64,000 bases of DNA from an uncultured Roseovarius sp. (lineage in GTDB: Bacteria > Pseudomonadota > Alphaproteobacteria > Rhodobacterales > Rhodobacteraceae): contig NZ_CANLER010000001.1 of assembly GCF_947489715.1 (NCBI RefSeq), positions 1-64,000 on the forward strand, read 5' to 3'. Positions 1 through 64,000 of the stretch are shown in pieces (the stretch's first letter is position 1; each line of letters begins with the position of its first letter). The translations under genes were made by a program, and so were the position numbers. Under the pieces are notes generated by a model. The model was given only the letters and a program-made list of their open reading frames with translations, was not told the DNA's origin and searched no databases.

Positions 1-76
1 GACAAATCGAGATCGCACATACCTTCGGAAACATATATTCACGACCATTCGCAAATACTGAACTCTCTTTCGTCAT
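1..76 (-). CDS. phnA: Phosphonoacetate hydrolase, N-terminal fragment
   Basis: Only the first 25 codons are inside the window; the gene runs off the left edge. The peptide begins MTKESSVFANGREYMFP, which resembles the start of phosphonoacetate hydrolases (a short MTK leader, then a NGRxY element before the first metal-site strand). That family belongs to the alkaline phosphatase superfamily and cleaves phosphonoacetate to acetate and phosphate in the cytoplasm. A good AAGGAG lies 8 nt before the ATG on the minus strand. The gene is the last of the phn run, 69 nt after phnE, which supports the call. The catalytic residues are not visible, so the identity is moderately sure. Confidence 0.6.
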   Translation of the reverse strand, partial: MTKESSVFANGREYMFPKVCAISIC

Positions 77-145
77 GACAATTTCTCCTTGTTCTCCGCC
101 ACGGGCGGATCGTTGTCGGTTTCCATTCGCGGCAATTGTGGGTGG

Positions 146-985
146 TTATTTGGCCCGGTTGACGGCGCTACGCAGCCAGCCCGAGATGAATTCGGCAATC
201 AGTACCATTGCGATGATCGACAGGATGATTGCACCAACACGCAGGTTTTCAAGTTGCTGGACGTTGCGTTTGAGATACCAGCCCATGCCGCCACCACCGA
301 AGAAGCCCACAACCGTTGCCGCCCGGAAGGCGACATCCCAGGTGTAGATCGCGATGCCCGTGAAGGCGACGCGCACCTGCGGCACGACCGCGTAGAGGAA
401 CACCTGAAACGGGTTGGCGCCGGCGGCCCGCATCGCATCGACCGGTCCCATGTCGATGGCCTCGATCTCGTCCGAGAAAAGTTTGCCCGCGAAGCCGATG
501 CAGAACATGGTCAGCGCGCTGACACCGGCCAGCATGCCAAAGCCGAGCACCGAGACAAAGAGGATGGTCCAGATTGTTTCATGAATGGCCCGGCAGGAGA
601 TCACGCCAAACCGTCCGAGCGGGAAGAATAATCTGCGGTTCGGCGTCACGTTCCAGGCCGAAAACCAGGCCAGCGGAATGGCCAGAAACACCCCGGCGAT
701 GCCGCCCAGAAACGACATTTGCAATGTATCCAGGATCGAAGCCAGGTAGCCGGGATCGGTGATATAGGCCAGATCCGGCGGGTAGAAACGGTCGGCGACC
801 ACACCGACAAGCTTGCCCAGGGCGCCCAGCATCATCAGCACGTCGATGTTGAGGAAATAGAGAGAATAGGTCAGGAACACGAGCACGGCGAGCAGTGTGC
901 CAAAGCTCCAGAGGGATTCAGGAAAGCTGTAGCGCGACCATGTTCTGAGCGGTTTTTGCGGGGAGAGGGATGTCTGTTCACTCAT
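146..985 (-). CDS. phnE: Phosphonate ABC transporter permease PhnE (second copy)
   Basis: Inner-membrane permease of a phosphonate importer, 279 residues. Several hydrophobic segments are visible, and the cytoplasmic EAA-type loop that docks on the ATPase reads DAMRAAGANPFQVFLY, followed by a PQV motif. It is homologous to the neighbouring permease, and the two probably form a heterodimer. The first ATG at 991 directly abuts its GAGGAG sequence; the second ATG at 985 has 6 nt of spacing and is the better start. That Shine-Dalgarno overlaps the TGA of the upstream permease gene, so the two are probably translated together. It lies between phnE1 and phnA. Confidence 0.93.
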   Translation of the reverse strand: MSEQTSLSPQKPLRTWSRYSFPESLWSFGTLLAVLVFLTYSLYFLNIDVLMMLGALGKLVGVVADRFYPPDLAYITDPGYLASILDTLQMSFLGGIAGVFLAIPLAWFSAWNVTPNRRLFFPLGRFGVISCRAIHETIWTILFVSVLGFGMLAGVSALTMFCIGFAGKLFSDEIEAIDMGPVDAMRAAGANPFQVFLYAVVPQVRVAFTGIAIYTWDVAFRAATVVGFFGGGGMGWYLKRNVQQLENLRVGAIILSIIAMVLIAEFISGWLRSAVNRAK

Positions 986-995
986 CGTCATCTCC

Positions 996-1817
996 TCAGA
1001 TCACGGCTTTGCGCAGGTAGTGTGAAATCACCTCACCCAGCACGATCAGCAGCAGGATTGCCAGAATGACCATGGTGACGCCGCCGTAGTTGAAACTGTT
1101 CATCTGCCGGAAGAACAAAAGGCCAAGCCCGCCAGCCCCCACCAGCCCCATCACCGCCGAGCGGCGGATGTTGATGTCCCACTCGAAGATGACAGTGGCC
1201 AGCACGACCGGGTAAATCTGCGGCAGGATGCCGTAATACATCACCTGAAACTCGTTGCCGCCGGTGGCGCGAATGGCCTCGACCGGTTTGGCGTCGATAT
1301 TTTCGATCGCTTCGGCGGTGATTTTCGAAATGAAGCCGACCGATCGCATCGCGATCGCCAATATCCCCGGCAGAGCGCCCAGGCCCACGGCGCTGACAAA
1401 AATCAGCGCCCAGACGATTTCATGTACGCTGCGGCTGAGAACCATCAAGAAACGGCCCACGGGGTAGAGGATCGTCTTGCTGGGGGTGACGTTTGCCGCG
1501 CCCAGCCAGGCGACCGGCAGCGAGAAGAAACAGCCCAGGACCGTGCCAACCGATGCCATCATGAAGGTTTCAATCGTCGGCACCAGCAATTCGGGCAAAA
1601 GGCCCCAGTCGATCTGGATATAACGGCCGATCGAAGCCCAGACACCGCTGCGCCCACCAATACGGGACCAATCGGTGTCTTCGATGATCGTGCCCTGAAC
1701 GCACCATGCGGCGAAGGCCAGAAATACCCCCCAGAACAGCAGCATCTTAAACTGGCGCTTTCGGCGCAGCTCGGTCTGAACGGACAGGCTGGCGATATGG
1801 GTGTCAGAGACAGCCAT
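996..1817 (-). CDS. phnE: Phosphonate ABC transporter permease PhnE (first copy)
   Basis: Inner-membrane permease, 273 residues. A cytoplasmic N-terminus is followed by a hydrophobic segment near residues 25-42 and further membrane segments. The coupling loop reads EAIRATGGNEFQVMYYGILP, the PhnE form of the EAA motif. Its ATG comes 2 nt after the phnC stop codon (TGA GC ATG), so it is in the same operon and probably translationally coupled. Together with the downstream permease it would form the channel through which PhnD delivers phosphonate. Confidence 0.94.
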   Translation of the reverse strand: MAVSDTHIASLSVQTELRRKRQFKMLLFWGVFLAFAAWCVQGTIIEDTDWSRIGGRSGVWASIGRYIQIDWGLLPELLVPTIETFMMASVGTVLGCFFSLPVAWLGAANVTPSKTILYPVGRFLMVLSRSVHEIVWALIFVSAVGLGALPGILAIAMRSVGFISKITAEAIENIDAKPVEAIRATGGNEFQVMYYGILPQIYPVVLATVIFEWDINIRRSAVMGLVGAGGLGLLFFRQMNSFNYGGVTMVILAILLLIVLGEVISHYLRKAVI

Positions 1818-1819
1818 GC

Positions 1820-2572
1820 TCAGAGCACCTCCATCGCGTAGATGTCTTCGAGATCGCTGTCGCGGAGCGTTTTTGTGTCGCCGTCAAACTTTTTGTACCC
1901 GTCCTGAAGGCCGATGATCCGGTTGCAGAACTCCTTGGCCAGTTGCACATCGTGGATATTGCAAAGTGCGGGCACGCCAAGTTCCTTTGCGATGCTCATG
2001 ATCAGGGCCATCACTTCGCGTGAGATCTTGGGATCGAGGGCTGACGTGGGTTCATCCAGCAGCAAAAGCTTGGGCTGCTGCATCAGGGCGCGGGCAATGC
2101 CGACCCTTTGTCGCTGCCCGCCGGACAGTTCATCCGCGCGTTTGTTGACATGATCGCTCAGGCCGACCCGGTCGAGATAGTCGAGTGCGCGGTGAACATC
2201 TTCCTTGGGAAAATGACGAAACAGGCTGCGTATATTGCCGGTATACCCAAGGCGCCCCGACAGCACGTTATCCATGACGGACATGCGGTTGATCAGGTTG
2301 AATTCCTGAAAAATCATACCGACATTGCGGCGCAGTCCGCGCAATTCCCGTGCGCTGAGGGTCCGCACGTCCTGACCCAGAAGCGTAATCTGCCCATCTG
2401 TCGGTTCTACCAGCCGGTTCACGCAGCGGATCAGGGTGGATTTACCCGCACCGCTGGGGCCGATCATGGCGAGGAAATCATCGCTTTCGACGTCGAAGTC
2501 GATCCCTTTCAGGATTTCCGGCCCCTTGGCCGAATAGCGTACTCTCAGGTTTCTTACGGAAAGGACGGACAT
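1820..2572 (-). CDS. phnC: Phosphonate ABC transporter ATP-binding protein
   Basis: Cytoplasmic ATPase of the PhnCDE importer, 250 residues, the normal size. All nucleotide-binding elements are present: Walker A GPSGAGKST at residues 38-46, Q-loop around 88-90, signature LSGGQ at 149-153, Walker B LLLLDEP at 169-175 and the switch histidine at 207. It sits 61 nt after phnD and is directly followed by the two permease genes, the usual D-C-E-E order. It energises uptake of phosphonate bound by PhnD. Confidence 0.96.
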   Translation of the reverse strand: MSVLSVRNLRVRYSAKGPEILKGIDFDVESDDFLAMIGPSGAGKSTLIRCVNRLVEPTDGQITLLGQDVRTLSARELRGLRRNVGMIFQEFNLINRMSVMDNVLSGRLGYTGNIRSLFRHFPKEDVHRALDYLDRVGLSDHVNKRADELSGGQRQRVGIARALMQQPKLLLLDEPTSALDPKISREVMALIMSIAKELGVPALCNIHDVQLAKEFCNRIIGLQDGYKKFDGDTKTLRDSDLEDIYAMEVL

Positions 2573-2633
2573 CGAAATACTCTCCCTTTGCGCTTGCCCT
2601 CGCTTTCACGAAGGCAAGTCGCGTTGGACGCTA

Positions 2634-3539
2634 TTACTTCTTGGCGTCTTTGGCAGCTTTGAGGTCACGAATGATGTCGTAATCTGCATCGGTCATTGCC
2701 ACGAACTTGCTGGCGTTGACGTTCTCCAGATACTGTCTGCCTTCCTCGCTTTCGCTCAGATTAAGGAATGCATTTTGGATCTGGTCAATGATCTCGGGGC
2801 AGAGGCGACCATTCACCACGAACGGGTCCTGCGGGATCACCGGCGATGACCACAAAACGGTATAGTCTTCCATCTTGGCGATACCGCGATCCAGCACGTT
2901 GTCCAGACGGTGAGTGGCGACAAAGGCCGCATCTACCTGGCCTTCAAACACGGCAACCGCCGACAGATCGTGCCCGCCTGTGTAGACAACGCGCGAGAAG
3001 TAATCCTCTAGCTCGGCGCCAATCACCTTGGTGAAGGACACGCGCGGCAGGAGGTTGCCCGAGGTGCTGGCCGGGTCCGTCAATCCGATGACGACACCCT
3101 TCAGGTCCTCAACGGATTTGTAACCAGAGTCGGCCCGCGCCACCAGCACGGCCTTGTAACCGGGGCCTTCTTCCTGAAAGTGACCCTTGTGTTTGGCGTA
3201 GGTTGCCACCACCCGCAATTCAGGATCCTTGTCCTGGGCAATGACATAGGAGTAGGGGCCGTGCATGCCCAGATCGACAAACCCGCCCAGCATCGCCTCG
3301 ACGACCGAGGCATAGGATGTTGGCAGGAAAAACTCGACGTTCTTGCCGGTGGCTGATTTGATCTCATTGACCAGTGGTTCGTAGAGCGTAAGCTCTTGCG
3401 TTGTTTCCTCGGTCGGGATCATCGAGAAGCGGATAACCTCGGGGTCTTTGCATTCCTGTGCCTGCGCCGCCCCCATGAGTGACAGAGACCCAAGCAGTGC
3501 TGCGCCTATTGTTCTTGTTGTTTTAGTCCAGATTTTCAT
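2634..3539 (-). CDS. phnD: Phosphonate ABC transporter substrate-binding protein
   Basis: Periplasmic phosphonate-binding protein, 301 residues. The start at 3539 is chosen because ACGGAGG lies at proper spacing and because it gives a clean Sec signal peptide, MKIWTKTTRTIGAALLGSLS onward, ending AQA at residue 27. An in-frame ATG 30 nt upstream has no such support. The mature part shows the PhnD/SsuA-like fold signatures ETTQELTLYEPLVNEI and DLGMHGPYSYV. It is the first transport gene, 55 nt after the alcohol dehydrogenase, and probably shares its promoter. Confidence 0.95.
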   Translation of the reverse strand: MKIWTKTTRTIGAALLGSLSLMGAAQAQECKDPEVIRFSMIPTEETTQELTLYEPLVNEIKSATGKNVEFFLPTSYASVVEAMLGGFVDLGMHGPYSYVIAQDKDPELRVVATYAKHKGHFQEEGPGYKAVLVARADSGYKSVEDLKGVVIGLTDPASTSGNLLPRVSFTKVIGAELEDYFSRVVYTGGHDLSAVAVFEGQVDAAFVATHRLDNVLDRGIAKMEDYTVLWSSPVIPQDPFVVNGRLCPEIIDQIQNAFLNLSESEEGRQYLENVNASKFVAMTDADYDIIRDLKAAKDAKK

Positions 3540-3594
3540 GTCGTTCCTCCGTTGGTAAATTGAATACACCCCAATGTATTCACAGCCTTATTTG

Positions 3595-4722
3595 TTATGC
3601 AGGTGACAGGCTGATGACGCCTGACCGGGTGGCTGCTTCTAAGAAGTTCTCTTTTGTGCCGACAAAATTCTTGCCGCGTTCACCCGCGAATGCCTCGTCT
3701 ATGATGGTCTTGCAGGCGGCGTCGGGCACGCCGTGGTCGGTAAACTTGCTGCCAACGCCAAGCTCGCCCAGAAACGCAGTTAGCTCGTCCGCGCCCTTGT
3801 TCAGATCGTCGCCGAAAATCTGTTTCAGCGCGGTCTCTCGGAACCCGCCCAGCCCTGCGACAGACCGCAATACTGTTGGCAATGTGAACGAACAGGCGAT
3901 GCCGTGCTGAACACCCCAGCCCAGCGTGATCGGATAGGACAGGTTATGTGCGATGGCAGTTTTCGTGTTTGAAAAGGCAAGGCCCGCGTTCAGCGACGCC
4001 TCGGCAATCCGGCTGCGCCGATCAAGATCGCCAAGATTGCGCAAAAGGCCTGGTAAATCGGCAAGGATGGCGCGTGCCGAGGCGACCGCGTGGCGGGCGG
4101 AAACCGGATTTGCGTTGACGTTCCAGATGCTTTCGACCGAATGCGACAGAGCATCAAGCCCGGTTGCAAGGGTCAGCCCATAGGGCTTTTCTAGCATCAG
4201 CATCGGGTCGACTACGGCGGTTTCGGGATAAAGGTTTTCCCGCGCCAGTGAGTATTTACGCCCGCTTTCTTCGTCCCAGACCGTGGCCCAGCAGGTGACC
4301 TCGCTGCCCGTGCCCGCGGTCGTTGGCACCGCGATGATCGGAATGGCGGAAAGTGCGGCCTCGCCTTCCTTGGTTTCAAGAAAACGCCTGACTTTGCTGA
4401 AATCACCGGCGGCGGCGGCAAAGACCTTTGCGGAATCGATGACTGACCCGCCACCCAACGCGACGATGACCTCGGGTTGCGCGGTCAGGGTGGCAAAGCG
4501 GGCGGCCTGGCCATCCAGCAACCGGCAATCGGGATTGGGTGCGATATCTTCAATGACCAGAAGCGGCGCTCCTGCCGCCTCGATCAGCTTTTGGGACAAT
4601 GCCTGAAACGGCGCGTCCGGGTAGGTAACAAGCGCATAGGAACGACCTGCAATCAGCGCCGCAAGGGATGCAAAACGGCCATTGCCGAATAGAATTCTGA
4701 CGGGATTTTTATATTCCCACAT
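3595..4722 (-). CDS. Phosphonate-associated iron-containing alcohol dehydrogenase
   Basis: Group III (iron-dependent) alcohol dehydrogenase of 375 residues. The NAD-binding GGGS is at residues 90-93 and the family motif TTAGTGSE at 134-141. The four expected metal ligands are all present: D190, H194, H259 and H273. A branch of this family is consistently found with phosphonate catabolism genes. Here it heads the phn operon, so it likely interconverts phosphonoacetaldehyde and a hydroxyalkylphosphonate such as 2-hydroxyethylphosphonate; that substrate is inferred from context. The operon is divergent from a LysR gene. The ATG follows a GGAGGGGG stretch. Confidence 0.9.
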   Translation of the reverse strand: MWEYKNPVRILFGNGRFASLAALIAGRSYALVTYPDAPFQALSQKLIEAAGAPLLVIEDIAPNPDCRLLDGQAARFATLTAQPEVIVALGGGSVIDSAKVFAAAAGDFSKVRRFLETKEGEAALSAIPIIAVPTTAGTGSEVTCWATVWDEESGRKYSLARENLYPETAVVDPMLMLEKPYGLTLATGLDALSHSVESIWNVNANPVSARHAVASARAILADLPGLLRNLGDLDRRSRIAEASLNAGLAFSNTKTAIAHNLSYPITLGWGVQHGIACSFTLPTVLRSVAGLGGFRETALKQIFGDDLNKGADELTAFLGELGVGSKFTDHGVPDAACKTIIDEAFAGERGKNFVGTKENFLEAATRSGVISLSPA

Positions 4723-4831
4723 GCCGGTACCCCCTCCAACTCCATTGGACCAGTCGTTATCGGTCAGATCATGTGGTAGAGATTTCCATATAACAAATTG
4801 ATTATTTAGATCATATCTATAGGCTGTATGA
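4723..4831. promoter_or_regulatory. Divergent phn/LysR promoter region with repeated operator-like motif
   Basis: This 109-base divergent intergenic region is AT-rich on its right side. The motif AGATCATRT occurs twice on the plus strand, at 4766-4774 and 4808-4816, exactly 42 bases apart, that is four helical turns. Such phased repeats are what a LysR tetramer would contact, so they are candidate sites for the adjacent regulator. No convincing -35/-10 pair was identified. Confidence 0.4.
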
Positions 4832-5707
4832 ATGCTTTCTACTGCTCTGCGCTCTTTCCATGCTGTTGCGCGTCATGGTGGTTTCTCTGCCGCTGCCCGC
4901 GCCCTGAACATCAGCCAGCCAACGCTTTCAACTCAGGTCAAGGCGTTGGAATCTCGCTATGACGTCGAGTTGTTCAACCGCATCGGGCGGCAGGTTCGCC
5001 TTACGCTTGCCGGGGCGGAGCTTTACAAGGCAACGATGCGGTTGCACCAAAGCGAGACCGAAGCGGAGGATCTGCTGAATGCTTTCAAGGGGCTGCATTC
5101 CGGGTCCCTCAAAATCGCGGCGGTCGGACCGTTTCACGCAACGGACATGATCGTCGCGTTCAAATCGCGCCACCCGAAGATCGATATCAGCGTCCAGTTC
5201 GGCAATTCGCAGCGCAGCTTTGAACGGCTGCTGGCCTATGAGGCGGATGTCGGTCTGATTGCCGAAGTGAATGCCGATCCAAGGGTGATCACAGAGCCCT
5301 ACAGTACCCATGATGTCGTGGTTTTCGCCAATGCCCGGCATCCGTTTTTCAATCGCAAGAGCATTTCGATCACCGAACTACAGGGCCAGAAGGTGGTGCA
5401 ACGCGAAAGCGGGTCGACCACCCGCACCGCGATGGAACAGGCGCTGGCACGGTACGACATTTCCATTGATGTTGTTCTTGATATTGGCAGCCGCGAAGGC
5501 ATCTGGAAAGCGGTCGAGCAGGGGTTGGGCATCGGTTTCGTCGCTGATTTCGAGTTTGTCCCACATCCGAACCTACGCGCTGTCCCGATCCGGGACGCAA
5601 CCGTGAGCACACAATACTATCTTGCGTATCTTGAAGAGCGAAAACATTCCCGGCTGGTGCGTGCCTTTTGCGATGTCGCCCATACGCCCAAGAATGAGTT
5701 TGAGTGA
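4832..5707 (+). CDS. LysR-family regulator of phosphonate genes
   Basis: Transcription factor of 291 residues, the normal LysR length. The N-terminal winged helix-turn-helix covers roughly residues 1-60 (GGFSAAARALNISQPTLSTQ is the recognition region), followed by a periplasmic-binding-protein-like effector domain. LysR proteins of this type commonly accompany aminoethylphosphonate and related phosphonate catabolism genes. Its divergent position opposite the alcohol dehydrogenase and phnCDE operon suggests it controls that operon in response to a phosphonate or intermediate. An overlapping out-of-frame ATG at 4828 is ignored. There is only a weak AGG before the start. Confidence 0.88.
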   Translation: MLSTALRSFHAVARHGGFSAAARALNISQPTLSTQVKALESRYDVELFNRIGRQVRLTLAGAELYKATMRLHQSETEAEDLLNAFKGLHSGSLKIAAVGPFHATDMIVAFKSRHPKIDISVQFGNSQRSFERLLAYEADVGLIAEVNADPRVITEPYSTHDVVVFANARHPFFNRKSISITELQGQKVVQRESGSTTRTAMEQALARYDISIDVVLDIGSREGIWKAVEQGLGIGFVADFEFVPHPNLRAVPIRDATVSTQYYLAYLEERKHSRLVRAFCDVAHTPKNEFE

Positions 5708-5764
5708 CAACTGATCGAGCATTCCCAACCGCCTTTTTTGAAAGCAACCGATCCTTTGGCTGAC

Positions 5765-7129
5765 CTATTTTGCGGTCGCGATAGCGCGGATCAGCCGGTC
5801 AATATCGTCATCGCTTGTCGACCAGTTTGATACGCTTATCCGAAACCCGGAATGCCCTTGCCAGGTGGCTGCGCCGAACCAGGCTGCACCAGAGGTTTGA
5901 ATTTTCTGGACGATCGCGGCAGCCCGGTCACCACCCTCGGGTAGGGTTGCAAACACCTGGTTGAAATGAATTTCGTGGGGCACGAGAAAGCCCATGTCCT
6001 GAAGCTCTTGCGAAATTCGGATGGCGTGATGATGAAAACGGTCTACCAGATCACGAACACCGCTTCCTCCCAGCGACAAAAGCGCGGCCCAGGTTTCTGC
6101 GCCACGGGCCGAACGGCTAAATTCTGGCGCAAAGTCTGCCGGGCTGGGATCAGTTGCGGGCAGATAGGAGGCCCCGATCGCCATCGACGCGCGGAATTCA
6201 TCGGGATGGCGACAAAGGGCCAGCCCGGAATCGTAGGGGGCGTTCAGCGTCTTGTGCGCGTCCACGACCCAACTGTCGGCTAATTCAATTCCCTTGGTGG
6301 CCCGGGACGTTTCTGTTCCTGCCCGCATCCATAATCCGAATGCCCCGTCGACGTGAAGCCACGCTCCGGCCTCTTTGCTTCGACGCGCGATTTCGCCAAT
6401 GGGATCGACCGCACCGGTGCATACATTTCCGGCCTGCGCGATCACCAATGTACGTTGGTCGAGTGTAGGCACATCATCAAGTCGCATCCGGCCCTGACCG
6501 TCGGTGTCGACATATTCGATGTTGGCCGTTCCCAGACCAGCCATCCTGAGCGATTTAAGCACGGTGGCATGTATTTCCTTGCTGGCGACCACCCTGATGG
6601 GTGGCGCGCCGATCAGGCCAAGACCTCGTGCATGACCTTGCCTTTCAAGAAGTACGTCACGCGCTGTTACCAGAAGTGACATGTTCGCCATTGTCGCGCC
6701 ACTTGTGAAAGCGCCCTGGGTTTCATCCGGCAGGTTCAGAAGGTCCACGACCCACCGGATGGCGACGTCCTCTAACTTGAGGACGGACGGGCCTGTCAAC
6801 GCATCGGCAACTTGGTCCCAGGCCGATAACATCGCCCGCGCGCCCGACGCTGCCGGAAGCGCCCCACCTATGACATACCCGAAATACCGCCCGGCAGCAG
6901 AAGCAACAGTCGCGTCGCGCCCGGCGTCGTCCAGCAATTCCAGAACGTCTGATGCGCTAAGGCCAGTATCAGGCAACGGGAAATCCAGATCCCCCAACTT
7001 ATTGGTGTTTGCATGGACATTTCGGCTGGACAGCGATCTTAAATAATCCGCACCTCTTTTTGCGCCCGCTTCAAAGGCTTCACTCTGGATATGCAGGGGA
7101 TCGGAAGGTATTGTCATGACAGGGTCCAT
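5765..7129 (-). CDS. PLP-dependent group II amino acid decarboxylase
   Basis: Pyridoxal-phosphate enzyme of 454 residues in the aromatic-amino-acid/glutamate decarboxylase family. The cofactor lysine is K293 in VDAHKTLNAPYDSG, the pyridine-N aspartate is D261 in HVDGAFG, and the ring-stacking histidine is H187 in SKEIHATV. It would decarboxylate an amino acid, or act on a related PLP substrate, in the cytoplasm; the substrate cannot be read from the sequence. It is monocistronic and divergent from a small ArsR-like regulator, with only 20 bases between the two starts. A second in-frame ATG at 7117 is possible, since neither start has a clear ribosome site. Confidence 0.87.
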   Translation of the reverse strand: MDPVMTIPSDPLHIQSEAFEAGAKRGADYLRSLSSRNVHANTNKLGDLDFPLPDTGLSASDVLELLDDAGRDATVASAAGRYFGYVIGGALPAASGARAMLSAWDQVADALTGPSVLKLEDVAIRWVVDLLNLPDETQGAFTSGATMANMSLLVTARDVLLERQGHARGLGLIGAPPIRVVASKEIHATVLKSLRMAGLGTANIEYVDTDGQGRMRLDDVPTLDQRTLVIAQAGNVCTGAVDPIGEIARRSKEAGAWLHVDGAFGLWMRAGTETSRATKGIELADSWVVDAHKTLNAPYDSGLALCRHPDEFRASMAIGASYLPATDPSPADFAPEFSRSARGAETWAALLSLGGSGVRDLVDRFHHHAIRISQELQDMGFLVPHEIHFNQVFATLPEGGDRAAAIVQKIQTSGAAWFGAATWQGHSGFRISVSNWSTSDDDIDRLIRAIATAK

Positions 7130-7169
7130 ATAGAAGAGAATCTATATAGATGATTGACAATATAGATGA
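7128..7169. promoter_or_regulatory. Operator-like repeats spanning the decarboxylase/ArsR divergent starts
   Basis: A cluster of repeats overlaps both start codons. ATATAGA (7128-7134) and TCTATAT (7141-7147) form an inverted repeat with a 6-base spacer. TCTATATAGA (7141-7150) is a perfect 10-base palindrome. ATATAGATGA is repeated directly at 7144-7153 and 7160-7169, 16 bases apart. AT-rich dyads of this kind are typical ArsR-family operators, so autoregulation plus repression of the decarboxylase is likely. Confidence 0.5.
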
Positions 7170-7509
7170 AGAGTCAAGTGTGCCCGCATTGGTCGCGCTT
7201 GCCAGCCCCGTCAGGTTGCGCATTTTGATGTGGTTGCTTGATCCGAGGGCCCATTTCTCCGAGCAACGGGATGGCGATCTGGTCGATGATGGTGTGTGCG
7301 TGGGGTTCATTACGGAGAAGGCGGGGCTGAGCCAGCCGACAATCAGTTCGCATATGAAGAAATTATCCGATGCGGGATTGGTCCGTGGTAAGCGGATCGG
7401 GAATTGGATGTTCTACAAACCGGTCCGCGAGGTGCTTGCCTCGGTCGGTGAGGGGCTTGCGTCTGTGGCGCGCATCGAACCTTCGCAACCTTCGAACCCA
7501 GAGGTCTGA
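7150..7509 (+). CDS. ArsR-type winged-helix transcriptional regulator
   Basis: Small DNA-binding protein of 119 residues. The N-terminal part reads LVALASPVRLRILMWLL, the usual first helix of ArsR-family winged helices, and the recognition helix region reads AGLSQPTISSHMKKLSDAGL. The C-terminal wing contains GNWMFYKP. The classical metal-binding ELCVCDL motif is absent; only one cysteine (in DDGVCVGF) is seen, so metal sensing is not indicated. It likely represses itself and the divergent decarboxylase. No downstream gene follows in the same direction. Confidence 0.85.
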   Translation: MIDNIDEESSVPALVALASPVRLRILMWLLDPRAHFSEQRDGDLVDDGVCVGFITEKAGLSQPTISSHMKKLSDAGLVRGKRIGNWMFYKPVREVLASVGEGLASVARIEPSQPSNPEV

Positions 7510-7764
7510 TCAACCCGGCTGAGTATGGGCCAATTCGAAATTTACGACCTAAAAAATTGCCCTTATCCTGAAAGGCACTTTTGGCGGCCCGAACCGCGCA
7601 AAACGATGGGCCAGGCCAGTGGGTGCGTCCAAGGTTTTGATTTGTTCTCTGGCGAAGAACGTCGGGCATTTGGACCTGTGTGGTCGAACACCGGCTTTGG
7701 GCGGTCGACCACTGGACGTTTTTCATCGTGTATAACTCAGCCGTGCGATTTTTCGGGCACGGTG
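7510..7764. other. Convergent gap without a recognisable gene
   Basis: These 255 bases lie between the ends of the ArsR-type gene and the amidinotransferase-family gene. No coding region with a good ribosome site and no RNA gene was seen. On the minus strand a stem CCGTGC/GCACGG occurs just after the stop of the amidinotransferase gene, but without a T-run, so it is not a clear terminator. Confidence 0.5.
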
Positions 7765-8688
7765 TTATGCCTCGCGACGCAGCGCCTGGGCCATGCAATG
7801 AATGCCGCCGCCGGTCTTCGAGATTTCGGCAGTGTCGACGGCGGCGACTTCGAAGCCACGGGCGCGGAGTTGGTCGATCAGGACCGTGGACGACGATGGT
7901 GCGATCACCTTGTCGTTGCCCAGCGACATCATGTTGCAGCCAAGCGCCATCGTGTCCTGGAACGGCACGTCGATGATCTCGTGGCCTTTCGCGCGCAGCC
8001 AGTCGACGATCGCGGGGTCGGTACAGGCCAGGCAGACCGCCGTCAGCTTGTCGGCCACGGGCACGACCATCAGGTCGATATGCACGTAATATTCGTCGAT
8101 ATAGGCGATACGCACCTCCCAGCCCTCGGCCTCGAACCAGCCGGCGACCTGCCTGGCGCCGGCCTCGTTGGTGCGGGCCTCGCCGCAGCCGATCAGCACG
8201 CAGCCTTCCTCGATCACGTTGAAATCGCCACCTTCGAAGGTGCCGGCGGTGACCATGTCATAGATCGGGATGCCCAGCTTCTCGTAGGCGCGGATGGCGG
8301 CGTAATTCTCGCCGCGCCGCCACCATTGCGACATGGCGGTGATGAAGGCGCCATAGGGGGTCATGCAGGAGCTGTCGCGGGAATAGACCTGCATGGTCAA
8401 TTCCGGCTCGGCCTCTAGCATGTGAACCTTGACGTTGAAATGGCGGTAGGCATCGACCAGTTCGGCGTGCTGGGCCTGGGCGGTCTGGATGTTGCAGGGG
8501 GCTTCGCGCAGGTGTTTGCGCGACAGGCTTGACGTGGCGCGGTGAAAAAGATGCGCGGGCGAGCCGAGCAGAACATCGGTCAGCGGGTCGGTTTCATTGC
8601 GAAAGCCCCAACCGGTCAGCGGCGCGGTGCCGCCCTTGGGGTTGCGGCGTTGCAGGGTGAAGGAGTCGGTCGATTTATCAAGAGCCAT
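7765..8688 (-). CDS. Amidinotransferase / dimethylarginine dimethylaminohydrolase family enzyme
   Basis: Enzyme of 307 residues from the guanidine-modifying (arginine deiminase-like) superfamily. The expected catalytic set is visible: D105 in SRDSS, EGGD at 152-155, H203 in YVHIDL and the nucleophile C298 in GGGIHCM near the C-terminus. Relatives hydrolyse or transfer the amidino group of arginine derivatives; the precise substrate is not readable. The start at 8688 is preferred over an upstream ATG at 8751 because the protein family begins there and the longer form would overlap the upstream amidohydrolase. It follows that gene by 19 bases and is surely in the same operon. Confidence 0.83.
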   Translation of the reverse strand: MALDKSTDSFTLQRRNPKGGTAPLTGWGFRNETDPLTDVLLGSPAHLFHRATSSLSRKHLREAPCNIQTAQAQHAELVDAYRHFNVKVHMLEAEPELTMQVYSRDSSCMTPYGAFITAMSQWWRRGENYAAIRAYEKLGIPIYDMVTAGTFEGGDFNVIEEGCVLIGCGEARTNEAGARQVAGWFEAEGWEVRIAYIDEYYVHIDLMVVPVADKLTAVCLACTDPAIVDWLRAKGHEIIDVPFQDTMALGCNMMSLGNDKVIAPSSSTVLIDQLRARGFEVAAVDTAEISKTGGGIHCMAQALRREA

Positions 8689-8707
8689 GGAGGGGGTCCT
8701 TTCAGTT

Positions 8708-10270
8708 TCAGGCGCCGGGCAGGGCGGAGGGAATCCACCAGTCGCGCCCACGGGGTGTGGTTACATATTCCGGCCAGCGGAAATGGATTGGTGGGTCGTA
8801 ATCGCAGAGCGGTGGGATCATCGCCTCCTCTGCGGCTCGGGTCTTGAATTCCGTCATTGCGGCCGCGCGGGCGGCTTCATCCTCGAGCAGGCGCAGGGCC
8901 GAGGCGGCGAGGGTCTTGGCGGCGCAGCGGATCATCGGGTCGATGGTGGCGGGGATGCCGCCAAGCGCGTTCATCACCCAAGGCGGATAGGGGCCACCGC
9001 GCAGGGCCGGGCGGGCGATGTAGAACCGCGCCGTGGGGGCGTGCCAGCACATGTCGGTATAGTCGTCCGAAGTGGAATTGAGCTGGCTGGACGGCAGGTC
9101 GCGGCGCAGGATTTCTTCGGCCTCCTGCGGCGGGACCAGCCGGGTGAGTTCATCGATAAAGGGCTTTTCCATCGGCTCGGTGCCCGCATTGCGCTGGATC
9201 TCGCGGGCGATGTTGTCTGCCGCCTCGTCCCAGTGCGGCGCGCCGACCGCCTGCAGCGCGTCCCAGACCACGTTCGCCATGGCATGATTGGCAAGGCCGG
9301 GGCGGGATTTGCAGACCCAGTGACGTTCCACCCGGCAGCCGGTCATCGCGGCGGCGGCCTCGGCATTGCGATCGAGAACGGCGGTGATCCGGTCGGACAT
9401 CGCAAGGGTCGGCACGCGCATCATGTACTGGATTTCGGCCAGACCGGCGGGCAGGTTGTCGGCGGTGGCCTGCCCGGCGGTCAGGATCGCCTCGGAGATC
9501 GACCAGCCGCCCTGATGCGGCAGCATGGCTTCGCGCAGCGCCTTGGACGATTGGTACATTGTCATCAGCGCGTCATTGGCGCCGGGCGCGCGCACGTCGG
9601 AATGGCTTTGCGGAATGGGCGCGTTATCGGTGGCGCCCCAGGTCTCGGGCGCATCGCAGATGAACCGGTAGATCATCGCGTAGGCCGCACCGCAATGGGT
9701 GTTCCAGCGGACGGTATTGCACATCGGCAGCATGTAGAAAGGGTGGAAGGACAGCATCGCCGCCAGCCCGTCATAGTAGCCTTTGGCGGCATGAATCGGC
9801 TTGGAACCACGCACCTTCTCGGCCGGTTCGCCGGTATAGCGCAGCCCGCCCTTTATCCCATGTTTTTCCATCGCGGCCTTGGTGGCCAACAGCCCGCCCA
9901 GGGTGCTGATGCCCAGCCCCGAATGCGGGTCGGTATGGCCGCCGGCCTGAAACCCAAGGCCCTTGCGCGGTTCGCGCCGGGTGCCGGCCGCCTGGCAGTT
10001 TCCGGGCACCGCGTCATATTCGGCATACATGCCGATCACCGGCCCGTCGCCATTGGACCATTCCGCGCAGAAGGCGGTGGGCATGCCGCCGGAGCCTTCT
10101 TCGACGGTGAACCCCTCGGCGCGCAGGCGGGATACATACCATTCCGCCGAGCGGTATTCGCGCCAGGCGGTTTCACCAAAGTCGAAGATGGTCGAACACC
10201 AGACCGAAAGCTCGGGCATCCGGGCATCGACGATGTTCAGCGCATCGGACTGGGCGTTTGTCAGCGGCAT
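8708..10270 (-). CDS. M20-family amidohydrolase
   Basis: Metallo-amidohydrolase of 520 residues related to M20 peptidases and the p-aminobenzoyl-glutamate hydrolase group. AEYDAVPG (83-90) matches the metal-bridging aspartate strand and GHTDPHSGLG (111-120) the histidine motif. Where the family usually has adjacent glutamates (PAEE), this protein has GEPAEKV at 147-153, so the second glutamate, normally a metal ligand, is a lysine. A functional subfamily with altered metal binding is possible. AAGGAG precedes the ATG. It is the first gene of a two-gene operon with the amidinotransferase-family enzyme and is divergent from a LysR regulator. The role is inferred to be cleavage of an amide bond. 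Confidence 0.82.
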   Translation of the reverse strand: MPLTNAQSDALNIVDARMPELSVWCSTIFDFGETAWREYRSAEWYVSRLRAEGFTVEEGSGGMPTAFCAEWSNGDGPVIGMYAEYDAVPGNCQAAGTRREPRKGLGFQAGGHTDPHSGLGISTLGGLLATKAAMEKHGIKGGLRYTGEPAEKVRGSKPIHAAKGYYDGLAAMLSFHPFYMLPMCNTVRWNTHCGAAYAMIYRFICDAPETWGATDNAPIPQSHSDVRAPGANDALMTMYQSSKALREAMLPHQGGWSISEAILTAGQATADNLPAGLAEIQYMMRVPTLAMSDRITAVLDRNAEAAAAMTGCRVERHWVCKSRPGLANHAMANVVWDALQAVGAPHWDEAADNIAREIQRNAGTEPMEKPFIDELTRLVPPQEAEEILRRDLPSSQLNSTSDDYTDMCWHAPTARFYIARPALRGGPYPPWVMNALGGIPATIDPMIRCAAKTLAASALRLLEDEAARAAAMTEFKTRAAEEAMIPPLCDYDPPIHFRWPEYVTTPRGRDWWIPSALPGA

Positions 10271-10415
10271 CAGGGTCTCCTTGGCGGATATTTAGACAGT
10301 GCAGGGCGTGCCGGGAAAGTGAAACATTTTCTTTTGCTTGGGTAATTTCCTTCACCTTTTGCCGGAATTGCGCAAAACTGGCTGCGACAAGGGTATCTGA
10401 AGGGAGCCGGGGCTG
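10271..10415. promoter_or_regulatory. Divergent M20 amidohydrolase/LysR promoter region
   Basis: This 145-base divergent spacer holds the perfect palindrome TTGCGCAA at 10368-10375, close to the LysR gene, and a wider GTGAA...TTCAC pair nearer the amidohydrolase. Either could be a regulator site. No clear -35/-10 pair could be assigned. Confidence 0.3.
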
Positions 10416-11318
10416 ATGTCGCGCATTCCGACAACGCAGGCGCTGCGCGCGCTGGAGAGCTTTGCGCGCCACGGGGTCGTGTGGAAAGCGGCGGAGGAGC
10501 TGAACCTGACGCGCAGTGCGGTCAGCCATCAATTGCGCCTGCTGGAACGCGACCTGGGGTTCACGCTGTTCAACCGCGTCGGCACGGGGATCGAGCTGAC
10601 CAGCCGGGGCCGGGCTTATGCGGGTGACGTGCGTGAGGCGTTGTCCGTGATCAGCCGGTCGGCCTCGCGCCATGCGGGGGGCGGGCTAACGGGGCAGCTG
10701 ATTGTCAGCGCGACGCCGGGTTTCGCGGCCAATTGGTTGAACACCAAGATCTCGCGTTTCCGGGCGATGTGCCCGGATGTCGCGCTGTCGGTCGTGCTGC
10801 CGGCGGCGCTGGATGATATGTCGAACCCCGAGGTCGATGTGTTTATTTCCTTTGGCGATCCGGCGCAGATCGGTGCCGGGGTCGAGGTGCTGCGCGAGGT
10901 CGAGTTCACGCCGCTGGTCAGCCCGGTGCTGCTGAATCGGTTGGGCGGGCTGACCCGGCCCGAGGACGTACTGCAGGGGGACCTGCTGCATCTGGCGGAT
11001 CGCTGCGACTGGTCGGCGTGGCTGCGCCAGGCCGGGGTGAGGGATGTGCCCGAGGCCACCGGGATCGTCTATGCGGATATGACGCTGGTCTATTCGGCGG
11101 CGATCAACGCGCAAGGGATCGCCATGGGGGACGAGTTCATCTGCCATGACGCGATGGCGGCGGGCCACCTGATCCGGCCCTTCGACCTTGCGGTCAAACC
11201 GGCAAAATCCTACTATCTGTGGGTGCCGCCCGCAAAGCAGGACATGGCCAGCGTAACGGCCTTCCGGAACTGGATTCTGGCCGAGCTGCCCAGCCCGGCA
11301 TCGCCACGCGCCGGGTGA
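10416..11318 (+). CDS. GcvA-like LysR-family regulator
   Basis: Transcription factor of 300 residues. The N-terminal helix-turn-helix (WKAAEELNLTRSAVSHQLRL) and following linker are of the GcvA/AmpR branch, and the effector domain includes the conserved FAANWLNTKISRF and dSWxxWL-type strands. It lies between the divergent amidohydrolase operon and a downstream family 5 binding protein, so it probably controls uptake and hydrolysis of the same compound. The ATG at 10416 follows GAAGGGAGCC. Confidence 0.88.
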   Translation: MSRIPTTQALRALESFARHGVVWKAAEELNLTRSAVSHQLRLLERDLGFTLFNRVGTGIELTSRGRAYAGDVREALSVISRSASRHAGGGLTGQLIVSATPGFAANWLNTKISRFRAMCPDVALSVVLPAALDDMSNPEVDVFISFGDPAQIGAGVEVLREVEFTPLVSPVLLNRLGGLTRPEDVLQGDLLHLADRCDWSAWLRQAGVRDVPEATGIVYADMTLVYSAAINAQGIAMGDEFICHDAMAAGHLIRPFDLAVKPAKSYYLWVPPAKQDMASVTAFRNWILAELPSPASPRAG

Positions 11319-11347
11319 TTGGCAAATCTTATTTGTCTAATTGGCAA
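11318..11347. promoter_or_regulatory. Paired ATTGGCAA direct repeats before the binding-protein gene
   Basis: ATTGGCAA occurs at 11318-11325 and again at 11340-11347, 22 bases apart, or two helical turns on the same face. They lie about 120 bases upstream of the binding-protein start, immediately after the LysR stop. They may be activator sites, plausibly for that LysR protein; this is inferred from position only. Confidence 0.35.
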
Positions 11348-11466
11348 GAATAATTCCATTGTTGCCGCGCAATTGACCCTCTTAAGTTGAAGCGCGAGTG
11401 TCACCTGCTGTTGGTCAGAACCATAGCGGCGGGCGCGATCCACTTGCAGCAACGTGGGAGGAAGAA

Positions 11467-13065
11467 ATGAACGTCTTTGATATCGAACAGCTGAAAATGA
11501 GGTTTGCCGGTGGCGGCATGAGCCGGCGCGGGTTCATGCGATCTTTGCTGGCCACGGGGATGACGGCCTCGGCGGCGACCATGATCGCGGATCAGGCGCG
11601 CGCGGCGACGCCCAATCGCGGCGGCACGCTACGGCTGGGCAAGGGCCACGGCCAGACCACCGACACGATGAACCCGGGCACCGCCGAAAATGGCTATATG
11701 GTCAACCTGCTGCAATCGTTCCACGGCTACATGACCGAAGTGGCGCCCGATGGCAGCCTTGCTGCCGGGGTTGCCGAAAGCTGGGACGCGTCGCCAGATG
11801 GCAAGACCTGGAGCTTTAACCTGCGCCAAGGTGTCACGTTCCATGACGGCAAGCCGCTGACGCCTGAGGATGTGATCGCGTCGATCAATCATCACCGGGG
11901 CGATGACTCGACCTCGGCCGCGAAACCGCTTCTGGCGGCCATCATGGACGTCAAGGCCGACGGCACGAATGCCGTGGTGTTCGAGCTGGACGCGGGCAAT
12001 GCTGATTTCCCGTTCACGCTGAGCGATTATCACATTCCCATCGGGGCTTCGGCGGACGGCGCGGTGGACTGGACCACGGGCAATGGCTGTGGCGCCTACC
12101 GACTGGACAATTTCGAACCCGGTGTGCGCGCGGACCTGTCGCGCAATGACGGCCACTGGGACCTGGCCAACCGCGCGTTTTTCGACAGCGCGGAAATGCT
12201 GGCGATCACCGATACCAATGCGCGCACATCGGCGATGGTGGCGGGCGATCTGGATGCAATCGACCGGCTGGACCTGAAAACCGTCGAGCGAATCAAGCAG
12301 GTGCCGGGCATCAACGTGCATTCGATCCCCGGCACGCAGCATTTCACCTTTGAAATGATGTGCGACACCGACCCTTACACCGACCTGAACCTGCGGCTGG
12401 CGCTGAAATACGCGATTGACCGGCAAGAGTTGGTCGACAAGATCCTATTCGGCTATGGCGTCATCGGCAACGATCACCCGATCGGGCAGGGGCAGCGCTA
12501 TTTCAACAAGGACCTACCGCAGCGCGAGTATGATCCGGACAAGGCCAAGTTCCACCTGAAAGAGGCCGGGTTCGAGTCGATTGACATCGACCTGTCGGCG
12601 GCAGATGCGGCCTTTGCCGGATCGGTGGACGCGGCGGTCCTCTATCAGAATTCGGCGTCCAAGGCCGGGATCAACATCAAGCCGATCCGCGAGCCGAATG
12701 ACGGCTACTGGACCGATGTGTGGAACGTCAAACCCTTTGTCGCTGTCTATTGGGGCGGGCGACCCGTCGAAGACCAGATGTTTTCGACCGCATATCAGAG
12801 CGGTGTGCCCTGGAATGGCACGAAATGGTCCAATGCGCGGTTTGACGAACTGCTGATCAAAGCCCGGGCCGAGCTGCAAGACGACAAGCGCCGGGCGATG
12901 TATTACGAGATGCAGGAAATTCTGAGCAACGATGGCGGGCTGATCGCGCCGATGTTTGCCTCGTACGTGTTTGGCACCCGCGACAATGTGGTGACCCCGG
13001 CGCAGATGGGATCGAACTGGGATATGGATGGCGAACGCTGCATCGAGCGCTGGTGGTTCGCGTAA
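11467..13065 (+). CDS. Tat-exported family 5 ABC substrate-binding protein
   Basis: Periplasmic solute-binding protein of 532 residues (dipeptide/oligopeptide/opine type). The start at 11467 is fixed by GGGAGGAAGAA just upstream. A twin-arginine signal, SRRGFM at 19-24, followed by a hydrophobic stretch and an ARA cleavage site near residue 46, suggests export as a folded protein. The mature part has the family signatures PLTPEDVIASINHH and NLRLALKYAIDRQELV. No permease or ATPase gene follows; the next element is a terminator. It is therefore an orphan binding protein whose membrane partner must be encoded elsewhere. Context suggests an amide- or guanidine-containing ligand. Confidence 0.9.
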   Translation: MNVFDIEQLKMRFAGGGMSRRGFMRSLLATGMTASAATMIADQARAATPNRGGTLRLGKGHGQTTDTMNPGTAENGYMVNLLQSFHGYMTEVAPDGSLAAGVAESWDASPDGKTWSFNLRQGVTFHDGKPLTPEDVIASINHHRGDDSTSAAKPLLAAIMDVKADGTNAVVFELDAGNADFPFTLSDYHIPIGASADGAVDWTTGNGCGAYRLDNFEPGVRADLSRNDGHWDLANRAFFDSAEMLAITDTNARTSAMVAGDLDAIDRLDLKTVERIKQVPGINVHSIPGTQHFTFEMMCDTDPYTDLNLRLALKYAIDRQELVDKILFGYGVIGNDHPIGQGQRYFNKDLPQREYDPDKAKFHLKEAGFESIDIDLSAADAAFAGSVDAAVLYQNSASKAGINIKPIREPNDGYWTDVWNVKPFVAVYWGGRPVEDQMFSTAYQSGVPWNGTKWSNARFDELLIKARAELQDDKRRAMYYEMQEILSNDGGLIAPMFASYVFGTRDNVVTPAQMGSNWDMDGERCIERWWFA

Positions 13066-13088
13066 AACCGGTCACGCCCTGAAACGAA

Positions 13089-13124
13089 AAAAAGCCCTGC
13101 GCCGGTGATTGCGCAGGGCTTTTT
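13089..13124. terminator. Bidirectional intrinsic terminator
   Basis: A perfect 10-bp stem AGCCCTGCGC / GCGCAGGGCT (13093-13102 and 13111-13120) has an A-run on the left and a T-run on the right. It lies between the convergent ends of the binding-protein gene and the DUF1127 gene and can stop transcription from both sides. Confidence 0.92.
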
Positions 13125-13165
13125 ACAATGCGGTGCCGATCAGGGCAGTGACCGACGCAAATACC

Positions 13166-13363
13166 TTAGTGGTAGATGCCGATACGGTCGATGTCGCTGC
13201 GACTCAGCCCGATATCGTCCAGCTCGCGGTCGCTGAGCTGCGACAGGGCCCTGCGGGTGGCGCGGGCTTCGAACCATGCGGTGACTGCGGCGCCGATTTT
13301 CGCCACGGTGTGACCAATGAAGCCGGTTGCGGCATGGGAGCGGGTGGTGTCGATGACGGCCAT
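13166..13363 (-). CDS. DUF1127 family small protein
   Basis: Protein of 65 residues whose C-terminal half, from about residue 33, matches the DUF1127 pattern: LSQLSDRELDDIGLSRSDID, an arginine/aspartate-rich helical pair. Short DUF1127 proteins are common in alphaproteobacteria. Some are linked to phosphate, RNA turnover or stress physiology, but no role can be assigned here. AGAAGGAAG precedes the ATG. It is monocistronic, convergent with the binding-protein gene, and shares its bidirectional terminator. Confidence 0.85.
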   Translation of the reverse strand: MAVIDTTRSHAATGFIGHTVAKIGAAVTAWFEARATRRALSQLSDRELDDIGLSRSDIDRIGIYH

Positions 13364-13728
13364 GATATTCTTCCTTCTTTCCGGGGTGTTGGCCCGGCTT
13401 TGTAACAGTTCTGTGTCTGTGGCTCAGGTAGTCCTGCGGCGGCAAAACGACAAGCAGCGAAAACTGCATATTCCCTATGCAAAAATTGCATGGGTGCAGC
13501 TTGAATGCTCGGCTGCGAAGGGGTGCATGACACCCGCCGGTCGCCTCTGCCGTGCAGGCCCCGCGGGTCCGGCCGGAACCTTGGGAGTGGTCGCCTGCAT
13601 TGGTCTTGCCGGGGGCGATGCGATCAGGATGGGCCGTGATTTGCGCGGCATATCTGCGCATTCCGCTTGGTGTTTGTTCTCGTTTCGTGCTAATGCTTGG
13701 CAAAACAGAAAAGAGCAGGGCAGAATTC
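13364..13728. other. Divergent DUF1127/ruvC intergenic region
   Basis: This 365-base gap has no convincing gene. It must hold promoters for DUF1127 (minus) and ruvC (plus). About 100 bases before DUF1127 is an inverted repeat TGCATA-TTCCC-TATGCA (13465-13481), followed by two further TGCA elements (13487 and 13495). A protein-binding dyad is possible; nothing else stands out. Confidence 0.4.
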
Positions 13729-14226
13729 ATGCGTGTATTGGGTATCGACCCCGGGTTGCGGAACCTCGGATGGGGCGTGATTGACGTGGATGGCAGCCGG
13801 CTGAGCCATGTGGCCAATGGCGTATGCAAATCGCGTGGCGATGACATGGCGGCGCGGCTTTTGTCGCTGCATCAACAACTTACCGCGGTGTTTACCGCCT
13901 ATGCGCCGGATACGGCGGCGGTGGAGCAGACTTTCGTCAACAAGGACGGGGCGGGGACGCTGAAGCTGGGCCAGGCGCGGGGCATTGCGGTGCTGGTGCC
14001 GGCGCAGTTCGGGCTGAGCGTCGGAGAATACGCGCCGAACCGGGTGAAAAAGACGGTTGTGGGCGTGGGCCATGCCGACAAGGCGCAGATCGGACATATG
14101 GTGAAAGTGCAGTTGCCGGGCTGTGATCCTACCGGCCCGGATGCGGCGGATGCGCTGGCGATCGCGATCTGTCATGCGCATCACGCGCGGTCGGCGCAGG
14201 TCATGGTGGAAAAGGTGCGCGCATGA
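13729..14226 (+). CDS. ruvC: Holliday junction resolvase RuvC
   Basis: Endonuclease of 165 residues that cuts four-way junctions produced by homologous recombination. The acidic active site is complete: D7 in GIDPG, E66 in VEQTF, and D138 and D141 in GPDAADALA. The start at 13729 gives the usual [10 protein letters not shown]-terminus; longer readings have no family support. It is the first gene of the ruv operon and overlaps ruvA by 4 bases (ATGA). Confidence 0.97.
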
Positions 14227-14876
14227 TCGGGCGGATCGCAGGCCGGGTGGATTACCGCGCCGAGGATCACGTGCTGATCGACGTGCGCGGCGTGGGTTAT
14301 CTGGTCTATTGCAATGATCGCACCCTGCAGGCGCTGCCCGCTGTGGGCGAACATACGGCACTTTATACCGACCTGCTGGTGCGCGAGGATAATCTGCAGC
14401 TTTTCGGTTTTACCTCGCTGGTGGAAAAGGAGTGGCACCGCCTGCTGATGAGCGTTCAGGGGGTCGGGGCCAAGGCGTCGATGGCGATCCTTGGCACGCT
14501 GGGGCCCGATGGCGCGGGCCGTGCGATTGCGCTGGGCGACTGGAATTCGGTGAAGGCGGCCAAGGGGATCGGCCCCAAGACGGCGCAGCGGGTGGTGAAC
14601 GAGTTGAAAGACAAGGCGCCGCAGGTGATGGCGATGGGCGCGAGCCCGGCCCCGGTTGTTGATCTCGGTGGCGATGAGGTGATCGAGGCAACTGTGCCTG
14701 CCGCCCCCGTGGCCGGGTCCGGCGCGCAGGCCGAGGCGCTGTCGGCCCTGAGCAATCTGGGGTATGCCCCGGGCGAGGCGGCCGGCGCCGTGGCGCAGGC
14801 GGCAGGCGACGCGCCCGAGGCGGAGACGCCCGCATTGATCCGCGCCGCGCTAAAATTGCTGGCACCGAAAGGGTAG
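14223..14876 (+). CDS. ruvA: Holliday junction branch migration protein RuvA
   Basis: DNA-binding tetramer subunit of 217 residues. The N-terminal OB-fold domain begins [11 protein letters not shown], the central pair of helix-hairpin-helix motifs is seen in [17 protein letters not shown] and [17 protein letters not shown], and a flexible Ala/Pro-rich linker leads to the C-terminal RuvB-binding helices. It loads the RuvB motor on Holliday junctions. Its start overlaps the ruvC stop, and its stop is only 6 bases before the inserted GIY-YIG gene. Confidence 0.97.
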
Positions 14877-14882
14877 GCACAG

Positions 14883-15767
14883 ATGGCTTTGCATCTTTGC
14901 ATGTTGCTGAAGGCCGAAGGACTGGATCCGGCAGATGTCTCGCTGGTATTCCACAAGACTAAATTACAGCCGTTTCGTCGGATGCTGCCGTGGCTGGTCC
15001 GGCAAAGGGCAGATCTTTTCGAAGCGTATCAGGCGGTTCATTCGACACCGGCGGAGAATACGCTGAAGAAGCGCCGGTTCTGTGCGAGTTTCGTGCCGTT
15101 GGATGAACATTTGATGATGTTCGTGGGTGTGTACTGCATCGCCGGGTTTAAGGAATTACCCACCTCGTTCATCTATGCCGATCGGCGTTACAGCGAACTT
15201 GAAGAAACCTACGGCGCTACCGATACAGGACCAACAGCCAATCTTGCGCGACAGGCCACACAACTTCGCTTCGATCTCGAATGCTCGGGATATCTTGCGG
15301 ATTTCTGCGGGCGGCTCATCGTGAAATCCCCGATGGGGCGGGCCTATATTCGCCGGGCCGATAAACTGAATCCTGAAATTTCGGAGCTCTTGGCCGAGCC
15401 ACAGTTTGAGCCGACTTGTCCGGACTGGCGGGAACTTGTGCTGGATGGGCTGGAAGTGCGGAATCTGCCGGAGAGCTGGAGGGCACGGCTCAGGGAATGG
15501 CGCGGGATTTACCTGATCATCGACCGCGCCGGTGGCGCGCGCTATGTTGGGTCCGCCTATGGCCTGGAGAATATTCTTGGCCGTTGGCTTGCGCATGTTG
15601 CCGGCGATGTTGGCGTGACGCGCGAGCTGAAAAAACGCAGCGCCAAGGATTTTCGCTTCTCGATTCTGGAGAGGGTTTCTCCGGATGAGGTTGTTGAAGA
15701 GGTTGTCGCGTTGGAACATGGTTGGATGAATCGATTGGGCACGAGGGAATGGGGTCTGAATGCATGA
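14883..15767 (+). CDS. GIY-YIG domain protein between ruvA and ruvB
   Basis: Protein of 294 residues with an unrecognised N-terminal region (about 1-200) and a C-terminal GIY-YIG nuclease-like domain. GIY is at 208-210, YVG at 221-223, the helix arginine is R234 (GRW) and the metal-binding glutamate is E278 in [11 protein letters not shown], followed by the typical REWGLN ending. All key catalytic positions of the family appear intact. It is tightly packed, 6 bases after ruvA, and its TGA overlaps the ruvB ATG, so it is co-translated with the branch-migration genes. Three 60-base lines counted by hand (from 15001, 15121, 15181) have 32 G+C each (53%), against 39 and 48 in lines of ruvA (14521) and ruvB (16381). 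This suggests transfer into the operon. A junction- or branch-specific nuclease role is inference. Confidence 0.85.
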
Positions 15768-16792
15768 GTGAGCCTGATCCCAACCTGCGCCCCGAGCAAC
15801 TGCCCGACGATCAGGACCGGTCGCTCAGGCCGCAGGCGCTGAGCGAGTTCATTGGTCAAGCCGAGGCGCGGGCCAATTTGCGCGTCTTCATCCAGTCCGC
15901 CCGGCAGCGCGGCGAGGCCATGGACCATACGCTGTTTCATGGCCCCCCCGGTCTGGGCAAGACGACGCTGGCGCAGATCCTGTCGAAGGAGCTGGGCGTC
16001 GGGTTCCGGATGACATCGGGCCCGGTGCTGGCCAAGGCGGGGGATCTGGCGGCGATCCTGACCAATCTGGAGCGCAACGATGTGCTCTTCATCGACGAAA
16101 TTCACCGACTGAACCCGGCGGTGGAAGAAGTGCTCTATCCCGCGCTGGAAGATTTCGAACTGGACCTGGTGATCGGCGAAGGACCGGCGGCGCGCACGGT
16201 GCGGATCGAATTGCAGCCTTTTACGCTGGTGGGCGCGACGACCCGGTTGGGGTTGCTGACCACGCCGCTGCGCGATCGTTTCGGCATCCCGGTGCGGTTG
16301 CAGTTCTATACTGAGGACGAACTGTACGAGATTGTCCGCCGCAATGCCGATCTGCTGGGCGCACCGGCGGATGCCGACGGCGCGCGCGAGATTGCCCGCC
16401 GGGCGCGCGGTACGCCCCGGATCGCCGGGCGACTGTTGCGCCGGGTGGTGGATTTTGCGCTGGTCGAGGGCGATGGGCATGTGACCCGCGCGCTGGCAGA
16501 TCATGCGCTGACCCGCCTGGGCGTGGATCAGCTGGGCTGTGACGGGGCTGACCGGCGGTATCTGACGCTGATCGCCGAGGCCTATCAGGGCGGGCCGGTG
16601 GGGATCGAGACGATCAGCGCGGCGCTGTCGGAATCCCGCGATGCGCTGGAAGAGGTGATCGAGCCGTTCCTGCTGCAGCAGGGGCTGATCCAGCGCACCC
16701 CGCGCGGGCGCATGCTGGCGCAGCGGGGGTGGCGGCATCTGGGGCTGGCTGTGCCCGAGGGCAAGGCGCAATCCGATCTCTTCGGGAAATAG
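15764..16792 (+). CDS. ruvB: Holliday junction branch migration ATPase RuvB
   Basis: AAA+ motor of 342 residues that drives branch migration with RuvA. Walker A GPPGLGKT is at 60-67, Walker B/DEIH at 111-114, sensor [14 protein letters not shown] near 158-170 with the arginine-finger region, and a C-terminal winged-helix domain ends the protein. The start at 15764 overlaps the stop of the GIY-YIG gene as ATGA; a longer in-frame reading from 15722 lies wholly within that gene and is not needed. It is the last ruv gene. Confidence 0.97.
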
Positions 16793-16903
16793 CCCAGCGT
16801 CGTGCAATGTGAGTATTTTGACCAAGAAGAAGGGGCGCGCGCGTTGACCCCCGGCAGGGTTTTGGTATGTCGGGCCGGGGTTTGAGCAAAAGGACCGTTG
16901 GCG

Positions 16904-17545
16904 ATGCAACCGGACGAGATTGAGGCGCATTTCACCCGCAGCGACGGGTCGTTTCTCTTTGCCCGCTGGGGCCGGCCGATCGTGCCAATTGTGTTTGGCG
17001 TCGACGACGCCACGCTGGCGGTGGTCAAGGGCGCGGTCGAGGCGGTTGTCGCCCTGGCCGGCCACGAGATGGCCGAGACCGATCCGGAACTGGGCGCCAA
17101 CCTGATGTTCTTTTTCTTCCGTGACTGGGATGAACTGCCGCAGGTGCCCGACCTGGACCGGATGGTTCCCGATCTGGAGCCTTTGGTGGAGCGTCTCAAG
17201 GCGACGGATGCCAACCAGTACCGCATCTTTCGGTTCGACGAAGATGGCGCGATCCGGGCGAGTTTCGTGTTCCTGCGGATGGATGACAACCTGAGCACCG
17301 TTCCGGCCGAGACACTGGCGCTGAGCCAAATGGTGCAGACCATCCTGCTGTGGTCGGACGAGGCCTTTACCGAGCGGTCGCCGCTGGCAGTCATGCCCGA
17401 CAGCGACGCGGTGATCCTGCGGCCCGAGATCGGCGATCTGATCCGGGTGAGCTATGACCCGGTGCTGCCGCCGGTTTCGCATGACAGCAGCCATGCCCTG
17501 CGGCTGAGCGCGCGATTGCAAGCGAGTGGGGCACTGTCACATTGA
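16904..17545 (+). CDS. Conserved hypothetical protein
   Basis: Protein of 213 residues, not assigned to a known family. It is acidic, with no signal peptide or membrane segment. Visible stretches are GSFLFARWGRPIVPIVFGVD near the N-terminus, where an arginine/aspartate-rich site may lie, and FFFFRDWDELPQVPDLDRM in the middle. The ATG at 16904 has AAAAGGA about 9 bases upstream; a TTG two codons earlier is too close to it. It follows ruvB by about 110 bases in the same direction and precedes the Tol-Pal genes. Its composition and length suggest a real gene. Confidence 0.8.
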   Translation: MQPDEIEAHFTRSDGSFLFARWGRPIVPIVFGVDDATLAVVKGAVEAVVALAGHEMAETDPELGANLMFFFFRDWDELPQVPDLDRMVPDLEPLVERLKATDANQYRIFRFDEDGAIRASFVFLRMDDNLSTVPAETLALSQMVQTILLWSDEAFTERSPLAVMPDSDAVILRPEIGDLIRVSYDPVLPPVSHDSSHALRLSARLQASGALSH

Positions 17546-17642
17546 GGGCGCTTGCGCGCACGCTTGATCTCTCGTCATCCGCTTCCGGCGTCTTTCTCAA
17601 GCCGCCTGTGGCACGCGGTGCGCACTTACTGCGCGCGGGGGT

Positions 17643-17673
17643 TTGGGGTTTAACCCCAAGGGCTTCGTGCCCT
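17643..17673. repeat. Two tandem hairpins between the unknown gene and ybgC
   Basis: TTGGGGTT-T-AACCCCAA (17643-17659) is a near-perfect 17-base palindrome, directly followed by AGGGC-TTCGT-GCCCT (17659-17673). Together they resemble a short extragenic palindromic element. There is no T-run, so it is not a normal terminator. No second copy was noticed in the window. Confidence 0.45.
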
Positions 17674-17758
17674 GAACGAAGACTAAAATGCGTGAGCGGT
17701 AGCGAACTCTTTTTGGGAGCGGTTGCCTGTGAGAAAAGCAAGTCTTAGGGTCCGCTGC

Positions 17759-18148
17759 ATGAGCCATACATTCCCGATCCGCGTCTATTATGAAGATACC
17801 GACATGGGCGGGATCGTCTATTATGCCAACTACCTGAAATTTATCGAACGGGCCCGCAGTGACTGGGTGAGAGAGATTGGTATCGACCAGAACGTGATGC
17901 GCGATGGTGACGGTGTTGTCTTTGCGGTGCGGCGGGTGGAGGCCGAGTATCTGGCGCCTGCGCGGTTCGACGATTATCTGCAGGTTGAAACAATCACCCA
18001 GGCGGTGACCGGCGCGCGGCTGGTGCTGGAGCAGAAAGTCAGCCGTGGCGACGACCTGCTGTTCACCGCAAACGTGACCATTGTCTGTATCAACGAGGCT
18101 GGGCAACCCGCGCGCCTTCCGGCGAATATCCGCTTGATGCTGCACTGA
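17759..18148 (+). CDS. ybgC: Tol-Pal associated acyl-CoA thioesterase YbgC
   Basis: Hotdog-fold thioesterase of 129 residues. The family site YYEDTDMGGIVYYANYLKF (residues 10-28), with catalytic D13, is intact. YbgC hydrolyses acyl-CoA or acyl-ACP at the cytoplasmic face and is usually the first gene of tol-pal clusters, as it is here. The ATG at 17759 gives the normal N-terminus; an upstream TTG reading adds twelve unsupported residues. A 113-base gap separates it from tolQ. Confidence 0.95.
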   Translation: MSHTFPIRVYYEDTDMGGIVYYANYLKFIERARSDWVREIGIDQNVMRDGDGVVFAVRRVEAEYLAPARFDDYLQVETITQAVTGARLVLEQKVSRGDDLLFTANVTIVCINEAGQPARLPANIRLMLH

Positions 18149-18261
18149 ACCCTGAAAATTTCCGCCTTTGACGCGTTGTGATTGGCATTCCCCTTTAAAA
18201 TCGGCTAGCTTGCCCCTCAATAAGGCCGGAACAACCGGGCCGTATAAAAAAGAGCAGGCAG

Positions 18262-18957
18262 ATGGAAGCAGAAACCCTGGCAATGGCACAGGAGATTGAT
18301 TTCTCCATGTGGGCGCTATTCGCACGCGCAACCTTTATCGTAAAAGTCGTCATGCTGATGCTGATCGTGGCCTCGTTCTGGGCGTGGTCGATCATCATCC
18401 AGAAACATATCATGTACCGCCAGGCGCATCGCGAGGCTGACGTGTTCGACCGCCGTTTCTGGTCGGGTGAGCCGCTGGATCAGCTGTTTGACGAGATCGG
18501 CGCTGAACCTGCCGGGCAGTCGGAGAAGATCTTTGCCGCCGGGATGATGGAATGGCGGCGCAGTCATCGCAATGATGGCGGGCTGATCGCCGGGGCCACG
18601 GCGCGGATCGACCGCAGCATGGATGTGGCGATCGCCAAGGAAAGCGAGGGCCTGCAGAGCGGGTTACCGGTGCTGGCCACGGTGGGGTCGACGGCGCCGT
18701 TCGTAGGGTTGTTTGGCACCGTTTGGGGCATCATGAACGCCTTTATAGAGATTGCCGAGCAGCAAAGCACCAACCTGGCCGTGGTGGCGCCGGGGATCGC
18801 CGAGGCGCTTCTGGCCACGGGCCTTGGCCTGCTGGCGGCGATTCCGGCGGTGGTTTTCTACAACAAGCTGAGCGCCGACAGTGACCGGATCGTTGCAGGA
18901 TACGAGGCGTTTGCCGATGAGTTCGCCACCATCCTCAGCCGCCAGCTGGACAGCTGA
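18262..18957 (+). CDS. tolQ: Tol-Pal proton channel subunit TolQ
   Basis: Inner-membrane protein of 231 residues with three hydrophobic segments (about 25-45, 133-155 and 168-190) and a large cytoplasmic loop containing the MotA/ExbB-type signature. The segment LPVLATVGSTAPFVGLFGTV is the conserved channel region. With TolR it uses proton-motive force to energise TolA during outer-membrane constriction. GAGCAGGCAG precedes the ATG. tolR follows after 3 bases. Confidence 0.96.
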   Translation: MEAETLAMAQEIDFSMWALFARATFIVKVVMLMLIVASFWAWSIIIQKHIMYRQAHREADVFDRRFWSGEPLDQLFDEIGAEPAGQSEKIFAAGMMEWRRSHRNDGGLIAGATARIDRSMDVAIAKESEGLQSGLPVLATVGSTAPFVGLFGTVWGIMNAFIEIAEQQSTNLAVVAPGIAEALLATGLGLLAAIPAVVFYNKLSADSDRIVAGYEAFADEFATILSRQLDS

Positions 18958-18960
18958 GCG

Positions 18961-19434
18961 ATGGCGGGTGGCGTAATCCAGAAAACCGGAGATGGCGGGC
19001 GCAGGCGGCGGGGTCGGGGGCGGTCTCGTCCGATGTCCGAGATCAACGTGACGCCCTTTGTCGACGTGATGCTGGTGCTATTGATCATCTTCATGGTGGC
19101 AGCACCGCTGATGACCGTCGGCGTGCCGGTGGAACTGCCCAAGACCGCCGCCGCCGCCCTGCCGGGCGAGCAGGAGGAACCCTTGACCGTGACCGTCACC
19201 GCCGAGGGGGTGGTGATGATCCAGACCACCGAGGTCAACCGCGAGGAACTGGTGGCGAAGCTGCTGGCCATAGCCGCCGAACGCGACAGTACGCGGATTT
19301 ACCTGCGGGCCGATGGCGCGGTGCCTTATGCGGATGTCGTTCAAGTGATGGGTGCGCTTAATCGTGGCGGGTTCAACGATATCGGGTTGGTGACGGATAC
19401 CGGCGGTCCGACGCTGGACGGCCGGGACGGCTGA
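18961..19434 (+). CDS. tolR: Tol-Pal proton channel subunit TolR
   Basis: ExbD/TolR protein of 157 residues. After a basic N-terminus ([11 protein letters not shown]) and the family sequence [17 protein letters not shown], one membrane helix covers about 34-54. D35 is the conserved proton-translocating aspartate. The periplasmic domain follows. It sits between tolQ (3 bases) and tolA (9 bases). Confidence 0.96.
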
Positions 19435-19443
19435 CGCAGAGAG

Positions 19444-20553
19444 ATGAATACCGGGCAGATCATATCCGGGGCGGGGCATCTGGCTCTGATCGGCTGGGCC
19501 TTGCTGGGGGGCGTGTTCAAATCCGAACCGCTGCCCTTTGAGGTGACCGAGGTAACGGCGATTTCCGGGGAGGAATACGCCGCCCTGATCGCCCCGCAGG
19601 AGGCCCCCGAGACCGCGATGGACGTGACCACGCCCGAGGCCCCGGAGGTCGAGGACACGGCGCCTGATCTGGGGTCCGAGGCCGATGCCTCGCCCGAGGT
19701 CAGCCAGCCCGATGTGGCCGAGACGACCTCGCCCGATGAAAGCCCGGAGGTGACCGAGGTCATGCCCCCCGCCGAGGCGGAGGTGAGCGATGAAGCGCCC
19801 GAGCTGACGCCGCCGTCGGAAGATGTTGCCGTGATGGTGCCGGAGCCGGCTGAGAAACCCAAGCCGCGCCCGGTCGAGCGGGTGGCGCCGGAGCCGGTGG
19901 CGCAGCCCGAGCCCGATACCCAAGTTGATGATGTCGCCCAGCCCGAAACCGTGCCGGACGAGACCTCCGAGACCCCGCGTGAGGAAACCGACGCCACCGC
20001 GCCCGAAGAGGCCGCGACCGAAATCGTGACGGAGGCAGACGAACCTGAACAGGCCGCCCCTAGCACATCGCGGCGTCCGAAATCACGCCCGCCACGTTCG
20101 GAACCGGTAGAAACAGTTGACACCGCACAAGAAGAGCCAGCGCCCCAAGAGCCTAAGACCGATAACAGTTCGGTCAATGATGCGCTGGCCGAAGCCTTGG
20201 GCGGGGGCGGTACGGGGGCTGCGGCGCCCAGCGGGCCACCCATGACCCGCGGCGAGAAGGATGCCCTGCGCGTGGCGGTCAAACAGTGCTGGAACGTGGG
20301 CAGCCTGAGCACCGATGCGTTGCAGGTCACGGTGGTGGTGACCGTCAAAATGGGTGAGGATGGCAAGCCTATCTCGGTCAATCAGCTAAGTGCTACGGGT
20401 GGGTCGGGCGCTGCCGTGAACAAAGCCTACGAAGCAGCGCGCCGGGCCGTCTTGCGTTGTGGTGCCAAAGGTTTTGATTTGCCACGCGACAAATACGATC
20501 ACTGGCGTGATATTGAAATGACGTTTAATCCGGAGAAAATGAGGATCAAATGA
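19444..20553 (+). CDS. tolA: Tol-Pal spanning protein TolA
   Basis: Protein of 369 residues anchored by one N-terminal helix (about 5-24). A long Pro/Glu-rich, low-complexity region runs from about residue 40 to 240 in place of the Ala-rich helix of enterobacterial TolA. A folded C-terminal TonB-like domain starts near 265 ([18 protein letters not shown]) and contains two cysteines. It links TolQR to TolB and Pal across the periplasm. The identification rests on its place and this architecture. Its stop overlaps the tolB start. Confidence 0.92.
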
Positions 20554-21875
20554 TGAAACAGTTTCTGACCCTCCTGATGGCCCTTGCGATATGGGCTGGA
20601 CCGCTGAGCGCACAAAGCACAGGGCCACTTCGGATCGAGATTGATGAGGGGGTGATAGAACCCTTGCCCTACGCGGTGCCGGATTTCGTCTCGGAGAATG
20701 GCGCGGGGGCTGAATTTGGCCGCAACCTGGCCCGGGTTATCGCGGCGGATCTGAGCGGTACGGGCCTGTTTCGCGAACTCCCACAAGAGGCGTTCATCAG
20801 CCAGATCACCAGCTTTGCCAGTCCGGTACAGTTTGCCGATTGGAAGGCAATCAATGCGCAGGCGCTGATCACCGGGTCAGTCAGCGTGGATGCGCAGGGC
20901 AAGCTGGTGGTGCGTTTTCGGGTCTACGACGTGTTCGCCGGGCAGGAACTGGGGCAGGGGCAACAACTGGTCGGTACCCAGGAAGGCTGGCGCCGGATGG
21001 CCCACAAGATCGCTGATCAGGTGTATAGCCGGATCACCGGTGAAGGCGGGTATTTCGACAGCCGGGTAGTTTTCGTTTCAGAAACCGGCCCCAAGGACCA
21101 ACGCGCCAAGCGGTTGGCGATCATGGACTATGACGGGGCTAATCTGAAATACCTGACCGACAGTTCGGCCATTGTGCTGGCACCGCGCTTTTCGCCCACG
21201 GGTGACCGCATTCTTTACACCAGCTACGAAACCGGCGAGCCGCGTATCTATGTGTTGGACATCGCCAGTGTTGGCCGCCGCGTGCTGGAAAGCCAGGCAG
21301 GCACGATGAGTTTTGCGCCCCGTTTCGGCCCGGATGGGCAGACTGTGGTTTATTCACAATCGCAAGGGGGTAACACTGACCTATTCGCGATGAATATCGG
21401 AACTGGCGCCAGTAACCGGCTGACCAGCGCTCCCTCGATCGAGACTGCGCCCAGTTTCAGCCCCGATGGCAGCCAGATCGTTTTCGAAAGTGACCGGTCG
21501 GGAACGCCGCAACTATATATTATGCCTGCCAGCGGTGGAGAACCGCGGCGGATCAGCTTTGGTCAGGGGCGGTACGGTACACCGGTTTGGTCGCCACGCG
21601 GTGATTTGGTGGCCTTTACCAAGCAATCGAAGGGGCGGTTTCATATCGGTGTGATGCGAACCGATGGCAGTGAAGAACGTTTGCTTACAGCGTCGTTTTT
21701 AGATGAAGGGCCGACATGGGCCCCGAACGGTCGGGTGATTATGTTTACCCGTGAAACCCAGGGCGCAGCAGGCAAGGCAAGTCTCTACTCCGTCGATATC
21801 AGTGGCCGGAACCTGAAGCCGGTTATGACGGATAGCGGGGCCAGTGATCCGGCCTGGTCGCCGCTGCAAAACTAG
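20553..21875 (+). CDS. tolB: Tol-Pal system periplasmic protein TolB
   Basis: Periplasmic beta-propeller protein of about 440 residues. A Sec signal peptide ([20 protein letters not shown]) is followed by the TolB N-terminal domain and then repeated propeller blades with the family pattern [19 protein letters not shown]. It binds Pal and TolA. ATGATG offers two starts, at 20550 and 20553; the second gives the typical signal. Both overlap the tolA stop. Confidence 0.96.
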
Positions 21876-21955
21876 GAATATCACGCGCGTTTTCATGCCG
21901 TGCGGGCTGTGGTAGAAGACATAAGGGCAATGAAACAAATGAATGGGGCAGAGCA

Positions 21956-22471
21956 ATGACCTATCTGAGCAAGACGATAATACTGTGCGCCGGTCTGGCG
22001 CTGACGGCCTGTACCAATGCGGACAGGTTTGGTGGTGCTGGCGCTGATGGTGCCGGTGGTGCTGGCAGCGGGGCCTATGCCGAAGGCAGCGCGCAAGATC
22101 CCAGATCGCCGCTTTATTTCCAGCAAACGGTCGGTGACCGGGTGCTGTTCGTGGTCGATCAGTCGACACTTTCACCCGAGGCGCAGACCACCTTGGACGG
22201 TCAAGCGCAGTGGCTGATGGCGAACCCCGAATTCAATGCCACGATCGAAGGCCATGCCGACGAGCAGGGAACGCGTGAATACAACGTTGCGCTTGGTGCG
22301 CGTCGGTCGAACTCGGTTCAGGAATACCTGGTCAGCCGGGGCGTGGCTGCGAACCGGTTGAAGGTCGTGAGCTTTGGCAAGGAGCGCCCGATCGAGATTT
22401 GCAGTGAAGAAGCCTGTTATGCCAAGAACCGTCGGGCGGTGACCGTTGTTTCGGTCGTGCCTGTGAGCTAA
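21956..22471 (+). CDS. pal: Peptidoglycan-associated lipoprotein Pal
   Basis: Outer-membrane lipoprotein of 171 residues. The signal ends in the lipobox LTAC with lipidated C19. A Gly/Ala-rich linker leads to an OmpA-type peptidoglycan-binding domain, including ATIEGHADEQGTREYNVALG and the terminal RRAVTVV strand. It ties the outer membrane to the wall and is the end point of Tol. It comes 80 bases after tolB. Confidence 0.97.
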   Translation: MTYLSKTIILCAGLALTACTNADRFGGAGADGAGGAGSGAYAEGSAQDPRSPLYFQQTVGDRVLFVVDQSTLSPEAQTTLDGQAQWLMANPEFNATIEGHADEQGTREYNVALGARRSNSVQEYLVSRGVAANRLKVVSFGKERPIEICSEEACYAKNRRAVTVVSVVPVS

Positions 22472-22485
22472 GCGCGGAGGAAAAT

Positions 22486-23313
22486 ATGCGCCGATTTGTT
22501 GCTGTTCTGGCCTTGGTGGCCGTTGTTTGCCCTGCCGGGGCGTGGGCGCAGAATGATGAGACCCTGGCGGATATCCGTCAGGAATTGTCGATTCTATACG
22601 TGGAAATTCAGCGGCTTAAGCGAGAGTTGAGCACCACTGGCGCGACCGGCGACGCGACTGTCGGCGGTTCGGCCTTGGACCGGCTGGGCGCGATTGAAAG
22701 CGAATTGCAGCGTCTGACCTCAAAAACCGAGCAACTGGAGTTTCGTATCGACAAGGTGGTGACCGATGGCACCAACCGTGTGGGTGATCTTGAATTCCGC
22801 CTGTGCGAGTTGGAAAGCGGTTGCGATGTCGCAACGCTGGAACCCGGCAGCACGCTGGGTGGGATTGCACTCTCTACCAACACGGGCACTGACGCAACGC
22901 TTGATCCGGTCGAGGATGGACCGGAACTGGCTGTGGGTGAAAAGGCTGATTTCGACGCGGCAGAGGCGGCGATGACTTCTGGCAACTATGCCGATGCTGC
23001 TGCGCGTTTTGAGGCGTTTCAACAGGCCTATCCGGGCAGTCCTTTGTCTGACAAGGTGGGGCTGATGCGCGGCGAGGCGCTTGAAAAATCTGGCGATCTG
23101 AAACAGGCGGGCCGCGCGTATCTTGATCTCTTCAGCACCAATGAGGCCGGACCGGCCGCGCCCGAAGCACTTTACCGCGTGGGTTCAATTCTGGGTCAGC
23201 TTGGGCAGAACGATCAGGCCTGCGTGACCTTGGGCGAAGTTGGTGTGCGGTTTCCGCAGGATGCAGCGGTCGCTCAGGCCCAAACGAAGATGGCGCAACT
23301 GGGCTGTCAGTGA
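22486..23313 (+). CDS. cpoB: Cell division coordinator CpoB (YbgF)
   Basis: Periplasmic protein of 275 residues. A signal peptide ends with AWA at 21, a coiled-coil region follows (about 24-95, ELSILYVEIQRLKRELSTTG), then a variable linker, and the TPR domain fills 150-272 (FDAAEAAMTSGNYADAAARF). In other bacteria CpoB links Tol to peptidoglycan synthesis at the septum. A strong GGAGGA lies before the ATG. The stop overlaps the tilS start as GTGA. Confidence 0.93.
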   Translation: MRRFVAVLALVAVVCPAGAWAQNDETLADIRQELSILYVEIQRLKRELSTTGATGDATVGGSALDRLGAIESELQRLTSKTEQLEFRIDKVVTDGTNRVGDLEFRLCELESGCDVATLEPGSTLGGIALSTNTGTDATLDPVEDGPELAVGEKADFDAAEAAMTSGNYADAAARFEAFQQAYPGSPLSDKVGLMRGEALEKSGDLKQAGRAYLDLFSTNEAGPAAPEALYRVGSILGQLGQNDQACVTLGEVGVRFPQDAAVAQAQTKMAQLGCQ

Positions 23314-24569
23314 ATTCCGGACCCAACAAGCTGTTATGCCAGCGGATTGCTGGCGAGTTTTTACCGAATCCTCCGAAGCAATTGGGTGTAGCGGTCTCGG
23401 GCGGAAGCGATTCGCTGGCCCTGATGTATCTTTTGCGGGTCTGGGCCGATCACGGTGGCCCCAAATTGCACGCTGTGACGGTCGATCATGGGTTGCGCGT
23501 GGAATCAGCAGAGGAAGCGCGCCAGGTGGCCGAACACGCCGCCCGGTTGGGGATCAGCCATGATTGCCTGATCTGGGAAGGTTGGGATGGTCGTGGCAAT
23601 CTGCCGGATCAGGCGCGCCGTGCGCGGTACCGGCTGATGCAGAACTGGGCGCAAGAGCGCGGAATTACCCATGTCGCTTTGGGTCATACGGCGGATGATC
23701 AGGCTGAGACTTTTCTGATGCGTTTGGCGCGCGAAGCGGGTGTTGACGGGTTGTCGGCGATGTCGGCAACACGCCGCCTTGGGAAGGTAGTCTTTTGCCG
23801 CCCGGCGCTGCGCCTGACCCGCGAAGAACTGCGGGATGAATTACGCAAGCGCGACGTGCGCTGGATTGATGATCCGACCAACGACGATGATGCTTATGAA
23901 CGGGTGCGCGTTCGAAAAGCCCTCAAATTGTTGGCACCTCTGGGGATCTCGGCAAGCACCTTGGCGGCAGTGTCCCGCCACATGTCCGAAGTACGCGGCA
24001 CGCTTTATTGGTATGTTTTTCTGGCTGCGCGCGAGATGGTGAGTTTCCAGGCGGGGGATTTGTTGATTGCGCGCAAGGAATTTCGGGTGCTGCAGCGCGA
24101 AGTCTCGCGCCGATTGATGCAATCCGCCCTGAGATGGGTCAGTAACGCCGAATATTCGCCACGAGGGCGGGCGATGGAACTGTTGATGGAATCCATTCGG
24201 GGCGGAACGGGCATGACCTTGCACGGTTGCCAGGTGATGGTTGAGCCTGATCATTTGCGGATCGTCCGGGAACATAAAGCGGTGGCAAATTCACGCGTTT
24301 CCGTGGGCGAATTATGGGACGAACGCTGGAAGTTGACGGGTTTGGTCAATGGCCATCAACTGGAGATCGGAGCCCTTGGCCCGGAGGGGCTACGCCAGTG
24401 CCCTGATTGGCGGGCGGCAGGGTTGCCGGAGGCATCGCAACTGTCAGGACCAGCGGTTTGGCGTGGTTCGGAGTTGATCGCGGCACCGCTTGCGCAGCTT
24501 GAAAATGGCTGGGTGGCGGATATGGTTTGTGACCAAGAAGATTATTTTGCCTCATTATTATCGCAATGA
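23310..24569 (+). CDS. tilS: tRNA(Ile)-lysidine synthase TilS
   Basis: Enzyme of 419 residues that changes the anticodon wobble cytidine of AUA-reading tRNA(Ile) to lysidine. The PP-loop ATP site SGGSDS is at 30-35, with the family segments HTADDQAETFLMRLAREAG and RPALRLTREELRDEL further on. The C-terminal tRNA-binding part is diverged. Translation begins at a GTG overlapping the cpoB stop, and the usual partner ftsH is next. Confidence 0.94.
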   Translation: MNSGPNKLLCQRIAGEFLPNPPKQLGVAVSGGSDSLALMYLLRVWADHGGPKLHAVTVDHGLRVESAEEARQVAEHAARLGISHDCLIWEGWDGRGNLPDQARRARYRLMQNWAQERGITHVALGHTADDQAETFLMRLAREAGVDGLSAMSATRRLGKVVFCRPALRLTREELRDELRKRDVRWIDDPTNDDDAYERVRVRKALKLLAPLGISASTLAAVSRHMSEVRGTLYWYVFLAAREMVSFQAGDLLIARKEFRVLQREVSRRLMQSALRWVSNAEYSPRGRAMELLMESIRGGTGMTLHGCQVMVEPDHLRIVREHKAVANSRVSVGELWDERWKLTGLVNGHQLEIGALGPEGLRQCPDWRAAGLPEASQLSGPAVWRGSELIAAPLAQLENGWVADMVCDQEDYFASLLSQ

Positions 24570-24670
24570 AGTATTATAAAATGACGTTGAAGATCGAGCG
24601 ATGATCTCTATTTAAGACAGGCAGGCCTTGTGCTAGACGCGGGCGTATCCGAATTCATGGGAGAGTTTCC

Positions 24671-26590
24671 TTGGGCAACGCGAGAAATATCGCCTTTTGG
24701 CTTGTCTTGTTCCTGCTGATCCTGGCGCTGTTCAATTTGTTCAGTGGCTCGGGAAACACGCTGCAAAGCAAGTCGATGAAGTATTCTGAATTCATCACAG
24801 CGTTGGAGGGTGGCAATGTCAGCCAAGTGACGCTGGATGGTGAAACTGTCCGCTTCCGCGATTCGGATGGCAAGGAATACGTCACGGTCAAGCCGCAGGA
24901 TGCGGAAGTCACCCAGCTTCTGATCGAAAAAGGCATTCCGGTTTCCGCCGAAAGCCAGGAGCAATCGGGCTTCCAGACTTTCCTTCTGTCGCTGCTGCCT
25001 TTTGCGCTGCTGATCGGGGTGTGGATCTATTTCATGAACCGCATGCAGGGTGGCGGCAAGGGCGGCGCCATGGGGTTTGGCAAGTCCAAGGCGAAGATGC
25101 TGACCGAAAAGCAGGGCCGCGTCACCTTTGACGATGTTGCCGGTATCGACGAGGCCAAGGAAGAGCTGCAGGAGATCGTCGAATTCCTGCGTCATCCGCA
25201 AAAATTTTCACGTCTGGGCGGGCAGATCCCGAAAGGCGCACTGTTGGTGGGCCCTCCGGGGACCGGTAAGACACTGCTGGCGCGCGCCATCGCCGGCGAG
25301 GCCGGTGTGCCGTTCTTCACCATCTCGGGCTCGGATTTCGTGGAAATGTTCGTGGGTGTCGGCGCAAGCCGTGTCCGTGACATGTTCGAACAGGCCAAAA
25401 AGAACGCGCCCTGCATCGTCTTTATTGACGAGATTGACGCCGTGGGCCGTCACCGGGGTGCCGGGTATGGCGGTGGCAACGACGAGCGTGAACAGACACT
25501 GAACCAATTGCTAGTGGAAATGGACGGTTTTGAGGCCAATGAAGGCGTGATCATCATCGCCGCCACCAACCGCAAGGACGTGCTGGATCCGGCGCTGCTG
25601 CGTCCGGGTCGCTTTGACCGGCAGGTCACGGTGCCCAACCCCGATATCAAGGGACGTGAAAAAATTCTGGCTGTGCATGCGCGCAAGACGCCGCTGGGTC
25701 CGGATGTAGACTTGCGCATCATTGCCCGCGGTACGCCCGGTTTCTCGGGGGCCGATCTGGCCAACCTGGTGAACGAAGCGGCGCTGACTGCCGCGCGCGT
25801 TGGTCGCCGCTTTGTCACGATGGATGACTTCGAGAACGCCAAGGACAAGGTGATGATGGGGGCCGAGCGACGCTCGATGGTGCTGACCGACGAGCAGAAA
25901 GAACATACAGCCTATCACGAAGCGGGACACGCTGTTGTGGGGATGGCTTTGGAAAAATGCGACCCCGTTTACAAAGCGACGATCATTCCGCGCGGTGGTG
26001 CGTTGGGGATGGTTGTTTCGCTGCCCGAAATTGACCGGCTGAACTGGCATCGTGATCAGTGCGAACAGAACCTTGCCATGACGATGGCGGGCAAGGCGGC
26101 TGAAATCAAGAAATGGGGCGAGGACTCAGTCTCAAACGGACCGTCGGGCGATATTCAGCAGGCCAGCGGCCTAGCGCGTGCAATGGTTATGCGTTGGGGT
26201 ATGTCTGACAAGGTAGGTAATATCGACTATCAGCAGGCGCACGAAGGTTACATGGGTAATTCTGCGGGCGGCTTCTCGATCTCGGCGGCGACAAAAGAGC
26301 TGATCGAAGATGAGGTGAAGCGACTGATCGACGAAGCCTATGAGCGTGCCTTCAAAATCCTGACGGAAAAAGAAGAAGAATGGGAGCGTCTGGCCAAGGG
26401 TTTGCTGGAATATGAAACGCTGACTGGTGAGCAGATCGTGCGTGTGGTCAAGGGCGAACCTCCGGAAGCAGATGATGATGGGGATGCGGCTGATGACGGC
26501 ACAGCACCATCGGTTACGGCCATTCCCAAGACCAAGCCCAAATCCCGCCCCGGCGGAGATGGCGGGCTGGAGCCCGAGCCGTCAACGTGA
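24671..26590 (+). CDS. ftsH: Membrane AAA+ zinc protease FtsH
   Basis: Inner-membrane ATP-dependent protease of 639 residues. Membrane helices are at about 7-25 and 103-122, Walker A GPPGTGKT at 194-201, Walker B IDEID at 252-256, and zinc site HEAGH at 416-420. It degrades misassembled membrane proteins and regulators. The start is a TTG with GGGAGAG before it, giving the family N-terminus [10 protein letters not shown]. Its final TGA overlaps the GTG of the methyltransferase gene. The C-terminus carries an acidic, Pro/Lys-rich tail. About 100 bases separate it from tilS. Confidence 0.97.
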
Positions 26591-27372
26591 GTGGTACCAC
26601 CCGATCTTCTGACTGGAACCCCGGTGCTTATGCCCGGTTCCACGACCTGCGCCTAAGGCCCGGTCTCGATCTGCTGAATGCCGTCGGACGGATGGGCGCG
26701 GGGGATGTGGTTGATCTGGGCTGCGGTAACGGAGCACTGGGCGAAGCCCTTTCGGCGCGCGCGGCGGGTCGGCAGGTGATTGGTGTGGATGCATCTCCGG
26801 CGATGCTGACCAAGGCCCGCCAATCCAAGGGCTATACCAACCTGCAACAAGCCGACATTCGTGATTGGCACCCGCGTAGCGCGCCCGGGCTGATTTTTTC
26901 CAATGCTGCGCTGCATTGGGTGGGCGAGCACGAAAAGCTTCTGCCTCGATTGGCGCGGATGTTGGGCAAAGGTGGCACATTGGCAGTGCAGATGCCACAC
27001 CAGAACAAGTCGCCATCGCATCGTGTCTGGTTGAGCCTTGCCGAAGAAATGTATCCTGATCGGGTTGAAAAGATGGGGACGCCCGGTGTCATGGCACCGG
27101 TGAAATACGAAGAGCTTTTGGCGCCGATGGGGCAATTCCGTCTGTGGGAAACAGAATATTTTCAACGTCTTGGTGCCGAAGCAGAAAGTCATCCGGTGCG
27201 GCGGTTTACAGAAAGCACCTATGCCCGCCCGGTCCTTGAAGCCCTGAATGCCGAGGAAAAAGCGGATATGATCACCCGATACGAAGAGGTGATGCACGCC
27301 GCTTATCCAGTGCGTAAGGATGGTTCAGTCCTTTTCCCATTTCGTCGGATGTTCTTTACCCTGACAGTCTGA
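26587..27372 (+). CDS. Trans-aconitate 2-methyltransferase-like SAM methyltransferase
   Basis: Cytoplasmic class I methyltransferase of 261 residues. Motif [16 protein letters not shown], is at about 41-55; the acidic ribose-binding residue follows in [11 protein letters not shown]; and motif IV region is [18 protein letters not shown]. The long [19 protein letters not shown] stretch and overall length fit the Tam family, which methylates trans-aconitate. A GTG start overlaps the ftsH stop, so the two are translationally coupled. The substrate is not proven. Confidence 0.83.
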
Positions 27373-27476
27373 GGCCGATTATCTGAAGGGCTGACATCTG
27401 CCTTCACAATTTGTCATTTGACGATGGTGACGTTGGCGGGGAAAGTGCGCAGAACTTTGACCCGGAGACCACACAG

Positions 27477-28082
27477 ATGCCTGCACTTTTACCTACAGAA
27501 TTCGTTGCGAAGATCACTTGGCTGGGGCGAGTTGAAAAGGGCGGTGAAGGTATTCGGTCGGTCCCGCTGGAAGCTGTTGAGGTCACCTATGGCGGGGTTG
27601 AGGGTGAGATTCACGCAGGAGTGACGCGCGCGGCCTGTGTAAGGGTGCGAGATCAACATCCGGAAGGTACTGAAATTCGAAATGTAAGGCAGTTCTCGGT
27701 GCTATCGGCCGAAGAAATGGCGGCGATCGCTGCGGAAATTGGCGTTGACGCGTTAGAGCCGGAATGGCTGGGTGCCTCGATTGTCATTGAGGGGATTCCG
27801 GATTTCAGCCACGTGCCACCTTCGTCGCGCTTGCAGAGTACCGCTGGTACAACATTGGTAGTCGACATGCAGAACCGGCCGTGCATTTACCCGGCCAAGG
27901 AGATCGAAAAAGACCGACCCGGGCATGGCAAGGCTTTCAAACCGGCTGCAACAGGCAGGCGTGGAGTGACGGCATGGGTCGAGCGTGAGGGTCCATTGCG
28001 AGTTGGGGACGAATTACGTTTGCATATTCCCGATCAGCGGGAGTGGGCGCATTTGGCACCCAATCTGGATCGCGCTGAGTAA
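27477..28082 (+). CDS. MOSC domain protein
   Basis: Protein of 201 residues from the MOSC superfamily, related to the molybdenum cofactor sulfurase C-terminal domain. A conserved cysteine lies in RPCIYPAKEIEKDRPGHG; such proteins are thought to bind sulfur and molybdopterin-type ligands. The start at 27477 has CCGGAG about 9 bases upstream and gives the usual MPALLPTEF beginning. There is no membrane segment or signal. It stands alone between the methyltransferase and fhs; the physiological target is unknown. Confidence 0.82.
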   Translation: MPALLPTEFVAKITWLGRVEKGGEGIRSVPLEAVEVTYGGVEGEIHAGVTRAACVRVRDQHPEGTEIRNVRQFSVLSAEEMAAIAAEIGVDALEPEWLGASIVIEGIPDFSHVPPSSRLQSTAGTTLVVDMQNRPCIYPAKEIEKDRPGHGKAFKPAATGRRGVTAWVEREGPLRVGDELRLHIPDQREWAHLAPNLDRAE

Positions 28083-28262
28083 TCAGCCTTTTCGCTGTAT
28101 TGCCCTGTATTTTCAGGGGAAGAATGTTTCCGATCAGAAACTTTACCAAAGCTTGCCGACGCAAGAGGTGTGGGATATGTCGGATTTGCATTCTGTATAC
28201 CACGGAAGACTCGATACACCCGCACAGAGAAATCAGCCCGGCTGCCCAAACGAGGACCAATT
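28083..28262. promoter_or_regulatory. Leader region of the fhs-folD operon
   Basis: The 180 bases before fhs carry a small hairpin CCCTG-TATTTT-CAGGG at 28103-28118 and GACCAATT just before the ATG. A folate-linked leader would fit the genes, but no known riboswitch consensus was recognised. The promoter could not be pinned down. Confidence 0.3.
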
Positions 28263-29939
28263 ATGAGCTATAAATCCGACATCGAGATTGCGCGCGAAGC
28301 AACGAAAAAACCGATCCAAGAAATCGGCGACAAGCTGGGAATTCCTACCGAGCACCTGCTGCCCTATGGTCATGACAAGGCGAAGGTTAGCCAAGACTAC
28401 ATCAACTCGGTACAGGGTAACAAAAGCGGCAAGCTGATCCTGGTGACAGCGATCAACCCGACCCCGGCGGGTGAAGGTAAGACGACCACAACGGTGGGGT
28501 TGGGCGACGGTCTGAACCGGATCGGCAAAAAGGCGATGATCTGCATTCGCGAAGCGTCGCTTGGTCCTAATTTTGGCATGAAGGGCGGGGCTGCCGGGGG
28601 TGGTTACGCGCAGGTCGTTCCGATGGAGGACATGAACCTGCACTTCACCGGAGACTTCCACGCCATCACCAGCGCGCATTCCCTGCTATCAGCGATGATC
28701 GACAACCACATCTACTGGGGCAACGAGCTTGAGATCGACGTGCGCCGGGTGCAATGGCGCCGTGTCGTCGACATGAACGACCGCGCGCTGCGCCAGATCA
28801 ATGTCAGCCTGGGTGGTGTTGCCAATGGCTTCCCGCGCGAAGGCGGGTTCGACATCACCGTGGCATCCGAGGTCATGGCGATCCTGTGCCTGGCCAAAGA
28901 TCTGGCCGATCTGGAAAAACGTCTGGGCGATATGATCGTGGCTTACCGCCGCGACCGCAGCCCGGTTTTCTGCCGTGATATCAAGGCAGAAGGTGCGATG
29001 ACTGTATTGCTGAAAGATGCGATGCAGCCTAACCTGGTGCAGACGCTGGAGAACAACCCGGCCTTCGTACATGGCGGCCCGTTCGCCAATATCGCGCATG
29101 GCTGCAATTCGGTCACGGCGACCACGACGGCGCTGAAGATTGCCGATTACGTGGTCACCGAAGCCGGTTTCGGAGCCGATCTGGGCGCCGAGAAATTCAT
29201 GAACATCAAGTGCCGCAAGGCCGGTTTGGCGCCAGATTGTGTGGTGCTGGTGGCAACCGTGCGCGCGATGAAGATGAACGGTGGCGTGGCCAAGGCCGAT
29301 CTGGGAGAGGAAAACGTTGAAGCTGTCAAGAATGGATGTTCCAATCTGGGCCGCCACATCGGCAACCTGAAATCTTTCGGCGTGCCTGTTGTTGTCGCGG
29401 TTAACCATTTTGTGACCGATACCGATGCTGAGGTCGAAGCTGTTCGTGAATATGCGGCAAGCCAGGGTTCAGAGGCGATCGTCAGCCGCCACTGGGAACT
29501 GGGAGGTGAAGGTGCCGAGGCATTGGCGCAGCGTGTCGCAGAAGTAGCAGATAGCGGTGTCAGCCAGTTTGCTCCGATCTATCGCGATGACATGCCCTTG
29601 ATGGACAAGATCGATCGTATTGCCAAGTCAATCTACCGCGCCGATAAAGTGCTTGCCGACAAGAAAATCCGGGATCAGTTGAAGCTGTGGGAAGAACAGG
29701 GTTATGGCAATCTGCCGATCTGTATGGCCAAGACGCAGTATAGCTTCTCTACCGACCCCAACCTGCGCGGCGCGCCCACGGGCCATTCGGTTCCGGTACG
29801 TGAAGTTCGGCTGAGTGCGGGTGCCGGATTTGTGGTGGTGGTCTGCGGTGAGATCATGACCATGCCGGGCCTGCCGCGGACACCAGCGGCAGAAAATATC
29901 CACCTAAACGAAGGCGGTCAAATCGAAGGCCTGTTCTGA
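28263..29939 (+). CDS. fhs: Formate-tetrahydrofolate ligase
   Basis: Enzyme of 558 residues that joins formate to tetrahydrofolate with ATP, giving 10-formyl-THF. The nucleotide loop [16 protein letters not shown] is at 65-80, and the family signatures [17 protein letters not shown] and [20 protein letters not shown] are intact. The start at 28263 begins the canonical [10 protein letters not shown]; upstream readings lack family support. folD follows at 86 bases, so the pair channels one-carbon units. Confidence 0.97.
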
Positions 29940-30025
29940 TTGGTTTGGCTGGGCGACGCTCGACCCTTGCGGTCCATCGCCCCGCGCGCCATCCCGTAGG
30001 GTGCATAGACGTAAAGGAAGATGTG

Positions 30026-30916
30026 ATGACGGCGCAGATTATTGACGGCAAAGCCTTTGCTGCAACTGTACGCGAAAAGGTGGCCGGCCACGTTACCCGG
30101 TTGAAAGAGGAAAACGGGATCACGCCAGGGCTGGCTGTGGTGTTGGTTGGTGAGGACCCGGCGAGCCAGGTCTATGTCCGTTCCAAGGGCAAACAGACCG
30201 TTGAGGTGGGGATGAATTCGTTCGAGCACAAGCTTGATGCGGATACATCCGAGGCCGATCTGCTGGCGCTTGTCGACCAGTTGAATAATGATCCAACAGT
30301 GCATGGTATCTTGGTACAGCTGCCATTGCCGAAACATTTGAACGAAGATCTGGTGATCAATTCCATCAGTCCGGAAAAGGACGTAGATGGTTTCCACATT
30401 TCGAATGTGGGCCTGCTGGGCACCGGACAGAAAAGCATGGTGCCCTGTACGCCGTTGGGCAGCCTGATGATGCTGCGCGATCATCATGGGTCGCTTAGCG
30501 GCTTGGATGCGGTTGTCATCGGTCGCTCGAACATCGTGGGTAAACCAATGGCGCAGTTGTTGCTGGGCGATAGCTGCACCGTGACCATTGCGCATAGCCG
30601 TACCAAGGATCTGGCAGATGTGGTGCGCCGCGCCGATATCGTCGTGGCCGCTGTGGGTCGCCCAGAGATGGTGCCAGGCGATTGGATCAAACCTGGTGCT
30701 ACGGTTATTGATGTGGGCATCAATCGGATTGAGCGCGAAGGTAAGAACGTTCTGGTCGGGGACGTAGATTTTGCCAGTGCCAAAGATGTCGCCGGTGCCA
30801 TTACGCCAGTGCCTGGTGGGGTGGGTCCGATGACTATTGCCTGTCTGTTGGCAAATACCGTGACGGCGTGCTGTCGTGCCAATGGGTTGTCCGAACCTGA
30901 AGGTTTGACAGCATAA
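30026..30916 (+). CDS. folD: Bifunctional methylene-THF dehydrogenase / cyclohydrolase
   Basis: Enzyme of 296 residues that converts 5,10-methylene-THF to 10-formyl-THF in two steps. The signatures [20 protein letters not shown] and [19 protein letters not shown] are complete, as is the Rossmann [11 protein letters not shown] segment. The start at 30026 follows AAAGGAAG; a longer in-frame reading from 29945 is unlikely. It completes the C1 pair with fhs and ends in a strong terminator. Confidence 0.97.
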
Positions 30917-30939
30917 AACCACGTCCGTCTTGATCTGTC

Positions 30940-30969
30940 GGGTCCCGATATCCCATCGGGGCCCTTTTT
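30940..30969 (+). terminator. Intrinsic terminator of fhs-folD
   Basis: Stem GGGTCCCGAT (30940-30949) pairs with ATCGGGGCCC (30955-30964), with one G-T pair, and is followed by TTTTT. It ends transcription of folD just before the convergent thioesterase gene, whose stop codon lies within the T-run. Confidence 0.87.
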
Positions 30970-31390
30970 ATGTCGAGCTAATCGGAATCATCGTACCGGT
31001 TAGTAAGGCAACGTGAATTTCGCTGCCGTTTTCGACAGCAAAAACATCGGCTTGAACGATTATCAGTCTGCGACCTGGCTTGATGACCCGTCCGCGTGCA
31101 ATCAGGTATTCGCCTTTTGCAGGGGCTAGAAGATTGATTTTCATTTCAGTTGTCAGCACCTCGTGCTTGTCGGGCATGACCGACAACGCAGCGTAACCGG
31201 CAGCACTATCTCCGATTGCGAATGTCAGACCGGCATGAGCAAATCCATGTTGTTGGCGGCTTCCGGGCAGGATAGGCGCGCGAATTTCCACCTTACCCGA
31301 CTCGACGGTTTCCAACACCGCGCCGAGGGTCTGCATCATCGACTGAGCGGCGAAGCTTTCATGGATGCATATCGAATTCTGGGGGGACAT
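30968..31390 (-). CDS. PaaI-type hotdog thioesterase
   Basis: Cytoplasmic acyl-CoA thioesterase-like protein of 140 residues (146 if the upstream ATG at 31408 is used). It has the family pattern HGFAHAGLTFAIGDSAAGYA, a single hotdog domain with the conserved HGG/HxG-type motif varied to HAG, and ending strands RRLIIVQADVFAV and IHVALLTGTMIP. The true start is ambiguous between the two ATGs. It is monocistronic and divergent from the LytTR gene. The substrate is unknown. Confidence 0.8.
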   Translation of the reverse strand: MSPQNSICIHESFAAQSMMQTLGAVLETVESGKVEIRAPILPGSRQQHGFAHAGLTFAIGDSAAGYAALSVMPDKHEVLTTEMKINLLAPAKGEYLIARGRVIKPGRRLIIVQADVFAVENGSEIHVALLTGTMIPISST

Positions 31391-31522
31391 TTTTCGTTTG
31401 TTTCCCATTTCTTACGTAACGTTAATCAAGCAACAGTAGGACCCGTAGGGGCTTGTGTGAATAGGCGCTTGGGGGGAAAGTTGACACCAATTACACGTAA
31501 AAAGAGTGGATGCGATGACGGC

Positions 31523-32335
31523 ATGCCTTTGAAGTCCCGAATAATCAACAGTTTTTCTGAAACGTTCCGGACACTTCTCTCGCCTTTGACAGTATTCATT
31601 TGGCTGGCCTCGATCATTTTGGCCACGATCGCTGGTCCGTTTGAGACATATTTGATTATGGATTGGCCAGCACGGGCGCAATACTGGTTGCTTGTCGTCA
31701 GCGTTTCGATCGTGGTCGGGTATGGCGTGCGCGCGACATCATTGGTGTTGATCGGACCGGAAAAACCGCTTTTGCTTGATAGTGTCATGGTGACGCTGAT
31801 GACATTGGTTTTCACGCCAATCGTATGGCTGATCACTCGAACAGCTCAGATTTCATCCGCTGCGAACCTCCCGACACTGCCAAGCATTGCGGGCTACGTG
31901 ATGCTATGTACCGCTGTCATTGTTATCGGCCGCAGGGTTACCCCAGGGTTTGAGGCGCGGGAATATGATTTTTTTCCAGAGATAGAAGTTGAACCACCTC
32001 AGGAGGATGAACCTGTCGGGCAACCGCGGCTGTTGCGCAGGTTGGCGGTTGAGAACCGGGGCAAAATCCTCAGACTCACGGCGAACGATCACTTTGTTGA
32101 GGTCGCAACTGAAAATGGGGCTGAGTCCTTGCGGATGAGGTTGATCGACGCGATCGACGAGATGGAACCGGTGCGTGGATATTGCGTACACCGATCGCAC
32201 TGGGTGGCACACAAGGCGATCATTCGGGTTGAACGCGAAAGTAATCATAAGATTTTTGTCCTATTGGCGAACAACGACCGCATTCCAGTCAGCCGAAAAT
32301 ACCGGGAAAATGTAGAAGAGGCGGGTTTGATCTAG
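31523..32335 (+). CDS. Membrane-bound LytTR-domain regulator
   Basis: Protein of 270 residues with about four hydrophobic segments (22-40, 53-70, 84-105, 120-137) and a C-terminal LytTR DNA-binding domain (about 170-265) ending in RVERESNHKIFVLLANNDRI and PVSRKYRENV. Regulators of this design sit in the membrane and bind DNA with the beta-type LytTR fold, without a receiver domain. The sensed signal is not visible. A TTG at 31481 preceded by GGGGGGAAAG may be an alternative start giving 14 more residues. Its stop codon overlaps that of the convergent pdeM gene (TAG in both directions). Confidence 0.83.
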   Translation: MPLKSRIINSFSETFRTLLSPLTVFIWLASIILATIAGPFETYLIMDWPARAQYWLLVVSVSIVVGYGVRATSLVLIGPEKPLLLDSVMVTLMTLVFTPIVWLITRTAQISSAANLPTLPSIAGYVMLCTAVIVIGRRVTPGFEAREYDFFPEIEVEPPQEDEPVGQPRLLRRLAVENRGKILRLTANDHFVEVATENGAESLRMRLIDAIDEMEPVRGYCVHRSHWVAHKAIIRVERESNHKIFVLLANNDRIPVSRKYRENVEEAGLI

Positions 32336-32994
32336 CGCGGCATCGGTACCGGGCGCGGCACCGGACCGGTGAGGATGGCAAGCGTGTCTGCCTGCATCAG
32401 CGATTGAAGCATTGCGCTGTTGCTGCGCAACCCACCGGTATAGGTGCCATAAGCGGGCAGAATTACACGGTCCTTATCCACCAGAAAGACCTTGCGGGTA
32501 ACGCTACGACCACGCGTCGAAAGGGTAAGCTTTGGGTGATAATGGCCTGATAATTCACCTTTTTCCGCAGGGTCAGCGATATGCTGGAATATAAGAGGCA
32601 GGATTTGCAGCCTGGTAAGATGCGTGCCGCCCAGATCAACCGGACCGGGATCATGATTGCCTTCAATCCAGATCCACTTGCGACCCGCTTGCAATTGAGC
32701 GATCCACAACCTTTCCGGCTCTGGCAAGGCGGTGGCTGCAGCAAGATCATCAAAACTGTCACCCAGACAAATCACCGTGGTGGCCTTGGTGGTACGCAAG
32801 TCATGCTCAAGCCGTGAAAGGGTGTCGCGTGTTTCGTAAGGCGGTAAAACAGCGTCACCTATACGCGCGCGGCGCTCTGACTTTCCAAGATGGAGATCGG
32901 AGACGCAAAGTAATTTTTGCGCAGGCCAAAAAAGTGCACCTGAGCCAAGCGCAGTCAGAGTAATATTCGAAAAGGTGAAACAGTACCCGTTCAT
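32332..32994 (-). CDS. pdeM: Ligase-associated metallophosphoesterase PdeM
   Basis: Calcineurin-like metallophosphoesterase of 220 residues. All metal motifs are present: SDLHLGKSE (32-40, D33 and H35), CLGDSFDDL, EGNHDP and SGHYHPKL. The family is known as the DNA-repair-associated endonuclease/phosphoesterase found with an ATP-dependent ligase, an exonuclease and an Lhr-like helicase. Here only the helicase is adjacent. A 40-base gap from the helicase suggests one transcript. Ser/Pro/Arg repeats end the protein. Confidence 0.88.
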   Translation of the reverse strand: MNGYCFTFSNITLTALGSGALFWPAQKLLCVSDLHLGKSERRARIGDAVLPPYETRDTLSRLEHDLRTTKATTVICLGDSFDDLAAATALPEPERLWIAQLQAGRKWIWIEGNHDPGPVDLGGTHLTRLQILPLIFQHIADPAEKGELSGHYHPKLTLSTRGRSVTRKVFLVDKDRVILPAYGTYTGGLRSNSAMLQSLMQADTLAILTGPVPRPVPMPR

Positions 32995-33034
32995 GGTCTG
33001 TTCTTTTTGCGCGCCTAAGTCATAATGGCAAGAG

Positions 33035-35449
33035 CTAATTTACCAACCCTGCGGCTTGCATGAGGCGTTCGGTTTCCTCTGCCAAAAGGCGTTCCGGTGC
33101 CGCGCCGTCAACAGGTGTGCGCCCGGCCTCAAGAAATAACGGCGCGGCTAGGGGAGTGACGCGAGGAAGGCGGCGCAAATCTATCCGTCCTCTAATCCGA
33201 GTGATCATCTCTTCGATCCGACCAAAATCGATCAGACCGCGCATCGCTTCTTCTCGGGTGATCTGTAACAACAGGTGGTCGGGGTCATATTTAGCCAAAG
33301 TGTCATATAGAATATCCGAGGAGAATGCCGCCTGTCGTCCGGATTTTCGAGCCTGTGGTGTGTTGCGCGTAATCAGCCCGGCGATGGTGGCAGAGGCACG
33401 GAATGTGCGTTTCATCATGGTATTTCCGGTAAGCCAGCTATCCAATCCCTGACGCATTGCATCAGGAGTGAACAAGGGCGCTGCATCTGTCAGTGGCTCC
33501 AACCCCCAGATCATTGTCGCATAATCGGTCGAAACAAACCCAAGAGGATCCAAATCAAGTTCTTCCATCCGTTTGGATATGATCAGGCCCAATGATTGTT
33601 GGGCATTACGTCCAGCGAAACCATAAATTACCGTGTGTTCGCGCCCATCATGAGGGAAACTTTCGATCAACAGGCGACCTTCTTGGGGCAGTTGTGACAT
33701 CTGGGTTTGAAGATGTAGCCAGTCACGGGTGTGATCTGGAAGGTTGGGCCAATTGTCCAGTGCAAAGAGGCGCAGAATGCGATGACTGAGTTGGGTAGAA
33801 GTCGCAAATTTGGTGCCCGAGAACACTGCAACTTTGGGTTTGCGACCTCGGTCGCGACTCACTTCGACCGTCATCTCACGCAGCCCCTCGTAGCGCACGA
33901 TCTGACCGCCGATCAGGAATGTATCTCCGGGGGTTAGAGAGGCGGCAAAGCCCTCTTCAACTTCGCCCAGTGGCTTACCGCCACGGCTCCGTTTTAGACG
34001 TACTTTGAGCTTGTCGCTGTCTTGTATGGTGCCGATATTCATGCGGATCAGTTGTGTTGCGCGGGGGTCGCGTAACTGCCATTTACAGTCTGGCCGTTGT
34101 ATCAGGCGTTGCCACTGGTCATATGCGCGAAGGGCGTAGCCTCCGGTTGCACAAAATTCGAGACAGTCGTCAAAATGCGTGCGCTCAAGTTCGGCGTAGG
34201 CGCCTGACGTGATGATTTCTGCATAAAGTTCATCGGCATCGAACGGCCCGGCACAGGCACGGATCAGGATGTGTTGGCAGAGCACATCTCGTGGGCCGGG
34301 CCCACGAGGGTCACCATCCAGATCATGCTCTTTCACCGCTTGAAGAGCCGCGAGGCATTCCACAACTTCAAACCGATTGGCGGGTACTAGTAATGCCTTT
34401 GAGGGGGCATTGTAGCGATGGTTTGCGCGTCCGATTCTCTGGACCAGTCGTTTGACGTTTTTTGGCGCTCCGATCTGAATGACCAGATCAACATCGCCCC
34501 AATCGATGCCAAGGTCTAGGCTTCCGGTGCAAACGATGGCACGCAATTCGCCGCGCTGCATGGCGCCCTCGACCCGTTCACGCTGAATGCGGTCAAGGCT
34601 ACCGTGATGGATGCCGATCGGTAAACTGTCAGTATTGGCAAGCCATAGATTATGAAAGAAAATTTCTGCCTGGGCGCGTGTGTTATGGAAGATGAGTGTG
34701 GTGTTGTGTTGACGAATTTCATCTAGTACCGACGGGATCGCATAGGCGGCTCCACCCCCGGACCATGGGGGTGGTTCATCGGTTTCAAGCATCGCAATAT
34801 CCGGATCGGGGCCGGGATCAGCCATTAGGATTTCGCAAAGGTCGGGATGGCAGGCCAGATAGTTGGCAATGGCTGCGGGATCTTCGACCGTGGCCGAAAG
34901 GCCAACGCGTCGAAGGTTGGGACACATGGCCTGCAGCCGAGACAGGGCCAGCATCAACTGATCGCCGCGTTTCGATTCCGCCAACGCATGTATCTCATCT
35001 ATGACAACCCGTTGGAGGCCAGAAAACATCCGCGGCGCGTCTTCGTAAGAGGTGAGCAAGGCGAGACTTTCAGGCGTTGTAAGTAGAATATGGGGGGGAT
35101 CGGCGCGTTGGCGTTTTTTGCGGTTGGCGGGTGTGTCGCCGGTGCGATCCTCGATCCGAATCGGCAGACCTAATTCTTCGACGGGGGTTCGCAGGTTGCG
35201 TTTGATATCCGCAGCCAGTGCTTTGAGAGGGGATATGTATAACGTATGTATCCCGTCGGTATTCCGTCGGTGCGTGGCCAGATCCACGAGGGTTGGTAGA
35301 AAACCGGCCAGGGTTTTGCCGCCGCCTGTAGGTGCAATGAGGAGCAGCGTGGCATCACTCGCGCGCACGAGCATCTCAAGCTGATGCGGATGTACCGACC
35401 AGCCGCGCGCGGCGAACCATTCCGAAAAGTTCGGGGGGAGCAATGACAT
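33035..35449 (-). CDS. Ligase-associated Lhr-like DEXH-box helicase
   Basis: Superfamily 2 DNA helicase of 804 residues. Walker A APTGGGKT is at 39-46, motif Ia YISPLKALAADI, motif II DEIH at 151-154, motif III-like SATVEDP, and motif VI QRIGRANHR in the second RecA domain. The C-terminal WYL-like and winged-helix parts match the ligase-associated helicase branch. Its known partners are PdeM, an exonuclease and a DNA ligase; PdeM follows directly, but neither ligase nor exonuclease lies in this window. The start at 35449 has only a weak GG-rich region before it. Confidence 0.9.
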   Translation of the reverse strand: MSLLPPNFSEWFAARGWSVHPHQLEMLVRASDATLLLIAPTGGGKTLAGFLPTLVDLATHRRNTDGIHTLYISPLKALAADIKRNLRTPVEELGLPIRIEDRTGDTPANRKKRQRADPPHILLTTPESLALLTSYEDAPRMFSGLQRVVIDEIHALAESKRGDQLMLALSRLQAMCPNLRRVGLSATVEDPAAIANYLACHPDLCEILMADPGPDPDIAMLETDEPPPWSGGGAAYAIPSVLDEIRQHNTTLIFHNTRAQAEIFFHNLWLANTDSLPIGIHHGSLDRIQRERVEGAMQRGELRAIVCTGSLDLGIDWGDVDLVIQIGAPKNVKRLVQRIGRANHRYNAPSKALLVPANRFEVVECLAALQAVKEHDLDGDPRGPGPRDVLCQHILIRACAGPFDADELYAEIITSGAYAELERTHFDDCLEFCATGGYALRAYDQWQRLIQRPDCKWQLRDPRATQLIRMNIGTIQDSDKLKVRLKRSRGGKPLGEVEEGFAASLTPGDTFLIGGQIVRYEGLREMTVEVSRDRGRKPKVAVFSGTKFATSTQLSHRILRLFALDNWPNLPDHTRDWLHLQTQMSQLPQEGRLLIESFPHDGREHTVIYGFAGRNAQQSLGLIISKRMEELDLDPLGFVSTDYATMIWGLEPLTDAAPLFTPDAMRQGLDSWLTGNTMMKRTFRASATIAGLITRNTPQARKSGRQAAFSSDILYDTLAKYDPDHLLLQITREEAMRGLIDFGRIEEMITRIRGRIDLRRLPRVTPLAAPLFLEAGRTPVDGAAPERLLAEETERLMQAAGLVN

Positions 35450-35549
35450 GCCGACAGGTTAGGGTGACGACAGTCCAAAGAAAACCCATTAGGATCAGCC
35501 TTGATGTCTCGTGGACCAGGGCGTGAACTTGCCGCGCCAGATATCGCCG

Positions 35550-36860
35550 TCAGTGAACGATTTTTTCCTGTTTTACGAACATGTTAGCCCAGGCCCGGTC
35601 TATTAGATCAGGCGTCATCTGGTAAGGTATTCCCTCGAATTCGCAAATCGAGATCATCTGATCAATCAAGAAGATCGGCTGGTAGTTCGCATAGACGTTT
35701 TCGATGGTCGGATACTTCTTTTTCAACAAATGCACCAATGCGGACTCTTCCAGCGGCATCTTACGCTTGCGAGCAACCATCGCGAAGATTTTCAAGAAAT
35801 CCTCCTGATTTGGGCCGTCAATCTTGATCTTGAAGAAAATCCTACGCAGGGCCGCGTTATCAAAAATCTCATTCGGGTGGAAGTTCGTCGAAAAGATTAC
35901 CAACGTGTCAAAGGGTACTTCGAATTTTTCACCCGATTGAAGCGCAAGAATATCCTTTGATTCCTCCAAGGGAACGATCCAACGGTTGACCAGTGCCTGC
36001 GGCGGTTCTGCCTGACGGCCAAGGTCGTCCACGATGAAGATACCGCCGGTGGATTTCAATTGTAGCGGCGCCTGATAGGTGCGTGCGGTGGGGTTATACA
36101 CCAGATCAAGCATGTTCAAGCTGAGTTCACCACCGGTGATCACGGTTGGGCGCTCGCATTTGACATAGCGGGCGTCAAACGTGCGGCGGCGGCGGAGCGA
36201 GTTGGGGTCGTCGGCCTCTTCTTCGGCTTTGGAGTGCACGATCGGGTCGTAGACTGTGATCACCTGCCCTGAATATTCGATGGCGCGGGGAACATAGATT
36301 TTGTCGCCCATTGCATCGCGAATGCCATTGGAAATACTGGATTTACCGTTCCCTGGGGGGCCATACATCAGGATCGAACGTCCGGCTCCAACAGCGGGGC
36401 CAAGATGGTCTAGCAATTCTTTGGGTAGGATCAGGTGGCCCATTGCACTGGTCAGTTGATCGCGGGTGATCTGGATGTTGCGGATCGATTGGCGTTTGAC
36501 CTGTTCGCGATAGACTTCAAGCGGAACCGGCATGGCGCCGAAATATTCGGATTGTGCGAGAGCATCCAATGCACGCGCCTTGCCTGCGTCCGTCAGTTGG
36601 TATCCCATTTCGCCACCGTTATTGGCGTTAAGCGTGCCGGTCGCCTCAAGCAATTTTTGCCCGCGCGCCTGATCTACCAACTCCTGTGTGACAGCTCGAG
36701 GCAAGCAAATCGCCTGAGCCAGATCGGAAACCATATCAATGTTCTTCCGAAACATCGTCTTAATCAGGATGTCGCGCATCATGACGATGGGCAATCGCAT
36801 ATCTTCGAGACTGACAGGAGGCGGCGGTGGCTGGACGCCCGGGGTCACTTGCATATTCAT
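35550..36860 (-). CDS. AAA+ ATPase at the end of the tad locus
   Basis: ATPase of 436 residues with a proline-rich N-terminus (QPPPPPV), a winged-helix-like segment around 30-100, Walker A MYGPPGNGKS at 165-174 and a Walker B-like GGIFIVDDLGR. The sensor region reads STNFHPNEIFDNAALRRIFF, so it is a true AAA+ domain, but no named family was recognised. It lies downstream of the prepilin peptidase, 160 bases apart, and is the last gene on this strand before the unrelated helicase. It may be a Tad-linked regulator or unfoldase, or an independent gene. The start is taken at 36860; an ATG at 36854 is also possible. Confidence 0.82.
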   Translation of the reverse strand: MNMQVTPGVQPPPPPVSLEDMRLPIVMMRDILIKTMFRKNIDMVSDLAQAICLPRAVTQELVDQARGQKLLEATGTLNANNGGEMGYQLTDAGKARALDALAQSEYFGAMPVPLEVYREQVKRQSIRNIQITRDQLTSAMGHLILPKELLDHLGPAVGAGRSILMYGPPGNGKSSISNGIRDAMGDKIYVPRAIEYSGQVITVYDPIVHSKAEEEADDPNSLRRRRTFDARYVKCERPTVITGGELSLNMLDLVYNPTARTYQAPLQLKSTGGIFIVDDLGRQAEPPQALVNRWIVPLEESKDILALQSGEKFEVPFDTLVIFSTNFHPNEIFDNAALRRIFFKIKIDGPNQEDFLKIFAMVARKRKMPLEESALVHLLKKKYPTIENVYANYQPIFLIDQMISICEFEGIPYQMTPDLIDRAWANMFVKQEKIVH

Positions 36861-37020
36861 CTGGTTCGGCCTGCAATTGGTTACACGACGATGGCACCGT
36901 GCAACATGCGCGGGCACAGGGATGACTATGAAGATGAAAGGTGCAGAAATTGTGGAGATGATTGGGCAAGGGCACGCCAAATTGTGCCTGAAAATTTAGA
37001 TGTTTTTGAAGGAAATCTCT

Positions 37021-37521
37021 TTAAGCGCCGTAGGTTACGCCCAAAATCAGATAGATCGCCAATGTGCCACCAAGTGAGAAACCCATCGGGAATTTTTTCT
37101 CTCGCGACCAGCTTACCCATCCTGGCGCCAGGTTGCGCAGGGGCGTGTGTTTTGCAATCCGATGCGTTGTATAACCTGCCAGCAAGTTGGCCGCGAAAAT
37201 CAGGCAAAGCAAGAAAGCATCACCCGGGTCGATGAAGGGAGCCGCGGCGGCGATGAACTTGGCATCACCAGCGCCAACAAGCCCAGCGGCATTGATCACC
37301 ATTCCTATTACCAGGGCGACCACCATTGTTGCCAACCTCCAGGGGTATTCGGGTAGCGGCAGGGCGATAAATCCGATCACCAAAAACACCACTGCCAGCG
37401 TAACAACCGCCTTATTGCGGATCAGCATCAGACTGAGGTCACTCCACGCGACCCAAATGCAGATTGGCAGCACGAAAGGTAGAAACCAAAGCGCCTCGGC
37501 GGAGGTAATTTGCAGCGGCAT
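37021..37521 (-). CDS. cpaA: Prepilin peptidase CpaA/TadV
   Basis: Membrane aspartic protease of 166 residues that cleaves and methylates Flp prepilins. The two catalytic aspartates are D28 (WSDLSLMLIRN) and D86 in the GAGDAKF motif. Several hydrophobic segments cover the sequence. It has no N-terminal methylase domain, as is normal for CpaA. It lies after the TPR lipoproteins of the tad locus. No strong Shine-Dalgarno is seen. Confidence 0.93.
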   Translation of the reverse strand: MPLQITSAEALWFLPFVLPICIWVAWSDLSLMLIRNKAVVTLAVVFLVIGFIALPLPEYPWRLATMVVALVIGMVINAAGLVGAGDAKFIAAAAPFIDPGDAFLLCLIFAANLLAGYTTHRIAKHTPLRNLAPGWVSWSREKKFPMGFSLGGTLAIYLILGVTYGA

Positions 37522-37546
37522 CCAGGATATCCGTCAGGTCAGTTGC

Positions 37547-38395
37547 TTAGCTCTCTTCAAGTGCCCGAAGGCTGCGAACGGCTGCCTCGAAATGTTGGGG
37601 ATGCGTGTCGATCGCGTCCCGCAACAGGCCCTTACCAATCGTCGTATCCCCTTGTTTTATAGCGGATAATCCTAACGTGTATAGAAGTTGCGCCCGTTCG
37701 ACCTGTGTCATCTGCAAGACCGGTAGGGTATATTTCCCTTGTGCTCCACGCGAGAGGATCAGGTTATTTTTGGCTGTAAAGAGCGTCTGGTCCTGCCGGA
37801 TTGCATCCGAAAAAAGACGTTCGGCTGCAGGGAAATCACCGCGACTGAGTTTCGAGTATCCCCAGTTGTTCATCACGCCTGCGGGCCTTGTTGTTAGCCC
37901 AACTGCGATTTCGTAGAAACTGTCGGCTTTTTTCCATTCTTGATTACTGTCTGCGATCATTGCTTCAAGCCGATAACGCTTGAACGTCTCGAAGGTGGGA
38001 GGGATCTGATCCAGCGTTTTGTCGGCTTCTTCCCATTCGTTACTTCGGATCAGCGCATCCGCAAGATCTACACGGTCATCATTTGTCGCCTTCTTGTGAG
38101 TAACAACTTTCTTCCAGGCTGAAACGCCTTCGGTGCTGCGTTTTGCACGCACAAGCGACTTGGCCAGACCGCGCTGGAGGTCAATCCGATCTGGTTTTTG
38201 CGCTACTGCACGTTGGAAATAGGCGACCGCCTCATTCGGGTCCGCAGAACTCAGCATGACATCGTTCAGGTCTGACTCGTCAACAACATTGAGATCCTGA
38301 AATGCCCGGTCGACATCCTGTGAGGATTTCTTTTCGCATGCGGAAAGCACAAATGCGCCTGTCACGCATAAAGTAAGGAGGATAGGGTGGCGCAT
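37547..38395 (-). CDS. TPR lipoprotein of the tad locus
   Basis: Probable lipoprotein of 282 residues. The signal ends in the lipobox LSAC with C20. TPR repeats fill the rest, including AVAYFQRAVAQKPDRIDLQ and AERLFSDAIRQDQTLFTAK. Such proteins in tad loci act like the pilotin TadD, helping secretin assembly. AAAAGGA precedes the ATG. It is followed by cpaA and preceded by a second TPR lipoprotein. Confidence 0.88.
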   Translation of the reverse strand: MRHPILLTLCVTGAFVLSACEKKSSQDVDRAFQDLNVVDESDLNDVMLSSADPNEAVAYFQRAVAQKPDRIDLQRGLAKSLVRAKRSTEGVSAWKKVVTHKKATNDDRVDLADALIRSNEWEEADKTLDQIPPTFETFKRYRLEAMIADSNQEWKKADSFYEIAVGLTTRPAGVMNNWGYSKLSRGDFPAAERLFSDAIRQDQTLFTAKNNLILSRGAQGKYTLPVLQMTQVERAQLLYTLGLSAIKQGDTTIGKGLLRDAIDTHPQHFEAAVRSLRALEES

Positions 38396-38425
38396 TTTTG
38401 CGTCCTTTTACTGTCTCGGCCTCGG

Positions 38426-38974
38426 TCATGGTAACTTACGGATGACAAAGTCGCTGCTGCCCCGCCGTACCAATTTATAATCCTGTTCTTGAACTTCACC
38501 ATAAGCGGAATCTTCCGTTTTTGCGAGTGCTAAGCGTAAATTATCGCGAATTGAGTCACTTTCGCCATTATCGAGCGCATAGGCACGGCGAAAAAACTGC
38601 TCGGCTTCAGAATTTTTGCCCTGTTCGATCAAAACGACACCCAGATTGTTCCAGATTTCCGGGGACCTCTCGTCCTTCTCAAGGGCTTGTCGAAGCAGAT
38701 CTTCAGCTTGCCCCAATCGGCCTAGGCCCAGATTGGCGGTGCCAAGCCCGGCCAAAACGTCGGAACTCATACCATGGGTCAATGCAGCGCGTGTAAAGGC
38801 ATCCAGGGCTAGATCGTATTCACCTGCGGCCATCAGTCTATTGCCAACGATCAGACCGTCCACGGCCTCACCGCTCTTCTTCACGCCCGGTGCGTAGGGA
38901 TTATCAGGCGAAGATCCCTGACTGCAGGCAGTCAAGGTCAGAAAAATTGCCAGAAGCGCCCCCGTGTGCTTCAT
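38426..38974 (-). CDS. tadD: TadD-like TPR lipoprotein
   Basis: Lipoprotein of 182 residues with lipobox LTAC at C17 and three or so TPR units (ALDAFTRAALTHGMSSDVLA, EDLLRQALEKDERSPEIWNN, AEQFFRRAYALDNGESD). It fits TadD, which is needed for secretin stability in the outer membrane. GAGGCG lies before the ATG. It starts 12 bases after tadC and is the better TadD candidate of the two TPR lipoproteins. Confidence 0.88.
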   Translation of the reverse strand: MKHTGALLAIFLTLTACSQGSSPDNPYAPGVKKSGEAVDGLIVGNRLMAAGEYDLALDAFTRAALTHGMSSDVLAGLGTANLGLGRLGQAEDLLRQALEKDERSPEIWNNLGVVLIEQGKNSEAEQFFRRAYALDNGESDSIRDNLRLALAKTEDSAYGEVQEQDYKLVRRGSSDFVIRKLP

Positions 38975-38986
38975 GTCGCCTCGTTA

Positions 38987-39964
38987 TTAGTTCACGCCCA
39001 TTGTGAACAATTTCATGATGCCTAGAATTGACGGGCCAACCAGAATGATCAGCAGTGGTGGAACTGTAAGCATCATCGTGGCCAATGTCATCTTGGTCGG
39101 CAGTTTGTTTGCCTTTTCTTCGGCACGCATGACCCGTTTGTCACGCATTTCGCCAGCATAAACTCTAAGGGCATCTGCGATCGACGTACCAAAAGTTTGG
39201 GATTGGACCAGAACAGTCACAAAGCTTGAGATATCTGGCACGCCGCACCGTTCCGCCATCTCGTTGAGAACCGAAGGCTTGTCGCGGCCTGCTTTGATCT
39301 GGTGTGCAACGATTTCGTATTCTTCGGCCAGCGCGGGATAAGAGGCACGGATTTCACCGGCGACGCGAATGATCGACTGGTCCATTGACTGACCTGCTTC
39401 GATACAGACAAGCATCATGTCGAGTGAATCCGGGAAGCCATCGGTGATTTCTTCTTGGCGTTGTTGCTGACGTTTGGTGACCCAATATTTGGGCAGCATG
39501 TAGCCAACGCCGCCAGGGCCCAAAATATATAGCAATACTTGCTGGGTGGTCGTTTCCTGTTCCCCTGATTTGAACAACAGGAAATAAATCACGCCAAGGA
39601 TCAAGAAACCGATACCAAGCGCCATCTGCGCGAAATGAAAGAAGCGGACCGCGTCGCGATGACGATAGCCTGCCTGTACCAGCGTCAGTTTTATCTGGGA
39701 ATAAGCCTTGGCATCCTGCGGTTCCAGAAAGCTGGCATATTTGTCCAGCTTTTCATTGCGCGACCCGGTTCGAAGGCGTTTCTTTTTCTCGGGCTCTTCG
39801 ACGACACCTGAACGCGATGCCTTTTTTAGTTTTTCTAAAGGATCCTGCCGCTCTTTCAGCAGCATAGGAATGGTCACAAGGATCATCAGCACACCAAGTG
39901 TGCCGACCAGGATCAAAGGTCCAAACGGCCCCAAGGCTTCGATGATCTGAGCAGTGAATTTCAT
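38987..39964 (-). CDS. tadC: Tad pilus inner-membrane platform protein TadC
   Basis: Type II secretion F-domain protein of 325 residues, one of two platform subunits of the Flp pilus. The F domain covers about 180-300 (SLDMMLVCIEAGQSMDQSII), with a final membrane helix at the C-terminus, and one N-terminal helix around 14-34. An AGAAGGAAATC lies before the ATG. It directly follows tadB. Confidence 0.94.
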   Translation of the reverse strand: MKFTAQIIEALGPFGPLILVGTLGVLMILVTIPMLLKERQDPLEKLKKASRSGVVEEPEKKKRLRTGSRNEKLDKYASFLEPQDAKAYSQIKLTLVQAGYRHRDAVRFFHFAQMALGIGFLILGVIYFLLFKSGEQETTTQQVLLYILGPGGVGYMLPKYWVTKRQQQRQEEITDGFPDSLDMMLVCIEAGQSMDQSIIRVAGEIRASYPALAEEYEIVAHQIKAGRDKPSVLNEMAERCGVPDISSFVTVLVQSQTFGTSIADALRVYAGEMRDKRVMRAEEKANKLPTKMTLATMMLTVPPLLIILVGPSILGIMKLFTMGVN

Positions 39965-39977
39965 GGTGATTTCCTTC

Positions 39978-40946
39978 TCAGACCTTGATGTTCACAAGGG
40001 CGCGCATGACGAATAGATTAAGAACCAAGAAGGCACCCACCGCCAGACATGCCGGGATGAACCAAGGGTGTTCCATCGCCTCGTCATAATAATCAGGTTT
40101 GATCAACTGAATGCCGATAAGGGCCATGATCGGGAAACCCGACAGAAATTTACCTGACCATTTTGCCTCTGCGGTGATGGCTTTTACCCGGCGGAACAGA
40201 CGGAATCGGGCCCTGATCACCTTGGCCAGACCAGCAAGGATCTCGGCCAAGTTACCACCAGATTGCTGTTGGATCGTCACGGCGACCGCAAGGAAACGCA
40301 TATCCTGCATGTCCAGCCGTTCGGCCATATCCTTGAGCGCCTCGCCTACGTCGCGGCCATAGGCAGCCTCGTCCGAGATAATACCAAATTCGGTGCCAAG
40401 CGGATCGGGTACTTCGCTGGCAACAATTTGAATTGCCGACGAAAACGGATGTCCAACTTTGAGCGAACGAACCATCAATTCGATCGCATCTGGCAATTGT
40501 TCTTCTAGCATGGCCATGCGTTTGCCGGCCTTCATGTTAATCCAAGTGAATACACCCCCAACACCCATCGCGACCGAAACCAGCGCACGCACCGGCAGCG
40601 ATGTAGAGGTGCCGACCGACAGGCCCAGAAACGCCAATACACTGACGCCAATCATCAGCAAGATAAGCTGCTTTGGCGTGAAGGCGATTGCCGCCTTCTG
40701 CGCTTTGTTCGACAGGATTGAGTAAAGCGGGATTCGGCGTGCTTTGAGGTGTTGCTGCATTTCCTTGCGCAGCGTCTCCATCACTTCTTCGCGGTTGCCG
40801 GTCTTGTCGAGCATTTCCAACCGGCGATTGACCCGATTGTTCAGGCTGATGGAACGGCCGAAAACGGTAAGATAAAGGCCCTCGACGAGGACAAGAACCC
40901 CAACGAAGATAAGACCGTAGATAATTGGTTCTGCACTGATGGTCAT
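39978..40946 (-). CDS. tadB: Tad pilus inner-membrane platform protein TadB
   Basis: Paralogue of TadC, 322 residues, with an F domain (IELMVRSLKVGHPFSSAIQI), an N-terminal helix near 8-27 and a pair of C-terminal helices. The protein works with TadC as the pilus extension platform. GGAG lies before the ATG, and the gene starts 5 bases after the cpaF stop. Confidence 0.94.
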   Translation of the reverse strand: MTISAEPIIYGLIFVGVLVLVEGLYLTVFGRSISLNNRVNRRLEMLDKTGNREEVMETLRKEMQQHLKARRIPLYSILSNKAQKAAIAFTPKQLILLMIGVSVLAFLGLSVGTSTSLPVRALVSVAMGVGGVFTWINMKAGKRMAMLEEQLPDAIELMVRSLKVGHPFSSAIQIVASEVPDPLGTEFGIISDEAAYGRDVGEALKDMAERLDMQDMRFLAVAVTIQQQSGGNLAEILAGLAKVIRARFRLFRRVKAITAEAKWSGKFLSGFPIMALIGIQLIKPDYYDEAMEHPWFIPACLAVGAFLVLNLFVMRALVNIKV

Positions 40947-40951
40947 ATCGC

Positions 40952-42403
<1,452 letters not shown>

Positions 42404-42417
42404 TCAATAATACCTTT

Positions 42418-43653
42418 TTACGCGGCCTCAGCTTCACTTTTTCCCAATTCATGAAGCGATGCGGCCAACTTTGCGATTTCCTTGCGCAATGGGTTCTTTG
42501 CAGCCGAAGATGCCAGCGGCAGACCGTGATCTCCGCTCTGGCTGACGGGACGACCACCATCGGGCAAGTGAATCTCGATGCTGATTTCCAGGCTCTCTCC
42601 CATGCGTTTCACGCGCGATTTGCCGCTTAGATCGGTGAATTTCGGGGCGCGATTCACGCAAAAACGCAGTTTTTCCAGGGGCAATTCTTCTGCCCTGAGC
42701 GCCCTTTTCAGACGCATCACATTTTGCGCTGAACGCATGTCCAGCTCGAGCGTGGCAAAATAGATTTGCGATGAGGTCAACACCGTTTCGGTCCATTGAA
42801 CAAGGGTCGATGGCATGTCAACAATCACGTAGTCAAACTTGCTGCGCGCCAGTTCGATTACGCGGCCCACATCCTCCGGGGTGATCATGTCAAGCGGCAG
42901 CATGTCAGGCGGTGAAGTCAACACCCACATTTTTTCTTCAAAAGAAACAAGGGCTTGCTTGAGAATATCTTCGTCCATCGTTTCCGTGTCAGACCACATC
43001 TCGTAGACGACTTCGCGGCGTGGCAAATCGAGGTATGTCGCAACCGAGCCGAACTGCAAATCCAGGTCAATCAAGCAGACACGCGGGGCGTCGGTCTTGC
43101 TGACTGTTGCCAGTTCCCACGCAAGGTTGACGGCAAGGGTTGTCGATCCGGTGCCCCCGGCCATCCCATGTGTGGCTAAAACCACGCCATCGGTGTCAGA
43201 GCTTGAGGTATTGAAAGGTGTGTGTTCGGGTTCGGGGACGGGTTCAGGCTTTTGCAGGCGTTCAATCGCCGCCTGTAATTCGTTTTCCGGAAGCGGGTAG
43301 GGGACAAACTCGTCGGCACCCTGGCGCAGTAGCTGGTGCAGCGCGGCGGGGCTGACATCTTCGGCAATGAGAATCACTTTAATCTTGCGGGATTTTGCAA
43401 GGGTGATGACCTCACCCAGCATCACCAGATCTTCTTCGTCGGTCTCGTCCACGGCAATCGCGACGAATTCGAGCGTTTCAGCTTCAGGTTGGTTGAAAAA
43501 TGCCAATGCTTCGGCAAAGCCGAGATCGCCCCAGGCTTCACCAAGGGCTTCTTCCATGTCCTCAATCAAAAGATCAAAATTCTGCACGTCCCTACTAATC
43601 GTGCATGCAACGATCGGGCTGGGATCAGGTTGTTTCATCGCGCTGCTCGTCAT
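42418..43653 (-). CDS. cpaE: Tad pilus localisation protein CpaE/TadZ
   Basis: Protein of 411 residues (406 if the ATG at 43638 is used). The N-terminal half is a receiver-like atypical domain (ILIAEDVSPAALHQLLRQGA), and the C-terminal half is a MinD/ParA-like ATPase. The Walker A stretch is GMAGGTGSTT at 163-172 instead of KGGVGKTT, lacking both lysines, as is known for TadZ proteins. It positions the pilus at the cell pole. It begins a separate transcript after a terminator. Confidence 0.93.
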   Translation of the reverse strand: MTSSAMKQPDPSPIVACTISRDVQNFDLLIEDMEEALGEAWGDLGFAEALAFFNQPEAETLEFVAIAVDETDEEDLVMLGEVITLAKSRKIKVILIAEDVSPAALHQLLRQGADEFVPYPLPENELQAAIERLQKPEPVPEPEHTPFNTSSSDTDGVVLATHGMAGGTGSTTLAVNLAWELATVSKTDAPRVCLIDLDLQFGSVATYLDLPRREVVYEMWSDTETMDEDILKQALVSFEEKMWVLTSPPDMLPLDMITPEDVGRVIELARSKFDYVIVDMPSTLVQWTETVLTSSQIYFATLELDMRSAQNVMRLKRALRAEELPLEKLRFCVNRAPKFTDLSGKSRVKRMGESLEISIEIHLPDGGRPVSQSGDHGLPLASSAAKNPLRKEIAKLAASLHELGKSEAEAA

Positions 43654-43846
43654 CGTACCAAAAGTCCTATTCCTGTAAGCGCTGCGCGAGGATTTAACGG
43701 CGTGTATTTCATCAGTTATCTACCGTTTCCAAAGCACAACGACCCCTTTTTCAACGGGGAACGCAGATGCGTTGTACAGAGATTGGTTTAAAATCTAGGC
43801 AACATTTGGGCCAAAAGATCGTAATTGTGCGATTTTGAGATACAAA
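43654..43846. promoter_or_regulatory. Presumed promoter region of the cpaE-cpaF-tadBC transcript
   Basis: The terminator between the OmpA-like gene and cpaE makes a separate promoter necessary here, but no -35/-10 pair was clear. The stretch is AT-rich and holds no gene. Confidence 0.35.
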
Positions 43847-43872
43847 AAAAACCCGCCAAAGGGCGGGTTTTT
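43847..43872. terminator. Bidirectional intrinsic terminator between the OmpA-like gene and cpaE
   Basis: AAAAACCCGCC / GGCGGGTTTTT is a perfect hairpin with loop AAAG. It has a T-run on either side depending on the strand and splits the tad locus into separate transcripts. Confidence 0.93.
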
Positions 43873-43921
43873 CAGGTGGCCCGACACATGTCGGGCAGGG
43901 AGATGTCGTATTGTGGCGCGG

Positions 43922-44584
43922 TTATTCGCCTCCGCCCACAACTGTTTCGTCGTCCTTGACAATCGACAGATCGGTCGCAGGTTTGGCACTGTCGACATAC
44001 TCTCGGTAGACAACCTGTGCGTATTTTCCGTCCATGACGATCGGATGTGTGCCTACGAAACCGGAAACATCCGTCACGGTCCGGCGATTGCGGCGCTCGC
44101 GACCCTGGGTGACGATCAGCGGTTGGGTTTCTCCAAAGGAAACAACCGCCTCAAGCCGTGAACGGCTGATACCCTGTGTTGTCAGATAGGAAACGACCGT
44201 CTGGGCACGACGCAGGCCGAGACGTTTGTTATAGGCGTTTGAGCCGACCGCATCGGTGTGCCCGTAGACCCGGAAGCGTACTTCGGGGAATTGGCGAATC
44301 CACCGTGCCTGTTCACGCAATGTTGTTTGTGCCGTGGCATCCAGCCGCGCCGAGTTGAAGGCGAAGTTGACGGTGCTCAACACTTCGTTCGAGAACCGGT
44401 TTGACAGGTTTTCGACATAGCTTCGTTGCCCCGTCATCACGAGGTGGTTGTTCATGTTGGCATTGCCGAAATTACCGCCATCCAATACTGATCCCGCCTC
44501 TGAGAAGTAGGAACGGTATACCTGACCCTGTTGGGAACAGGCGGAAAGTGCGACAAGTCCTGCAGTTGCGATAAGTAGTTTCAT
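43922..44584 (-). CDS. OmpA-domain lipoprotein of the tad locus
   Basis: Outer-membrane lipoprotein of 220 residues. The signal ends in LSAC with C16. A C-terminal OmpA-like domain follows, with RVYGHTDAVGSNAYNKRLGL as the peptidoglycan-binding signature. It stands where RcpB or CpaD is found in other tad loci and probably fixes the secretin complex to the wall. AAAGGCAGG lies before the ATG, the same leader pattern as the cpaC gene just upstream. A terminator follows. Confidence 0.88.
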   Translation of the reverse strand: MKLLIATAGLVALSACSQQGQVYRSYFSEAGSVLDGGNFGNANMNNHLVMTGQRSYVENLSNRFSNEVLSTVNFAFNSARLDATAQTTLREQARWIRQFPEVRFRVYGHTDAVGSNAYNKRLGLRRAQTVVSYLTTQGISRSRLEAVVSFGETQPLIVTQGRERRNRRTVTDVSGFVGTHPIVMDGKYAQVVYREYVDSAKPATDLSIVKDDETVVGGGE

Positions 44585-44601
44585 GTGCCCCTGCCTTTCT
44601 A

Positions 44602-46023
44602 TCATTCCATGACGTAGCCGTAGGAACCGGTGAAGTCCTGCTTTGCAACTTCTCCGACCGAGTTACGGTTCTTGACGTCTTTTGCCACACGGCCGTTCAG
44701 GAACAGATCCTTTTCGGTCGGCAATTTTACCCGATCGGTGGGCAGGGCGTAGGCCTCGCCATTGGTCGGGGACACCAGATGTGCGGTGACGATAATGACC
44801 AGCTCGGTCTGAGACCGCTGATAATCTGCACTGCGGAACAGCGCGCCAAGAATTGGCACGTCCCCGAGCCAGGGTACCTGGGCGTTGTTGTCGCGGAAAT
44901 CATCTTGAAGCAATCCTGCGATCGCAAAGCTTTGCCCGTCACGCATTGATACCGTCGACGAGGCGTCCCGGCGGCGGAAAGCAGGAAGTTCCAGACCCGC
45001 AACGGTGATACCATTTGTCGGGTCGATCGACGAAACCGCTGCGGCGAGTTCCAGGTTGATTATCCCTTCGTCGACAACACGTGGAACGAAGTTGAGTTCA
45101 ACGCCGAAAGGCTTAAACTCGATGTCGATTCCATCATCCCCATTATCCACCGGAATGGGCACTTCGCCACCTGCAAGGAATTTTGCTTCCTGACCTGAAA
45201 GTGCGGTCAGGTTCGGTTCAGCCAGCGTTCTGACAATCCCTTTATTTTCAAGGGCTTCAATCAAGACACCCAACTGAACAGAGCCAAGATCCAAATTGAG
45301 GCCTAGAGCACCCAAAGTGCCCTCTTTGACGGTTGTGCCGTTGACTGTGCCTCCGGCGACACCGTTATTTGCAGGGTTCAAAAACGTACCTGTCTGCGAA
45401 ACGCCACTAACTCTGCCCGAGGGTGACAGCAAATTCAAAGAAGTGCCCAGTGATTTCGAAACACTGCGCTGCATCTCTGCAAAGCGCACTTTGAGCATAA
45501 CCTGCTGTTGGCCGGAAACGACCATAAGATTTGAAACCCGTTCTGGCGCATAACGTTCCGCCAGATCAAGGGCACGTTGAAGGCGAGCAACGCTTGAAAC
45601 ACTGCCTGAAAGTACGATGCCATCATTGGCCGAGCGTACTTCGATCTTTTCTTTTGGAAGGACCTGACGCAGACGTTCCTTGAATTCGGAAACGTCGGGG
45701 GTAACGTGCACTTCGACATTCGTAATCAGCCGACCGGTTGCATCCAGCAAGGTAAGAGTCGTGCGTCCTGGGGTTTTACCCAGCACATAAATCGTCCTGT
45801 CCGAAAGCGTCGAGAAATCAGCGATCGACGGATTGGCGATGCTGAGTTCGGCAAAAGGTGTATCGCTCTCAACGACGACAGCGCGGTTCATCGCGACATT
45901 CAGATCGCGCCCGGCGCCTTTCCTTACGACAGTGATGTTTTCTGCCTGCACTGCAACGGCGAATGGCCCAACTGCCACCGCCAGCCCCAATAGGGCAGCT
46001 TTAAAGAAGCCTAGATTTTTCAT
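44602..46023 (-). CDS. cpaC: Tad outer-membrane secretin CpaC/RcpA
   Basis: Secretin of 473 residues. The signal peptide ends with VQA at 27. A BON-like or N-terminal pilus-domain region follows (TPDVSEFKERLRQVLPKEKI), then the secretin domain with FAIAGLLQDDFRDNNAQVPW and the C-terminal LVIIVTAHLVSP. It forms the pilus exit channel. GGAAAGGCAGG precedes the ATG at 46023. It is followed directly by the OmpA lipoprotein. Confidence 0.95.
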   Translation of the reverse strand: MKNLGFFKAALLGLAVAVGPFAVAVQAENITVVRKGAGRDLNVAMNRAVVVESDTPFAELSIANPSIADFSTLSDRTIYVLGKTPGRTTLTLLDATGRLITNVEVHVTPDVSEFKERLRQVLPKEKIEVRSANDGIVLSGSVSSVARLQRALDLAERYAPERVSNLMVVSGQQQVMLKVRFAEMQRSVSKSLGTSLNLLSPSGRVSGVSQTGTFLNPANNGVAGGTVNGTTVKEGTLGALGLNLDLGSVQLGVLIEALENKGIVRTLAEPNLTALSGQEAKFLAGGEVPIPVDNGDDGIDIEFKPFGVELNFVPRVVDEGIINLELAAAVSSIDPTNGITVAGLELPAFRRRDASSTVSMRDGQSFAIAGLLQDDFRDNNAQVPWLGDVPILGALFRSADYQRSQTELVIIVTAHLVSPTNGEAYALPTDRVKLPTEKDLFLNGRVAKDVKNRNSVGEVAKQDFTGSYGYVME

Positions 46024-46171
46024 GTGACCTGCCTTTCCGATCACGCCTCATTTTTGGGGTCTTGATGCCCCGGATTGGCTGCACTGTGCTGCAATTCGGA
46101 TTTTTTTTCAAGAATCAATGGGTTTCGGGGTGATATTATTGTGGCTTGCCTGCAATAGTTTCCAAAATGCA

Positions 46172-46199
46172 ACGGGGCACCGATTGCGCGATGCCCCGT
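46172..46199 (-). terminator. Terminator-like hairpin between cpaB and cpaC
   Basis: ACGGGGCA (46172-46179) pairs with TGCCCCGT (46192-46199). In the minus direction it is followed by TGCATTTT, a weak T-run. It may partly stop transcripts between cpaB and cpaC or stabilise their ends. Confidence 0.5.
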
Positions 46200-46222
46200 A
46201 TATTCCTGAGATTTGCTGCAAT

Positions 46223-47092
46223 TTAGTTAGTGCAGGGGATCTCCGAGATGATCGTTTCGCCGCCGCGGCGGGTCTTGATCGTGCAAATTTCCTCTTCGAC
46301 CGCCGCCTGTTTGACAGGAGCATCCATCAAACCCAGAAGACTGCGCTGATCCACTTCGATGGCTTCTGCAACGGTGTCATCCTCGGCGCCAACCAGCGAC
46401 AGGGCCAACCGGCCGGTCGTCTGTGCCTGCGCCAAGGCAGCCACCTGCTGCGGGAGAACTGCAACAGTGACGGTGCGGGCGATGATGGCGCCGGTGGTGT
46501 CGCCATTGGCAACCTGATCGACGGCAATAAGTCTAACGCCAGTTTCAATCAGTTTCGTTACATCACCAGTTGAATTTCCTTCAGTCCGCGCCCCTTTGCC
46601 CGAAATTTTACCAGTCCAGTAGACATCGACGCGGTCACCGGGGCGTAAAAATCCTGAAACACCGCTTGAAACGTCTACCTTGATGGCAAATGCGCGCATC
46701 CCGCGTTCCAGCTGAGATGTGAGGCCGGCATCTTCGCCAGGAGCTGTCACTTTCACGGCCAGGATGGCTTCGTTCTTTTCCATCGCACGAATAACTGTAC
46801 GAGGCTCATCGTTACCCTCAGGGAAAAGAGCCTCCATCGTCTCATAGACACCTTCAGGCAAGGATTGCTTGGGGAAGCTTGTGACCCGAACACTGTCCTC
46901 GCGCAGCACTTCACCATATTTCAGCGGCTTGTCCGCTACGTAAATCTCGACAGTTTCGATGGCCGGCATGCGCTGAGCACGCTCGTTTGCCAACTGTGTC
47001 TGGTATCCCTGAATATAGTTCTTGGCCATGTAAACGGCAAAACCGGCCAGCCCGAGACCCACAATCAATACCAGTCCAAAAACCAACCTCAT
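46223..47092 (-). CDS. cpaB: Tad pilus assembly protein CpaB/RcpC
   Basis: Periplasmic protein of 289 residues with an N-terminal membrane helix (LVFGLVLIVGLGLAGFAVYM) and a SAF domain (VEIYVADKPLKYGEVLREDS), which may bind peptidoglycan and steady the secretin. The last part is low complexity. GGAAAGGACTTAGCC precedes the ATG. The 130-base gap after it and the hairpin suggest partial separation from cpaC. Confidence 0.93.
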   Translation of the reverse strand: MRLVFGLVLIVGLGLAGFAVYMAKNYIQGYQTQLANERAQRMPAIETVEIYVADKPLKYGEVLREDSVRVTSFPKQSLPEGVYETMEALFPEGNDEPRTVIRAMEKNEAILAVKVTAPGEDAGLTSQLERGMRAFAIKVDVSSGVSGFLRPGDRVDVYWTGKISGKGARTEGNSTGDVTKLIETGVRLIAVDQVANGDTTGAIIARTVTVAVLPQQVAALAQAQTTGRLALSLVGAEDDTVAEAIEVDQRSLLGLMDAPVKQAAVEEEICTIKTRRGGETIISEIPCTN

Positions 47093-47602
47093 GGCTAAGT
47101 CCTTTCCAGGTTACTACTTCGTCGCGTTACCAGCTTGGTACACGCATATCGTTTCATATTGCTTTCGAATGTGGCAAAAACTTGGTGGGGTGGTGATTGT
47201 TTCGCGACAGAAAACGATGAATTTTGCAATTCGAACAGTTCCGAAAATTTGTCTCAAAGGCAGCTTGTTTCAAAACAAAGTATTGCTTTGTGTTGTTGCT
47301 GAGACCGATCGCTAACCATAGCGTTTTAATTTTGACGCTCGCTATGATCCGACTTGAAGCAGCGGTTCAAACCACCAATGCGACGCAATTTTTTGTATCG
47401 CGGGCTCTTATGAAAAGATGCGGATTTGCATTTGATGATACAAAAACCGTGCACAACCCGGACATTCGCAGCGTCGTTGATAGCTGGCCGTTTGCGTCCG
47501 GGGCGATGCTTTGGCGTTCACCCGCATCGCGCTAGCCGTTTTTCAATGACCGAAGCATTGTAAGCAACGGACATTGAATGGTTTCATCAGCTAAAACGAC
47601 GG
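47093..47602. other. Long gap between cpaB and the second flp gene
   Basis: These 510 bases hold no convincing gene. The low-GC stretch must contain the promoter for cpaB-cpaC. A 103-residue plus-strand reading inside it lacks a ribosome site and any family likeness. Near the flp end a stem TTCAATG-A-CCG pairs with CGG-A-CATTGAA (47542-47552 with 47568-47578). It has no T-run on the minus strand, so it is not a clean terminator. Confidence 0.4.
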
Positions 47603-47797
47603 TTACGGAGTACCTGTCTGCGCGCCGCCGACATCGGTTTCGATGGTAGAGGCCAGCGAACTTACACCGCTCAGAACCGAAAGATATCCGGCCAGGGCCA
47701 GGCCTATTACCGAGGCTGTTAATACGACCCAGTCCACAGTGACAGCACCGTCTTCTGACTGGGCAAATTTTGCGATTTTATAACGTTTCAGCATCAT
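47603..47797 (-). CDS. Flp-family prepilin (second copy)
   Basis: Small prepilin of 64 residues. A short basic leader (MMLKRYKIAKF) ends at SEDG, then the mature start AVTVDWVVLTASVIGLALAG and a Gly/Thr-rich tail GGAQTGTP. The mature residues 5 and 6 are Asp-Trp instead of the usual Glu-Tyr, as in the first copy. ATGATG at 47797 follows GGACGAG; the ATG at 47809 is poorer. The gene lies 170 bases after flp copy one. Confidence 0.85.
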   Translation of the reverse strand: MMLKRYKIAKFAQSEDGAVTVDWVVLTASVIGLALAGYLSVLSGVSSLASTIETDVGGAQTGTP

Positions 47798-47900
47798 GAA
47801 CTCGTCCATTCTACAATTTTGACATTTTGCAATGGCAATGAAACTTCATCTCTGAGTTCAAAGCTGCGCACTTGGCGTCAAGCCGCGTTGCAAGAGCCGG

Positions 47901-47935
47901 GTAAACAAAAGGCCGCAACTACATGAACTGCGGCC
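47901..47935 (-). terminator. Intrinsic terminator after the first flp gene
   Basis: GGCCGCA (47911-47917) pairs with TGCGGCC (47929-47935), and in the minus direction the hairpin is followed by TTTTGTTT. It lets the first prepilin be made from its own abundant transcript, separate from the second flp gene. Confidence 0.85.
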
Positions 47936-47966
47936 AATTGCATTTTAGAGTTAGGCAGTGCCTAGC

Positions 47967-48152
47967 TTACGGAGTACCAGTTGTGGTACCGCCAACATCT
48001 GTCGAGATGGTGTTCGCCAGCTGGCTTACGCCGCTTTTAACGGTGGTAACACCGGCAACACCCAGGCCAACAACGGCTGCGGTCAGAACGACCCAGTCAA
48101 CTGTTACGGCGCCGTCTTCGTCTTTCTTGAAGTTTTTGATAAACTTGATCAT
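47967..48152 (-). CDS. flp: Flp-family major prepilin
   Basis: Prepilin of 61 residues. A basic leader (MIKFIKNFKKDEDG) is cleaved after glycine to expose AVTVDWVVLTAAVVGLGVAG, the hydrophobic helix that packs in the fibre. It ends GGTTTGTP. D5-W6 of the mature protein replace the common E5-Y6. A very strong GGAGGGACC precedes the ATG, and a terminator follows, both fitting the abundant pilin. It is the first gene of the tad locus. Confidence 0.9.
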   Translation of the reverse strand: MIKFIKNFKKDEDGAVTVDWVVLTAAVVGLGVAGVTTVKSGVSQLANTISTDVGGTTTGTP

Positions 48153-48512
48153 TTTAGGTCCCTCCAAAGGATCTGTTACTTAGGTTCGCAACCGCTTGAG
48201 CAACTCGCTGGGCCGTCTCTCTGTTGGCCCGCTGCCGTTGCGGTATGGAGAGATATAGCCAGCCAAATCAGGCAGGAATTGGGCGGCAATAGTTCCTTTT
48301 TTGCACCGCATAGTTTTTTTGCTGAGAAATAATTCAAGTATCTGAAAGTAAACAAATAAAAAAACAAAAAAACACTTTAACGGGAATGCTGCCGGTTAGA
48401 ATCGGGCACTGTCTGCCGTTTTCCGGTTTCTAAAAAAAAGACAATGCTGGCGGAAAAATCGGACTTTTGCGATACTCGCGCCAACAACAACAAAAAATAC
48501 TGGCGGGCGAAC
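48153..48512. promoter_or_regulatory. Divergent flp/lytic transglycosylase regulatory region
   Basis: This 360-base, very AT-rich gap (A-runs around 48355-48375 and 48433-48440) must carry the pilin promoter to the left and the transglycosylase promoter to the right. No gene was seen. A specific -35/-10 pair could not be fixed. Confidence 0.5.
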
Positions 48513-49325
48513 ATGGGCATTTCAAGATTCTTGGTGATCTTAGGGCTGATTGCATATTCAGGGGCGTCTCAGGCCGCTGACCCCCCACCTTTTCCTGAAT
48601 TCACCTTTAAGATGGGGAAACCTCCCAAAGCAGGGGCGGGCAAGCGCATCACGGTTCAGATCGAACCGCAGGAGGAGGTGCCAGCACCACCTGTACAGGA
48701 TGCAGCGCCGCAGACCCCTTCAGTATCCTCTCATTATAGCTGGTTCTGGGAAAAGGTATCACCGGACATTGATGTAAACGCCGCGACCCGATTGCGGTCA
48801 GCCCTAAAAAGCCTGTCGGCAGGACCCAACGGATCAGGCGTCACCGGTCCGCGGCTGCAATCCATTCAGACGATCGCCAAATCCGAAGGGGCCAACATAC
48901 TGACGGCCACAATAGGCACCAAAGTCTCCCCCGCACTTGTCCTGGCGATCATTTCAGTCGAGTCAGGCGGCAAGACTGACGCCCTCAGTGGTAAAGGCGC
49001 ACAAGGGTTGATGCAGCTTATGCCGGATACGGCGAAACGCTTCGGTGTTGCCGATAGCCTCTCAGCGGCGGACAACATCAAAGGCGGTGTCAGCTATCTG
49101 AATTGGCTGCTGGAGGAGTTTGACGGCGACGCGATCATGGCCATTGCCGGATATAATGCCGGGGAAAACGCTGTTAAGAAGCACGAAGGCGTGCCGCCCT
49201 ATGCCGAGACACGTGACTACGTACCCAAAGTGCTTGCTGCGTTTGAAGTGGCGCGGGGGCTATGTAAAACGCGCCCAGAGTTGATCAGCGATGGTTGCGC
49301 ACTGGAGCTGGCATCTAACTGGTAA
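48513..49325 (+). CDS. Lytic transglycosylase (SLT domain)
   Basis: Exported murein hydrolase of 270 residues. The signal ends with SQA at 21. After a proline-rich linker, the SLT goose-lysozyme-like domain fills the second half, with catalytic E150 in IISVESGG, GAQGLMQLMPDTAKRFG and AGYNAGENAV. It cuts glycan strands to a 1,6-anhydro product. Divergent from flp, it may open the wall for the pilus, as is known for other secretion systems. The start at 48513 is chosen for the signal; a longer reading from 48444 is possible. Confidence 0.88.
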   Translation: MGISRFLVILGLIAYSGASQAADPPPFPEFTFKMGKPPKAGAGKRITVQIEPQEEVPAPPVQDAAPQTPSVSSHYSWFWEKVSPDIDVNAATRLRSALKSLSAGPNGSGVTGPRLQSIQTIAKSEGANILTATIGTKVSPALVLAIISVESGGKTDALSGKGAQGLMQLMPDTAKRFGVADSLSAADNIKGGVSYLNWLLEEFDGDAIMAIAGYNAGENAVKKHEGVPPYAETRDYVPKVLAAFEVARGLCKTRPELISDGCALELASNW

Positions 49326-49331
49326 TGAAAA

Positions 49332-49358
49332 GAGGGAGGCGCAAATGGCACCTCCCTC
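49332..49358. terminator. Bidirectional terminator between transglycosylase and CoA-transferase
   Basis: GAGGGAGG (49332-49339) pairs with CCTCCCTC (49351-49358), with an inner GC pair. The minus side has TTTTCATT after the stem. It ends both convergent units. Confidence 0.75.
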
Positions 49359-49387
49359 AATTTCAGATAAGCGACCGTTTCGACCTC

Positions 49388-50011
49388 TTAGACGATTTTA
49401 GCCTCGGTGGCCGCGATCATGTCGTCGCGTGTGACGTCTGGGGCCAATTCCTGAATATGCAGCCCTTTATGGGTGACATCAAGAACGCCCAGATTGGTGA
49501 TGATCCGATCAACCACGCCTTGGCCGGTCAATGGCAAGCTGCATTCTTTCAGCAATTTGCTGTCACCATGCTTGTTGGTGTGGTCCATGATCACGATCAC
49601 ACGGCCAACGCCGGCCACTAGATCCATGGCACCGCCCATGCCCTTGACCAGCTTGCCAGGGATCATCCAGTTGGCCAGATCACCCTTCTCGCTGACCTCC
49701 ATCGCGCCCAGGATCGCCGCCGCAATCTTGCCGCCCCGGATCATGCCAAAACTGGTGGCGCTGTCGAAATAAGAGGTGCGGCGCAATTCCGTGATGGTCT
49801 GTTTGCCAGCATTGATCAGATCAGGATCCTCATCACCTTCGAACGGGAACGGGCCCATACCCAGCATGCCGTTCTCCGACTGCAAGGTGATATCCTTGTC
49901 GCCCACATAGTTTGCCACCAGCGTCGGGATGCCGATGCCAAGGTTTACATACATGCCGTCTTCAAGCTCCTGCGCGGCCCGTTCGGCCATCTGATTACGA
50001 TCCCAGGGCAT
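49388..50011 (-). CDS. scoB: 3-oxoacid CoA-transferase subunit B
   Basis: Beta subunit of succinyl-CoA:3-oxoacid (acetoacetate) CoA-transferase, 207 residues. It bears the catalytic glutamate E46 in SENGMLGMGP, and the family stretch LGIGIPTLVANY. It transfers CoA between succinate and acetoacetate in ketone-body use. Its ATG overlaps the end of the alpha gene (TAATG), so the subunits are made together. Confidence 0.95.
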   Translation of the reverse strand: MPWDRNQMAERAAQELEDGMYVNLGIGIPTLVANYVGDKDITLQSENGMLGMGPFPFEGDEDPDLINAGKQTITELRRTSYFDSATSFGMIRGGKIAAAILGAMEVSEKGDLANWMIPGKLVKGMGGAMDLVAGVGRVIVIMDHTNKHGDSKLLKECSLPLTGQGVVDRIITNLGVLDVTHKGLHIQELAPDVTRDDMIAATEAKIV

Positions 50012-50715
50012 TATGCATCCTCCCGCGTGCGCACGGTGCGCTGTTCGATACGTTTTTCATGTTCGCCTTTGATGATGCGGTGCACATAGATACCGGGCAG
50101 GTGGATATGGTCGCCATCCAACGTGCCGGGTTCGACGATCTCTTCGACCTCCATGATACAGATCTTGCCACACATGGCGGCTGGCGGATTAAAGTTGCGC
50201 GCGGTCTTGCGGAAGACGGCATTGCCGGTGGTATCGGCCTTCCATGCCTTCACGATCGACAGATCGGCAAAAATCCCGCGCTCAAGGATATAAGTCTCAC
50301 CGTCGAAGTCTTTGTGTTCCTTGCCCTCGGCAATTACGGTTCCAACGCCGGTCTTGGTATAAAAGCCCGGAATACCGCAGCCGCCAGAGCGCATGCGTTC
50401 CGCCAACGTGCCCTGCGGGTTGAATTCCAGCTCCAGTTCACCCGACAGATACTGGCGCATGAACTCGGCATTTTCGCCCACATAAGAGGACATCATTTTT
50501 TTGATCTGTTTGGTATCCAGCAATTTGCCCAGACCAAACCCGTCGACGCCGCAATTGTTTGATGCCACGGTCAGGTCTTTCACACCGCTATCGACAATCG
50601 CGTCTATCAACAGTTCCGGGATGCCGCACAGACCAAACCCTCCTGCCGCAATGGTCATGCCATCCTGGAGCACACCGTCTAGCGCCTCTGCGGCGCTCCC
50701 ATAGACCTTTTTCAT
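50011..50715 (-). CDS. scoA: 3-oxoacid CoA-transferase subunit A
   Basis: Alpha subunit, 234 residues, with GGFGLCGIPELLIDAI, a glycine-rich CoA-binding strand, and SGVKDLTVASNNCGVDGFGL. It pairs with ScoB to form the enzyme. AGGAGAGGG lies ahead of the ATG. It is the first gene of the pair and is followed by scoB with overlapping codons. The upstream gap to topA holds an imperfect GC-rich dyad. Confidence 0.95.
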   Translation of the reverse strand: MKKVYGSAAEALDGVLQDGMTIAAGGFGLCGIPELLIDAIVDSGVKDLTVASNNCGVDGFGLGKLLDTKQIKKMMSSYVGENAEFMRQYLSGELELEFNPQGTLAERMRSGGCGIPGFYTKTGVGTVIAEGKEHKDFDGETYILERGIFADLSIVKAWKADTTGNAVFRKTARNFNPPAAMCGKICIMEVEEIVEPGTLDGDHIHLPGIYVHRIIKGEHEKRIEQRTVRTREDA

Positions 50716-50829
50716 GGTAACAACCCTCTCCTGCCACGATTGCCACGATATGGGGCGGGCCGAGGGGCAGAGTCAACGTATCCCCGCCCGGAATAGGGCC
50801 GGGTAGGGGTTACTACGTATATAAAGGAG

Positions 50830-53370
50830 TTATTTCCCCGCCGCTGCCTTTTTCTTGGCAGGCGCTTTCTTCTTGGCCGGTGCTTTCTTGCGGCCTTTGC
50901 CCTTTTTGGCGGCCTTCTCAGCGATCAGTTCGACGGCCATCTCGATGGTGACATCGGCGGGTTCCACCCCTTTGGGAATTGTCGCATTGACCTTTTCCCA
51001 TTTGACATAAGGCCCGTACCGGCCATCCATGACATTGATCGCGCCGCCATCTTCAGGATGCTCGCCAAGCTCTTTCAGGGGCTTGGCTGCTGCGCGCCAC
51101 TGTCCGCGACTGGCAGCCTTTTTTGCCAACTCCTCGACCGCGCGGTTCATACCGATGGTAAAGACCTCGTCGACCTCTTTGAGGTTGGCATAAAGACGTC
51201 CATGTTTGACGTAAGGCCCATAGCGCCCGATGCCCGCCTCAATCATCTCGCCATCTTCGGGATGCGGGCCGATTTCGCGCGGCAGGCTCAGCAGGGTCAG
51301 CGCCTTTTCAAGATCCATGTCATCCTGCGACCATCCCTTGGGCAGGCTGGCGCGCGGTGGCTTCTTGTTTTCCTCTGTCACTTCGCCACGCTGCACATAA
51401 GGGCCAAACCGACCCGAGCGGAGGCTGATCTCGTCCCCCTGATCTTCGCCCAGTACGCGGTCACCGCCTTCTGCGGCATCACCGCCGATCGGTCGGGTGT
51501 AGCGGCATTCCGGATAGTTTCCGCAACCGACAAAGCCACCGGATTTCGAGGTTTTTAGATGCAGTTGGCCATTACCACAAAGTGGGCAGACACGCGGATC
51601 ACTTCCGTCCTCGCGCGCGGGGTAAAGCGTCGGGGCCAACGCCTCGTCCAGAACATTCAGCACTTCGGTGATGCGCAGCTCGGAGGTTTCGGCAATTGCT
51701 GCCGAAAAATCCCGCCAGAATTTCGCAAGTGTTTCCTTATAGTCGCCGTCACCGGCGCTGATCACGTCCAGTTCTTCTTCAAGGTTGGCTGTGAATTCGT
51801 AACCCACATATTTGCGAAAGAAATTCAGTAGGAAGATCGTAACGATCCGGCCCTTATCCTCGGGGATCAGGCGGTTCTTGTCCTTGCGGACGTATTCACG
51901 ATCCTGGATGGTGGTGACGATGCTGGCATAGGTCGATGGGCGGCCAATCCCCAACTCTTCCATGCGCTTGACCAGCGTTGCCTCGGTATAGCGCGGCGGC
52001 GGCTGGGTGAAATGCTGTTCCGGCGCGACGGACCGTTTCTCGGCCCCTTCACCTTCCATGATCTGCGGCAGGCGCTTGTCATCATCATCCACGACCGCAT
52101 CGTCGCGGCCTTCTTCGTAGACTTTCATGAATCCTTCAAAAAGCACGACTTGTCCGGTGGCACGCAGGCCCACCTGACCATCAGCGCTTGCAATATCGAC
52201 GGTGGTCCGTTCCAGACGCGCCGAGGCCATCTGGCAGGCCAGTGTCCGCTTCCAGATCAGATCGTAGAGTTTGCGTTGATCCGCTTCGGTGGTTTTGATC
52301 TTGCCAGCATCGCGCGTCATGTCGGTGGGGCGGATGCATTCATGTGCTTCCTGGGCGTTCTTGGCCTTGTTCTTGTACATGCGGGGCGATTTGGAGACAT
52401 ATTCTTCGCCGTAGCGGTCCTTGATCGCATCGCGGGCCGCCATGACCGCCTCCGGCGCCATATCAATACCGTCGGTCCGCATATATGTAATGTACCCCGC
52501 CTCATAAAGACGCTGCGCCGCAGACATGGTCTGCCGGGCGCCCATGCCAAATTTGCGGCTGGCCTCCTGCTGCAGTGTCGATGTCATGAACGGTGCTGAC
52601 GGGTTACGAGCGGCCGGTTTCGCCTCGACCGACTTGACTGTCAGGTCACGGCTTTCGATGGCCTGAACCGCCAGTTCAGCCTGTGTCGCGTTTCCGATAT
52701 CAAATTTATCAAGCTTCTTGCCTGCCAGCAGGGTTAGCCGCGCCTCGTATTCCTGACCACGCGGGGTGCTCAGGATCGCCTTCACCGACCAGTATTCCTG
52801 CGGGTTGAAGGCCTCGATTTCCATCTCGCGCTCGACGATCAGGCGCAGACAGACGGATTGCACGCGGCCAGCGGATTTTGCCCCGGGCAGCTTGCGCCAA
52901 AGCACGGGCGACAGATTGAACCCCACCAGGTAGTCAAGCGCACGGCGGGCCAGATAGGCTTCGACCAGCGGCCCATCCACCTCGCGTGGGTTCTGCATCG
53001 CTTCGGTCACAGCAGATTTGGTGATGGCGTTGAACACCACGCGGCTGACGGGCGTATCCTTCTTGATCGCCTTGCGTTTACGCAGCGCCTCTTCCAGGTG
53101 CCAGCTGATCGCCTCGCCCTCGCGATCCGGGTCCGTTGCCAGGATCAGCGCATTGTCATCTTTTAGGGCGTCGGCGATGGCCTTGACGTGTTTGCGGCTG
53201 TCATAGCCGATCTCCCATTTCATGTCGAAATCGTTCTCGGTATCGACCGAGCCATCCTTGGGAGGCAGGTCACGCACATGGCCATACGAGGCCAGAACCG
53301 TGTAGTCCGAGCCCAGATATTTGTTGATTGTCTTGGCCTTGGCTGGGGATTCGACAACGACAACAGGCAT
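50830..53370 (-). CDS. topA: DNA topoisomerase I
   Basis: Type IA topoisomerase of 846 residues that relaxes negative supercoils. The Toprim domain starts VVVVESPAKAKTINKYLG, with acidic DPDREGEAISWH at 80-91. The nucleophile is Y296 in GYITYMRTDG. One zinc finger appears in CPLCGNGQLHLKTS and GCGNYPEC. The tail is lysine/alanine-rich (KKAPAKKKAPAKKKAAAGK). The start at 53370 has AAAGGAA; the longer reading from 53427 is unsupported. Confidence 0.96.
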   Translation of the reverse strand: MPVVVVESPAKAKTINKYLGSDYTVLASYGHVRDLPPKDGSVDTENDFDMKWEIGYDSRKHVKAIADALKDDNALILATDPDREGEAISWHLEEALRKRKAIKKDTPVSRVVFNAITKSAVTEAMQNPREVDGPLVEAYLARRALDYLVGFNLSPVLWRKLPGAKSAGRVQSVCLRLIVEREMEIEAFNPQEYWSVKAILSTPRGQEYEARLTLLAGKKLDKFDIGNATQAELAVQAIESRDLTVKSVEAKPAARNPSAPFMTSTLQQEASRKFGMGARQTMSAAQRLYEAGYITYMRTDGIDMAPEAVMAARDAIKDRYGEEYVSKSPRMYKNKAKNAQEAHECIRPTDMTRDAGKIKTTEADQRKLYDLIWKRTLACQMASARLERTTVDIASADGQVGLRATGQVVLFEGFMKVYEEGRDDAVVDDDDKRLPQIMEGEGAEKRSVAPEQHFTQPPPRYTEATLVKRMEELGIGRPSTYASIVTTIQDREYVRKDKNRLIPEDKGRIVTIFLLNFFRKYVGYEFTANLEEELDVISAGDGDYKETLAKFWRDFSAAIAETSELRITEVLNVLDEALAPTLYPAREDGSDPRVCPLCGNGQLHLKTSKSGGFVGCGNYPECRYTRPIGGDAAEGGDRVLGEDQGDEISLRSGRFGPYVQRGEVTEENKKPPRASLPKGWSQDDMDLEKALTLLSLPREIGPHPEDGEMIEAGIGRYGPYVKHGRLYANLKEVDEVFTIGMNRAVEELAKKAASRGQWRAAAKPLKELGEHPEDGGAINVMDGRYGPYVKWEKVNATIPKGVEPADVTIEMAVELIAEKAAKKGKGRKKAPAKKKAPAKKKAAAGK

Positions 53371-53540
53371 GGAAATTCCTTTCGACTCGGGACGAGGCTT
53401 ATGGCGGCGGAACATGTGGGCTGGCAAGAGGAATTGTCAATGCGCCCTTTGGCACCTGACGGGATTTTACGGGTTTGTTCCAATTAGTAGCCTGAGGCAA
53501 TGTCACCCGGGACAAGCAAATTTATGGGGGTTTTGTGTTG

Positions 53541-53575
53541 AAAAAACGATTTCGGCATCGGCCTGCGCGGATGCC
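53541..53575 (-). terminator. Possible intrinsic terminator of dprA
   Basis: GGCATC (53554-53559) and GATGCC (53570-53575) form a six-bp stem. In the minus direction a TTTTTT run follows after seven bases. The gap makes it a weak candidate. Confidence 0.4.
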
Positions 53576-53579
53576 ATAC

Positions 53580-54728
53580 TCAATCGGCAAGCGCCAGCAA
53601 GCCACCTGCCTGACGCTTGATGCGCCCTTCCAATTCCAGATCGACCAAGACCGGTGAGACATTGCGGGCGGGGGTCGCCAGATCGCGGATCAGTTGATCT
53701 TCGGCAAGCGGGGAGGGGCCAAGCCGGTCAAGAATCTGACTGTGAAGGTCTGCGGTTTCGCCGAGGTCGTGTTTGTCACTGCGCAGGTCTGTTGGTGTTT
53801 CCATCGGGAATTCAGCCTGCCGGGCTGTTTCCAGTGCTGGAAGTGCTTCGATTATATCTTCGGCGTTACGGACCAGTCGGGCGCCGTCTCGGATCAGCAT
53901 GTTACAACCGGCGGCACGCGCATCAAAGGGATGTCCGGGTACCGAAAGCACCTCGCGCCCCTGATCCAGAGCATTCCTTGCCGTAATGAGGCTACCGGAT
54001 TTCGCGGCTGCTTCGACTACAACAGTCGCTTGCGCGATACCGCTGATAATGCGGTTGCGACGTGGAAAATGCCGCGCCTGCGGGATCAGGCCCATCGGTT
54101 GTTCGGCCAAGCGAAGGCCGTTTTCGGCGATATCTTGCGCCAGTTTGGTGTTTTCTGCCGGGTACATCACATCCACGCCGCCGCCCAGCACGGCGATGGT
54201 GCCGGAGTCGAGCGCAGCCTGATGTGCGGCCGTATCAATGCCCCGCGCAAGGCCCGAGACGACGACGTAACCGCGCGCACCCAGATCGCCTGCCAGCGCC
54301 CGCGCCATGCGCAGCCCCAGAGACGAAGCATTGCGCGCGCCAACCAATGCGATCATCGGCCGGGACAGAATGGAAGGATCGCCAATCGTCCAGATCAATG
54401 GCGGTGCATCGGAAATCTCTAACAGGTTTTTGGGATATTCGGCGTCGCCGGCGCAGATAAGATGCGCACCCGCTGCCCTGGCAGCCTTGATTTCAGCAAA
54501 GACAACGCCTTCCGGGCAAATCTCGTATTTCTCCACACCAGCGGCACGGGCAACCTCGGGCAATGCCTCAAGCGCCGCCTGGGCGGTGCCATGTTCTTTC
54601 AGTAGCCGAAAAAAAGTGGAAGGCCCGACGCGGCGGGAGCGCAATAGACGGAGCCACGATATCCGATCATCTTCCGTGGTGGGTGGGAGTGGGGGGTGAG
54701 TGGAAGGATGTTGTAAATCCTCGGTCAT
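53580..54728 (-). CDS. dprA: DNA processing protein DprA
   Basis: Protein of 382 residues that protects incoming single strands and loads RecA in natural transformation. The Rossmann-like fold shows IALVGARNASSLGLRMARAL and VVSGLARGIDTAAHQAALD, with a C-terminal winged-helix-like end. The start at 54728 follows GGAG at a 7-base spacing. It lies alone, and a CtrA-like site is 45 bases upstream. Confidence 0.93.
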   Translation of the reverse strand: MTEDLQHPSTHPPLPPTTEDDRISWLRLLRSRRVGPSTFFRLLKEHGTAQAALEALPEVARAAGVEKYEICPEGVVFAEIKAARAAGAHLICAGDAEYPKNLLEISDAPPLIWTIGDPSILSRPMIALVGARNASSLGLRMARALAGDLGARGYVVVSGLARGIDTAAHQAALDSGTIAVLGGGVDVMYPAENTKLAQDIAENGLRLAEQPMGLIPQARHFPRRNRIISGIAQATVVVEAAAKSGSLITARNALDQGREVLSVPGHPFDARAAGCNMLIRDGARLVRNAEDIIEALPALETARQAEFPMETPTDLRSDKHDLGETADLHSQILDRLGPSPLAEDQLIRDLATPARNVSPVLVDLELEGRIKRQAGGLLALAD

Positions 54729-54772
54729 CGTAACTCCGCCTGCTTGCAAGACCAGTTGTAAATTCAGTGTGG

Positions 54773-54787
54773 TTAACGGGGGGTAAA
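54773..54787 (-). promoter_or_regulatory. CtrA-like binding site before dprA
   Basis: On the minus strand the sequence is TTTA-CCCCCCG-TTAAC. The CtrA consensus is TTAA-N7-TTAA(C), so this has one mismatch and the right spacing. It is 45 bases upstream of the dprA start. Competence genes including dprA are often CtrA-controlled in Rhodobacterales. Confidence 0.5.
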
Positions 54788-54882
54788 CCGATGAAAAAGG
54801 TATGGCAGAAAAGAGCAGTTCACGCTGTAAGTATTTATGAATAATAAAGAAAAATCGTGGAATTTTTGAAAGCCTGGGTTCT

Positions 54883-54901
54883 GACAAGTGTAGCACTTGT
54901 C
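54883..54901. promoter_or_regulatory. Perfect dyad GACAAGTG-TAG-CACTTGTC
   Basis: Eight-base arms with a three-base spacer make a perfect inverted repeat between tldD and dprA, about 155 bases before dprA. It is a likely dimeric-regulator site. The owner is unknown. Confidence 0.45.
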
Positions 54902-55021
54902 GGCAAACTCGCTATTTCTGGGGAACTCAGCCACGAAAGATTAAGGCATCGCCCTTACCTGTGGCACGCCCGGCTCTGCGAATCTTGTCCGTTGGTTCCG
55001 GCGATAGAGCGAATCGGACGC

Positions 55022-56443
<1,422 letters not shown>

Positions 56444-56478
56444 GGGGGCCTTTCTGGTGTCGGATTGGGGCAAGTTTT

Positions 56479-56492
56479 TTGATCTAAATCAA
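56479..56492. promoter_or_regulatory. Perfect FNR-type box between tldD and ctaC
   Basis: TTGAT-CTAA-ATCAA matches the FNR/FnrL consensus exactly and is embedded in A/T runs. It lies about 150 bases before ctaC and 36 before tldD, so it could serve either gene. Oxygen control of the aa3 oxidase is the likelier use. Confidence 0.7.
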
Positions 56493-56639
56493 AAAAAGCG
56501 TCCGTTTGCCGCAATGGTCTTTCTTGTCTGTCGACCGATAATATGGTTTCTAACGGCGACGAAACAAAGGGATTCCGTGATCCGTTCGGGTTTATCCGTA
56601 CAGACCAGCCGGAGCCACTTCAACCGATCAGGGTGCAAT

Positions 56640-57509
56640 ATGCGATTTACCTCTCATCTGCTGGCCGCACTGGCCGCTTTTTCTGCCCTCCCTGCCAGTG
56701 CGCAGGAAAGCCTTGAAATCATTGGCAAACCGGAAAGCGGCGGCGTTGGATTTCAGCCCGCAGTGACCGAGCTGATGCGCGATATTGTGTGGCTCGACAG
56801 CATGGTACTGGTCATCATTACGGCGATTTCGCTGTTTGTGACTGCGCTGATGGCCTACGCGATCATCCGCTTCAACCGTCGCGCGAACCCGACCCCGGCG
56901 AAATTCACCCACAATTCACCGGTCGAAGTGGCCTGGACGATCATCCCGATCGTGATCCTGGTCTTCATCGGCGCGTTCTCACTGCCGGTTCTGTTCAAGC
57001 AGCAGGAAATCCCCGAAGGCGAGATCAACATCAAGGTCACCGGTTACCAATGGTACTGGGGCTATGAATATACCGACCACGAGTTTGGTTTTGAAAGCTT
57101 CCTGATAGGCGAAGGCAAAGTGCTGAACGACGAGGTCGTGGCCGAGTTGGAAGCCGCCGGATACACCCGTGACGAGTTTCTGCTGGCCACCGACACTGCC
57201 GTCGTCGTGCCGGTGAACAAGGTCGTGGTGATGACAGTAACCGGTGCCGATGTGATCCACAGCTGGACCATCCCCGCCTTTGGTGTGAAACAGGATGCCG
57301 TGCCGGGCCGTCTGGCGCAGCTCTGGTTCAAGGCCGAGAAAGAGGGCGTTTATTTCGGCCAATGTTCAGAGCTTTGCGGCAAGGATCACGCCTATATGCC
57401 CATCACCGTCAAGGTTGTCAGCGAAGAAGCCTATGACGAATGGCTGCAAGGCGCGATCGACGAATACGCCGGCACACCGCTGGATATCAAGGTGGCCTCG
57501 GTCGAGTAA
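56640..57509 (+). CDS. ctaC: Cytochrome c oxidase subunit II
   Basis: Subunit II of aa3-type oxidase, 290 residues. The signal peptide ends with ASA at 21. Two membrane helices follow, then the periplasmic cupredoxin domain with the CuA site: H in DVIHSW, then GQCSELCGKDHAYMPI, giving two cysteines, the histidine and the methionine. It accepts electrons from cytochrome c. The ATG at 56640 has AGGGTGCA before it; longer in-frame readings lack family support. It leads the cta cluster. Confidence 0.96.
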   Translation: MRFTSHLLAALAAFSALPASAQESLEIIGKPESGGVGFQPAVTELMRDIVWLDSMVLVIITAISLFVTALMAYAIIRFNRRANPTPAKFTHNSPVEVAWTIIPIVILVFIGAFSLPVLFKQQEIPEGEINIKVTGYQWYWGYEYTDHEFGFESFLIGEGKVLNDEVVAELEAAGYTRDEFLLATDTAVVVPVNKVVVMTVTGADVIHSWTIPAFGVKQDAVPGRLAQLWFKAEKEGVYFGQCSELCGKDHAYMPITVKVVSEEAYDEWLQGAIDEYAGTPLDIKVASVE

Positions 57510-57589
57510 CGGCCGCCCCGGGTTCAGAACTCTGCCTGCGCTTTCGGGCGTAGGGCAGGCCTCACCAGCTACCTTTTTTGGAAGTGAAC

Positions 57590-58534
57590 ATGAGCGACGC
57601 AAGCCTGAATACAAGCACAGCGCAGACCGGTGAAGCCGAGTTTGGCGATTTCTTTGCGCTGCTCAAGCCGCGGGTAATGTCGTTGGTCGTGTTCACCGCC
57701 CTGGTTGGACTTTTGGCCGCGCCCGTCGGTGTGCATCCGATTGTCGGGCTGGCGGCCATCCTCTTTATCGCCGTGGGCGGCGGCGCATCGGGCGCCCTCA
57801 ACATGTGGTGGGATGCCGATATCGACCGCGTGATGAAGCGCACCCGGGGCAGACCGATCCCCGCCGGCAAGGTAACCGAGGGCGAGGCCTTTGCCTTTGG
57901 TATGACCCTGTCGGTCATGTCGGTGGTGATGCTGGCACTGGCGTCGAATTTCGTCGCGGCGGGCCTCTTGGCCTTTACGATCTTTTTCTACGTGGTGATC
58001 TATTCGATGTGGCTGAAGCGCTGGACGCCTCAGAATATCGTCATCGGCGGCGCGGCGGGTGCGTTCCCTCCGATGATCGGCTGGGCGGTTGCCACCGGCG
58101 GCATCAGCGTCGAAAGCGTGCTGATGTTCACCCTGATCTTCATGTGGACACCGCCGCATTTCTGGGCGCTGTGCCTGTTCATGAAATCCGACTATGAAGA
58201 AGCTGGCGTGCCGATGCTGACGGTAACGCATGGCCGTAAATCCACCCGCAAACATATCCTTGTCTACACCATCCTTCTGGCGCCCTTGGCCATTGGTGCG
58301 GCTTTCACCAGCATAGGTGGCCCGGTTTATCTGGCGGTAGCCCTGGTGCTGAACGCACTCTTCCTGAAGGGGGCGATTGACATCTGGCGCCGCGACGAAG
58401 TGCAGGCCGAGGCCGATCAGTACCGAACCGAGAAGAAGGTGTTCAGGCTGTCGCTTTACTACCTCTTTGGTCATTTCACCGCGATTTTGTTGCAGGCAAC
58501 GCTGTCCGGCTATGGTCTGGGAGGCTGGGGATGA
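57590..58534 (+). CDS. ctaB: Protoheme IX farnesyltransferase
   Basis: UbiA-family membrane enzyme of 314 residues that makes heme O from heme B for the oxidase. The polyprenyl-diphosphate motif [20 protein letters not shown] is intact. Around nine hydrophobic segments cover the protein. GGAAGTGAAC lies before the ATG at 57590. The stop overlaps the start of the small ORF that follows. Confidence 0.96.
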
Positions 58535-58692
58535 GCCTGTCGAAACAGCATGAAATGCACAAACGCCGGTTCAGCCGCAATCTGGGCCTTGGCATCGTGC
58601 TTGCTGCTTTTGTGGCGCTTGTCTTTGGCTTGACCATTGCAAAGGTCTCGAACGAAGATTTCTCGGTGCCCACGGACGAGGTCGGTAGCTGA
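58531..58692 (+). CDS. Small membrane protein of the cytochrome oxidase cluster (CoxF-like)
   Basis: A 53-residue reading that starts in overlap with the ctaB stop (ATGA) and ends in overlap with the ctaG start (TGATG). It begins [20 protein letters not shown] and has one transmembrane helix (about 19-37, [19 protein letters not shown]), an N-terminal basic part, and an acidic tail. Rhodobacterales cta clusters carry a small single-helix gene (CoxF-like) in this place, probably for oxidase assembly. It is below the usual size cut-off for gene finding. Confidence 0.82.
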
Positions 58693-59273
58693 TGGCGATG
58701 GATGCAAAAACCAGAACCGTGACGCGCCTGGTTGGCGTCGTCGTGCTGATGGGCGGGCTGGCCTGGGCGTCGGTGCCATTCTACGACTGGTTCTGCCGCG
58801 TCACCGGTTTCGGTGGCACGCCCGGTGTCGCGACGGCCGGGTCAGACCAGATCCTGGACAAGACAATCAAGATCCGCTTCGACGGCAGCAAGGAACGCGG
58901 CATGCCGTGGGAATTCAAACCACTGGCACGCGAGGTCGAAATCAGGATCGGCGAGACCGGACTGGCATTTTACGAGGCTTACAACCCGACCGACAGGCCG
59001 ATCGCGGGGCAAGCCAGCTATAATGTTACACCTTACGAAGCGGGTGGTTTTTTCACCAAGATCGACTGTTTCTGCTTTACCGAACAGGTGCTCCAACCCG
59101 GTGAGCGGGTCGAGATGCCCGTTAGCTTCTATGTCGATCCTGAAATCGTCACCGACCGCGATGCAAAATATACCCATACGATCACGCTGTCGTATACTTT
59201 CTACGAAATTGATCTGCCGCAAGAGCAAGCTTCCCTTGCGCAGGACGCCGAAAACGATAAAAACACGAACTGA
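58692..59273 (+). CDS. ctaG: Cytochrome oxidase copper chaperone CtaG/Cox11
   Basis: Membrane-anchored copper-insertion factor of 193 residues. An N-terminal helix ([20 protein letters not shown]) leads to a periplasmic domain carrying CFCFTEQ, the paired copper-binding cysteines. It delivers copper to the CuB site of subunit I. The start overlaps the small ORF. A second ATG two codons in is possible. Confidence 0.95.
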
Positions 59274-59296
59274 GCCTTCCAGCGAGGGAACCCAAG

Positions 59297-60109
59297 ATGG
59301 CACATGAAAAAAACCACGATTATCACATTCTGAACCCCTCACTGTGGCCGTTCCTCGGCGCATTCTTCGGGTTCGTCATGCTGTTTGGCGCGGTGCTGTG
59401 GATCTCCCCACGGATCGACAACAACCAGCCCTGGGTCTTCCTGATGGGCTTTGTCGGCGTTTGCTATGTGATGTACGGCTGGTGGGCCGACGTGGTGACC
59501 GAAAGCAAGATCGGCGATCACACGCCCGTTGTGCGGATCGGCCTGCGCTATGGGTTCATCATGTTCATCATGTCCGAGATCATGTTCTTCTCGGCCTGGT
59601 TCTGGACGTTCTTCAAACACGCCATGTACCCGATGGGCCCAGAAAGCCCGATCAAGGATGGTGTCTGGCCGCCGGTGGGTATCGAGACATTCGATCCCTG
59701 GCACCTGCCGCTGATCAACACGCTGATTCTGCTCTGCTCGGGCTGTGCCGCCACCTGGGCGCACCACGCTCTGGTGCATGAAGACAACCGCGACGACATG
59801 AAATGGGGACTGATCATTGCGATTGGCCTTGGCGTACTCTTCACGGTCTTCCAGGCCTATGAATACAGCCACGCAGCATTTGGCTTCTCGGGGAACATCT
59901 ACGGCGCGTCCTTCTTCATGGCCACAGGCTTCCACGGGGCGCATGTCATCATCGGCACGATCTTCCTGTTCGTCTGCCTGATGCGCGTCTACCGCGGCCA
60001 CTTCACCCCCGAAAAACACATCGGGTTCGAAGCAGCGGCCTGGTACTGGCACTTCGTCGATGTGGTCTGGCTGTTCCTGTTCGCCGCGATCTACATCTGG
60101 GGCGCCTGA
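59297..60109 (+). CDS. ctaE: Cytochrome c oxidase subunit III
   Basis: Membrane subunit of 270 residues with seven helices. Family marks include [40 protein letters not shown] and a C-terminal [20 protein letters not shown]. It steadies the oxidase core. GAGGGAACCC precedes the ATG. A terminator ends its transcript shortly after. Confidence 0.97.
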
Positions 60110-60144
60110 ATCCTGGGGTAAATCCCCACCCAACGGATCAATTC

Positions 60145-60178
60145 AAAGCGCGCGGGGGTCTGCGCGCTTTTTCTTTTT
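60145..60178 (+). terminator. Intrinsic terminator between ctaE and surf1
   Basis: AAAGCGCGC (60145-60153) pairs with GCGCGCTTT (60162-60170), followed by TTCTTTTT. The surf1 Shine-Dalgarno begins three bases after the T-run. The hairpin therefore lowers read-through into surf1. Confidence 0.85.
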
Positions 60179-60194
60179 CAACGGAGGCGTACCC

Positions 60195-60878
60195 TTGCGC
60201 CGCATTCTGATACCGCTGATCTTTGGCCTGGCCGGGGCCGCCATACTGATCTCGCTCGGCGTCTGGCAGGTGCAGCGCCTGGCTTGGAAAGAGGGCGTGC
60301 TGGCCGATATCGAAGCGCGGATTGGGGCCGCACCGGTGGCTTTGCCCGCAGCACCCGATCCCGACACCGACCAATATCTGCCCGTCACGATTACCGGAAT
60401 GCTGGGCCAGCCGCCGCTGCGGGTATTGGTCAGCCGCAAACAGATTGGCGCGGGCTATCGGCTTGTCACGACGCTTAGCACGGCAGAGCGTACGATCCTC
60501 GTCGATCTGGGTTTTATCAAGGTGGACAAACCCATCCCGGCCTTCACCGATGCGCCGCTCAACATCACCGGCAATCTGAACTGGCCCGATGACCGCCTAA
60601 GCTCGACCCCGGACAACGATGTTTCGGGAAACATCTGGTTCGCGCGGGACATTGACCAGATGGCCGACCAACTGGGGGCTGAACCTATCCTGCTGGTCGT
60701 TCGCGAAACGTCGCAATCAGACCCCGTCGCGACGCCGTTGCCCGTGGACACGGGCGCTATTCCAAACGATCACTTGAACTATGCTATCACCTGGTTTTCT
60801 CTGGCTGCCATATGGCTGGTGATGACAGGCTATTTCCTGTGGCGAACCGCTGGCAGACCGAAAGGCCCAGTAAGCTGA
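60195..60878 (+). CDS. Cytochrome oxidase assembly factor SURF1
   Basis: Membrane protein of 227 residues with a helix at each end (ILIPLIFGLAGAAILISLGV and a C-terminal FSLAAIWLVMTGYFLW), the known SURF1 plan, and a periplasmic loop between. It helps insert heme a. ACGGAGG lies 7 bases before a TTG start. The start is unusual but well supported. The next gene is thrC, 13 bases on. Confidence 0.9.
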   Translation: MRRILIPLIFGLAGAAILISLGVWQVQRLAWKEGVLADIEARIGAAPVALPAAPDPDTDQYLPVTITGMLGQPPLRVLVSRKQIGAGYRLVTTLSTAERTILVDLGFIKVDKPIPAFTDAPLNITGNLNWPDDRLSSTPDNDVSGNIWFARDIDQMADQLGAEPILLVVRETSQSDPVATPLPVDTGAIPNDHLNYAITWFSLAAIWLVMTGYFLWRTAGRPKGPVS

Positions 60879-60891
60879 AAGGCAACTTGAC

Positions 60892-62280
60892 GTGAAATAC
60901 ATCTCAACACGGGGGCAGGCCCCGGTTCTGAGTTTTGAAGAGGCGATGCTGACCGGGCTGGCGCGTGACGGCGGGCTTTATCTGCCAGAAAGCATCCCAG
61001 AGCTGAGCCATGATGAGATCGCGGCGCTCGAAGGTGTGAGCTATGAAGAGGCCGCGTTCCGGATCATGAAACCTTACATCGGCGACACGTTCACCGATGA
61101 CGAATTCCGCGCCATCATCGCCCGCGCCTATGACGGCTTTGACCACGCTGCCCGCGCGCCGCTCAAGCAACTGGACAGCGGTCATTTCCTGCTGGAACTG
61201 TTCCACGGGCCGACGCTCGCGTTCAAGGATTTCGCGATGCAGCTCATCGGTCAGCTGTTTGAAGCGTCGCTGAAACGCTCGGGAAGTCGCGTCTGCATCG
61301 TGGGCGCCACCAGCGGTGATACCGGATCCGCGGCCATCGAAGCGTTCCGGGGACTTGAGGCCGTAGACGTGTTCATCCTCTATCCGCATGGCCGCGTCAG
61401 CGAAGTGCAAAGACGTCAGATGTCCACACCATCGGAAAGCAACGTGCACGCACTGGCCGTGGACGGGCATTTCGACGACTGCCAGGCGCGGGTCAAGGAC
61501 ATGTTCAACGACTTCGCCTTCCGCGATGCGGTCGGTCTGGCCGGCGTGAACTCGATCAACTGGGCGCGGGTGCTGGCGCAGGTGGTTTATTACTTCACCT
61601 CTGCGGTCAGCCTCGGTGCGCCGCAGCGCAAGGTCAGCTTCACCGTGCCCACAGGCAATTTCGGTGACATCTTTGCAGGCTATATCGCCAAGCGCATGGG
61701 CCTGCCCGTCGACCGGCTGGTGGTGGCGACCAACCAGAACGACATCCTGCACCGCTGCCTCAGCACATCGGAATATAAGCCCGATGGCGTGATCCCTTCG
61801 ATCAGCCCGTCGATGGACATTCAGGTCAGCTCCAACTTCGAACGCGCGCTTTTCGAGGCCTATGGCCGCGACGGTGCCGCCGTCAGCCAGTTGATGGAAG
61901 AGCTTGGGGCAGGGGCCTTCAATGTCTCGCAAGGGGCGCTGGAGGCGCTGCGCGAGACCTTCGACAGCGGCCGCTGCGACGAGGATGAGACCCGCGCCAC
62001 CATTCGCGATGTGCATGCCCGTACCGGCGAATTGCTTTGCCCCCACGGCGCCGTCGGCGTCAAGGTGGCCGAAGAGCAGCGCGTTCCCCGCACGCCGATT
62101 ATCACGCTCGCCACCGCGCATCCGGCCAAGTTTCCTGATGCGGTGGAAGGGGCCAGCGGCATCCATCCCCCCTTGCCGCCAGCCATGTCGGACCTGTATG
62201 AGCGTTCGGAACGGATTACCCGGGTCGCAAACGACCTCGGGGCCATAGAGACACTCATCAGAGAACGGACCGGGAATTGA
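60892..62280 (+). CDS. thrC: Threonine synthase
   Basis: PLP enzyme of 462 residues that turns O-phosphohomoserine into threonine. The cofactor lysine is K112 in HGPTLAFKDFAMQL, and the phosphate-binding GATSGDTGSAAIEAF is clear. The start is a GTG with GAAAGGCAAC before it, giving the family opening MKYISTRG. It overlaps the M16 peptidase start, and follows surf1 closely. Confidence 0.96.
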   Translation: MKYISTRGQAPVLSFEEAMLTGLARDGGLYLPESIPELSHDEIAALEGVSYEEAAFRIMKPYIGDTFTDDEFRAIIARAYDGFDHAARAPLKQLDSGHFLLELFHGPTLAFKDFAMQLIGQLFEASLKRSGSRVCIVGATSGDTGSAAIEAFRGLEAVDVFILYPHGRVSEVQRRQMSTPSESNVHALAVDGHFDDCQARVKDMFNDFAFRDAVGLAGVNSINWARVLAQVVYYFTSAVSLGAPQRKVSFTVPTGNFGDIFAGYIAKRMGLPVDRLVVATNQNDILHRCLSTSEYKPDGVIPSISPSMDIQVSSNFERALFEAYGRDGAAVSQLMEELGAGAFNVSQGALEALRETFDSGRCDEDETRATIRDVHARTGELLCPHGAVGVKVAEEQRVPRTPIITLATAHPAKFPDAVEGASGIHPPLPPAMSDLYERSERITRVANDLGAIETLIRERTGN

Positions 62281-63539
62281 CCGTCAACCTTACGACACTT
62301 TCAAACGGATTTCGCATCGTCACCGAACATATGCCGGCGCTGCAATCGGCCTCGATCGGGATCTGGGTTCTTGCCGGTGCGCGCCACGAAGAGGCCAGCC
62401 AGAACGGCATCGCGCATTTCCTGGAACACATGGCGTTCAAAGGGACCGCGCGGCGCAGCGCGCTACAGATCGCCGAGGCAATCGAAGACGTGGGCGGCTA
62501 TATCAACGCCTATACCTCGCGCGAGGTCACGGCCTATTACGCCCGCATTCTACAGGACGATGTGCCGCTGGCGCTGGACGTGATCGCCGATATCCTGCGC
62601 AACCCGGTCTTTGACGCGAACGAAATCGAGATCGAGCGCGGTGTCATCCTGCAAGAGATTGGTCAGGCGCTCGATACACCTGACGACATCATCTTCGACT
62701 GGTTGCAGGAAAAGGCCTATCCCGATCACCCGTTGGGCCGCACCATCCTGGGCCCCGAAGAACGGGTCAAAGCGTTTTCCCGCGCCGACCTGCAAGGCTT
62801 TGTCGGGCAGCATTACCGCCCCGGTCAGATGATCCTGTCTGCCGCCGGCGCTGTCGATCATGCGGCACTGGTCACGGCGGCAGAATCCCTCTTTGGCGAT
62901 ATGGCCGCGGCACCGGTCATCCATGCGCCCACGGCACAGTTTGCGGGGGGCGAAAGCCGCCACATAAAACCCCTTGAACAGGCCCATTTCGCGCTGGCCT
63001 TTGAAAGCCCGAACTATACCGATCCGGCGATCTATACCGCCCAGATTTATGCCAGCGCTCTTGGCGGCAGCATGTCATCGCGCCTGTTCCAGGAGGTGCG
63101 CGAAAAGCGCGGGCTGTGCTATACGATCTATGCCCAGGCGGGGGCATATGCCGACACCGGCATGACCACGATCTATGCGGGCACGTCGGCGGAACAGATG
63201 ACCGACCTGGCGCAGATCACCGTGGACGAGATGAAACGCGCGGCCGATGACATGACAGCGGTCGAGGTTGAACGCGCGCGCGTGCAGATGAAAGCGGGCC
63301 TGCTGATGGGCCTCGAAAGCCCATCGAACCGGGCCGAGCGTCTGTCGCGGATGTTGCAGATCTGGGGCCGGGTGCCGGGGCTGGACGAGGTTGTCGCCAA
63401 TATCGACGCGGTCACGCTCAGCGATGTGAAATCCCTGGCCGAACAGCTTGCCAGCCGCGCACCGGCGGCCATGGCGCTTTACGGCCCGGTCGAATCCGCG
63501 CCAACCCTTGATGCGTTGCAGGAAAGGCGCGCCGCCTGA
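62277..63539 (+). CDS. M16-family zinc peptidase
   Basis: Processing-peptidase-like enzyme of 420 residues. The inverted zinc motif HFLEH is at 47-51, with the later glutamate in the EIERGVILQEIGQ stretch. A second, inactive-like half follows with the family RxxxxLYYxI-type REKRGLCYTIYA stretch. It degrades peptides; no signal peptide is seen. It starts at a TTG overlapping the thrC stop. thrC-M16 pairing is typical of this family. Confidence 0.92.
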   Translation: MTVNLTTLSNGFRIVTEHMPALQSASIGIWVLAGARHEEASQNGIAHFLEHMAFKGTARRSALQIAEAIEDVGGYINAYTSREVTAYYARILQDDVPLALDVIADILRNPVFDANEIEIERGVILQEIGQALDTPDDIIFDWLQEKAYPDHPLGRTILGPEERVKAFSRADLQGFVGQHYRPGQMILSAAGAVDHAALVTAAESLFGDMAAAPVIHAPTAQFAGGESRHIKPLEQAHFALAFESPNYTDPAIYTAQIYASALGGSMSSRLFQEVREKRGLCYTIYAQAGAYADTGMTTIYAGTSAEQMTDLAQITVDEMKRAADDMTAVEVERARVQMKAGLLMGLESPSNRAERLSRMLQIWGRVPGLDEVVANIDAVTLSDVKSLAEQLASRAPAAMALYGPVESAPTLDALQERRAA

Positions 63540-64000
63540 TGTTCATCCCACGCCGGAAGCTTCGGATCGAGACCGAGCGCATGACCTTGCGCCAGCCGAT
63601 CCTGAGCGATTTCCGCGCGTGGAGCAGCCTGCGGGATCAATCTGCCGAATTCCTCACACCTTGGGAACCGGTCTGGGCCTCGGACCATCTGGCCCGCAAG
63701 GGGTTCACCAACCGGGTCTACTGGGCGCAACGCGCCATCGGCAACGGGTCCGCGGTGCCGCTTTTCCTGATCCGGCGCGAGGATCAGAACCTTCTGGGCG
63801 CCATCACGCTGGATAATATCCGGCGCGGGCCGGCGCAGGCGGGCACCTTGGGCTATTGGATCGGCGCGCCCTACGCACGGCAGGGATATATGCGCGAGGC
63901 GATCCAGAGCGTCGTGCATTACGCTTATGAACGTCTGGATCTCAGCCGGATCGAGGCCGCCTGCCTGCCGGAAAACAAGGCCTCCCGCGCGCTTCTGGAA
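63539..64000 (+). CDS. GNAT acetyltransferase, N-terminal fragment
   Basis: The first 154 codons of a RimJ/RimL-type N-acetyltransferase; the gene runs off the right edge. It opens MFIPRRKLRIETERMTLRQP, with GTLGYWIGAPYARQGYMREA as the acetyl-CoA-binding strand-turn-helix. It probably modifies the alpha-amino group of a ribosomal or other protein. The ATG overlaps the M16 stop as TGATG, so the two genes are coupled. Confidence 0.9.
   Translation, partial: MFIPRRKLRIETERMTLRQPILSDFRAWSSLRDQSAEFLTPWEPVWASDHLARKGFTNRVYWAQRAIGNGSAVPLFLIRREDQNLLGAITLDNIRRGPAQAGTLGYWIGAPYARQGYMREAIQSVVHYAYERLDLSRIEAACLPENKASRALLE

Follow-up and report, generated by a model that had tools for sequence, protein, structure and literature searches.

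What does a GIY-YIG nuclease gene do inside the ruv operon, and does its position there mean that it works with RuvAB? The question is raised by the window analyzed here, a 64,000-nucleotide stretch of DNA from an uncultured Roseovarius sp., in which an open reading frame for a 294-residue protein lies between ruvA and ruvB. The initial annotation, made from the letters alone, had considered a second, structure-specific nuclease coupled to the Holliday-junction motor. The features on which the following analysis draws are these:

13676 to 13690, + strand: LexA-box-like element GTTCTCGTTTCGTGC, in a conserved place some 40-50 nt before ruvC
13729 to 14226, + strand: ruvC (Pfam RuvC, E 1.3e-41)
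14223 to 14876, + strand: ruvA (NCBIfam ruvA, E 2e-50)
14883 to 15767, + strand: uzuA (294 aa), a GIY-YIG nuclease gene of the Uzume anti-phage family by its matches to PADLOC UzuA PDLC03973 and Pfam GIY-YIG PF01541
14883 to 15398, + strand: N-terminal domain of UzuA (residues 1-172), presumed DNA-target sensor (AlphaFold2 model, weak Foldseek matches, architecture of the L182 protein)
15504 to 15764, + strand: C-terminal GIY-YIG catalytic domain of UzuA (residues 208-294; Pfam, invariant residues in alignment A1, Foldseek)
15764 to 16792, + strand: ruvB (NCBIfam RuvB, E 3.2e-149), its start codon overlapping the uzuA stop (ATGA)

The arrangement first described holds up, as uzuA starts with an ATG 6 nt 3' of the ruvA stop and overlaps the ruvB start by 4 nt, the ATGA at 15764. 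The active site is also intact, with GIY at residues 208-210, YVG at 221-223, R234 and E278 all as claimed. The gene is poorer in G+C than its neighbors (0.558 versus 0.676 for ruvA and 0.672 for ruvB), as had been noted from a hand count, the 53% then given fitting the 5' half of uzuA. At third codon positions the values are 0.614 for uzuA versus 0.802 and 0.813 for ruvA and ruvB.

Identity of the protein

By its full-length profile match, the open reading frame is the gene of UzuA, the protein behind the Uzume anti-phage system, and its GIY-YIG site is intact. The PADLOC UzuA profile PDLC03973 aligns with residues 1-293 of 294 over profile positions 1-276 of 278 (E 3.2e-51), and four relatives (L003, L009, L022, and L039) likewise match PADLOC UzuA over their full length. 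Because this match covers the whole protein, its N-terminus is the UzuA N-terminal part, and the 200 residues that had been called unrecognized belong to a described family. Uzume was reportedly validated in the laboratory by Millman and colleagues in 2022. A table in a 2026 review places the system under Doron 2018 and Millman 2022 and gives its mechanism as Unknown (PMC12926258), and our literature search found no published Uzume mechanism and no paper joining Uzume with GIY-YIG.

UzuA has the GIY...YIG motif, the catalytic Arg and Glu, and the fold of the GIY-YIG superfamily. The sole Pfam match of the window protein is GIY-YIG (PF01541, residues 208-287, E 7.6e-5, 23.4 bits versus a cut-off of 22.6), and G208, Y210, Y221, G223, R234, E278, and N293 are invariant across the 36 rows of alignment A1. 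This alignment omits the window copy (L001), the fragments L038, L040, L048, L024, and L028, and the truncated L045, while the duplicates L014, L023, L026, L032, L036, and L047 are omitted from both A1 and the 44-row tree described below. UzuA starts were chosen by rule, and the 5' part of L028 lies beyond its contig end. Loss of catalytic residues across homologs, which the initial annotation had named as evidence against its reading, is seen in none of the 36 A1 rows; L045, outside A1, is nevertheless without the whole nuclease domain.

The predicted structure of UzuA is confident (pLDDT 95.1), and the best Foldseek matches of the C-terminal domain are to the I-TevI catalytic domain (E 6.9e-3, prob 1.00). 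Weak matches to homing or intron endonuclease profiles are also found (E 0.0022, 0.19, and 0.0037). A PDB sequence search with the single UzuA protein gave no match, and a Foldseek search against viral structures returned nothing at E up to 0.001, the best being 0.025. SLX1, the comparison drawn at first, is a eukaryotic branch nuclease whose likeness to UzuA is limited to the GIY-YIG superfamily, and it does not appear among the listed matches of our searches. In the one pair compared (L007 versus L008), uzuA is under purifying selection, with dN 0.076, dS 0.80, and dN/dS about 0.1. A pseudogene was ruled out by the open frame, the conserved site, and the dN/dS of this pair.

The ruvA-ruvB slot and its occupants

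A pattern-based scan of GTDB species genomes recovered 23 relatives. Ranked by E-value, the first 10 (39-52% identity) are without exception located in the ruvA-ruvB slot, and the remaining 13 (38-41% identity) have no ruv gene in their 4-11 kb flank. Within the family, a relative occurs anywhere in 23/394 genomes, nearly all of different genera, and RuvA in 381/394; in 13 of the 23, window included, it lies in the ruv slot, and of these 13 copies 12 have the nuclease domain and one lacks it. Among them, the G177 contig includes ruvB and uzuA and then ends, and in G190 a protease gene adjoins uzuA. In a sample of 385 genomes from the class, a relative occurs in 13 other than the window, none with a ruv gene in its flank of ~1.5 kb.

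In the 44-row tree, the 19 ruv-linked rows form one clade with support of 100/100, and no member of this clade is found away from ruv in the sample. The tree omits L001, L038, L040, L048, L045, and L042 and the class-search rows L169, L173, L177, and L179-L186. With G1043, added later, there are 20 distinct ruv-linked copies with a nuclease domain, all from Rhodobacteraceae, and the proteins of the ruv clade are about 40-56% identical to the window UzuA. A true GIY-YIG nuclease gene is built into the ruv operon, as first proposed, and the link is conserved. Relatives lacking a ruv link, which the initial annotation had named as evidence against its reading, do exist (the 13 of 23 above), and they count against a structure-specific partner of RuvAB. 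Random insertion was ruled out by one clade at one site. The conserved link between uzuA and ruv appears to be unreported: judged by titles and the starts of abstracts, a literature search on GIY-YIG with ruvA or ruvB and on UzuA gave no report of the arrangement.

The fit to the operon is close. A 4-nt overlap between the uzuA stop and the ruvB ATG is seen in 16/19 copies, and by the start-picking rule uzuA begins 2-6 nt after ruvA in 16 of the 18 measurable copies. Upstream of ruvC, a GTTC-N7-GTGC element is found at 51-82 nt in 14 of the 18 uzuA carriers examined and at 49-90 nt in 20/20 congeners without uzuA. With one mismatch allowed, the bare pattern shows no enrichment in the window (52 occurrences, 51 expected), so the support for the element is its constant place. 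Alphaproteobacterial LexA boxes fall into GTTC and GAAC motif groups (PMC6473078; the available text of that paper has no ruv match), and by analogy the element may be a LexA site. If so, uzuA would have taken over a pre-existing damage-responsive promoter.

How often is the slot filled? The first 122 of the 381 RuvA matches, less the window and the known carrier G108, gave 120 relatives, one of which is without ruvB at a contig end. Of the other 119, 117 have no insert above about 170 nt between ruvA and ruvB, a count that includes L131, measured on a broken ruvB match. In the other two, L125 has an M48 protease as its insert and L144 a membrane-like protein of 219 residues; because such unrelated genes also occupy the slot, residence there does not imply a Ruv function. 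The protease gene, HtpX-like, stands alone in L125 (178-1134) and together with uzuA in L031 (584-1480). The membrane-like protein (L144:2075-2734, minus strand) scores 13.1 bits against the Pfam family SieB, a superinfection exclusion protein, where the cut-off is 26 (E 0.072), and it has no PADLOC match.

Closer to the window, all 20 congeners examined have a ruvA-ruvB gap of -4 to 58 nt and no insert, and in the closest, with a RuvB 95.6% identical, the gap is 3 nt. Among 84 genomes of the genus, four have an UzuA relative: the window; G1043, whose copy in the ruv slot is 47% identical to that of the window; G827, where it sits beside phage tail genes; and G830, with a distant copy near neither ruv nor tail genes. 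The UzuA nearest to that of the window belongs to another genus (56% identity; support 94/85), not to the congener. As the copies of the window and of G1043 share only 47% identity, and as uzuA distances do not follow those of ruv (see below), the slot has been filled more than once or copies have been exchanged.

Relatives outside ruv and probable gene transfer

One of the two clades nearest to the ruv clade, of 12 Rhodobacterales rows, is a prophage gene, with 10/12 flanked by tail or head genes of PHROG families. The tree does not resolve the branching order of the ruv clade, this clade, and a four-row clade of other bacteria. The flanks of L018 and L021 include a tape measure protein, a tail assembly chaperone (scanned in L018), a minor tail protein (phrog_290), and a major head protein, and in 8/8 loci where both genes were found the prophage uzuA sits between those of phrog_290 and phrog_6367. 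In L021 a 759-residue open reading frame (6414-8693) with a P-loop-like motif, seen by eye, lies beside uzuA and has no PHROG match. Altogether, 13 of the 33 non-ruv loci searched adjoin phage genes, many of the others having only about 1.5 kb of flank; one of the 13, L038, adjoins only a phage family of unknown function, phrog_6367.

In IMG/VR, a relative is present on 18 viral contigs, of which 12 have most of the protein and six its C-terminal part; some are the same contigs as among the 23 relatives of the GTDB scan. Distant relatives are on plasmids, in 358 of 72,556 records (with at least 80% of the protein covered in 161), and two of 50,697 named phages have one, both over about half of the protein. 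Spread over prophages, viral contigs, and plasmids, uzuA has the distribution of a mobile accessory gene. In the window, five genes lying no more than about 4 kb from ruv have no PADLOC match, so a defense reading gets no support from a local defense island.

To what extent does uzuA share the history of its neighbors? In 17 carriers, protein distances of UzuA show no correlation with those of RuvC, RuvA, and RuvB combined (Spearman 0.11, P 0.18), although saturation of the fast uzuA could weaken its correlation; the ruv genes among themselves give 0.39-0.53 (P at most 0.007). In AU tests the ruv topology is rejected for uzuA and that of uzuA for ruv, but ruvA, ruvB, and ruvC also reject each other's, so tree discordance is no clean evidence of transfer. 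The third-position G+C of uzuA is below that of both neighbors in 17/19 carriers. When 19 carriers and 116 non-carriers are placed on a RuvB tree, carrier status changes 14 times versus a mean of 18.0 in shuffled labels, the carriers thus being slightly clustered, and well supported branches force only four changes. Together, the distance discordance, the low third-position G+C, and the label changes on the RuvB tree favor repeated gain and loss, for which recombination in the flanking ruv genes would be the route. A fitting vehicle would be gene transfer agents, which occur in Rhodobacterales. Import of flanking DNA was dropped as proof of transfer: identity with the nearest congener lacking uzuA declines on approach to the junction, but it also declines at the ruvA end in the control between empty genomes, and the best-of-19 comparison is biased.

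The N-terminal domain and the explanations weighed

An AlphaFold2 model of residues 1-182 alone is confident (pLDDT 96.0) and shows a mixed alpha/beta domain of ~172 residues. Its Foldseek matches are weak, ranks 1-8 being ZmASCH (PUA-like) chains (best E 0.037, TM 0.29-0.35 by query length) and rank 9 CMoRE/PD-T4-3 (9u7u; E 0.32, prob 0.21). Alignment with hhalign against ASCH (3 rows) and EVE (8 rows) gave no match, and a Pfam scan of 36 UzuA members found no recurrent sensor family, GIY-YIG alone recurring (35/36). A better hint of a sensor than the Foldseek ranks comes from L182 (682-1968, minus strand), in which the UzuA N-terminal domain (profile 2-149, E 9e-20) is followed by a DUF2002-like stretch, scoring below the cut-off of that family, and an HNH nuclease. 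Here the cutter is swapped behind a constant reader, the build of modification-dependent restriction enzymes. Most likely, the UzuA N-terminal domain would sense a feature of foreign DNA, plausibly a modified base.

Known systems offer points of comparison. Fusions of EVE (PMC7641849) and of winged-helix (wH) domains (PMC11037411) with GIY-YIG are on record. Ahi29725I and Apa233I, wH-GIY-YIG m6A-dependent type IV restriction enzymes of about 24 kDa (PMC11037411), have, as read from the name wH-GIY-YIG, the same sensor-then-nuclease order as UzuA, but their sensor is a winged helix, unlike the mixed alpha/beta domain of UzuA. CMoRE/PD-T4-3 is a 5hmC-specific GIY-YIG type IV restriction enzyme, for whose sensing domain its authors report no homolog (PMC12923530). 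Like UzuA, it is a single-protein defense joining a GIY-YIG cutter to a second domain, and the N-terminal domain of UzuA matches it weakly in structure, whereas the order of domains is reversed, GIY-YIG being N-terminal in CMoRE (PMC12923530) and C-terminal in UzuA. By analogy, UzuA is perhaps modification-dependent in the same way. As for Uzume itself, the window lineage shares the full-length profile match (PADLOC PDLC03973/PDLC03974) and the C-terminal GIY-YIG domain but sits inside a core repair operon, while in the Bacillus cereus group most Uzume systems are on plasmids (PMC11811056).

We consider it moderately probable that UzuA is a stand-alone defense nuclease seated in the ruv operon, with no role in RuvAB action needed. 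The N-terminal domain would sense a feature of foreign DNA, probably a base modification, and the C-terminal GIY-YIG domain would cut the DNA so sensed, degrading phage DNA. The gene would have settled exactly between ruvA and ruvB in one Rhodobacteraceae lineage, would probably be expressed from the promoter of ruv, its translation following on from that of its neighbors, and would come and go through homologous recombination in the flanking ruv genes. We infer the defense function in this host, the cue read by the N-terminal domain, the co-expression with ruv, and the route of transfer. The locus is best accounted for by an anti-phage nuclease of a known kind whose seat is unusual and has been filled repeatedly; a repair partner, though possible, is not needed to explain it.

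The strongest rival is a homing endonuclease that cuts the empty ruvA-ruvB junction, is copied in by recombination, and spreads without benefit to the host, which we regard as unlikely. It would suit a lineage that is one clade locked to one site, patchy, and discordant with host genes (though the ruv genes reject one another too), with two different copies in one genus, and inserted cleanly between two genes; a single place is likewise kept by the prophage copies (8/8 loci), I-TevI is the closest solved structure, and there are the weak homing and intron endonuclease profile matches. However, the full-length family is UzuA, not a homing family, and an N-terminal module fused to HNH is unlike a site-specific homing domain. 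Enzymes of the I-TevI type have the nuclease domain at the N-terminus, and I-TevI is intron-borne, whereas the GIY-YIG domain of UzuA is C-terminal. Nor do remnants of degeneration mark the slot, 117 of 119 (from the first 122 of 381 RuvA matches) showing no insert above about 170 nt and one copy, L045, truncated. The role considered at the outset, a structure-specific nuclease for the junctions or forks that RuvAB moves, working with RuvC or in its place, seems to us distinctly improbable. Its attractions are the operon position, the 4-nt overlap with ruvB in 16/19 copies, the promoter element shared with ruvC, and a ruv clade with no member away from ruv in the sample, but ruvC is present in the window, and UzuA is not found wherever ruvAB is (23/394 versus 381/394 family genomes for RuvA). 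The proposal also falters on the family being one of defense, on relatives that lack a ruv link and lie in prophages and plasmids, on unrelated genes sharing the slot, and on the same 117 of 119 slots holding no insert.

A neutral passenger in a safe, expressed slot would agree with the low frequency of uzuA and its absence from most relatives, but purifying selection in one pair and catalytic residues kept at about 40-56% identity make this very improbable. More speculatively, the ruvA-ruvB junction of Rhodobacteraceae may be a dedicated one-gene port that a phage-related nuclease enters again and again, with UzuA, or recombination helped by it, driving entry into empty alleles, after which the nuclease would attack phages through damage-linked expression with RuvAB or at phage junctions processed by RuvAB; defense, gene drive, and recombination machinery would then be one unit, a reading to which we give a small chance. 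The window lineage ties Uzume to a GIY-YIG cutter, a reusable N-terminal module, prophages, and a fixed seat in a repair operon, and the mechanism of Uzume thereby becomes directly testable. It also places a defense-family gene in a core housekeeping operon, where searches of defense islands would not look.

A search with the N-terminal domain in 219 genomes of the phylum gave two matches besides the window: L214, a near-full-length UzuA, and L213 (1150-1794, minus strand), an N-terminal fragment (profile 3-87, E 3e-13) that adjoins a transposase-like open reading frame, recognized by eye. Such a frame, again seen by eye, is also near the L182 fusion gene. In L045 (1504-2022) the domain stands alone in the slot, as 172 aa without GIY-YIG and with a 13-nt overlap with ruvB, and in L002 (5001-5984) UzuA has an extra stretch of ~34 residues inside its N-terminal domain.
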